Assembly: GCA_010365215.1 (NCBI GenBank)
Contig: JAAFGT010000040.1
Span: forward strand, 1 to 35,814
Source: Acidipila sp.
GTDB taxonomy: Bacteria; Acidobacteriota; Terriglobia; Acidiferrales; UBA7541
Direction: 5' to 3'
DNA length: 35,814 nucleotides
Position numbers and translations under genes: made by a program. Under the pieces are notes generated by a model. The model had not been told where the DNA came from. It saw only the letters and a list, made by a program, of their open reading frames with translations, and searched no databases. Positions 1 through 35,814 of the stretch are shown here, in pieces; position 1 is the stretch's first letter; the number at the start of each line of letters is the position of its first letter.

Positions 1-249
1 GGGCGAATTCCCATCCTTGTGGATGGTGGAATTCGCCGCGGCACCGACGTGCTGAAGGCGCTGGCCCTGGGCGCGAACGCCGTGCAGATCGGGCGGCCGT
101 ATCTTTACGGTCTTGCCGTGTCGGGCGCGAGCGGAGTCACGCGCGTGCTGCAAATTCTCCAGAGCGAATTTCAGATGGCCATGGCGCTTTCCGGGCGGCC
201 GACGATTGCGAGCATCGACCGCACCGTCTTGTGGCACCCTGCTTCTTAA
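1..249 (+). CDS. FMN-dependent alpha-hydroxy-acid oxidase, C-terminal fragment (cut by window edge)
   Basis: Reading frame 1 is open from the first base to the TAA at 247-249. It encodes the last ~82 residues of an L-lactate/glycolate-oxidase type flavoenzyme: the FMN phosphate-binding segment [14 protein letters not shown], then [16 protein letters not shown] and the C-terminal helices. The protein is nearly the same as the C-terminus of the next gene; only a few residues differ over ~75. So this is the 3' end of a tandem paralogue. The 5' part lies outside the window, and the GTG at 19 is an internal valine, not a start. The next gene starts 10 bp after the stop and its ribosome-binding site begins at this stop codon, so the two are almost certainly co-transcribed. 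Confidence 0.9.
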
Positions 250-259
250 GGAGAATTTT

Positions 260-1525
260 ATGGGCCTCACGCGCCGCGAAGCGTTGCACAGGGTGATCGG
301 TGTGGTGGCAGCGGCCGGCTTGCCGCTGGCCGAGCACGCTCGCGGAGCTGATCGGCACGCCGCCAAGCGGATCGCCACCGGGGAACAAAATGCGCTTGGC
401 CAACAAAACGCAACTGTCGCTGCTCCAGCTTCTGAGCCGGTGTGCCTCACCGATTTTGAGCCGCTGGCGCAAGCCCGCGTGTCGCCGATGGTTTGGGAAT
501 ACGTCAACAGCGCGGCCGCGGATGAGATCACCCTCAAATGGAATCGCGAAGCGCTCAACCGCATTCGTTTGCAGCCGCGCGTGCTGGTGGACGTATCCAA
601 GCTGGACACGCGGGTCACTCTGTTCGGGCAGGAGATGAGCTTTCCGATCATCTGCGCGCCTACCGGCGCACTGCGCGCGGTGCATGCCGAAGGCGAAATC
701 GGCGCGGTGAAAGGCGCGGCCGCCGCGGGAACAATCTTCGTGGTGAGCACGGGAGCCAACTCCACGCTCGAGGAGATTGCCGCCGCGTCGAAAACGCCGC
801 TGTGGTTTCAGCTTTACGTGCAGCCCGACCGCGGATTCACGCACGAACTGGTGCAGCGAGCGCAAGCCGCGGGTTACCGCGCGCTGTGCGTCACCGTGGA
901 TTCGCCGGTGAATGGCCCGCGCAACCGGCAGCAGCGCGCGAAGTTTGTTCTGCCTCCGGGTTTGGATTTTGCGAATCTGCGGGGATTGATGCCCTCGGGC
1001 AATGCCGGGCACTTTGACCGTCGCAACGAAGGCCAGATGTACAGCAGCCTGCTTTCCGCGGACCTCACCTGGAAAGACATCGCCTGGCTGCAGTCGTTCG
1101 CGAAAATCCCCGTGTTGCTGAAGGGCGTACTGAACGCCGACGACGCCGACCGCGCGGTGAAAGAAGGCGTGAGCGGGGTGATTGTCTCGAATCACGGCGC
1201 GCGAAATTTCGATACGGTTCCGGCCACCGCGGAAGCGCTGCCGCTGGTGGCGGAAAAAGTTGCCGGACGCGTCCCCGTGCTGATGGACGGTGGAATCCGC
1301 CGCGGCACCGACGTGCTGAAGGCTCTGGCCATGGGAGCAAACGCCGTGCAGATCGGCCGGCCGTATCTCTACGGCCTCGCTGTGTCCGGCGCAAGTGGCG
1401 TTACGCGCGTGCTGCAAATTCTCCAGAGCGAATTTCAAATGGCCATGGCGCTTGCCGGGCGGCCCACCATCGCCAGCATCGACGGCTCCGTGCTGTGGCC
1501 AGCGTCGAAGTTGGAGCGTGGATGA
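260..1525 (+). CDS. Tat-exported FMN-dependent alpha-hydroxy-acid oxidase (lactate oxidase/dehydrogenase family)
   Basis: A 421-residue protein of the FMN-dependent alpha-hydroxy-acid dehydrogenase family, which oxidises L-2-hydroxy acids such as lactate or glycolate to 2-oxo acids. The start ATG at 260 follows AAGGAGAA at 247-254. Residues 1-30 look like a twin-arginine signal (TRREAL, hydrophobic VIGVVAAAGLPLA), consistent with export of a folded flavoprotein. Visible active-site elements are WFQLYV (~182-187), VTVDSP (~211-216), LLKGV with Lys288, SNHGARNFDT with the probable catalytic His312 and substrate-binding Arg315, DGGIRRG (343-349) and the GR pair 366-367 for FMN phosphate. The usual SNHGGRQLD is altered here (G to A, Q to N, L to F), so the substrate cannot be stated. 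Second copy of a tandem pair; the upstream copy ends at 249. Confidence 0.92.
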   Translation: MGLTRREALHRVIGVVAAAGLPLAEHARGADRHAAKRIATGEQNALGQQNATVAAPASEPVCLTDFEPLAQARVSPMVWEYVNSAAADEITLKWNREALNRIRLQPRVLVDVSKLDTRVTLFGQEMSFPIICAPTGALRAVHAEGEIGAVKGAAAAGTIFVVSTGANSTLEEIAAASKTPLWFQLYVQPDRGFTHELVQRAQAAGYRALCVTVDSPVNGPRNRQQRAKFVLPPGLDFANLRGLMPSGNAGHFDRRNEGQMYSSLLSADLTWKDIAWLQSFAKIPVLLKGVLNADDADRAVKEGVSGVIVSNHGARNFDTVPATAEALPLVAEKVAGRVPVLMDGGIRRGTDVLKALAMGANAVQIGRPYLYGLAVSGASGVTRVLQILQSEFQMAMALAGRPTIASIDGSVLWPASKLERG

Positions 1526-2196
1526 CAGGCTGTTGCAGATCCCACGTAACGTCTTAGGTACCACCACCCCCCTCCCCCCCAGGTATGTAAGTGTTGATTA
1601 TAAAATACATAGTGAAAAGTACCGCGCGGATGTCGCGCAAGTGTGGAATTGAAAGGTGTTGTGGGAGCCGAGTTTGTAAGTGCGGATTCCGAAAGGCTTA
1701 GGGACCAAGCCTCCAAGACTTGCTTCCCTGCTGGGCCGCTTAGGGCTAGGGCATTGCAAAGCTGTTTCACCGGCGCGGAGAGTACCACGGTGTTATCGTT
1801 ATCACAATGATAAACCTACGAATGGTGAAAGATCGGGGTTGAACGGTCGTGAAGCGGAGTCGAAAAAGCCAAGAAGGCCGGTAGCCAGGAGTCTGTTGCT
1901 GTCCACTGCGAGGCCAAAGCCGTACTGCTCAACGCCAACGTCAAAGGCTTCGGAAAGTCGCTGCTGGTGCAGGAGGCGCGTCCCGCAACACCATCGGGAA
2001 CACCAACAACTTGCTCCGCCACGGCCTTCGGCAGAGACGAAGGGGTACTTCAGTTCGTTTGTACCAGACAGTGCAACCAGCTTGACGCAGACATGCCTCA
2101 ATATCTCCACGACCAGACCGAGGACTCGATGAGCCACCTCCAGTTCATCGACGCGTTCCTGGCGTCAAAACACGCGGAGAGGGTCAACCTGGATCC
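1526..2196. other. Gene-poor island of unusual sequence, possibly remnant of an inserted element
   Basis: About 670 bp with no protein I can defend. It opens with a C-rich tract (about 1563-1580) and an AT-rich stretch (1585-1620), then moderately GC-rich sequence. Several frames stay open for 100-150 codons here (for example 1680-2132 and 1853-2275 on the plus strand), but none has a convincing ribosome-binding site, and the longer one runs antisense into the end of the next gene. Words such as the stretch around 1820-1870 remind me of the 5' non-coding part of bacterial group II introns, but I cannot confirm this by eye. It may also be an eroded gene. Confidence 0.4.
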
Positions 2197-3501
2197 TTAT
2201 GGTTTCCTTTCTAAAGTGAACGAGCTGATCATCTGTGCAAAGGAAGGCTCGACTTTAGCCCAAATGCTCACATGAGCCTCGCAGTCGATGTGGTACGCAA
2301 CTCCGTCACGCAGCATATAGATTCGTCGAGACCTGCCGCCACCGCGAATCTCGCTCACCACGTTCCAGCCGGTTACCTCATTCGGCAACGAGATTCGTTG
2401 TTTGGGTGAATGGCTTGTCGTGAAATGGTCCCCCTCATCCTGTTTCTCCCTTGCATCGGCAAGCTCATCTGCTGTCTTGATGCGATCCGTGCGGAAGCTG
2501 TGAAAACCGCATAGCCCGTCGGCCGCGGGTGAGGAAATCCGGACAAAGCTTACATCCTTGCTATCAATCGTCCAGTTGCTGGGATAGGAAACCGACCAGC
2601 CGTACTCCGGATTGGAATGGGACAGCCTTTTGATTTCCGAGGCAGCTTTTTCTGTCGGCGGCAGCGCAATGAACGCAAAACACATGCCGGGGCGGTCCTC
2701 GTAGCACACTTCCGCCGGGGGATCGACACGAATGTCGCCAGAGTAAGCAACAAGCACTTGCTTGAATTCCCGGTGTGGTGCGTTGCCCGGCTTTTCGGGG
2801 ACGGGCACAAAATCGGCCTCGGCCAGCAACCCGGTGTTGGAGTCAATCCACAGGCGTAAGTTTGCGGAGCCGCGGGCAACGAACTCGGGGAATTCGGGAT
2901 GTCGGCTGGGCGGGAAAACGTAAACAAGCAGGTAGTAGGGCTTGCCGTTATACAAGTACATGTCACCTGAAATGGGCTGCTCACCTCGCAAAACGTCAAC
3001 GTATTTCGGAAGCCCCCACGCACGGTTCGTGTGTCGTGGGTCGTAGCCAGCGGGTACGAGAGCCTTTTCAATCCCTTCGATCCAAATTGAAGTAAAGGTG
3101 TAGTAGGAATCGCCGATCGTGACCCACTCGTCAAAATCGTAGCCTGGTCCGCCACCCCAAGCATTTTGGACAACGTGATAGCGATCAGGCGCCACGTAGT
3201 CGAATGTCATCGTACCTGCTACAGCATTGTGTGAACGTAATTGCTTATTCTCTCTGTCGAGAATCACAGCGACGGAACCATAGCTCCGCGCCTTTTCGAG
3301 TTCGTCGGCGCACTTCGTTGCAATCACCTTCAGATCAACGTCCCCGCTCAGCTGCTTTTTAGCGCTTTCCGTCGAAAGCGCCATCAACTTATCAACCTCA
3401 GACTTGTAATTCTGTACGGACAGCTTTGGTACATGCTGTGCGCCCGCTGCTGCGGCTATCAACAGGACTAGAGCGAGATGTGATGTCTGCCGGCCTTTCA
3501 T
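2197..3501 (-). CDS. Secreted protein of unknown function with PsbP/LpqN-like C-terminal region
   Basis: A 434-residue protein from the ATG at 3501; AGGTGA sits 5 nt upstream, which favours it over the in-frame GTG at 3510. Residues ~5-21 form a signal peptide (LALVLLIAAAAGAQ). The middle part (about 85-250: FDYVAPDRYHVV, WVTIGDSYYTF, LWIDSNTGLLAEADF) has the look of a LolA/LppX-like half-barrel that follows a periplasmic lipid-binding fold. The C-terminal ~120 residues (GWSVSYPSNWTI, then VSFVRISSP, ending in SFAQMISSFTLERKP) resemble the PsbP/DcrB/LpqN fold found in many small secreted proteins. Both fold guesses are inference from pattern. It stands alone: the upstream region to the next minus-strand operon contains that operon's terminator. 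Confidence 0.75.
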   Translation of the reverse strand: MKGRQTSHLALVLLIAAAAGAQHVPKLSVQNYKSEVDKLMALSTESAKKQLSGDVDLKVIATKCADELEKARSYGSVAVILDRENKQLRSHNAVAGTMTFDYVAPDRYHVVQNAWGGGPGYDFDEWVTIGDSYYTFTSIWIEGIEKALVPAGYDPRHTNRAWGLPKYVDVLRGEQPISGDMYLYNGKPYYLLVYVFPPSRHPEFPEFVARGSANLRLWIDSNTGLLAEADFVPVPEKPGNAPHREFKQVLVAYSGDIRVDPPAEVCYEDRPGMCFAFIALPPTEKAASEIKRLSHSNPEYGWSVSYPSNWTIDSKDVSFVRISSPAADGLCGFHSFRTDRIKTADELADAREKQDEGDHFTTSHSPKQRISLPNEVTGWNVVSEIRGGGRSRRIYMLRDGVAYHIDCEAHVSIWAKVEPSFAQMISSFTLERKP

Positions 3502-3764
3502 AAGTGTCACCTGGTCTTGAGCGCCTTAAACCCCTTAGGAGTGCCCCCACCCGCCGCAGTCTTGTCGGTTGGCCTGACTTTGTGCGAACACAATATCAAA
3601 AGCGAACACCCCCAAAAAGACAAGCCAGAATCAGAGTGCAGACCCTTTGAAGCATGGCGTACCTTATGCAAAAGCTGGAAGCTGCCATGGGGGATTGAGC
3701 GGAGGATACCCCCCATTGACGGACAAAGCCAACTTTGGCAAAGGGTTACGCATTGAAGAAAAAC
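3502..3764. other. Intergenic region upstream of the secreted orphan gene
   Basis: Together with the hairpin at 3765-3791 and the sequence to 3838, this makes a ~330-bp gap between two minus-strand units. It must hold the promoter of the gene starting at 3501, but I see no clear -35/-10 pair. Short open frames on both strands here have no ribosome-binding site and no recognisable protein. Confidence 0.5.
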
Positions 3765-3791
3765 CCGCACCCTTAAAACCGAAGAGTGCGG
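3759..3791 (-). terminator. Intrinsic terminator of the DUF711-SnoaL operon
   Basis: On the minus strand, CCGCAC and GTGCGG arms (3786-3791 and 3765-3770) pair, extended by CTT/AAG after one mismatch, around a short loop. GGG and a run of five T follow (3763-3759). It lies about 48 bp past the stop of the gene ending at 3839, where a rho-independent terminator is expected. Confidence 0.75.
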
Positions 3792-3838
3792 CACCCACTT
3801 CACCTACCCTCGCAGATCCGCGCCTGCGCCACCCGCCC

Positions 3839-4312
3839 TCACTTCTTGGGAAGCAGGTCCTGGTTGTGCATGATGAGGATCAGCCAGCGCCCCTCCTGGC
3901 GGGTCACAATCCAGTTTAACAGGCCCTCGCGGAGCGGAATCGGAGTACCGTCCGGTCCGACCGCCCCAGTCATTTCCCACCGAATGTCCACAGACGCGAG
4001 ATCTGGCGTGAGAAATCGAATCTGAATGTTCTTGGCAGTCAGATGGCTGCTCTTGAAGACTGTAGAGAAACCCGGAGCGTGAAACTCTTCGACCGCGGCC
4101 CGTCCATGCGCGCCGACGCCGCGGACGTTGGTGAAGTCAGCATCCTCTGCGAACACCGCCGCGAAGGCATGCGCGTCATGGCGGTTCCATGCGTCGACGA
4201 AGCTGTCGACGAGCTTCCGGATTCCCTCTTCCTCCGCCCGTGCAGTCGGCGCAGTTTGCGCGGAAAGCAAAAACGGGATGGCCAGCAACAATACAGTCCG
4301 CCGGTAAATCAT
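3839..4312 (-). CDS. Secreted SnoaL/DUF4440-like protein (SgcJ/EcaC family)
   Basis: A 157-residue protein. The ATG at 4312 is preceded by AGGAG with a 5-nt spacer, and the first ~26 residues are a signal peptide (RRTVLLLAIPFLLSAQ). The mature part begins EEEGIRKLVDSFVDAWNRHDAHAFAAVFAEDADF, the typical first helix pair of the NTF2-like cone fold called SnoaL or DUF4440. It continues with the strand pattern HLTAKNIQIRFL, ASVDIRWEMTGA and GRWLILIMHNQDL. Such domains bind small hydrophobic molecules or act as isomerases and hydrolases; the ligand here is unknown. It starts 20 bp after the stop of the DUF711 gene and is probably its operon partner. A second secreted protein of the same fold lies at 18511-18999. 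Confidence 0.85.
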   Translation of the reverse strand: MIYRRTVLLLAIPFLLSAQTAPTARAEEEGIRKLVDSFVDAWNRHDAHAFAAVFAEDADFTNVRGVGAHGRAAVEEFHAPGFSTVFKSSHLTAKNIQIRFLTPDLASVDIRWEMTGAVGPDGTPIPLREGLLNWIVTRQEGRWLILIMHNQDLLPKK

Positions 4313-4332
4313 AGGGACTCCTTTGCGCGCCG

Positions 4333-5589
4333 TTAGGGCAACGGCTGAATCGTCGCGTTCGTGAGGAACGGGCTTTCGAATTCTGTGCGCTGGCCGGCTT
4401 TTTTGCCGACTACGGGGAGCAGGCGGGCGGTGAGGGGTTTGTGCCACTTCACGGCTAGCGAGGCCAGATCGCCGAGGATTTTTTCGAGCTGTTCGACGCT
4501 TACGTCGCCGGGGAGCGGGACGGTGTCCAGGCCGGTGGCGCAGACCGCGGAATAGGCCAGCAGCGAGTCGATTGTTAGAGAGCCTTCGCTCCAGCGCTGC
4601 GCGATGATGCTGTCTTCGAGCACGGGCAACATCAAGCCGGAGTAGCCGATGCGCTTTACGTGCACGGATTTCACCGCCTGGGTGATTATCGCCGCGGCGG
4701 TGAGCGTGCCTGAGGAGCCGAACCGCGCGCCGGTGAACTTCTCCATGGCCGCGGCGATGGAAACATCTTTCAGCGGGGCGGGCGTGGGGTCAATGCCCAG
4801 GTAGGTCCAGCCGGTTTCTTTTTCCACGCGCAGGGCGATGGCTTCGACGGCGCGGTTGTGCACGTCCAGCTCGCGGGTGAGGCTGGCGAGCGCGAGCGCG
4901 GGCTGGTGGGCCGTGGCGGCAAACACGTCGTCCACTACATTGGCCGACTCCAGGCCGATGGCGAACTGATGGCCCTCGCCGGTGTGATACGACGCCGGGA
5001 AAAACGGGCCGTACGGCTCGACCAGGGCTGCTGCGCCGAAGTTGAAATTGCCCTGGCTGCGCGGGCTGTGCTCCTCCAGGTACTTGATGAGCCTGGCCGC
5101 GGCGCGCACTCCGTTCCAGTGGATGCCGTCTTCGCCGGCGATGAGCAGGCTGGCATTCAGGGCTTTTGCGCCGGCGAGCACCACGCCGAGAAGCTCCGCC
5201 TGGGATGGATCGTCGGCATCGCGCAGCATGGCCGGGCCGATGTTGGCGTTGAAATTTTCTTTCACCGCCAGCGCGTCGTAGTCGCGAAAGAACTCGACCG
5301 CCTGTTCCCGTGAGAGGCCGCGAATATATTCCGGAAAGGGCTGCGTGGTGATGCGAATGGTCTGGACTTCGTAGCCGCCCTGCTCGATGGCGGCCTTGGC
5401 GGCGCGCAGCATTTTCAGCGTGTCCGCGATCTGCTGCGCGAAGTGCTCGCGGTCTACTTTTACGAACGCGGTGAGCGCGCGAACTTTGGGCTTGGCCGCA
5501 GTTTTCGGCTGCGCGCCGATGGGCGACGTTATGGGCAGTGTGGAGATTAAAAGAAAAAGAGTCAGAAACGCGATTCGGGATCTCGACAC
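4333..5589 (-). CDS. DUF711 family protein with a signal peptide
   Basis: A 418-residue protein starting with GTG at 5589, with GGAGGG about 5 nt upstream. After a hydrophobic leader of ~26 residues (IAFLTLFLLISTLPITS) the sequence matches the DUF711/UPF0210 family by its features: KVRALTAFVKVDREHF, YEVQTIRITTQPFPEY, ESANVVDDVFA, GIDPTPAPLKDVSIAAAMEKFTG split around the conserved DPTPAP, and GYSGLMLPVLEDSIIAQR. The family has solved structures with a fold related to glycyl-radical enzymes, but no assigned reaction and no glycyl-radical motif that I can see here. Most members are cytoplasmic; a signal peptide would put this one in the periplasm, which is unusual. The SnoaL-like gene follows after 20 bp. 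Confidence 0.85.
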   Translation of the reverse strand: MSRSRIAFLTLFLLISTLPITSPIGAQPKTAAKPKVRALTAFVKVDREHFAQQIADTLKMLRAAKAAIEQGGYEVQTIRITTQPFPEYIRGLSREQAVEFFRDYDALAVKENFNANIGPAMLRDADDPSQAELLGVVLAGAKALNASLLIAGEDGIHWNGVRAAARLIKYLEEHSPRSQGNFNFGAAALVEPYGPFFPASYHTGEGHQFAIGLESANVVDDVFAATAHQPALALASLTRELDVHNRAVEAIALRVEKETGWTYLGIDPTPAPLKDVSIAAAMEKFTGARFGSSGTLTAAAIITQAVKSVHVKRIGYSGLMLPVLEDSIIAQRWSEGSLTIDSLLAYSAVCATGLDTVPLPGDVSVEQLEKILGDLASLAVKWHKPLTARLLPVVGKKAGQRTEFESPFLTNATIQPLP

Positions 5590-5625
5590 TGGAGCCCTCC
5601 GGGCGGAGCGTGTTTGTTCGAGGGA

Positions 5626-5654
5626 CTTTTACACGGAGGGGGCAGGGGAAGCAA
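5626..5654 (-). promoter_or_regulatory. Candidate sigma-70 promoter for the DUF711 operon
   Basis: On the minus strand TTGCTT (5654-5649) and TAAAAG (5631-5626) are separated by exactly 17 bp. The -35 match is poor (3/6) and the -10 fair (4/6). The predicted transcript start near 5619 would leave a ~30-nt leader holding the GGAGGG site of the GTG start at 5589. It overlaps nothing else, but lies downstream of the convergently read terminator of the macA-like operon. Confidence 0.35.
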
Positions 5655-5668
5655 TACAGGGAGGCAAG

Positions 5669-5692
5669 AAAAAAAGCCGGCAGGATGCCGGC
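5669..5692 (-). terminator. Intrinsic terminator of the adaptor-ATPase operon
   Basis: On the minus strand a perfect 7-bp stem (GCCGGCA / TGCCGGC, 5692-5686 and 5682-5676) with a 3-nt loop is followed by seven T (5675-5669). It lies 33 bp past the TAG/TGA end of the ATPase gene at 5726. It shows that the operon ends after the ATPase and does not run on into a permease gene. Confidence 0.85.
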
Positions 5693-5725
5693 GCTACAAA
5701 AGCAGGCGCTGCGCCAATGTAAAAG

Positions 5726-6463
5726 CTAGCGGGTTTTTTTGTCGGAGTGTACGGTACCGTCTTTGATGTAGATGGAGCGGTGGGCGCGCGCGGCGATGTC
5801 GGGCTCGTGAGTGACGACGATGATGGTGTTGCCCTGGTCGTGCAGGCGCTGGAAGAGAGCCATGATTTCCTCGCCGGTCTGGGAGTCGAGGTTTCCGGTG
5901 GGCTCGTCGGCCAGCAGGATGGACGGGCGATTCACCAGCGCCCGGGCGATGGCTACGCGCTGGCGCTGGCCTCCGGAAAGCTCGTTGGGCTTGTGCATCA
6001 TGCGGTCGGCCAGATCGACCATGGCCAGCGCGGCCTTGGCGCGTTCGGCGCGCTCTTCGGAGCGCGTGCCGTTGTAAATCAACGGCAGCTCGACGTTGTG
6101 CAGCGCGGTGGCGCGCGGCAATAGATTGAAAGTCTGAAACACGAAGCCGATCTCTTTATTGCGGATGTAGGCCAGCTCGTCGTCGTCGAGCGCGCTGACC
6201 TGGCGGCCGGCCAGCCAGTAATTTCCCTTGGTGGGCGTATCCAGGCAGCCGATCAGGTTCATCAGCGTGGACTTGCCCGAGCCGGAGGGCCCCATGATGG
6301 CGACGTATTCGTTTTTGCGAATTTCGATATCCACGCCGCGCAGCGCGTGCACCTGCTCGGAGCCCATCACATAGGTCTTCCACAGGCCTTCGGTAACGAT
6401 CACCCTTCCGCTATCGACCAGATCCTGGCGGAAAGTCTCGTTGGCTAAAGTTTCCACGGGCAT
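5726..6463 (-). CDS. ABC transporter ATP-binding protein, MacB/LolD type
   Basis: A 245-residue stand-alone ATPase of the MacB/LolD/FtsE class. All nucleotide-binding motifs are present: Walker [10 protein letters not shown] (58-66), Q-loop Gln110 in [10 protein letters not shown], signature [15 protein letters not shown] from 162, Walker [14 protein letters not shown] (182-194) and H-loop His219 in VVTHEPDIA. The N-terminal ~20 residues are an extension. The ATG at 6463 has AGAGGA 3-4 nt upstream. Read after the MacA-like adaptor gene with a 91-bp gap. Its usual partner, a four-TM permease with a large periplasmic domain, is not encoded here, so it must come from elsewhere in the genome. Confidence 0.95.
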
Positions 6464-6554
6464 GGGTCCTCTTGTTTCATGGTGTTCGTTGAATGGTGTT
6501 TGTTTCCCGAGTTGATGGTTTTGCGCTTCGGCGTGCGAACAGATTATTGCGCGC

Positions 6555-7970
6555 TCAGCTCTTCTCCGCCTCGTCCTTCTGCGGGGTCTTGTTATCCACT
6601 TTAATTGGCGCGCCGGGTTTCAGAGTGCGCAGCGCTTTGTAGCTGCCGGTGACGATTTCGTCGCCATCGTTGAGACCCGACTTCAGCTCAATATCGGTGA
6701 CGCCGGTGATGCCCGTCTCCACCTGCACAAACTCCACGTGCTTGGCGCGAACCACGAAGACGCCCTGAATCTCTTCTTTCTTGGGATCGAAGCCCGGAGC
6801 GGCGGGCTTGGCCGCGGCGAGGGTGACGCCGCCGCCGGAGTTTTTCTTTTTGGTGGCTTCGTCCCGCGCCTCTTCCAGATCCTTGCGCGTACGAACGGCC
6901 AGCGCTTGCAGTGGAATCGCCAATGTGTTCTTGCGCTCGGCGGTGCGAATTTTTGCCGTGGTGGAAAGGCCGGGGCGCAATCCCTGGGGCGGATTATCGA
7001 GCGTTACGGTGACCTTGAAATCCTTGGCTTCCTGCGAGCTGGCCGTGGTCTGGCTGGTGGCCAGACCGGAGGTGCGCAGCACCGCCTGGTTGCCCACCAG
7101 AGTCACATGGCCCTTGAATATCTGGCCGGGAATGGCGTCGATGGTGACGTCGGCTTCCTGGTTGGGCCGCACGTTCACGATGTCGGTTTCGTCGACCTTG
7201 ACCTCGGCGGTGACCACGGACATATCGGCGATGGTCATCAGGTAGCTGCCGGGGGAATTCTGAATTCCCGGGACCACATTTTCTCCCACGCGCACGGAGA
7301 TGAAGGTTACCAGCCCGTCGATGGGCGCGGTGTAAGTGGTCTTGCGCAGCACGTCTTTCGAGCGCGTCAGCAAGGCTTCATTCTGCTGGAGATTGGAGTG
7401 CGACCGGTCAAGTTCCGCTTTGCTCTGTTCCATGCGCGCTTGCGTGGAGTCGACGCTCGCCTTGGCGCTTTGAAATGCGGAAGTCTTGGCGTCGAAATCG
7501 GACTTGGGAATCAGCCCGTCTTTGAAAAGTTGTTGGGCGCGCTCGTAATCCAGTTTGGCGCGATCGAAGTCGGCCTTGCGCTGCTCGAGATCAGCTTTCG
7601 AGGAGCGGAAATTCGCTTCCGCGGACCTGATGGCCGATTCTGAGGAATCCGTTCCGGCGCGTTGCGCGGCTACGTCGGCGCCAGGTTGGATGCTTTCCAG
7701 GTGCAACAGAATGTCGCCGCGCTTTACCTTTTCGCCCTCTTTCACCACGATCTCGGTGATCTTTCCGAATCCTTCGCCCAGTACGTTGGAATAGGTTTTT
7801 GGCGTCACTTGACCGGAAGCGGTGACCAGAGAGACCAGGTCCTGCTTGGCCACTTTGCCGGTTTGCACGGTGACGATGTCCTTGGTGGCCTGGTGATAGG
7901 CAATGCTGGACCCTATGCCCACAACCGCGAGGCCGGCCACACCGATCGCTACTTTTTTCCATGTCTTCAT
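6555..7970 (-). CDS. MacA/HlyD-like periplasmic adaptor (membrane fusion protein)
   Basis: A 471-residue periplasmic adaptor for an ABC-type tripartite efflux or secretion pump. Residues 6-24 form the N-terminal membrane anchor. Two halves of a lipoyl/barrel-sandwich domain (about 65-98 and 211-250) flank a long coiled-coil hairpin (about 100-208) rich in [17 protein letters not shown]-like heptads; a beta-barrel domain follows (about 250-330). Residues ~365-395 contain a charged, glycine-rich linker (KKKNSGGG), longer than in typical MacA, before the membrane-proximal domain. The start ATG at 7970 has AGAGGA about 10 nt upstream. It heads the operon with the ATPase at 5726-6463. Substrate unknown. 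Confidence 0.92.
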
Positions 7971-8008
7971 CGGATGCTTTTCCTCTTGTCCACTCGCGAC
8001 GGTACCCT

Positions 8009-8078
8009 GTCGTTCCTGTAGCGTCGTTCCTGTAGCGTCGTTCCTACAGCGTCGTTCCTAAAGGGCCGTTCCTAGAGA
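8009..8078. repeat. Tandem 14-bp repeat, five copies
   Basis: Units at 8009, 8023, 8037, 8051 and 8065. The first two are identical (GTCGTTCCTGTAGC); the next three drift in the last 5 bases but all keep GTTCCT. Read on the minus strand, as the adaptor leader would be, each unit contains AGGAACG, a Shine-Dalgarno-like core. There is no start codon at a fixed distance from each. Confidence 0.9.
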
Positions 8079-8398
8079 GTAGTACGGATGTGGAACATTA
8101 AAAGTTTCTAGGTACTTTCCCAATCATGGGACGCGGCCAATACCCTTCGGTTAGCGCAATTAAGATATCTAAATCGAAGCTGGCCGCTATACCGCGATTC
8201 TGGCGAGCATCTCTGGGAACGCGCCCAAGATGCAGTTGAAGTCATCGGCCAAATTATGACATTTCTATAACGGTTGGCCCCCATTTTACAGGATTTCTGA
8301 CGGCATCGCCAGCCAGCGCCGGTACCTCCCAGGAGTGCGCAGGTTCCCGCCGCTTAGACTTCGGCTGCCTGTCCCGAATTGCGGTCAGTTATCTCCTA

Positions 8399-8448
8399 TT
8401 CCCGGAGATTCCCGGGCATTCCCGGGCAACCCCGGGCAACCCCATGGC
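8399..8448. repeat. Tandem 10-bp repeat, about five copies
   Basis: Units TTCCCGGAGA, TTCCCGGGCA, TTCCCGGGCA, ACCCCGGGCA and ACCCCATGGC at 8399, 8409, 8419, 8429 and 8439. Three units contain the palindrome CCCGGG, spaced 10 bp apart, close to one helical turn. The array lies 61 bp upstream of the -35 box of the GWxTD gene. Confidence 0.85.
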
Positions 8449-8508
8449 ACCCGTCGGCATTCCAACCGTCAGGATCCGGGGTGGCGGGCACATTTGAGGA
8501 ATCGCCGT

Positions 8509-8537
8509 TTGACGGGGCCCCTCCGGCACACTAGAAT
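8509..8537 (+). promoter_or_regulatory. Sigma-70 promoter of the GWxTD gene
   Basis: TTGACG (8509-8514), a 17-bp spacer and TAGAAT (8532-8537): 5/6 matches in each box. Transcription would start near 8544, giving a ~22-nt leader that contains the AAGGGGAG ribosome-binding site. This fixes the start codon at 8566 and excludes the ATGs at 8536 and 8542. Confidence 0.8.
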
Positions 8538-8565
8538 GGCAATGTCCATCCCAAGGGGAGTTCTC

Positions 8566-10281
<1,716 letters not shown>

Positions 10282-10296
10282 GCAGGAGGTGGCGCG

Positions 10297-11982
10297 GTGA
10301 CAAGAACCTATCGGATGCTGTGGTTGGCGATACTCGCCAGCCTTCTGGCCCCGGCGGAGGCGCCGGCGCAAGCGCGCGCGGGGCAGCTCGCCGGCACGGT
10401 GGTGGACTTTGCGGGCAGGCCGCAGATGGGCGCCAGCGTCTGGATTACCGCGCAGAATCGCGTTGGCTCCGCTGCCTTCCAAAGCCGCACGAATCGCGAC
10501 GGGCATTTTGAGACGCGCGCGCTGCCCGCGGGGATTTATTCGGTGCGCGTAACTCTGGCGGGATTTTTACCGGCCATCGACCGCCACGTTCGCGTGGCCG
10601 CCAATCTGACCACGGTTCTGAAGCTCGAGCTCGATTCGGTATTCAGCTCCATGTCGCGCCTGCGGCGCGAGCCTGACCAGCCTGTTGACGCGGATGAATG
10701 GGATTGGGTTTTGCGCGCCTCCGCCAACACGCGGCCGGTGCTGCGCTGGCAGGAAAACTCTCCGGGCAAGCCCGTGGAAGCATCCAGCCGCCAGCGCGCC
10801 CGCGCGCGTGTCGAACTGACTTCCGGCTCGCGCGAATCGGGAATGCTTACCGATACCCCTTTCAGTCCGGCCAGTGCGTTCGCGTATGACCAATCGCTCG
10901 GAGGCGGCGGGCGACTGATCCTCGCCGGGCAGTTCCGCTATGAAGGTTCGGCGTCGAACGGCCTGGCGGCAACCTGGCTGCCCATGGGAGATGTCCCAGG
11001 CGCGCCGCGCACGACGGTTGTCATGCAACAGTTCCGCCTTGGCCCGGGTGGTCCGATGTTCCGCGGCCTGCGCACCGAGCAGTCCGGGCAGATGGAGCTG
11101 GGAAGAGTCAGCCTGCGCTATGGCGCGCAGTTAGTGCGCATGGGATTCGACAGCTCCGTATCTACCTTGCGCCCGCGCGCGGAAGTGGCCTATCACATTT
11201 CTCCCGAATGGACGGCTACAGCAAGCGCCGGGGCCCGCCCGCTGCGCGCTCAGGAACCCACCGGTGACCTGGAGACCGCGCTGGCGCAGTTCGATCTCTT
11301 CCCGGCGGTGATGTTTCGCGACGGCCATCCCCTGCTGGAAGGGGCGAGCCACGATGAAGCTTCTGTGGAGCACCGCTCCGGCGGCTCGACCGTAGTGGTA
11401 GCGGTGTTTTTCGACAGCTCCAAGCACACCCCGGTTTTTGCGCGCTCGATCAACGACCCCAACGATACGCCGACGGAGTTTCTCTCGTTCCCGCAAGCCG
11501 TCAACGGCGGCAGGTCTTCCTCTCTGGGAACGCGCGCGGCCTACCAGCAGAAGATCGGAAACGACATGGAGATGGCTTTTGTTTATTCCTGGGCCGGGGC
11601 GCTCTCTGTGAACGATCCCAGCGCGAGTGTGAGCCTGAACGAGAGCTTACGCACGCGCCCCCGCCACAGCGTGGCGGCCAAGCTTTCCTACCGCGTGCCG
11701 CGCATGGGCACGCATCTCGGCTCCAGCTACAAGTGGATTAACGGCAGCACGGTTTCGCGCCAGGATCCTTACGGCGAAGTGCTGTATGACATCGATCCTT
11801 TCCTGAACCTCAGCGTTCGCCAACCTTTGCCTATCGTCATTCGCGGCGGCAAACTGGAATTGATCGCCGATATGCGCAATGTCCTGGCGCAAGGCTATCT
11901 CTCCGTAAACACCACTGATGGGCGAGTGTGCCTTATCCCCGCCCGGCAGATGATCCGTGGGGGCTTGAGTTTCCAGTTTTAG
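10297..11982 (+). CDS. Carboxypeptidase-regulatory domain / outer-membrane beta-barrel protein
   Basis: A 561-residue protein starting with GTG at 10297 behind a perfect AGGAGG (10284-10289). A signal peptide (about 1-25, ending APAQA) precedes a carboxypeptidase-regulatory-like Ig domain (about 29-112: GQLAGTVVDFAGRPQMGASVWIT, RDGHFETRALPAGIYSVRVTLAGF). The remainder looks like amphipathic beta strands, and the C-terminus RGGLSFQF ends in the terminal phenylalanine typical of BAM-assembled outer-membrane proteins. It has the plan of an Oar/TonB-receptor relative but is about half the usual length and I see no plug domain or TonB box. So it is probably a small barrel rather than a standard TonB-dependent receptor. 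It follows the GWxTD gene by 15 bp. Confidence 0.82.
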   Translation: MTRTYRMLWLAILASLLAPAEAPAQARAGQLAGTVVDFAGRPQMGASVWITAQNRVGSAAFQSRTNRDGHFETRALPAGIYSVRVTLAGFLPAIDRHVRVAANLTTVLKLELDSVFSSMSRLRREPDQPVDADEWDWVLRASANTRPVLRWQENSPGKPVEASSRQRARARVELTSGSRESGMLTDTPFSPASAFAYDQSLGGGGRLILAGQFRYEGSASNGLAATWLPMGDVPGAPRTTVVMQQFRLGPGGPMFRGLRTEQSGQMELGRVSLRYGAQLVRMGFDSSVSTLRPRAEVAYHISPEWTATASAGARPLRAQEPTGDLETALAQFDLFPAVMFRDGHPLLEGASHDEASVEHRSGGSTVVVAVFFDSSKHTPVFARSINDPNDTPTEFLSFPQAVNGGRSSSLGTRAAYQQKIGNDMEMAFVYSWAGALSVNDPSASVSLNESLRTRPRHSVAAKLSYRVPRMGTHLGSSYKWINGSTVSRQDPYGEVLYDIDPFLNLSVRQPLPIVIRGGKLELIADMRNVLAQGYLSVNTTDGRVCLIPARQMIRGGLSFQF

Positions 11983-12208
11983 GGAGCCTTCCGGGTCGGG
12001 CTGGACGACCTTTCCAGGCGCATTAGTTGGTTCTGATTTCCACAGATACTTCCTATAAGTAGAATCGAGAGAAACTAGGCCAGGCAACATGTCCCCTAAC
12101 TGCCACCATATCAATTATCTAGAAATGATGAGAATTCATAGATTCTGGCAATCGGCTTGCTGTTTCTATTCCGGTGTTTCCGTTTCCCCTAGCGCGTAGG
12201 CTTTCCTG

Positions 12209-15022
12209 ATGCACACGATGCATACACTCCGCATGCGGCTCAGTGCCATCGTTTTGGCGCTCGTTTCGGTAGCTGCGATCTGCTTCGGGTTCGTCAATTT
12301 CCAGCAACGCTCCAAGTTCATTACTCCTGATGATGGTGTCTCCTGGCAGGATGGTCCCACGGGCGTAACCGCCTGGCTGGTGGCTCCCAACTCTCCGGCG
12401 ATCAGCGCGGGGATACGGCCGGGCGACGTGCTGCGCACTCTGAACGGGACGCCGGTGAAGCGCTCGACCCAGGTAACCCGGCGGCTGTGGCAGATCGGCA
12501 CGTGGACGGAAGCGCGCTACAAACTATCGCGCAACGGGCGGGATTTCGAAGCCAGCCTGGTCACCGTCCCGGCGTACAAACCTTCCTCCATTGAGAATTA
12601 CCTTCGCGTAGTGGGACTGATCTATCTGTTCATCGGACTTTTTATTTTCCTGCGCCGCTGGACCGCCGCACGCGCCGTTCATTTCTATCTGTTCTGCCTG
12701 GCTTCGTTCGTCTTCTATACGTTTCACTATAGCGGCAAGCTGAATGCCTTTGATTGGACCATCTACTGGTCGAACGTGGTGGCACTGTTGCTGCAACCCG
12801 CGCTGCTGGTTCATTTTGCGCAGGTATTTCCGGAGCGCCGCCAGCGGCTGACCGGTTGGATCGCCGCGGTTTATGTTTTTCCGGCCGCGCTTTTGCTGCT
12901 GCACATCAGCGTGGCGACGCACGCTCTGGGTTTCGTGCCCTCGCTGGGCGCGCGTATTTTTCTCGACCGCGTTGAGCTGCTGTACCTGGGCGTGTACTTT
13001 TTTACCGCGGCATTTCTTTTCCTGCGCAGCTATCGCCGTTCGCCCAGCGGCGTGCTGCGGCAGCAATTGAAATGGGTCACCGGCGGCACCCTGGCGGGCA
13101 CGCTGCCCTTCTCGATGCTCTATATCCTTCCCTACTTTTTGGGAGTAGTGCCGCAATCGTGGATGAAGCTATCGGTGATTTCACTGGCGCTGCTGCCGCT
13201 GTGCTTTGGTTACGCGATTATTCGCTACCGCTTGATGGACGTGGACATCATCTTCAAGCGCGGACTGGCCTACACCGCCGCGACCATGGGGATCGTGGGA
13301 GTTTACTTCGGCATCGTCGCGCTGATCGGGGTGATGCTGCACTCCGCCGGTTCCATCGTGGCCGTCCTGGCGGTGGTAGCCACGGCGTTCCTGTTCCAGC
13401 CGTTGCGCGATCTGGTGCAGGGCCGGCTGGACCATTTCTTTTACCGCGACCGCCTGGATTACCGCCGTACGCTGATCGAATTCGGCCAGACGCTTACGAA
13501 AGAGGTGCGCCTGGAGCCCATGGTGGCCAGCGTGCTCGACCGCATCTCGCAGACCTTCCTGGTCGACCGTCTGGCGCTGTTCCTGGAAGAATCCGGCGCG
13601 CCCGGAAGCGTCCGCCTGGCGCGCTCCATGGGACTGAACCTGGAGGGTGCGCTGGACTTGAGCTTCATCCATGCCGCCGCCTTTCCGCAGACGGGCAACT
13701 ACCTGTTTTTTGAGTCCAGCCGCACGGCGAAGATGGAGAACGAGCAGGTGCGCGCCTCGCTTGAGCAACTGGACCTCAACTATTTTCTTCCTTGCCGCGT
13801 GCGCGACCGCGTAGTTGCGGTTCTCGGCGTAGGCAAGACCGTCGACGGCGATTTTCTTTCCAGCGAAGACGTCGAGCTGCTGCAAAGCATCGCCGGTTAC
13901 GTGGCCATCGCCGTCGAGAATTCGCAGCTCTACGAGTCGCTGCAGGAAAAGGCCGCGCAGGTGGAGCGCCTCAAGGACTTCAGCGAGAACATTGTGGGCT
14001 CGCTCAACGTGGGGGTAATGGCGGTCGACCATGAAGGCCGCATCGAATCCTGGAATCCTCCGCTCGAGCGCATGGTGGGCGTAGTACGTGAACACGCCCT
14101 GGGCCGCATGCTGGGTAAGGTGCTCTCGCCTGAGCTGATGAAGGAGATCGACGCGCGCGCCGCGGGCGACCAGCCCTTCATACTTTATAAATTCCCGCTG
14201 GAAGCCAGCGGCGGCCAGACCTTGATCGTCAACGTATCGGTGACCCCGCTGGTGGATAAGGGCGGCGCGCGCCTGGGCCGCCTGCTGCTGCTGGACGACG
14301 TGACGCAGCGCGAGCAGCTGGAAGAGCAGCTGGTGCAGACCGAAAAGCTTACCTCTCTGGGCCTGCTGGCCGCGGGCGTAGCCCACGAAGTGAACACGCC
14401 GCTAGCGGTGATCTCCAACTACATCCAGATGCTGGCCAAGCAGCTTCCCGGCGACGACTCGCGCCAGCAGATCATCGAAAAAATCGTGAAGCAGACTTTT
14501 CGCGCCAGCGAAATTGTCAACAACCTGCTGAATTTTTCGCGCACCGGTTCGGCGGAGTTCACCGAAGTCAGCCTGAACGGGGTGATCGAGGAGACGCTGA
14601 CGCTGGTGGTGCATCCTTTCCGCCTGGCGCGCGTCAGCGTGGTAAAAAATCTCGGTGAAGGCCTGCCCGCGGTGATGGGCTCGGGCAACCGTTTACAACA
14701 GGTATTCCTCAACCTCTTTATGAACGCTCGCGACGCCATGCCGAATGGCGGCATGCTCGAGGTTCGCACCACCGCGCACAACGGCTCCGTAGATGTCGAG
14801 ATCACCGACACCGGGCAGGGCATACCGCGCGAGCTGCTCAATCGCATCTTCGATCCGTTTTTCACCACTAAGTCCACGGGCAAAGGCACCGGGCTGGGAC
14901 TTTCCGTCAGTTATGGCATCGTGAAGGAACACAGCGGCACGATCGAAGTGCGCAGCACTCCCGGCAAAGGCACTTCCTTCCGGCTGGAATTTCCAGTGAG
15001 CACGAAAGCCGTGCACGTCTAA
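12209..15022 (+). CDS. Membrane histidine kinase with PDZ, multi-TM, GAF and PAS domains
   Basis: A 937-residue sensor kinase. TM1 (11-28) is followed by a periplasmic PDZ domain (about 43-118; SPAISAGIRPGDVLRTLNGTPV). Then come about nine hydrophobic segments (132-148, 156-172, 187-205, 217-235, 256-272, 292-311, 318-337, 353-376, 380-396), a GAF domain (about 430-572) and a PAS domain (about 592-700). The kinase core follows: phospho-acceptor His726 in GVAHEVNTPLAV, N-box NLFMNARDAMPNGG, G1 DTGQGIP, F-box DPFFTTK and G2 GTGLGLSVSYG. All catalytic elements are present. The GHKL subclass is that of NtrB-like kinases, matching the NtrC-type gene directly downstream. No strong ribosome-binding site is visible; the ATGs at 12209, 12218 and 12233 are alternatives. 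A periplasmic PDZ domain suggests sensing of peptide ends or envelope damage (inference). Confidence 0.93.
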   Translation: MHTMHTLRMRLSAIVLALVSVAAICFGFVNFQQRSKFITPDDGVSWQDGPTGVTAWLVAPNSPAISAGIRPGDVLRTLNGTPVKRSTQVTRRLWQIGTWTEARYKLSRNGRDFEASLVTVPAYKPSSIENYLRVVGLIYLFIGLFIFLRRWTAARAVHFYLFCLASFVFYTFHYSGKLNAFDWTIYWSNVVALLLQPALLVHFAQVFPERRQRLTGWIAAVYVFPAALLLLHISVATHALGFVPSLGARIFLDRVELLYLGVYFFTAAFLFLRSYRRSPSGVLRQQLKWVTGGTLAGTLPFSMLYILPYFLGVVPQSWMKLSVISLALLPLCFGYAIIRYRLMDVDIIFKRGLAYTAATMGIVGVYFGIVALIGVMLHSAGSIVAVLAVVATAFLFQPLRDLVQGRLDHFFYRDRLDYRRTLIEFGQTLTKEVRLEPMVASVLDRISQTFLVDRLALFLEESGAPGSVRLARSMGLNLEGALDLSFIHAAAFPQTGNYLFFESSRTAKMENEQVRASLEQLDLNYFLPCRVRDRVVAVLGVGKTVDGDFLSSEDVELLQSIAGYVAIAVENSQLYESLQEKAAQVERLKDFSENIVGSLNVGVMAVDHEGRIESWNPPLERMVGVVREHALGRMLGKVLSPELMKEIDARAAGDQPFILYKFPLEASGGQTLIVNVSVTPLVDKGGARLGRLLLLDDVTQREQLEEQLVQTEKLTSLGLLAAGVAHEVNTPLAVISNYIQMLAKQLPGDDSRQQIIEKIVKQTFRASEIVNNLLNFSRTGSAEFTEVSLNGVIEETLTLVVHPFRLARVSVVKNLGEGLPAVMGSGNRLQQVFLNLFMNARDAMPNGGMLEVRTTAHNGSVDVEITDTGQGIPRELLNRIFDPFFTTKSTGKGTGLGLSVSYGIVKEHSGTIEVRSTPGKGTSFRLEFPVSTKAVHV

Positions 15023-15065
15023 AGCTCAATGTCAAAAGCGCACGTCTAAAGCTCATGTCAAAAGC
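15013..15065 (+). repeat. Tandem duplication across the kinase stop / regulator start
   Basis: A 27-bp unit (15013-15039) and a 26-bp unit (15040-15065) are identical except for one extra A in the first copy (CTCAATG versus CTCATG). Each copy contains a TAA and the ATG with the first codons of the regulator. The first copy's ATG (15029) opens the frame M-S-K-A-H-V and stops at the second copy's TAA (15047-15049). Confidence 0.95.
15029..15049 (+). CDS. Six-codon minigene (MSKAHV) upstream of the response regulator
   Basis: ATG TCA AAA GCG CAC GTC TAA, created by the tandem duplication. It starts 6 bp after the kinase stop and ends 5 bp before the true regulator start. Its first five codons encode the same residues as the regulator's own start (MSKAH). 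Whether ribosomes use it is unknown; it could serve in re-initiation or dampen regulator translation, or be a neutral duplication scar. Confidence 0.4.
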   Translation: MSKAHV

Positions 15066-16557
15066 GCATATCTTGGTGGTGGACGACGAAATTGAAATCC
15101 GCGAGGGCCTGCAGCTCCTGCTCAGCTCCGAGGGCTATGACGTGGACCTGGCGGGCACGGCCGAAACCGGCTTGGCGGCGTTCGAGCGTCATCCCTTCGA
15201 CCTGATCCTGGTGGACGTCAGCCTGCCGGACCGCAACGGCCTCGAAGTCCTGCGCGAAATCCGCCAGCAGGATGCGGCGATTCCTGTGATTCTCATCACC
15301 GCCTACGGTTCGATCGACATGGCCCGCGCGGCCTTCAAAAATGGGGCGCTCGATTACATCACTAAGCCCTGGTCCAACGACGAGCTGCTCGCGCAGGTGG
15401 CCCAGGCGGTGGAAGGCCGGCGGCTGCGCGAAGAAAACGTACAGCTCAAGCGCGCGTTCAAAGAGCGCTACAATTTTCCCAACATTGTGGGGCGCAGCGA
15501 AACCATGCTGGCGCTGCTGGATCTGGTGACGCAGGTGGCGCCGTCGCGTTCCACCGTGCTGATTACCGGGGAGAGCGGCACCGGCAAAGAGCTGATTGCC
15601 AAGGCCATTCACGCCGCTTCCACCCGCGCGGATAAACCGTTTGTGCCGGTGAACTCCGGATCCATCCCCGTAGATCTGCTGGAATCGCAGCTCTTCGGAC
15701 ACGTCAAGGGAGCTTTCACCAGCGCGGTGGCCTCGAAAAAGGGCCTGTTCGAAGTGGCCGACCAGGGCACGATTTTTCTCGACGAGATCAGCACCATCGG
15801 TCTGGAGACCCAGGCCAAGCTGCTGCGCGTAATTCAGGAACGCGAATTTATGCGTCTGGGCGGCACCGAAACCATCAAAGTGGACGTTCGCATCCTGGCC
15901 GCCTGCAACACGGAATTGACGCAGCTGGTGCGCGACGGGCGCTTCCGCGAAGATCTCTACCATCGCCTCAACGTCATCAATATTCTTCTTCCGCCGCTGC
16001 GCGACCGCAAGGAAGACATTCCCGCGCTGGTGGAGCTGTTCCTCAAGCGTTATTCGGAAGAGAATGGCAAGCCGCTGCGGCGCTTTTCCGCCGGTGCGCT
16101 GCGGCTGCTGATGGATTATTCCTGGCCGGGCAATGTGCGCGAGCTCGAGAATGTGGTCAACCGCGGCGTGGTGCTTTCCCCGCAGGAGCAGATGGACGTG
16201 GACCTGCTTCCGGAAAGCGTGCGCACGCGCGAGATTGTGAAAGGTGTCCGGCTGCAGCTTTCGGAATTTATGGCGCCCTCGGAAGGTGGGGAGGGAGCGC
16301 GCCCGGGCGGAGCACCACCTCCGTCCCTGTTTGCCATCATGGAAGAAGTGGAGCGGCGCATCATCCTGGACATGCTCGAGCGCACAAATTGGAATCAGAC
16401 CGAAGCCGCCGAGCGTTTCCAGATTCCTCTATCGACGCTCAACCAGAAGATCAAGCGGTTGGGCATCGAGATCCGCCGCCGCGGCGGCGCTGCCCGCCAT
16501 GCCGGCGTGCCCACGCCTCCTGATGAAGATCCTGCGAAAGTTCCCGCGCCGCGCTAA
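15055..16557 (+). CDS. NtrC-family sigma-54-dependent response regulator
   Basis: A 500-residue regulator in three parts. The receiver domain (1-120) has the acidic pair Asp10-Asp11, phosphorylation site Asp54, Thr82 and Lys104. The AAA+ domain (about 142-375) has Walker A GESGTGKE (172-179), Walker B TIFLDE (239-244), the arginine region FREDLYHRLNV and WPGNVRELENV. The C-terminal Fis-type helix-turn-helix is at about 427-476 (RTNWNQTEAAERFQIPLSTLNQKIKRL). The sigma-54 contact loop reads GAFTSA (219-224) instead of GAFTGA. A flexible Gly/Pro linker (408-423) precedes the DNA-binding domain. It starts 32 bp after the kinase gene; the start at 15055 has only a weak AAAG as ribosome-binding site, so translation may be coupled. 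Partner of the kinase at 12209. Confidence 0.95.
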   Translation: MSKAHILVVDDEIEIREGLQLLLSSEGYDVDLAGTAETGLAAFERHPFDLILVDVSLPDRNGLEVLREIRQQDAAIPVILITAYGSIDMARAAFKNGALDYITKPWSNDELLAQVAQAVEGRRLREENVQLKRAFKERYNFPNIVGRSETMLALLDLVTQVAPSRSTVLITGESGTGKELIAKAIHAASTRADKPFVPVNSGSIPVDLLESQLFGHVKGAFTSAVASKKGLFEVADQGTIFLDEISTIGLETQAKLLRVIQEREFMRLGGTETIKVDVRILAACNTELTQLVRDGRFREDLYHRLNVINILLPPLRDRKEDIPALVELFLKRYSEENGKPLRRFSAGALRLLMDYSWPGNVRELENVVNRGVVLSPQEQMDVDLLPESVRTREIVKGVRLQLSEFMAPSEGGEGARPGGAPPPSLFAIMEEVERRIILDMLERTNWNQTEAAERFQIPLSTLNQKIKRLGIEIRRRGGAARHAGVPTPPDEDPAKVPAPR

Positions 16558-16568
16558 ACCGCCTGACG

Positions 16569-16652
16569 GTCATTCCCAGCGCAGCGAGGAATCCCGCTTG
16601 GTCCACCGCCATCGCTTAATCAAGAGAGATTCCCCGCTACGCCAGGAATGAC
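16569..16652. repeat. MITE/REP-like imperfect inverted repeat
   Basis: Arms of 25 bp (16569-16593 and 16628-16652) pair at 21 of 25 positions and share the outer GTCATTCC / GGAATGAC and inner GGAATC / GATTCC words; the loop is 34 bp. It fills the gap between the convergent regulator and pentapeptide-repeat genes. It is a typical site for a non-autonomous repeat, and the hairpin could also stop transcription from both sides. Confidence 0.8.
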
Positions 16653-16679
16653 GGTGTGCGTTTGGCCGAGCCAGATGTT

Positions 16680-17252
16680 TTATTTTTCCGCGGGAGGCGC
16701 CGCTTTCCAGCCGCGCGGCATCAGCGTCGTGGAAAGGTCCACCTCGCTTAAATCGGCTCCGCTCAGATCGACGTCCTTCAACAGCGCGGTGTTCAGATCG
16801 GCGCCACGAAAATCCACCTGGCGCAGATTGGCCTCGCGAAAATTTGTCGCGCGGCAGTTGGCGCCGCGCAAGATGGCGCCGGCCAAGTCGGTGCGGAAGA
16901 GCTCGACGCCGGAAAGCTGCGCGCCGGTCAGATCGGCTCGCGACATCACCGCCTCGGATAAATCCGTGCTGCTCAGGTCAGCGCCGTTCAATTTTGCTTC
17001 TCCCAGATCCGCGCGGGTCAGCCGGGCTTCGCGCAGGTCGGCGCCGGCCAGATGCGCGCCGTGAAAATTCGCCATCTGCAGGTCGAGGCCGCGCAGATCG
17101 GCTCTTTCGAGTTTCGCGCCTGCCAGCTCGGCGCGCGCGCCACCTTCTTCCATTCGCGCAAACCGTCCGTGCGCCTCAAGAATCTCGCTGAGCCGCTTGC
17201 CGTTGTGCCGGATGCTCTTGGGCTTCCTTAATCCTCGCGATAGAAATGGCAT
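16680..17252 (-). CDS. Pentapeptide-repeat protein
   Basis: A 190-residue protein if started at the ATG at 17252. Upstream in-frame ATGs at 17291 and 17321 lack a ribosome-binding site, while a GGGGGGAG lies ~11 nt before 17252. Residues 39-178 are about 28 pentapeptides of the A(D/N)LXX type (GADLR, EARLT, RADLG, EAKLN, GADLS), which fold into a right-handed quadrilateral beta helix of about seven coils. The N-terminal ~38 residues are basic and without a signal peptide, so it is probably cytoplasmic. A few pentapeptides carry cysteine or isoleucine in the usually Leu/Phe centre (GANCR, GAILR). Members of this class include gyrase-protecting DNA mimics, but the family is too diverse to assign that here. 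Confidence 0.88.
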   Translation of the reverse strand: MPFLSRGLRKPKSIRHNGKRLSEILEAHGRFARMEEGGARAELAGAKLERADLRGLDLQMANFHGAHLAGADLREARLTRADLGEAKLNGADLSSTDLSEAVMSRADLTGAQLSGVELFRTDLAGAILRGANCRATNFREANLRQVDFRGADLNTALLKDVDLSGADLSEVDLSTTLMPRGWKAAPPAEK

Positions 17253-17405
17253 CAGTCGTTTTTCTCCCCCCTCATTTTTCTTCCCACTCATTGTGCACTG
17301 GCCGGAGGCGGAGGCCAGCATTTCCTTTTTTATATTCTGCCGGACCAGGTGCGGAGATCGAAAGCAGCATCATCGCACGCGCGGGAAGGTGGTATTTTGG
17401 TTGGT

Positions 17406-18434
17406 ATGTTTGTGCTCGCACCGGCCGGCAAATCATCGCATGCGAGGGCGGCCTGGGCTCTGCTCGCCTGGATGATTCTGGCGGCTCTGGCACTATTTTC
17501 ACCTTGCGCCGCGGTGGCGCGTGGCCAGTCGACCAGCGGCGAGGACGAGGAAGTGGTCGCGAATCTTGCCGCGGGCCGTGCGGTTATCCTGGTCGGCAAG
17601 GACGGCATCGCCGTGGGCACGCTCGAGGCGCGGGCGGAAGCGGATACGCGTCCTCCACTCATCGTGCCGCTGGGCAGTTTTCGCGTTGCCGTGCTTCTTG
17701 GCGCTGTCGAATGGGTTACGCCGGACATGAGCCGCCCTGCGTTGCGTCTCGACGCCGAGCTGCGCCGCGTGGCCGGCCTGCTTCCCGGGCCTCGTAAAGA
17801 TCAAGCTACGGCGACATCCGACATCGAGCAGTTCGGCATCGCCTTCCTCGAGCCGTTGCGCGCCGTAGCGGCTCGCCTGCATCGCAAGCTCGACTGGCCC
17901 AAAGACGAAGTGCTGGTGGAGCTGCTGCTGGTGCAGTACGTGGAAGCCTATGGCCCCGAGGTGTGGAGCATCCGCTACACGCTGGAGCAGGAGCCCATGC
18001 GCGGAGAGTTTTACAACACGCGCGTTCCGCGCCCGCGCTACGTGCAGCTCTACCCGCCGGAAAAGGGCCAACCGCACACGCTGATGGAATCGTCCTATCC
18101 GCGCTCGGGGACGCCGCTGCCCCTGCTGGTGGACCTGTTGAAGAGCAACGATCCGCGCATGGCCCGGCTGCGCAGCGCGGACGCGCAGCTCGCTCACGCA
18201 GCGGATCAGTTGGATCGCGGCGAAAGCCAGAAACTTCCCGCGAACGAAGGGCTGCAATTTCTGCGCGCCGCGCTGAACAGCCTCGCCGAATCAAAGGCGC
18301 GGCAGATGGCCGTGCTGATTCGCCAGCGGGAAGGACTGGAATGGGTGGCCGGGGAAAACGAAGTGGCCATCAGCGCGCCTGTGGACGACAAGACCCGGGA
18401 GCCCGGCGCTCCGACGTTGCGCAAAAAACCGTAG
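17406..18434 (+). CDS. Exported protein of unknown function
   Basis: Unrecognised. From the ATG at 17406 it has 342 residues; a TTG at 17397 preceded by GGAAGGTGG is an alternative start. An N-terminal hydrophobic stretch (about 15-38, AWALLAWMILAALALFSPCAA) looks like a signal peptide. The mature part is mixed alpha/beta, with a helical central piece (FGIAFLEPLRAVAARLHRKLDWPKDEVLVELLLVQYVEAY split around the Pro) followed by WSIRYTLEQEP, and a charged helical C-terminal region (about 250-310). No cysteine pairs, repeats or catalytic motif stand out. Divergent from the pentapeptide gene; the 153 bp between them must hold both promoters. Confidence 0.75.
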   Translation: MFVLAPAGKSSHARAAWALLAWMILAALALFSPCAAVARGQSTSGEDEEVVANLAAGRAVILVGKDGIAVGTLEARAEADTRPPLIVPLGSFRVAVLLGAVEWVTPDMSRPALRLDAELRRVAGLLPGPRKDQATATSDIEQFGIAFLEPLRAVAARLHRKLDWPKDEVLVELLLVQYVEAYGPEVWSIRYTLEQEPMRGEFYNTRVPRPRYVQLYPPEKGQPHTLMESSYPRSGTPLPLLVDLLKSNDPRMARLRSADAQLAHAADQLDRGESQKLPANEGLQFLRAALNSLAESKARQMAVLIRQREGLEWVAGENEVAISAPVDDKTREPGAPTLRKKP

Positions 18435-18510
18435 CTGGTCTCTTATTTTCCGCTCGTGGTTTCGCAATTGCGCGAGGGTGCAGCGATCCGGCAAGCCTTG
18501 CTGTCGCACA

Positions 18511-18999
18511 TTATTCGGTTGCGCCGCTCTCCGTAATCTTCGTCGCCTGCCAGGCCACCACTTGCCATTTTCCGTTTCGCCGCAGGAAGGTTCCGGTGTT
18601 GCGATAGCTTTCCGACTCGGTGTTGGCCATCCCCACCTTGCTTTCGTTCTGCGCGGTGACGGCAAGCAGCCGGAAGGCCACGACGGCGGTGTCGCCGTAC
18701 TCGTGCACGGTGACGTCCTCGGCGGAATAGGTGGTCTTGCTGTCCGCCGGCGGCTTGTCGGTATCGAGGCTCTTCAAAATATCGGCTTTGCTGATGACTA
18801 CGCCAACCGCGCGCGTGTAGATCACGTCGTCGGCAAAAAACTTTTCGAACCCCGCGCGATCGTTGCGCGCCGCGTCGATCAGGAACTGTCGCAGCATCCC
18901 GGTAACCTCGCGCGCCGTCGCCGATTCCGCGGGGCCCTGCGCGCCTGCAGCCGCGAGAATCAGCAAGCCTACCGACAAGACGATGCTGAATTTCTTCAT
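18511..18999 (-). CDS. Secreted SnoaL/NTF2-like protein
   Basis: A 162-residue protein. The ATG at 18999 has AAAGGAG 4-5 nt upstream and a clear promoter 29-57 bp upstream. A signal peptide (about 1-20, KKFSIVLSVGLLILAAAGAQ) precedes an NTF2-like cone domain: VTGMLRQFLIDAARNDRAGFEKFFADDVIYT, DVTVHEYGDTAVVAFRLLAV and YRNTGTFLRRNGKWQVVAWQATKI. The last pattern is typical of DUF4440 proteins. Function unknown. Convergent with the preceding gene. Confidence 0.88.
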   Translation of the reverse strand: MKKFSIVLSVGLLILAAAGAQGPAESATAREVTGMLRQFLIDAARNDRAGFEKFFADDVIYTRAVGVVISKADILKSLDTDKPPADSKTTYSAEDVTVHEYGDTAVVAFRLLAVTAQNESKVGMANTESESYRNTGTFLRRNGKWQVVAWQATKITESGATE

Positions 19000-19027
19000 T
19001 TTGCTCCTTTGCCTTTCACCCGGTAAA

Positions 19028-19056
19028 TTCATACCGTTTGACAAACTCGTGGTCAA
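19028..19056 (-). promoter_or_regulatory. Sigma-70 promoter of the SnoaL-like gene
   Basis: Minus strand TTGACC (19056-19051), 17-bp spacer, TATGAA (19033-19028). Start of transcription near 19021 gives a leader of ~22 nt with the AAAGGAG site. The boxes resemble those found before the bactofilin gene. Confidence 0.75.
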
Positions 19057-19190
19057 TCACTCACGGCGCTGAGTTTCGCGCTTTTTCCAGCCGGTTCCTG
19101 CTAGTCTTGGGTATATTCGCCGGCCGCGTCGTTTTTAACATACCTGCGGATGCGCCGGCGAGTATTCACTGGTTTTAGAGAAGGAGACCC

Positions 19191-19607
19191 ATGCCGTCAA
19201 AACCGCGTGCAATCGGAAATAAGCAGGCCCGCCCCCAGCCGAAGAATCCATCTCTGCTGACGGTAGTGCGCGACTTGCGCGCCACGGTGAAGAAATGCGT
19301 CCCGGGCGTGAAGGAAACTGTGAATGCATGGAAGATGCCTACCTTCGAATTGCAAGGCCCGTTCCTTTATTTCATGCGGGGCAAGAACCACGTCACCTTC
19401 GGGTTTCTTCAGGGGACGTCGCTGCCCGACCCCCACAAACTGCTGGAAGGTACGGGCAAGAATCTTCGCCACATAAAACTGCGCGAACCGGAAGACCTCA
19501 ACCGCGAAGGCATGCACGAGCTGATTCACGCAGCGGCGCGGCGGAACAGGGAGAACCCCGCTCCCCCCATGGGCACGGCGCTAAAAATGAGCCGAGCGCC
19601 AAAATAG
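19191..19607 (+). CDS. DUF1801 domain protein
   Basis: A 138-residue cytoplasmic protein; the ATG at 19191 follows AGAAGGAGA with a 3-4 nt spacer. The central part (about 22-115) fits DUF1801 (YdhG-like): VVRDLRATVKKCVPGVKETVNAWKMPTFELQG, then FLYFMRGKNHVTFGFLQGTSLPDP, LLEGTGKNLRHIKLR. Such proteins are small single-domain proteins with a fold reminiscent of frataxin and unknown biochemical role. The lysine-rich N-terminus (PSKPRAIGNKQARPQPKN) is a disordered extension. No operon partner: the neighbours on both sides face it. Confidence 0.88.
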   Translation: MPSKPRAIGNKQARPQPKNPSLLTVVRDLRATVKKCVPGVKETVNAWKMPTFELQGPFLYFMRGKNHVTFGFLQGTSLPDPHKLLEGTGKNLRHIKLREPEDLNREGMHELIHAAARRNRENPAPPMGTALKMSRAPK

Positions 19608-19652
19608 CGCTGTTTTGAAAAGTCGCGCGCCGCGCAACGCACCGCGCCCGCG

Positions 19653-20555
19653 TCATTGACGATTCCGCTCGAGCACCTGGCCGGCAGGGGCTTCGGCGTC
19701 GCGCACGTTTTGCAACAGTTCCAAAAGCTGCGCGCGATAACCGGCTGGATCCACCAGCGCCGCTTCCTCATGGCAATATCCGTTCACACGAAAAAACTGT
19801 TTAGGCATTCGCGCCCGCTGATACACCTGTTCACCCATGGCGAAAGGAATCACCGGATCCTCCGCGCAATGCACCACCAGCACCCGGGCGCTGACCTTCT
19901 GCAGCTTCTGCGCGGTTTCGAATTTCGAGCGCAGCAAAACCCCTAGTCCGGGCAAGAACCAGTAAAATCGCCGGGCCACTGCTCTCGCCGAAAGGAACGG
20001 CGCTTCCAAAACCAGCGCGCCAACTTTGTGCCGCGCGGCTAAATCCACTGCCACCGCGGTTCCTAGAGACTGTCCAAAAGAAATTACACGCCCCTCGGGA
20101 ATGTGGTGCACGCGGCGAACAAATGCAAACGCCGCCTCGGCATCCAGGTAGAGGCCCACCTCGGTGGGAGCGCCTTCGCTGCGTCCGTAGCCGCGGTACT
20201 CCACGGCCAGAACATTCGCCGGCAGCGCGTGAAGAAACCGGTAAATATCGGCGCGGTTGGCGATGTTTGCGGCGTTGCCGTGAAAGGCGATAAAAGTGAA
20301 CTGCGCGCCGGGCTCGGGAATCCACCAGGCGTGCAGCTTGATTCCGTCATGTGTACCCAAGGATACGTCTTCGACAGGCAGCCCGCGCGGTGACCAATCG
20401 CCGCTCAGCCGGCCGGGAATCTGCGGAAAATAGATCAAACGATTTTCGAACACGGCGATTAAAAAAAGGATAGCGCAGTAAATCAGAACTATCGTGGCGA
20501 GAATTTCTGCCATCTTTTTTGCCAGCGGCCTGGGCGATAAAACCGTGAAGCTCAT
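19653..20555 (-). CDS. Membrane-anchored alpha/beta hydrolase (BEM46/ABHD13-like)
   Basis: A 300-residue serine hydrolase. One N-terminal TM helix (about 16-36, EILATIVLIYCAILFLIAVF) anchors it with the catalytic domain probably outside the cytoplasmic membrane. Catalytic triad: Ser163 in the nucleophile elbow GQSLG, Asp233 in CAEDPVIP and His262 in NGYCHEE; the oxyanion motif HGN is at 92-94. The arrangement (FPQIPGRL, LHAWWIPEPG, HGNAANIANR, VEYRGYGRSEG) matches the BEM46-type group. Substrate unknown. No strong ribosome-binding site at 20555; the ATG at 20513 is an alternative that keeps the TM helix. It is the third gene of the purD - MOSC unit, 56 bp after the MOSC gene. Confidence 0.9.
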   Translation of the reverse strand: MSFTVLSPRPLAKKMAEILATIVLIYCAILFLIAVFENRLIYFPQIPGRLSGDWSPRGLPVEDVSLGTHDGIKLHAWWIPEPGAQFTFIAFHGNAANIANRADIYRFLHALPANVLAVEYRGYGRSEGAPTEVGLYLDAEAAFAFVRRVHHIPEGRVISFGQSLGTAVAVDLAARHKVGALVLEAPFLSARAVARRFYWFLPGLGVLLRSKFETAQKLQKVSARVLVVHCAEDPVIPFAMGEQVYQRARMPKQFFRVNGYCHEEAALVDPAGYRAQLLELLQNVRDAEAPAGQVLERNRQ

Positions 20556-20611
20556 GAATTCGAACGGCGGCGAAGCTGAAACTATTTGCGGATCACAATT
20601 TCACAAGCTTG

Positions 20612-21049
20612 CTAGCGGGTTACCTCCGCGTATTCCACCTGCTGGACGGCATCGCCCACGCGAATCTTGCCACCCTCCACCACGCGAAATAACATGCCGC
20701 GCTTGCCGCGCAACTCCTGCTTCAGGCCGGCGCGAATCTCCTCCATGCGGTTGCAAGGATCGCAGCGCATGGTGAGCTCCAGCAGAGCTTCGCCGATGCG
20801 CAGGCGCTCGCCGGGCTGCAGCGCGCGCACATTCAGTCCGCGCGTGGTGATGTTTTCTTTTGCCGCGCCGGGCGCGATGCTCATCTCCTCGAGCGTTTCC
20901 ACGTCCATCACCAGCACCTGCCGCCGGCCACCGGGCCGCGCATGAGCGCAACCCGCGAATCCGCGATTCTCCACGGCGGTAACTTCTTCCTGGGCGGCCA
21001 TGGGCATGCGATGCGTCACGCATCGAAAGAGGTGAAGCACTTCGCTCAT
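20612..21049 (-). CDS. MOSC domain protein
   Basis: A 145-residue stand-alone MOSC domain, the module related to the C-terminus of eukaryotic molybdenum-cofactor sulfurases and of YiiM-like proteins. Typical features: AVENRGFAGCAHAR near the start, QVLVMDVETLEE, PGAAKENITTRGLNVRALQPGERLRIGEALLEL (split), conserved Cys96 in RCDPCNRME, and GMLFRVVEGGKIRVGDAV at the end. MOSC domains are thought to handle sulfur or the molybdenum cofactor. It starts 3 bp after the purD stop and is translated from the same mRNA, although no purine role is evident. Confidence 0.9.
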   Translation of the reverse strand: MSEVLHLFRCVTHRMPMAAQEEVTAVENRGFAGCAHARPGGRRQVLVMDVETLEEMSIAPGAAKENITTRGLNVRALQPGERLRIGEALLELTMRCDPCNRMEEIRAGLKQELRGKRGMLFRVVEGGKIRVGDAVQQVEYAEVTR

Positions 21050-21052
21050 CGG

Positions 21053-22426
21053 CTAGCCCTTGGTGGCCGCACTGGACGTTGCACCGCTGGAAGTGGCACC
21101 GCTGGAAGTGGCGTCGGAGGCGGCGCCGGTGGACGACCCTCCGGCCGGCGCTTTCTGCGCTTCGGCGTGCACGCCAATATCTTTGCGGAACTGCGCGCCT
21201 TCAAAACGAATCTGCGCGACGGCGTCGTAGCACAGGCCGGAGGCCGCGGCGAGATTCGGACCACTCGCGGTGACGCCCAGCACGCGCCCGCCGCTGACGA
21301 AGCACGTCGCGCCTTCGCGGCGCGTTCCCGCGTGGAACGCCACCACTCCCGGCACCAACTCCGCGCCCGCCAGGCCATCGATCTTTGCACCGGTGCGAGG
21401 CTCTCCTGGATACCCTGCCGCGGCCATCACCACGCACACGCCCGCGCCGGGCTTCCATCGCACCGCGCTGGGATCAAGATTTCCCGCCGCCGCCGCATGA
21501 AGCACCGCAGCCAGATCGAAATCCATTCTCATCACCAGAGCTTGCGTCTCCGGATCGCCGAGGCGGCAGTTAAATTCCAAAACTTTCGGGCCCTCGGCGG
21601 TGAGCATCAATCCAAAATAGAGAAACCCGCGGTAAGGAATATTTTCTTTTGCCAATGCGGCGAGGGTGGGCCGCACGATGGTGTTTCGGATTTTTTCCTC
21701 GAGTCCGGCGCCGAGTAACCCATCCGCCGAATACGCGCCCATGCCGCCGGTGTTGGGCCCCTTGTCGCCATCGAACAGGCGCTTATGATCACGGCTGGCC
21801 GCCAGCGAGGCGACGCGCGCGCCATCGGTGAGCACAATGTAGGAAAGCTCCGGACCGGTGAGACCCTCTTCCAGAACCACGCTGTCGCCGGCGACGCCGA
21901 ATTCGCGGTCCACCATGGCGCGTTCGATGAAACCGGTGGCCTCATCCGGCGACGACGCAACGAGCACGCCTTTCCCCGCGGCAAGCCCGTCCGCCTTGAT
22001 CACGCACGGCCAATCCACCGCGCACAGCGCCGAGTAAGCGCCGCTGGCGGAATCGTAAATTCCGTAAAGGCTTCCTGTGGGGATTCCGTGGCGCAGCAGA
22101 AACTCTTTCGCAAACGCTTTGCTGCCCTCGAGGCGCGCCGCCTGTTTCGAAGGGCCCACCACGGGCAGCCCGCGCGCCGCGAATTCATCCGCGATGCCGG
22201 CCACCAGCGGCAGCTCCGGCCCCACGATGGTCAGGTCCGGACGCAACTTTTCGCCCAGCGCCACCAGCGCGCCGACGTCGCCGGTATTCACCGCGATGCA
22301 CTCCGCCAGCGGCGCGATCCCACCATTCCCCGGGGCGCACCAGATGTGCTCCACCAGCGCGCTCTGCCGCAGCTTCCACACCAGCGCGTGCTCGCGCCCG
22401 CCCCCGCCAATCATTAGTATTTTCAT
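21053..22426 (-). CDS. purD: Phosphoribosylamine-glycine ligase (GAR synthetase) with a repetitive C-terminal tail
   Basis: Joins phosphoribosylamine and glycine with ATP hydrolysis, step two of purine synthesis. From the ATG at 22426 the protein has 457 residues; it opens with the hallmark MKILMIGGGGREHAL, which argues against the in-frame ATG at 22471. Seen in order: GPELPLVAGIAD, GPSKQAARLEGSKAFAKEF, the ATP-grasp segment VIKADGLAAGKGV, FDGDKGPNTGGMGAYS, EFNCRLGDPETQ and the C-terminal VVMAAAGYPGEPRTG. The family normally ends near 420-430 residues. Here ~35 extra residues of Ala/Ser/Thr/Gly follow (EAQKAPAGG, then ATSSG-like repeats). Heads the purD-MOSC-hydrolase unit; divergent from the TPR-fusion gene. 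Confidence 0.97.
   Translation of the reverse strand: MKILMIGGGGREHALVWKLRQSALVEHIWCAPGNGGIAPLAECIAVNTGDVGALVALGEKLRPDLTIVGPELPLVAGIADEFAARGLPVVGPSKQAARLEGSKAFAKEFLLRHGIPTGSLYGIYDSASGAYSALCAVDWPCVIKADGLAAGKGVLVASSPDEATGFIERAMVDREFGVAGDSVVLEEGLTGPELSYIVLTDGARVASLAASRDHKRLFDGDKGPNTGGMGAYSADGLLGAGLEEKIRNTIVRPTLAALAKENIPYRGFLYFGLMLTAEGPKVLEFNCRLGDPETQALVMRMDFDLAAVLHAAAAGNLDPSAVRWKPGAGVCVVMAAAGYPGEPRTGAKIDGLAGAELVPGVVAFHAGTRREGATCFVSGGRVLGVTASGPNLAAASGLCYDAVAQIRFEGAQFRKDIGVHAEAQKAPAGGSSTGAASDATSSGATSSGATSSAATKG
21081..21110. repeat. 15-bp direct repeat inside the purD tail
   Basis: Two perfect copies of GCACCGCTGGAAGTG (21081-21095, 21096-21110), with degenerate further copies on both sides (about 21069-21080 and 21111-21125). 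On the coding strand this gives the ATSSG repeats of the PurD C-terminal tail. Confidence 0.9.
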
Positions 22427-22507
22427 GCGTCCGCAACAATAGTAGCAGGGTGAAAAGCTGTCAACGAGCACGGTTTATTTTCTTCAACGCCTTTGGGTGC
22501 CGGCGAA

Positions 22508-22536
22508 TTGACTTCACCATCAAGCCAAAATAGGAT
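22508..22536 (+). promoter_or_regulatory. Sigma-70 promoter, possibly giving a leaderless mRNA
   Basis: TTGACT (22508-22513), 17-bp spacer, TAGGAT (22531-22536). The expected transcription start is about 22543, only a few bases before the GTG at 22546. No ribosome-binding site fits between them. Confidence 0.65.
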
Positions 22537-22545
22537 GGCCGCCTC

Positions 22546-25500
22546 GTGGAAAATCCTGCGCTTCCTCGCGTACATCTCCCGAGCATCCTTCTTTGTTTTT
22601 TTCTTTCCGGCGCCGCGGGACTGATCTATCAAGTGGCCTGGGGAAAGGCGCTGGGCATGGTTTTCGGCCACACCGTTTACGCCATCTCCACGGTGCTGGC
22701 GGTTTTTATGGGCGGCCTGGCGCTGGGCAGCGCGTGGTGGGGCGCCCGGTCGGAGCGTTTCGTAAATCCGGTAAGACTTTACGGATGGATAGAGCTGGCC
22801 ATTGCCGCCGCAGGTCTGCTTTCTTTGCCGGGCTTGGCCTGCGTGCGTTGGCTGTACCTGTACAGCTATCACACTGCCGCTGGGTCCGTGCCCGCGCTGC
22901 TGCTTTTGCGTTTTCTGGGCGCGGCGCTGGTGCTGCTGCTGCCCACATTCCTCATGGGCGGAACGCTTCCGGTACTCGTACAGGGAGTGACGCGCAGCTC
23001 CGCCGAGCTGGGCGTGCGCGTCAGCCGACTTTACTGGGTCAATACTCTTGGCGCCGTGGCCGGTACGCTTGCCGCGGGATTTGTGCTCCTTCCCTCGCTC
23101 GGCCAGCGCCAAACCGTGGGCGTAGCCGTGGTGCTCAATCTTTTTGCGGGCGCGGTTGCGCTAGCGTTGAGTCGCAGGTCTTCCCCCAGTCGCTTCCCGG
23201 CGGATGAGGAACTCTCTCCGCAACGCGCCGATGCGATTCGCCCCTCTCCCCCCAGGCATTCTAATTTTCTGCTGGTCAGCTTCGGTGTAGTGGGAGCGAC
23301 CGCAATTTCATACGAAATTGGCTGGACGCGCCTGCTGGCCACTTATCTGGGCAGCTCGACTTACGCTTTCACGGTGATGCTGGCGGCATTTCTTTCCGGC
23401 ATCGTGATTGGCAGCGTGCTCTTCGAGCGGTGGATTTCGAGCGGCCGCGAAATCTCCGCCAGCGGCTACGCCTGGACACAGATGCTCACAGCACTCTCCG
23501 CGCTGGGGTTCCTGGCTTCCTATCAGCATTTTCCCACGCTGTTCGGGGCGCTGCTTCGCCACAGCAACAACACCTTCGGCGGGCTGGTATTCGCGCAATG
23601 CATCCTCAGCGTGCTGGCCATGCTGCCTACAGCAATTGTTTTTGGATTTAATTTTCCGCTGGTCACAGTGCTGATCGCCGGGCGCAGCGGCAACCCATCG
23701 GCCGGTTCGACGCGAGCTTCGACGGGCGCGGCAGTGGGCCGCGCCTATAGCGCCAACACCCTTGGCGCCATCCTCGGCGCGACGTCAGTGGGATTTTTTC
23801 TTATGCCGCGCACAGGCGCTTTCCGCCTGCTGGCCATCACGGCCGCAACAAATCTCGCGCTGGCTCTGGCGCTGGTGCTGCGCCCCAGCGAGGCGCGCCG
23901 CCACTGGCTGTTTGCCGGTTGCGGCGTCACATTACTCGCCGCCGTCGTGGCGGTAACGTTTTCCGGTGCGCTTTACAATCCGGCAGTGGCTACGTTTGCC
24001 GCGGTGATGTACTACGACATTTATGGCGGCAAGCTCAGCGCCGCCGAGCAGGCCGCCACCACCGACATAATTTTTGCCGAGGACGGCCTCAACGCCACCA
24101 TCTCCGTGGCGCGCGCCGAGGAGTACATCGCCGAGCGCACCAACGGTAAAGTGGACGCCTCCAACAAAGACGCGCTCACGCAGTACATGGCCGGGCACCT
24201 GGGAATGATTTTTCATCCCGCTCCGCGCCGCGTGCTGGTGATCGGGTTCGGCAGCGGCATGACTGTGGCCTCGGTGGCCCACTATCCCGAAGTGGAGCGC
24301 ATCGACTGCGTGGAAATCGAGCCCGCCGTGCTGCATGCCGCGCCTTATCTGGAGCGGCTCAATCACGGCGTACTCCGGGACGCGCGCGTACACATAATTT
24401 TTGACGATGCCCGCAACTTTCTGCTTACCTCGCGCGAGCAGTACGATCTGATTATCTCCGAGCCTTCGAACCCATGGATCGCCGGCGTCGCGGCCCTTTT
24501 CACCGACGAGTTTTATTCCGAAGCGCGCGCGCGCCTGCGCCCCGGCGGCATGCTGGTGCAATGGGTGCAGGGCTACGCGCTCTTTCCCGAAGATTTCCGC
24601 ATGGTGTTGAGCACCTTCGTGCCGCATTTCCCTCGGGTCACGCTGTGGCGGGGCGAAGACCCGGATTTTCTGCTGCTGGCGCAGACCGACTTGCAGCCCT
24701 TGCGCCTGGAGCGGCTACGCCGGCTGTGGACGAACGAAAATCTTCAGAAAGACTACGAGGCGTTAAATATCGAAGAGCCGGAAGGCCTCATCGCCTACCA
24801 CCGGCTGGATGACGTGGATCTTCGTGGCGTGCTCGATCCCGCCCTGCGCAACTCCGACGACAACTCGCGCCTGGAATTTCGCGCCCCGCGCGCCCTGCTT
24901 ACCCGCGGCCTGGAAGAGAAAAATATCGAGATGATCTGGAGCCGGCGCACCGCTTCCCTGCCGCGCGACATAATCATCGACGACCCGCGTGCCACGCTTC
25001 TCGCAGCGGCGGAAACCGCTCTGCTCAATGAAGACAACGACCGCGCGGAATATTTTCTGCGGGCTCTGGGACTAACCGACCACTCCTTCGCAGTGGAGCT
25101 GCTCCGCGCGCGCCTGCAATTCGCGCGCGAGAATTACGCTATGGCCCGCGAACATTTCTCCGCAGCCTTGCAGCTCGATCGCTCGTCCCTTCGCGCCGCC
25201 GCCGGCCTCGGCGATGTAGCGCGCCATCTGCAGGAGTTGGATACGGCCGAGCTGATTTATCGCCAGGTTCTGGGGCGCGATGCAAAATACGTGCGCGCGC
25301 TCAGCGGGATGGTCGAGGTCATGCGCGCGCGCGAACATTGGGGAGAAGCCGCCAAATGGCAGGCTGCGCTGCTCGAGGCTAGCGCCACTCCGAATGCCGC
25401 GGATACCGCTACGCTGGGCGAGATTTTGCTGCGTGCCGGCGCACCGGATCTCGCCGAACAGACTCTGCTCTCGGCGCTCGAGCTGGAGCCCTACTCGTAT

Positions 25501-25731
25501 TCCGCGCATCGGCAACTCGGGAATCTGTATATCGCGCGGAAAGATTGGGAAAAGGCCCGCACCCATCTTGAATTTTGCATTCGCTACGAGCCGGACGGCG
25601 ATGCGCTGGCCTTTCTCGCGCTCGCCGACGTATATCACCAGCTTGGCCGCCCTTCTCTCGCCGCGGCGAGCCTGCGCAAAGGCTTACGCCTATTCCCCGA
25701 CAACGCCGCGCTGCAAGGCGCGCGGCCCTAA
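22546..25731 (+). CDS. Membrane spermidine-synthase-like methyltransferase-fold protein fused to TPRs
   Basis: A 1061-residue three-part protein. Residues 10-475 form a polytopic membrane region with two similar halves (FFLSGAAGLIYQVAWGKALG at 18-37 and ISYEIGWTRLLATYLGSSTY at 254-273), as in MFS-like spermidine synthases. Residues ~505-760 are a spermidine-synthase/SAM-binding Rossmann domain: VLVIGFGSGMTV (563-574), CVEIEPAVL, DDARNFL (620-626) and YDLIISEPSNPW (633-644). The catalytic-site Asp of true spermidine synthases is Glu here, so aminopropyl transfer is doubtful. The C-terminal ~250 residues are TPR-like helix pairs (AREHFSAALQLDRSSLRAAAG, AEQTLLSALELEPYSYSAH, ARTHLEFCIRYEPDGDAL). 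Start GTG at 22546; a start before residue 12 is needed to keep TM1. Confidence 0.9.
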   Translation: MENPALPRVHLPSILLCFFLSGAAGLIYQVAWGKALGMVFGHTVYAISTVLAVFMGGLALGSAWWGARSERFVNPVRLYGWIELAIAAAGLLSLPGLACVRWLYLYSYHTAAGSVPALLLLRFLGAALVLLLPTFLMGGTLPVLVQGVTRSSAELGVRVSRLYWVNTLGAVAGTLAAGFVLLPSLGQRQTVGVAVVLNLFAGAVALALSRRSSPSRFPADEELSPQRADAIRPSPPRHSNFLLVSFGVVGATAISYEIGWTRLLATYLGSSTYAFTVMLAAFLSGIVIGSVLFERWISSGREISASGYAWTQMLTALSALGFLASYQHFPTLFGALLRHSNNTFGGLVFAQCILSVLAMLPTAIVFGFNFPLVTVLIAGRSGNPSAGSTRASTGAAVGRAYSANTLGAILGATSVGFFLMPRTGAFRLLAITAATNLALALALVLRPSEARRHWLFAGCGVTLLAAVVAVTFSGALYNPAVATFAAVMYYDIYGGKLSAAEQAATTDIIFAEDGLNATISVARAEEYIAERTNGKVDASNKDALTQYMAGHLGMIFHPAPRRVLVIGFGSGMTVASVAHYPEVERIDCVEIEPAVLHAAPYLERLNHGVLRDARVHIIFDDARNFLLTSREQYDLIISEPSNPWIAGVAALFTDEFYSEARARLRPGGMLVQWVQGYALFPEDFRMVLSTFVPHFPRVTLWRGEDPDFLLLAQTDLQPLRLERLRRLWTNENLQKDYEALNIEEPEGLIAYHRLDDVDLRGVLDPALRNSDDNSRLEFRAPRALLTRGLEEKNIEMIWSRRTASLPRDIIIDDPRATLLAAAETALLNEDNDRAEYFLRALGLTDHSFAVELLRARLQFARENYAMAREHFSAALQLDRSSLRAAAGLGDVARHLQELDTAELIYRQVLGRDAKYVRALSGMVEVMRAREHWGEAAKWQAALLEASATPNAADTATLGEILLRAGAPDLAEQTLLSALELEPYSYSAHRQLGNLYIARKDWEKARTHLEFCIRYEPDGDALAFLALADVYHQLGRPSLAAASLRKGLRLFPDNAALQGARP

Positions 25732-25863
25732 CGGACGGGTGTTGGAAAATGGCGCGCCGGGTTCCGGCTCTTGTGCACCTCTTGTCCACAGGCCGCACCA
25801 CCTGTAACCTGCTAACTGGATCAGCCGTCTAAATTCTTCTCCACGAAAACTATCGAGGTTCTT

Positions 25864-26715
25864 ATGGATGTAAATCGCCAACGCGCCAAGGCTGTGCAAC
25901 TTCGCGAGATGCACGAAGCTCCGCCCATTCTGCTTTTACCGAATGCCTGGGACGTTACCAGCGCACGCCTCTTCGAAGAGGCCGGCTTTCGCGCCGTGGC
26001 CACCACCAGCGCGGGCATCGCCAACCTGCTCGGTTACACCGACGGGCAAGGCATCACCCGCGATGGAATGCTCTCCATGGTGGAACGCATCGCGCGCGCG
26101 CTTTCCGTGCCGGTGACCGCTGATATGGAGGCGGGCTACTCCAGCACGCCGGAAGGCGCCGCCGCAACCGCGAAGGCGGTGATCGACGCCGGCGCGGTGG
26201 GGATGAATTTTGAGGATGGCACCAACGACGCGAAGGCGCCGCTCTTTGAACTGGAGCTTCAAGTGGCCCGGGTGAAAGCAATCCGCGCCGCAGCGGATGC
26301 TGCCGGCGTTCCTCTGGTCTTGAACGCGCGCACCGACGTTTACTTCGTGCAAAGCGGCGACCCCGCCGCGTGTTTCGATCACGCGGTTCGACGCGCAAAC
26401 GCCTACCGCGCAGCCGGTGCGGACTGCCTCTTCGTTCCCGGTGTTTCCGACCGCGACATCATCGCCCGCCTGGTTCGCGCCATTCACGGCCCCATCAATA
26501 TTCTCGCCGGGGAGGGGACCCCGCCGGTTTCCGCGCTGGAGCAACTCGGCGTGGCGCGCGTCAGCGTGGGTTCAGGTCCGATGCGCGCCACCATGGCGCT
26601 CACTCGCCGCATTGCGAACGATCTGCGGGAGACAGGCACCTACGCGTCATACACCACAGATTCGATTTCTCACGCCAAAGCCAACGAACTCGTCGAGCGA
26701 TCACAAAAAGATTAA
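25864..26715 (+). CDS. Isocitrate lyase / PEP mutase family enzyme
   Basis: A 283-residue TIM-barrel enzyme of the isocitrate-lyase/PEP-mutase superfamily, which cleaves or forms C-C or C-P bonds next to a carboxylate with Mg2+. The ATG at 25864 follows GAGG by 5-6 nt. Motifs: LLPNAWDVTSARLFEEAGF (26-43), metal-binding TADMEAGY (85-92), GMNFEDG (113-119) and LNARTDVY (153-160). The KKCGH motif of true isocitrate lyases is absent. It belongs to the group often annotated as oxaloacetate decarboxylase or phosphonomutase-like; the substrate cannot be read from the sequence. The neighbours give no pathway. Confidence 0.92.
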   Translation: MDVNRQRAKAVQLREMHEAPPILLLPNAWDVTSARLFEEAGFRAVATTSAGIANLLGYTDGQGITRDGMLSMVERIARALSVPVTADMEAGYSSTPEGAAATAKAVIDAGAVGMNFEDGTNDAKAPLFELELQVARVKAIRAAADAAGVPLVLNARTDVYFVQSGDPAACFDHAVRRANAYRAAGADCLFVPGVSDRDIIARLVRAIHGPINILAGEGTPPVSALEQLGVARVSVGSGPMRATMALTRRIANDLRETGTYASYTTDSISHAKANELVERSQKD

Positions 26716-26789
26716 AGAGGGTTTAGCTTTCGGTGAGCACGCACGTCAGGAATGGCTGTCGGGAGTCGGTTGCGATTCGTTACCCCGTG

Positions 26790-27647
26790 CTAGGGCTTCG
26801 CTGCGCCGGATTCGGGCTGTTTTGACGGCGCACGAAGCGACACTAAGCTGATTCGCCAGACCGGCCCCCCCTGAAATAGCGGCCCTTCCGACTGCACGAA
26901 CGCCGGCACAGGTCCCTTGAGAATCCATACGTGCGTATCCACGGGCTGTTTCCCGACGATCGGCGCCACCACGCCCGCTACTCCTCCAATCTCCACCTTC
27001 ACAATGTAATGAGTGGTTTTTTGGTTGGAGCCGCCGCCGGCAAATGAATCTTCACCGCCGGAGCTGACCGCCAGCTTCACCATCCGCGGTTTGGGCGTGG
27101 CGGCGAGGTAAGGAAGTTTTATTTCCGTGCCTCCTGGCGGGAGGTTTTTCAGCAATATCAGAATAACTCCGTTGGCGATATCCGCAGGAATGTCCACGTG
27201 CTCGGTAATCACTTTTTCTTTTCCGTCTTTTTCGGTGGCCTTCACGGTTACTTGGCCGGAGGCGACGGTGAAAGATACGTCGATGGGCTGTTTGAACGTC
27301 GGTCCCTTTTGCACCAGGTGCTCGCTGATCAGTTGAAAACTTTTTCGCTGTGAGTAGACCGAATCTTCCTGATGAATGGAGCCATCTTTAAAGCGAAAAA
27401 TAAGACGCGAGGTGATGCGGTCGCTGTGCGGGGATTGTGTCTGCTCCCCTTCGGCCACGACATGGCCGTCGAGCGTGGTCAATATCAGGAACCCGTGAAC
27501 AATGCCTTCGCTGTGCCGCACGGCAAGCTGCGCGGACGCGGGCAGCGCGGCAAGCAACAGAGTGGCAAACAATAGAGTGGTCGACAAGAAAAGACCAAGC
27601 AGGGCCTTTGATTTGATGCTGTCCGTCTTCATCCCAGTCTTCATCAT
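26790..27647 (-). CDS. Exported protein of unknown function
   Basis: A 285-residue protein with a hydrophobic signal region (about 15-40, LLGLFLSTTLLFATLLLAALPASAQ). The mature part is beta-rich: SEGIVHGFLILTTLDGHVVAEGE, DRITSRLIFRFKDGSIHQEDSVYSQRK, IDVSFTVASGQVTVKATEKDGKEKVITEHVDI and THYIVKVEIGGVAGVVAPIVGKQP (each an approximate strand group). This resembles a half-barrel that wraps a lipid or polyketide-like ligand, similar in style to DUF3108/DUF6134 proteins, but I cannot place it. A -10 like TAAAAT at 27659-27654 lies so close to the ATG at 27647 that the true start may be the ATG at 27632. Confidence 0.78.
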   Translation of the reverse strand: MMKTGMKTDSIKSKALLGLFLSTTLLFATLLLAALPASAQLAVRHSEGIVHGFLILTTLDGHVVAEGEQTQSPHSDRITSRLIFRFKDGSIHQEDSVYSQRKSFQLISEHLVQKGPTFKQPIDVSFTVASGQVTVKATEKDGKEKVITEHVDIPADIANGVILILLKNLPPGGTEIKLPYLAATPKPRMVKLAVSSGGEDSFAGGGSNQKTTHYIVKVEIGGVAGVVAPIVGKQPVDTHVWILKGPVPAFVQSEGPLFQGGPVWRISLVSLRAPSKQPESGAAKP

Positions 27648-27782
27648 CCAGGCATTTTAACCCGCGTTCCAATCGCGATAAGTCCTTTTAAAGACACGAT
27701 TGTCTCTCTGCCTGGCGATTCACCCGGGCGCACGAATGGCGGCCGCTTGTGCGGAACGCGGCCGCCCTGTAACCTTCACGCC

Positions 27783-28478
27783 ATGCCCTGGGATTTCGCC
27801 GTGCTGCTCCTGACTCTTGGCGTCGCTGTCCCGTGGCGCTCGACTGTACGCATGCGTCAGCTAATGCAGTCCCCGGCCACCACCAGCGAGCAGCGCCTGG
27901 CCATCTACGCCGGTACAATCGCATTCCAGTGGCTCGCCGCCGGAGTAGCCCTCTGGCGAGCGCTGGCACGAGGCATTTCGCCGCGAGCGCTAGGCTTGGC
28001 GCTCGATCATCCGCTTCGCACCCTGGCTATTGCCGCGGGATTGTGCGCCTTTTTGGCGGCGACCCAGCTCTACGGGCTTCGCCAACTCGCCGGGCTTCCT
28101 CCCAGCGAGCAGGGCTTTGCCGGAGTTCTCGCGCGCAAGTTGCTGCCCCGAAACTTCGTCGAGGTACTGGCGTTTATCGCGCTGGTAGCCACCGTCGCTG
28201 TGTGCGAGGAGTTCCTTTATCGCGGTTTTCTATTTGCGGTCATTGGGCGGGTATCTGGCTCTGTCGTCGCGGCAGCGCTCGTTTCTACTGCGTTTTTCTC
28301 GTTGGGACACCTGTACCAGGGAGTGAAAGGGCTCACCAGCACGTTCGTGCTGGGACTGGTTTTCTGCGCGCTGCGCATTTTCACCGGGAGCCTGGTACCC
28401 TGCGTGGCAGTGCACTTCTGCGTGGATTTAGTGGCGGGTCTGAGCGCGCCGCGGATGTTGGGGCTCGAGCATGAATAA
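27783..28478 (+). CDS. CPBP-family intramembrane metalloprotease
   Basis: A 231-residue polytopic membrane protein (about six TM segments) of the CAAX-protease/bacteriocin-processing family. Motif 1 EEFLYRGF (142-149; EExxxR with Arg147), motif 2 FFSLGH (171-176, His176) and motif 3 HFCVD (211-215) are all present, so the zinc-type active site is intact. The ATG at 27783 has no obvious ribosome-binding site; an in-frame ATG at 27747 is an alternative. Its last 8 bp (ATGAATAA) overlap the start of rsmG, which implies translational coupling. Confidence 0.9.
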   Translation: MPWDFAVLLLTLGVAVPWRSTVRMRQLMQSPATTSEQRLAIYAGTIAFQWLAAGVALWRALARGISPRALGLALDHPLRTLAIAAGLCAFLAATQLYGLRQLAGLPPSEQGFAGVLARKLLPRNFVEVLAFIALVATVAVCEEFLYRGFLFAVIGRVSGSVVAAALVSTAFFSLGHLYQGVKGLTSTFVLGLVFCALRIFTGSLVPCVAVHFCVDLVAGLSAPRMLGLEHE

Positions 28479-29178
28479 GCAGAAAGGCGTTTCCGGACGC
28501 GGGCGAGGGCCTGAATTCAAGGGGAAATCGATATTAGCTAATAGTAAATTGAATATTATAGAGAATAGCTTTTTGGAAGAGGCGCTGAGTCCTTTTGGGG
28601 TAGCCCTCAGTACCCCGCTCGCCGATGCGCTCCGCAGGTATCTTGAGCTTCTTTTGCGCTGGAATCAGAAGATTAACCTGACCGCGACCTCGGATCTGGG
28701 CGAATTGCTGCGCCGTCACATCGGCGAAAGCCTGTTTGGAGCGCGTTGTTTGCCGGAAGCGAGCGGAACTCTCTACGATATCGGCTCGGGAGCGGGCTTT
28801 CCGGGGCTATTTCTGAAGCTTCAGCGCCCGGATTGGGAACTGCTGTTGGTGGAGTGCGACCGGCGAAAGGCGGCATTTCTATCGGAAGCTTTGCGCGTAT
28901 TGAATTTTGATAGGTCGCGGGTTGTTGTTGAGAGGTTCGAGAGCATTTCCGGGGCAGAGAAAATCGCTGATGTCATCGTTGCGCGTGCGCTCGGTCGGCA
29001 CGCCGACCTTTTGAAATGGGCCACTGTGGCTCTCCGGCCGGGCGGAAAAGTCCTTTTATGGATTGGTAATAACGACGCCGAAAGGCTGCAGGAGACCGGT
29101 GGCTGGGATTGGGACGCCCCCGCGGCCGTGCCCGGTTCCGACGAGCGCGTGATCTTATCAGGCACTCTGCACATTTGA
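28471..29178 (+). CDS. rsmG: 16S rRNA (guanine-527-N7)-methyltransferase
   Basis: Methylates G527 of 16S rRNA using SAM. Family features: RYLELLLRWNQKINLTATSD, RHIGESLFGARCLP, the SAM-binding loop YDIGSGAGFPGLFLKL, LLVECDRRKAAFLSEAL, VIVARALGRHADLLKWA and GGKVLLW. The ATG at 28471 overlaps the CPBP gene by 8 bp. The first ~30 residues precede the family's usual start, and their DNA (28530-28565) is strikingly AT-rich; a TTG at 28549 could be the real start. In many bacteria rsmG lies next to parAB near the replication origin, as here. Confidence 0.95.
   Translation: MNKQKGVSGRGRGPEFKGKSILANSKLNIIENSFLEEALSPFGVALSTPLADALRRYLELLLRWNQKINLTATSDLGELLRRHIGESLFGARCLPEASGTLYDIGSGAGFPGLFLKLQRPDWELLLVECDRRKAAFLSEALRVLNFDRSRVVVERFESISGAEKIADVIVARALGRHADLLKWATVALRPGGKVLLWIGNNDAERLQETGGWDWDAPAAVPGSDERVILSGTLHI
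28534..28562 (+). promoter_or_regulatory. Candidate promoter in the AT-rich start of rsmG
   Basis: TTAGCT (28534-28539), 17-bp spacer, TATAGA (28557-28562), within an island of about 40 bp that is nearly free of G+C compared with its surroundings. If real it would serve rsmG (with a later start) or the downstream parAB genes. Confidence 0.3.
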
Positions 29179-29234
29179 GTGGTCTTAGGGTTGGCAGCGT
29201 AGGTAACCGAGGGAGGGCTGGTTCTCGTACGCCT

Positions 29235-29254
29235 GGTGTTTCACGTGAAACACC
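29235..29254. promoter_or_regulatory. parS: parS centromere site 1
   Basis: The perfect 20-bp palindrome GGTGTTTCACGTGAAACACC contains the universal chromosomal parS core TGTTTCACGTGAAACA (29237-29252) without mismatch. It is the loading site for ParB clamps. Confidence 0.97.
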
Positions 29255-29269
29255 GCATCTCGAACAGAT

Positions 29270-29285
29270 TGTTTCACGTGAAACA
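29270..29285. promoter_or_regulatory. parS: parS centromere site 2
   Basis: A second perfect TGTTTCACGTGAAACA, 33 bp (about three helical turns) from the first core and 71 bp upstream of the parA start. The pair sits between rsmG and parA, so ParB bound here could also affect parAB transcription. Confidence 0.97.
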
Positions 29286-29355
29286 GTTCAATCTGCGAAA
29301 TCACTTGTTTCGTCCGCTTCGCCTCTGTTAGATTGCCACCGGATTGGGGGATTTC

Positions 29356-30162
29356 TTGGGAAAGATCATTGCCGTCGCCAATCAAAAGGGTGGCGTCGGA
29401 AAAACTACTACTGCGGTCAATCTGGCCGCGTCGCTAGCCGCGGCCGAGCGGCGCACTCTATTGGTAGATTGTGACCCCCAAGGCAACGCCACCAGCGGAC
29501 TCGGGTTCAAAAAAGATCCTGCAAGACGCTCTCTCTATCAAGCGCTCATACTAGACGAGCCAGTCTCGAGAATCATCCTAAAGTCCCAAATGGAGGGCCT
29601 CGAGGTGATACCGGGAGATAAGAACCTGGTGGGCGCCTCAATCGAGCTGGTTGGTGTGGAAGGCAGGGAATTCCGGCTGCGGAAACTTCTGGAACCATTG
29701 CGAGCGCAGTATGACTACATCCTACTGGATTGCCCGCCAGCACTCGACTTGCTGACCTTGAACGCTCTGACCTCTGCCGATTCAGTGCTAATTCCGATTC
29801 AGTGCGAGTACTTCGCCCTGGAAGGCGTTTCAGAGCTTCTCGACACACTGATGCGCATTCGCAGGGAGCTAAATCCGCAACTCGCAATAGAAGGAATACT
29901 ACTGACCATGTACGATGAGAGGACCACGCTGTCGAAGCAGGTCAGCGCAGATCTACGAAGCTTCTTCGGAGCGCAGGTATTTCGCACCGCCATTCCCCGC
30001 AATGTGCGCCTCGCGGAAGCTCCAAGTCACGGTAAGCCTATTATTTTCTATGATATACATAGCAAAGGTGCGGAGAGCTATATTCAGCTGGCCACGGAGG
30101 TAATCGCCAATGACCAGACACGCGTTAGGGAAGGGACTCAGCGCGCTGATACGGGAGCCTGA
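29356..30162 (+). CDS. parA: Chromosome-partitioning ATPase ParA (Soj)
   Basis: A 268-residue ParA ATPase that binds DNA as an ATP dimer and moves ParB-parS complexes. I choose the TTG at 29356 because GGGGGA (29346-29351) lies 4 nt upstream and it gives the canonical opening GKIIAVANQKGG; a TTG at 29344 overlaps that site. Deviant Walker A KGGVGKTTT (11-19), switch Asp38/Asp40 in LLVDCDPQGN, and Walker B YILLDCPP. The protein is chromosomal type Ib-like, without an N-terminal HTH. The last ~17 residues extend past the family's usual end and are encoded in the overlap with parB (53 nt). Preceded by two parS sites. Confidence 0.96.
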   Translation: MGKIIAVANQKGGVGKTTTAVNLAASLAAAERRTLLVDCDPQGNATSGLGFKKDPARRSLYQALILDEPVSRIILKSQMEGLEVIPGDKNLVGASIELVGVEGREFRLRKLLEPLRAQYDYILLDCPPALDLLTLNALTSADSVLIPIQCEYFALEGVSELLDTLMRIRRELNPQLAIEGILLTMYDERTTLSKQVSADLRSFFGAQVFRTAIPRNVRLAEAPSHGKPIIFYDIHSKGAESYIQLATEVIANDQTRVREGTQRADTGA

Positions 30163-30988
30163 GCCGTCCGTCCAGACTGCTGTGGCTAATCCCGTTCCGG
30201 CCAAGAGTGGACCAATCGAAGTCGATATCGACCTCATCGATCCGAATCCATTCCAGCCACGCACGCATTTCGCTGCGCAAGCTTTGGAAGAGTTGGCCCA
30301 GTCGATTCGCTCAACTGGCGTGATTCAGCCGATTATTCTGCGGCCCACCGGCTCGCGGTATCAGCTTATCGCCGGGGAGCGTCGTTGGCGTGCGGCGCAG
30401 CGTGCCGGGCTGCACCGCATCGCTGCGGTGGTCCGGGACGTCCCAGAGCAGCTCGCGCTGGAGATGACCTTAGTCGAAAACCTGCAGCGCGAAGACCTGA
30501 ACCCCATCGAGCAGGCCCGGGCATTTGAAAAGCTGATGGCTGAGTTCAGCCTGACTCAGGAAGACGTAGCAGTAAAAACAGGTAAGGAGCGCAGCACCAT
30601 CGCCAACGCGCTGAGACTGCTGGCGCTGGACCCCCCGATCATCGAGTTGATCGAGGAAGGTCGGCTATCCGCCGGCCACGGCCGCGCACTGCTTTCGATT
30701 CCAGACATTCCGGCCAGGCTGGCGCTCGCGGCCAAAGTAGCCAGGAAAACGATGTCGGTCCGTGAGCTGGAGCGCATCGCCGCGCGAGGAAGGCGCCAAC
30801 GAAAGGGCACTGTCGCCGCCGCACCTTTTGACGCCAACACGCAGGCCGCGATCGACGAGCTACAGCGCGATCTGGGGACCCGGGTAATTCTGCAGTACAA
30901 AACGAAGAAGAGTCCCGGCAGGCTGATCCTGGAATTCTATGATGATGCACAACTTATCTCACTTTATGAGCGGCTCAGGTCGCATTAG
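30110..30988 (+). CDS. parB: Chromosome-partitioning protein ParB (Spo0J), CTPase
   Basis: A 292-residue ParB. The start MTRHALGKGLSALI is the family's conserved ParA-stimulating N-terminal motif (LGKGLSALI), so the ATG at 30110 is secure despite lying 53 nt inside parA. The CTP-binding domain includes NPFQPR (46-51), GERRWRAAQ (89-97) and ENLQREDLNPIEQA (123-136). The parS-reading HTH spans about 147-171 (SLTQEDVAVKTGKERSTIANALRL), and a C-terminal dimerisation domain ends the protein (ILEFYDDAQLISLYERL). ParB loads at the two upstream parS sites and slides as a CTP clamp. Confidence 0.97.
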   Translation: MTRHALGKGLSALIREPEPSVQTAVANPVPAKSGPIEVDIDLIDPNPFQPRTHFAAQALEELAQSIRSTGVIQPIILRPTGSRYQLIAGERRWRAAQRAGLHRIAAVVRDVPEQLALEMTLVENLQREDLNPIEQARAFEKLMAEFSLTQEDVAVKTGKERSTIANALRLLALDPPIIELIEEGRLSAGHGRALLSIPDIPARLALAAKVARKTMSVRELERIAARGRRQRKGTVAAAPFDANTQAAIDELQRDLGTRVILQYKTKKSPGRLILEFYDDAQLISLYERLRSH

Positions 30989-31021
30989 CGACGGGGATGG
31001 AAAACGGCGGCGGCTTTTATA

Positions 31022-31050
31022 TTGACTTAAATACCCCGCCCCGATATGAA
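31022..31050 (+). promoter_or_regulatory. Sigma-70 promoter of the bactofilin gene
   Basis: TTGACT (31022-31027), 17-bp spacer, TATGAA (31045-31050). Start of transcription near 31057 leaves a ~35-nt leader. It shows that the bactofilin can be expressed apart from parAB. Confidence 0.75.
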
Positions 31051-31091
31051 CCCTGTACCGAGACTTATCCGGCGGCACAAAGGGCATACTA

Positions 31092-31505
31092 ATGAAGCTA
31101 TTCGACCGCAAGAATGCAGAGGAATCTGGCGACTGGATCGGCTTTCTCGATAAAGGCGTCAAGCTGGATGGGCGCCTGGAGCTGAGCGGAGCGTTCCGCA
31201 TGGATGCCACGCTGAAGGGGACCATTGTCTCGAGTTCGACGCTGGTGCTGGGCGAAAATGCGCGCGTAGAAGGCGAGATCCAGGGAAACCAGGTGGTGGT
31301 GGCGGGCCGCTTTGACGGCACCCTGATCGCAAAAGGCCGCGTGGAGATACAAGCCAAAGGAGTGGTGCGCGGAGAGATCCATGCGCCATGCCTGATGATC
31401 GAAGCCGGGGGCATTTTCGATGGCCGCTGCCACATGACCGGCAACGCCGAAGGGGAGGAACCCCTGGCCATCCCCATCCGCGCCGCGGCGGCGACGCAAG
31501 CTTGA
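31092..31505 (+). CDS. Bactofilin (polymer-forming cytoskeletal protein)
   Basis: A 137-residue bactofilin, a nucleotide-free bacterial cytoskeletal protein that polymerises through a right-handed beta helix. The core (about 20-115) shows the expected short-strand pattern: FLDKGVKLDGRLELSGAFRM, LKGTIVSSSTLVLGENARVEG, EIQGNQVVVAGRFDGTLIA, GRVEIQAKGVVRGEIHAPCL and IEAGGIFDGRCHM. The short N-terminal tail (MKLFDRKNAEESGDW) has no membrane helix. It lies 104 bp after parB. In Myxococcus, bactofilins position the ParABS system at the poles; the neighbourhood here makes a similar role plausible, but this is inference. Confidence 0.93.
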   Translation: MKLFDRKNAEESGDWIGFLDKGVKLDGRLELSGAFRMDATLKGTIVSSSTLVLGENARVEGEIQGNQVVVAGRFDGTLIAKGRVEIQAKGVVRGEIHAPCLMIEAGGIFDGRCHMTGNAEGEEPLAIPIRAAAATQA

Positions 31506-31789
31506 ACTCAAATATTAATCCATTAGTTATTTAACTACTATCTAAACAGCTTCAGACCTCTACGCACTGCCCGAGCAACCTGTTGCGGACCCTGTCTACC
31601 GTTTCGTCTCTGAATTGTCCGCTCATAACAATTTGAATACGTCGTCGCACGCTAACCCCTGGTCAAATTCAGAGAAAAGTCTCGCACAGAGGCGTAGAAT
31701 CCGTGGACACTCAGGTGCTAAGTTATCGCTGCCCTGAGGACTATGGCAGCCGCGTAGTCCGCAGACGGAAAAGAACACGGGGGGATGAC
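31506..31789. other. Intergenic region between bactofilin and the TonB-dependent receptor
   Basis: 284 bp. The first ~50 bp are AT-rich. It contains the operator-like palindrome at 31613-31633. A frame is open from a GTG at 31703, but its first 29 residues are basic and carry no signal peptide, and the ribosome-binding site favours 31790. I see no clear -35/-10 pair. Confidence 0.5.
31613..31633. promoter_or_regulatory. Operator-like palindrome upstream of the receptor gene
   Basis: AATTGT and ACAATT arms separated by 9 bp form a 21-bp site with the same arms and spacing as the E. coli lac operator; the central bases differ. It lies 157 bp before the receptor start. It may be bound by a LacI- or TetR-type regulator, but no such regulator is encoded in the window. 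Confidence 0.35.
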
Positions 31790-34700
31790 GTGAAGATTTC
31801 AGTGAGCCGCTCGGAAAACCGAATGAGCAAAATCTCGCGAATGCGATGCGGAGGCATAGCTTCCGTTGCCGCCGTCGCGTTGATGCTGATACTGCTGGTC
31901 TCCTCCGCCGTGCAGGGGCAGGTCACCACCGCGACTTTGCTTGGTTCTGTGCAAGACCCATCGGGTGCGGCAATCCGTGGCGCCACGGTGACGGTGACGA
32001 ACGTGCAGACCGGGTTGGTGCGTACCGCGGTGTCGGGCGACAACGGAGAATACGCTGTCGACTTGCTGCCGGTCGGCGACTATGCCATTCGCGTGGAGTA
32101 CACCGGTTTCAAAACCGACGAGCGATCCCCGGTGACGCTGCAGATTGGAAGCCGTGCGCGCGTGGATTTCGCCCTACAGGTAGGAAAGATCAGCGAGAAA
32201 GTGGAAGTCACCGGAGCGCAGCCGATTCTGGACACGGACACGTCGGAATCGGGCCAGGTGATCGAACGAACCCGGGTGACGCAGCTTCCGCTCAACGGCC
32301 GGCAATTCATTCAGTTGACGCTGCTGACGCCGGGCGTAGTGCCCGAGGTGAAGGGCACGCTGAGCAGCCCGCTGTCGCTCTCCGGCGGATCGGTGAATGC
32401 GAACGGCGCGCGGTACGAGGACAACGTCTATCTGCTGGACGGCGTGTCCATTCGCGATGAGATCTATACGCGCTTGACGGTATCTCCTTCGGTGGATGCC
32501 ATCGAAGAGTTTAAAGTGCACACCAGCAATTACTCGGCGGAGTTCGGTGGCCACGGCGGGGCGCAGATAAACATTTCCACGCGCTCCGGCACGAACAGCC
32601 TGCACGGCGTGGTGTACGACTTCCTGCGCAACGACGCACTGGATGCTAGAAATTTCTTCGATCCCCAGCGTCCGCCCTTTCGCCAAAACCAGTTCGGCGC
32701 AAGCGTTGGCGGGCCCATCATAAAAAACAGAACGTTCTTTTTCGGAAATTATGAAGGCAGCCGCATATTCAAGGGCATCACGCTTACTTCGGCGCTGCCC
32801 ACGGATGCTCTGCGCTCGGGAGATTTTACGGGTATGGGGCCGATCATCGATCCGATGACGGGCTTGCCGTTCCCGAACGACATGATCCCCGCAGGGCGAA
32901 TCGTGCCATTCGCGCAGGCCTATTTGAACAAAATACCTCATGCCATGACCGCGGCGCTGGGCCGGAATTTTGCCGGCTTCGGGAACCGCAATTTCGACTT
33001 GAATCAATTTACCGCGCGCGTGGACCACTCGATTCGCGAGAGCGATCAGATTTTCGGCCGGTTCATTTTTTCGAACGTAAACGACACCGAGCCGTTTCCA
33101 GCTACCGTAGACCCTTCCGGAAATCCGCTCAGCCCGCCGGGGTTTGGGCAGACCACCTTTCAAAAAAGCCGGAATCTGGCGGCGGGCTATACGCATATAT
33201 TCAGCCCCAATTTGTTGAACGAATTTAGATTTGGATATAGTTTCCTCGACGTGGGTCAGCACTCGCAAAACTCCAACGTCGATTTCGTGACGCAATTCGG
33301 ATTTATGGGCACCAATCCGCCGCCGCTCGGCGCCGGATTCCCGAGCATCGTGATTCCGGGATTCAGCACGCTGGGCGATCCCACGACGCAGCTTTTTGTG
33401 GGAAATAATGTTTTTACTTTCAGCGATAACATGGTGAAGAATTTCACCCGCCACTCGTTGAAATTTGGGGGAAGCTACAAAAAAAGCTACGTGCGCACGG
33501 AATTCGTCTTCAACAGCGCAGGGCAGTTCAAGTTCCTGGGAGTTTTCACCCAAAACCCGTTCGCGGATTTCCTACTGGGCTTTCCGGCGGTTGCCACCGC
33601 GCTGACCGGCGACCCTCTGTTGCACGGTATCGGTTACGGTGTAGGCGCATACCTGCAGGACGACTGGCGAGTGACTTCGCGCCTCACCTTGAATTTGGGA
33701 GTGCGCTATGACATCAACTCGCCGTTCCGGGAACGCGACAACAAGTTTGCCAACTTCGCCCCGGAAATCGGCGGCTTCGTGATCGCCGGAAGCCCTGGCC
33801 ACATCAACCCTGCTGCCAACCCGGGAAGGTTTCCCGGCGTGCCGTTCCAGACGGCGAGGGAGCTGGGGTATCCGGATGCGTTGACGAATGGCGATTACAA
33901 TAATTTTGCCCCGCGTGTGGGCTTCGCCTATTCGCCATTTCCCACGGTGGCGGTCCGCGGCGGGTTCGGAATTTTTTTCGATACCGGACTATCGGGCGGG
34001 CGGTTCGGCATCCTGGGATTCAATCCGCCATTTACAGGACTGGGCGTGGCGCTTAACTTCAATCCGGCCACGCCGATCCCGGCACAGACGCTGCTGGTAA
34101 CGCCAAGCTTCAACGCCGTGCTGGGCCAGGGCCCGGCAAAGAATTTTCCCAACGGGTATCTGGAAGAATGGAATCTCAGCGTAGAGAAGCAATTGGGATC
34201 CAGTTTCGTCGTGGAGGCGGCGTACATCGGCTCGCGCGGAATTAAGCTCGATGGAACGCTGCTGCCCAACCAGCCCACCGCCAGTGCGGCGCCTCTCTCG
34301 GGACGGGTTCAGTTTCCCGTGCTGGGCGTGGACCTGGAAATCGCCTCGGCGGCGTTTGATTCCTGGTACCACGGCCTCATTCTGCGTGGCGAAAAACGTT
34401 ACTCGCACGGCTTGGTTTTTTCGGGGAACTATACGTTCTCGAAATCGCTGGACACGAACGGGGGTTCGTTATCGAATTTCTCCGACCAGAGCAACGGCGC
34501 GCCGCAGTTTTCCGGAAACATCGCCGCGGAAAAAGGGCGGTCGAGCTTCGATGCACGCCACCGTTTCGTATTCAACGCCGTTTACGATCTTCCGTTCGGG
34601 CGAGGGAAAGCGTATCTCAATAACTATTCGGGATTCGCCGACAAAGTGGTAAGCGGATGGCAGTTGAACACGATTATCGTGATGCAGTCCGGAAGGCCGG

Positions 34701-35086
34701 TGACGGCGACCATCCCGTTTGACCAGAGCAATACCGGTGCAAATACCGACCGGCCCAACCTGATTGGCAATCCCAATAGCGGACCGCGGACGCCGAATCA
34801 GTGGTTCAACACCGGCGCATTTCAGTTGCAGCCTTTCGGCACGTTTGGAAATGCGGGGCGCGGCATTATCAACGGCCCACCGTACAAAACCGTAGACCTG
34901 GGAATCGCCAAGATCACTCCGGTAAACGAACGGCTGGGCCTGGAGTTCCGCGCCGAATTCTTCAATCTGTTCAACCATACCAATTTCGACCTGCCTGACC
35001 GGCAATTCAATACGCCGGGCTTCGGGCAGATTTTCAGCGCGAACGATCCGCGGGAAATTCAGTTTGCGCTAAAGCTGCGATTCTAG
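31790..35086 (+). CDS. Oar-like TonB-dependent outer-membrane receptor
   Basis: A 1098-residue receptor if started at the GTG at 31790, which has GGGGGGAT 3-4 nt upstream; the GTG at 31703 and the ATG at 31823 are alternatives. The signal peptide (about 20-43, IASVAAVALMLILLVSSAVQG) is followed by a carboxypeptidase-regulatory domain (about 46-128: TATLLGSVQDPSGAAIRGATVTV). Next comes a TonB plug (about 130-245; EKVEVTGAQPILDTD, TQLPLNGRQFIQL, SIRDEIYTRLTVSPSVDAIEEF), then a long 22-strand-type beta-barrel ending in FALKLRF. These receptors are numerous in Acidobacteriota and import large or scarce substrates such as glycans, peptides or siderophores; the substrate here is unknown. An exported peptidase gene follows by 48 bp. 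Confidence 0.93.
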   Translation: MKISVSRSENRMSKISRMRCGGIASVAAVALMLILLVSSAVQGQVTTATLLGSVQDPSGAAIRGATVTVTNVQTGLVRTAVSGDNGEYAVDLLPVGDYAIRVEYTGFKTDERSPVTLQIGSRARVDFALQVGKISEKVEVTGAQPILDTDTSESGQVIERTRVTQLPLNGRQFIQLTLLTPGVVPEVKGTLSSPLSLSGGSVNANGARYEDNVYLLDGVSIRDEIYTRLTVSPSVDAIEEFKVHTSNYSAEFGGHGGAQINISTRSGTNSLHGVVYDFLRNDALDARNFFDPQRPPFRQNQFGASVGGPIIKNRTFFFGNYEGSRIFKGITLTSALPTDALRSGDFTGMGPIIDPMTGLPFPNDMIPAGRIVPFAQAYLNKIPHAMTAALGRNFAGFGNRNFDLNQFTARVDHSIRESDQIFGRFIFSNVNDTEPFPATVDPSGNPLSPPGFGQTTFQKSRNLAAGYTHIFSPNLLNEFRFGYSFLDVGQHSQNSNVDFVTQFGFMGTNPPPLGAGFPSIVIPGFSTLGDPTTQLFVGNNVFTFSDNMVKNFTRHSLKFGGSYKKSYVRTEFVFNSAGQFKFLGVFTQNPFADFLLGFPAVATALTGDPLLHGIGYGVGAYLQDDWRVTSRLTLNLGVRYDINSPFRERDNKFANFAPEIGGFVIAGSPGHINPAANPGRFPGVPFQTARELGYPDALTNGDYNNFAPRVGFAYSPFPTVAVRGGFGIFFDTGLSGGRFGILGFNPPFTGLGVALNFNPATPIPAQTLLVTPSFNAVLGQGPAKNFPNGYLEEWNLSVEKQLGSSFVVEAAYIGSRGIKLDGTLLPNQPTASAAPLSGRVQFPVLGVDLEIASAAFDSWYHGLILRGEKRYSHGLVFSGNYTFSKSLDTNGGSLSNFSDQSNGAPQFSGNIAAEKGRSSFDARHRFVFNAVYDLPFGRGKAYLNNYSGFADKVVSGWQLNTIIVMQSGRPVTATIPFDQSNTGANTDRPNLIGNPNSGPRTPNQWFNTGAFQLQPFGTFGNAGRGIINGPPYKTVDLGIAKITPVNERLGLEFRAEFFNLFNHTNFDLPDRQFNTPGFGQIFSANDPREIQFALKLRF

Positions 35087-35134
35087 GCGCGTCCGAGGTC
35101 CAGCGCTTGCGCAGGCCGGGAAGAGGTGTGCCGC

Positions 35135-35814
35135 ATGGCCAGAAGACTGCGTTTCGTATCGTACCTGCTGCTGATGGTGCTTTCCTGCGCCGCCACGCGC
35201 CCTGCTCGCGCAGCGCAGCGAGCGGAGAAGCTTTCCAACGCATTCCACCGGGACCGCCTGGCCGAATTGTACCGCCGGTGTCCTGACGGCCTGATTCTGC
35301 TGCGCGGCGAGCTAAGCTGGTATCGCAAACGCGAAATGCGCGCCCTCGACCCGACCTATGCCGACTACAATTTTAAGCAGGAGCGAAATCTTTACTACCT
35401 CACCGGAATCGAGGTTCCGGATTCGTATGTATTGATCGATCCCAAGAAAAAAGAGGTGCGGTTATACACGGATTGGAAAGGCGCGCGGGAACTGGAGCAG
35501 CTTAAGAAACTGGATTTTGTAACCGGGCCCTATCCCCCCGAAGCGTTCCTGCATGATGTCCTGGTGCGATCCGGCGATTACACATCGCTGTACGCGCTCT
35601 ACACACCGTTCCTTGAGGCCGGGAACCTGTATGGAAAAACCGGCGCGCTCACGGGAGTGTTTCCGCCCGGTCTTGGTGAACCGGTTTCCGAAGAAGCGCA
35701 GTTTGCGCGGCGCCTGGCCGAGACATTTTCAAACCTGCGGGTGAAAAGCCTGTTTTTAATTTTGCAGGATATGCAAAAGATAAAGCAGGAGGAAGAGATC
35801 CGTTTGCTGCGGCG
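35135..35814 (+). CDS. Exported Xaa-Pro aminopeptidase-like protein, N-terminal part (cut by window edge)
   Basis: Open to the end of the window (226 complete codons). The ATG at 35135 follows AAGAGGTG by 7 nt. The first ~28 residues are a signal peptide (RFVSYLLLMVLSCAATRPARA), with a weak lipobox (VLSC). The following ~195 residues match the N-terminal creatinase-like domain of aminopeptidase P: HRDRLAELYRRCPDGLILLRG, DYNFKQERNLYYLTGIEVPDSYVLIDP, KEVRLYTDWKG and the start of the linker QKIKQEEEIRLLR, which normally precedes the pita-bread catalytic domain. The metal-binding residues lie beyond the window. Probably co-transcribed with the receptor, fitting uptake or breakdown of proline-containing peptides (inference). 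Confidence 0.88.
   Translation, partial: MARRLRFVSYLLLMVLSCAATRPARAAQRAEKLSNAFHRDRLAELYRRCPDGLILLRGELSWYRKREMRALDPTYADYNFKQERNLYYLTGIEVPDSYVLIDPKKKEVRLYTDWKGARELEQLKKLDFVTGPYPPEAFLHDVLVRSGDYTSLYALYTPFLEAGNLYGKTGALTGVFPPGLGEPVSEEAQFARRLAETFSNLRVKSLFLILQDMQKIKQEEEIRLLR

Follow-up and report, generated by a model that had tools for sequence, protein, structure and literature searches.

Does a bactofilin gene that directly follows parA and parB take part in chromosome segregation, or does it merely share the neighbourhood? The question is raised by a contig of Acidipila sp. (Acidobacteriota), of which a stretch of 35,814 nucleotides, hereafter the window, was analysed; all stranded features given below lie on its + strand. 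A first-pass annotation had described here a compact module of paired parS sites, parA, parB and a bactofilin. All of these elements are real, but it left unmentioned rsmG (gidB; positions 28471-29178), which encodes a 16S rRNA methyltransferase (GidB 132 bits; TIGR00138 above its cut-off). Since rsmG is the usual upstream neighbour of chromosomal parAB, its presence makes the locus canonical: the window holds a classical rsmG-parS-parA-parB chromosome-segregation locus. The same gene lies upstream of parA in 22 of the 23 family loci.

Two perfect copies of the 16-bp parS palindrome, TGTTTCACGTGAAACA, lie beside parAB (29237-29252 and 29270-29285, neither assigned a strand), against 0.06 sites expected within three mismatches; the second ends 70 nt before the likely start of parA. 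The palindrome is conserved in relatives, with two copies inside the rsmG-parA gap at 17 of 23 family loci, and no further site with up to two mismatches was found in the genome assembly, which is 97.8% complete. The two sites are indeed 33 bp apart, the three helical turns noted earlier, but this phase is not a property of the family: its 22 spacings run from 26 to 194 bp and are phase-free (Rayleigh p ~0.56), which rules out helical phasing of the pair.

The product of parA (29356-30162) is a Soj-type Walker ATPase of 268 aa (AAA_31 221 bits). Its frame is also open from the TTG at 29344, but the TTG at 29356 is the likely start because aligned ParAs begin with the consensus MGRxIAIANQKGG; by the same rule, TTG starts 16 of the 23 family parAs. 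The Spo0J-type product of parB (30110-30988; 292 aa) carries both ParB_N (118 bits) and HTH_ParB (119.5 bits), and its residues 32-239 align with the solved ParB 7bnk (E 2.5e-61). The pair thus has the domains of a ParABS system, and by analogy with its relatives would work as one: ParB would load onto the pair of parS sites beside it, no others having been found in the genome, and ParA would move the origin.

As annotated earlier, parB begins 53 nt inside parA: its ATG stands at 30110 and the parA stop ends at 30162, so that 17 ParA residues are shared. In this overlap (30110-30162), the ParB N-terminal motif MTRHALGKGLSALI is read in one frame and the ParA tail NDQTRVREGTQRADTGA in the other. 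A Shine-Dalgarno-like GGAGGT (30096-30101) lies within the ParA codons T-E-V, 8 nt before the ATG, and 20 of the 23 loci in the family have it at the same position. The overlap is unusually long for the phylum, where the median is 11 nt and at least 50 nt is reached in 7 of 90 loci, but ordinary within the family, where it spans 32-137 nt and most commonly measures 53 nt (7 of 23 loci). It is hence a family trait rather than a quirk of one genome. For the family, a free run-on of ParA is likewise rejected, because the third bases of the ParB codons, which are the first positions of the ParA codons, are near-fixed at ParA K, R, G and G and free between them. The overlap is therefore constrained in both frames within the family, a feature we take to be new; judged by its listing, a literature search on parA/parB overlap found no work on the point. 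The family ParA tail reads KRxGxG, and the window departs from it (TRVREG), the motif being partly lost.

The bactofilin gene (31092-31505; 137 aa; PF04519 89 bits) lies directly downstream of parB on the same strand. Its product has a predicted beta-helix core of about residues 15-115 with disordered tails; pLDDT is 97-99 over residues 21-110 and below 50 at residues 1-10 and 134-137. Among solved structures, the three chains closest in fold, 6ria, 2n3d and 6rib, are all bactofilins, with a probability of 1.00 and E values of 8e-3 to 4e-2; no match reaches 0.001. A search of viral contigs gave no relative. In the low-confidence tail, residues 125-130 form the peptide LAIPIR (31464-31481). A peptide of the form [LVI][TAM]I[PS][IM][RK], typically (L/V)TIPIR, is present in all 22 parB-linked bactofilins of the family, the window's included, while its synonymous codons vary; none of the paralogues or relocated orthologues examined has it, among them three orthologues away from parB. 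We take this shared peptide, too, to be new.

In the rest of the phylum, the bactofilin gene mostly abuts parB (median gap 0; -4 in 19 of 56 junctions). In the window, the promoter-like TTGACT-N17-TATGAA (31022-31050) lies between them, and the first-pass annotation had given the bactofilin its own promoter. Similar boxes follow parB in 10 of 24 family or order regions, one of the ten being in a genome without the bactofilin and another a weak match, against a shuffled mean of 1.6 and a maximum of 5 in 300 shuffles. However, when 28900-31900 was scanned for consensus promoters and terminators, the candidate was not reported; the scan gave no terminator and a single promoter-like site, on the opposite strand, neither count exceeding that in shuffled sequence. 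Separately, the palindrome CTACN4GTAG is found exactly in 6 of the 24 regions just after parB; it is absent from the window, and also follows parB in a genome (G033) without a linked bactofilin, and was therefore set aside.

How widely is the order parA-parB-bactofilin kept? The earlier proposal would have been in difficulty had the bactofilin not adjoined parAB in related genomes, and the order proved to be conserved. A bactofilin comes next after parB at 22 of the 23 usable family loci, window included, and in 58 of 94 other genera of the phylum, spread over 42 of 63 families. The order is also found in 19 of 19 Myxococcaceae and Archangiaceae, in 10 of 11 Nitrospirota (the other locus is cut by a contig end) and in 2 of 2 Bdellovibrionota. 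None of the 8 Bacillota loci and none of the 3 Ignavibacteriota loci has it. Within the window's class but outside its own family, it was found in 2 of 10 loci, and in 0 of 7 genera of one family (f11). In the remaining 36 of 94 genera no bactofilin lies beside parB, with at least 3.4 kb searched in each, and family genome G011 retains parA, parB and parS with no bactofilin in the 2.56 kb available after parB. Judged by gene order, the bactofilin is an old and widely kept companion of parAB. The larger ORFs scanned beyond the bactofilin include AIR-synthase-like genes, seen in two genomes, and ATP-synthase genes, likewise seen in two.

Which kind of bactofilin this is bears directly on its role, as the first-pass annotation had likened it to the Myxococcus bactofilins that scaffold ParABS. 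In our tree, which is unrooted and built on 105 columns with many forks unresolved, the window's clade lies on the side of BacM. A branch with SH-aLRT 98 and length 0.77 sets apart BacN, BacO and BacP, along with the C77 and C20 paralogues from the window's genome. Of the phylum's rows, it contains 26 of the 30 that are not linked to parB and 1 of the 51 that are; three more linked rows fall just outside it. A topology uniting the window's clade with BacNOP is rejected (p-AU 6e-46, on a quick tree), so that an orthologue of BacN, BacO or BacP is ruled out. The scaffold analogy thus fails because its orthology is wrong. Judged by the tree, the window's bactofilin appears to group with the cell-shape-linked Myxococcus BacM and not with the segregation-organising bactofilins, the grouping with BacM being a shared side of an unrooted tree rather than a closed clade.

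The bactofilin could still be a true segregation component, its polymers fixing ParA or ParB-parS in place as BacNOP and PadC do, perhaps by direct binding through the TIPIR peptide, since PadC seems absent. We consider this unlikely, although linkage across several phyla usually indicates a shared task, parB and the bactofilin abut in much of the phylum, and the family-wide peptide hints at docking to some partner, for which ParA and ParB are candidates; its absence from the three unlinked orthologues would fit a tie between peptide and linkage. Set against this are the position of the bactofilin on the side of BacM and the lack of a parB-adjacent copy in over a third of the genera and in G011. 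PadC, too, went unmatched in 15 of 17 family genomes, the other two, G007 and G017, giving only weak ParB-domain matches (3e-5); this is a weak test, for of the two controls besides the query's own genome one was found (G189, 4e-86) and one missed (G190). Moreover, deletion of bacM in Myxococcus leaves the localisation of both ParA and ParB unchanged (PMC5703909). A related and equally doubtful idea is that the parAB-linked bactofilins of Acidobacteriota, Myxococcota, Nitrospirota and Bdellovibrionota, a set defined by synteny and tree position, form one ancient functional class tying the new origin region to the envelope, with (L/V)TIPIR in this family taking over the part that PadC plays for Myxococcus BacNOP, as a docking strand for a partner from the Par system or the divisome.

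The reading that we favour, and hold to be probably correct, is a canonical ParABS locus accompanied by a BacM-side bactofilin that serves as a shape or wall scaffold and is not a working part of segregation. The bactofilin is one of an old group that accompanies parAB and also includes Myxococcus BacM. By analogy with these relatives, it would most likely form a beta-helical, membrane- and envelope-associated polymer for cell shape or wall organisation, and be kept beside parAB for origin-proximal co-expression. This reading is supported by G011, which keeps parA, parB and parS with no bactofilin in the stretch available after parB, and by bacM itself, which sits in a parAB operon and yet is dispensable for segregation (PMC3899335). 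It is weakened in that co-expression alone is a weak reason for linkage in several phyla, and in that the function of BacM is transferred across phyla. That the neighbourhood is passive, an old origin-near rsmG-parA-parB order to which the bactofilin has no functional or expression link, is very improbable: the rsmG-parAB order is widely conserved anyway, many genera lack the linkage and the wider surroundings may themselves be conserved, but the 4-nt overlaps recall coupled operons, M. xanthus co-transcribes the genes (PMC3899335), and the linkage recurs in several phyla while missing from the Bacillota and Ignavibacteriota loci.

Finally, the locus can be set beside known systems. The BacA-LmdC type pairs of bactofilin and M23 peptidase (PMC10945521) resemble it in that bactofilins act as scaffolds in morphogenesis, but the window's bactofilin has no adjacent M23 peptidase; the genome has two M23 matches, on contigs C56 and C77, and a direct peptidase partnership is rejected. 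The BacNOP-PadC scaffold, on which the earlier annotation modelled its coupling to ParABS, shares the bactofilin family, but BacN, BacO and BacP, which work with the adapter PadC to position ParABS in Myxococcus, are encoded with it at another locus (PMC5703909) and lie on the other side of the tree. In Bdellovibrio bacteriovorus, bd3908-bd3904 comprise an rRNA methyltransferase, two identical parS sites, parA, parB and a bactofilin homologue, as in the window, but with an extra gene, bd3907, before parA; the available text gives no role for the homologue (PMC10547168). The M. xanthus operon parA-parB-bacM-MXAN_7474 (PMC3899335) has the same gene order, a bactofilin on the same side of the tree and a similar ParB core. 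It differs in having 22 parS sites clustered about 4 kb upstream of parA, against two in the window, and in parA and parB matches that do not overlap at the locus compared (L149), against 53 nt here; the window, for its part, has a parB-bactofilin distance above the phylum norm and a possible promoter of its own. The arrangement had been called little described, which fits Acidobacteriota in the literature searched, but Myxococcus and Bdellovibrio examples have been published. The locus itself is ordinary. What the comparison offers is an old neighbourhood common to Acidobacteriota, Myxococcota, Nitrospirota and Bdellovibrionota, two handles on why it persists, namely the peptide conserved near the C terminus of the family's linked bactofilins and the ParA tail that is coded in overlap with parB, and the removal of a tempting but wrong analogy: BacM is not BacNOP.

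The window carries the textbook rsmG-parAB arrangement: rsmG (28471-29178, forward strand, like the genes that follow it), two perfect parS sites (29237-29252 and 29270-29285), parA (likely from a TTG at 29356 to 30162), parB (30110-30988) and a bactofilin gene (31092-31505). The solved ParB 7bnk aligns with the window's ParB (E 2.5e-61). The first-pass annotation had recognized the parS pair, parA, parB and the bactofilin, all of which are present, but had left this arrangement unnamed. The family sample of 25 genomes, the window's included, gave a usable ParB locus in 23. A TTG probably starts parA (29344-29358 in the window), as in 16 of these 23 loci, and weak parA start codons seem to be conserved in the family. 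Elsewhere, the window encodes a sensor kinase bearing PDZ, GAF and PAS domains, with a sigma-54 response regulator after it (12209-16557), and a 1,061-residue protein in which a spermidine-synthase-like domain is joined to TPR repeats (22546-25731). It should also be noted that the window's genome has a second ParB-like match, 32% identical (G000:C1:11547-12164), and that such second matches, at about 32-40% identity, occur in many relatives.

The two perfect parS sites before parA are confirmed, and the pair is far above chance, with 0.06 sites expected within three mismatches. No additional parS within two mismatches exists in the window's genome (4.12 Mb, 91 contigs, 97.8% complete). Among the 23 family loci, the rsmG-parA gap holds two parS in 17, one in four, three in one and four in one, when the spellings TGTTYCACGTGRAACA are counted with at most one mismatch. 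In a whole-genome search, covering 40 relatives besides the window's own genome, the exact degenerate motif was present in 33 of the 41, with one to three copies in 32 and six in the relative G017; the reversed motif, used as a control, gave zero matches in the 41. Except for two in G017, the exact sites of the family are found shortly before parA, on the contig that carries parB. The spelling TGTTCCACGTGGAACA, common among relatives, is one base off the Myxococcus consensus TGTTCCACGTGGAACG, as given in the consulted part of PMC3899335. Given that the parS spacings in the family (n=22) run from 26 to 194 bp and are not phased at 10.5 bp (R 0.16, p about 0.56), the three helical turns previously remarked between the window's sites carry no weight. 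In the family loci (L007-L027, L033, L135, L136), the parS of the rsmG-parA gap that is closest to parA stops 51-63 nt short of the parA start in 15 of 23 cases, and 70 nt short of it in the window, suggesting that a position close to the parA promoter is preferred.

The parA-parB-bactofilin order recurs in related genomes. In an even draw of 149 genomes from the phylum, 94 other genera, each represented by one genome, matched ParB (E up to 1e-38), and a bactofilin profile was searched around each ParB locus. A same-strand bactofilin lies directly 3' of parB in 58 of the 94 genera and in 42 of 63 families; the 58 comprise 55 counted first and three whose bactofilin overlaps parB by 4 nt. In the other 36 genera no such bactofilin was found, with at least 3.4 kb after parB searched in each. 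Within the window's own family the linkage holds in 22 of 23 loci, the exception being G011, where no bactofilin occurs in the 2.56 kb after parB. Outside the family, just 2 of 10 loci of the same order and class are linked; family f11 of that class has a linked bactofilin in none of seven genera, and in family f3 the orthologues are located away from parB.

In the phylum draw, parB and the bactofilin are separated by a median of 0 nt and overlap by 4 nt at 19 of 56 loci, as would genes of a coupled operon; in the window's family the gap is mostly wider. Promoter-like boxes follow parB in 10 of 24 regions (the family and one order member), versus a shuffled mean of 1.6. Ten larger ORFs read beyond the bactofilin at nine selected loci, and not in every case its immediate neighbour, are diverse (two AIR-synthase-like, two ATP synthase, an exchanger, a carboxyl transferase, a CTP synthase and YdjM, with two lacking a Pfam match); hence, judged from these nine loci, the bactofilin seems to be the last gene of the conserved block. 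As a separate observation, a palindrome, CTACN4GTAG, occurs shortly after the parB stop; its exact form is present in 6 of 24 family and order regions versus a shuffled mean of 0.02 (L012, L014, L015, L016, L021, L024). It also lies 17 nt after parB in G033 (L141), which is without a linked bactofilin, and is not present in the window. We take it to resemble BlaI/MecI operators.

The end of parA and the start of parB share 53 nt in the window. A GGAGGT within the ParA codons T-E-V ends 8 nt before the parB ATG, and stands at the matching place in 20 of 23 family loci. The overlap had been called unusually long, which holds against the phylum draw (median 11 nt; at least 50 nt in 7 of 90 loci) but not in the family, where overlaps run from 32 to 137 nt and 53 nt is the commonest (7 of 23 loci). 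The long overlap is therefore a family trait. From the codon pattern, it looks to be under constraint in both frames. Relative to the LGxG motif, ParB codons -3, -2, 0 and +2 have a nearly fixed third base (A in 21, C in 23, G in 22 and G in 22 of 23), while the third bases of the interleaved codons -1, +1 and +3 are free. This fixation exceeds that of same-residue conserved columns elsewhere in parB: 1.00 versus at most 0.61 in 4 columns for Asn, 0.96 versus at most 0.83 in 20 for Leu, and 0.91 versus at most 0.87 in 22 for Arg. The same third bases are variable in 33 non-family loci where parA stops before the motif. In the ParA frame, the nearly fixed bases open the codons of a tail KRxGxG (K in 20, R in 23, G in 22 and G in 22 of 23). 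The window's own tail, TRVREG, departs from it, and the predicted ParA structure has its last helix at 237-258 and pLDDT below 50 at residues 258-268; the constraint may instead act on the DNA or RNA itself.

All 22 parB-linked bactofilins of the family, the window's included, carry [LVI][TAM]I[PS][IM][RK] in the tail, with its isoleucine 7 to 26 residues before the frame end. The synonymous codons of the peptide vary, as does the rest of the tail, which in the window is predicted with low confidence. The peptide is missing from the other bactofilins compared, including 10 paralogues from family genomes and three f3 orthologues not after parB; the order member G025, whose bactofilin follows parB, aligns with TIALR instead. 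Linked bactofilins of Nitrospirota have a different ending, KVVSL(T/A/S)(D/E)R, in 4 of 4 compared. Both endings look like putative docking peptides.

A quick tree was built from 93 bactofilin cores over 105 columns. One branch (SH-aLRT 98, length 0.77) contains 26 of its 30 unlinked rows, including BacN, BacO and BacP of M. xanthus and the C77 and C20 contig paralogues of the window's genome, along with 1 of 51 linked phylum rows; three further linked phylum rows fork off just outside it. On the opposite side are the 47 other linked phylum rows and every one of the 11 linked rows from Myxococcota, Nitrospirota and Bdellovibrionota, BacM among them; three f3 orthologues adjoining the window's clade and one unlinked row from G190 fall there as well. 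Since the tree is unrooted and leaves many forks unresolved, this "BacM side" is a bipartition and not a proven clade. Here, BacN, BacO and BacP were named by order and length within their three-gene cluster, and the gene after it, whose product has a long N-terminal region and is ParB-like at its end, was taken as padC. The first-pass annotation had likened the locus to the Myxococcus scaffold of ParABS; the analogy fails on orthology, as grouping the window's clade with BacNOP is rejected (p-AU 6e-46). Of 17 family genomes searched with PadC, 15 were without a match and two showed weak matches to the ParB domain; the same search found one control genome and missed the other. Besides the two further full bactofilins on C77 and C20, the window's genome has on C56 a weaker match to the domain; about 9 kb separate the C77 gene from one encoding an M23 peptidase.

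Beyond the phylum, a Myxococcus ParB query yielded 56 named loci in genome contigs, a sample biased towards Myxococcus relatives; one of them, the fragment L202, was left out of the counts. A bactofilin directly follows parB in all 19 Myxococcaceae/Archangiaceae, in 10 of 11 Nitrospirota (a contig end interrupts the remaining one) and in 2 of 2 Bdellovibrionota, and in none of two other Myxococcota (one interrupted by a contig end), eight Bacillota, three Ignavibacteriota, one other deltaproteobacterium and nine others. One record titled Comamonas sp. KCTC 72670 (L148, BNCN01000018.1) has a Myxococcus-like parA-parB-bactofilin order and a ParB 96% identical to the query, and is probably mislabelled.

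The accessible parts of the open-licence literature on bactofilins with ParABS, parS, parB or BacM yielded no report of phylum-wide linkage, and those on acidobacteria with bactofilin or ParB/parS segregation apparently none on point. In the sections consulted, parA, parB, bacM and MXAN_7474 of M. xanthus are co-transcribed and BacM is dispensable for segregation (PMC3899335); deletion of bacM did not significantly alter ParA/ParB localisation, although deletions of bacP and bacO did (PMC5703909), and BacM is tied to cell shape (Koch et al. 2011, via PMC3899335 and PMC5703909). A segregation role for the window's bactofilin is not supported, although it may still have one. At the B. bacteriovorus locus, as described in the part of PMC10547168 consulted, a gene for a putative rRNA methyltransferase is accompanied by two identical parS sites, by parA and parB, and by a bactofilin homologue.

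Taken together, the window's ParABS locus is of the standard chromosomal type and is accompanied by a bactofilin from the BacM side. It is a new member of an arrangement already known from Myxococcus, with which it shares a bactofilin after parA-parB, and from Bdellovibrio, with which it shares two parS, parA, parB and a bactofilin.
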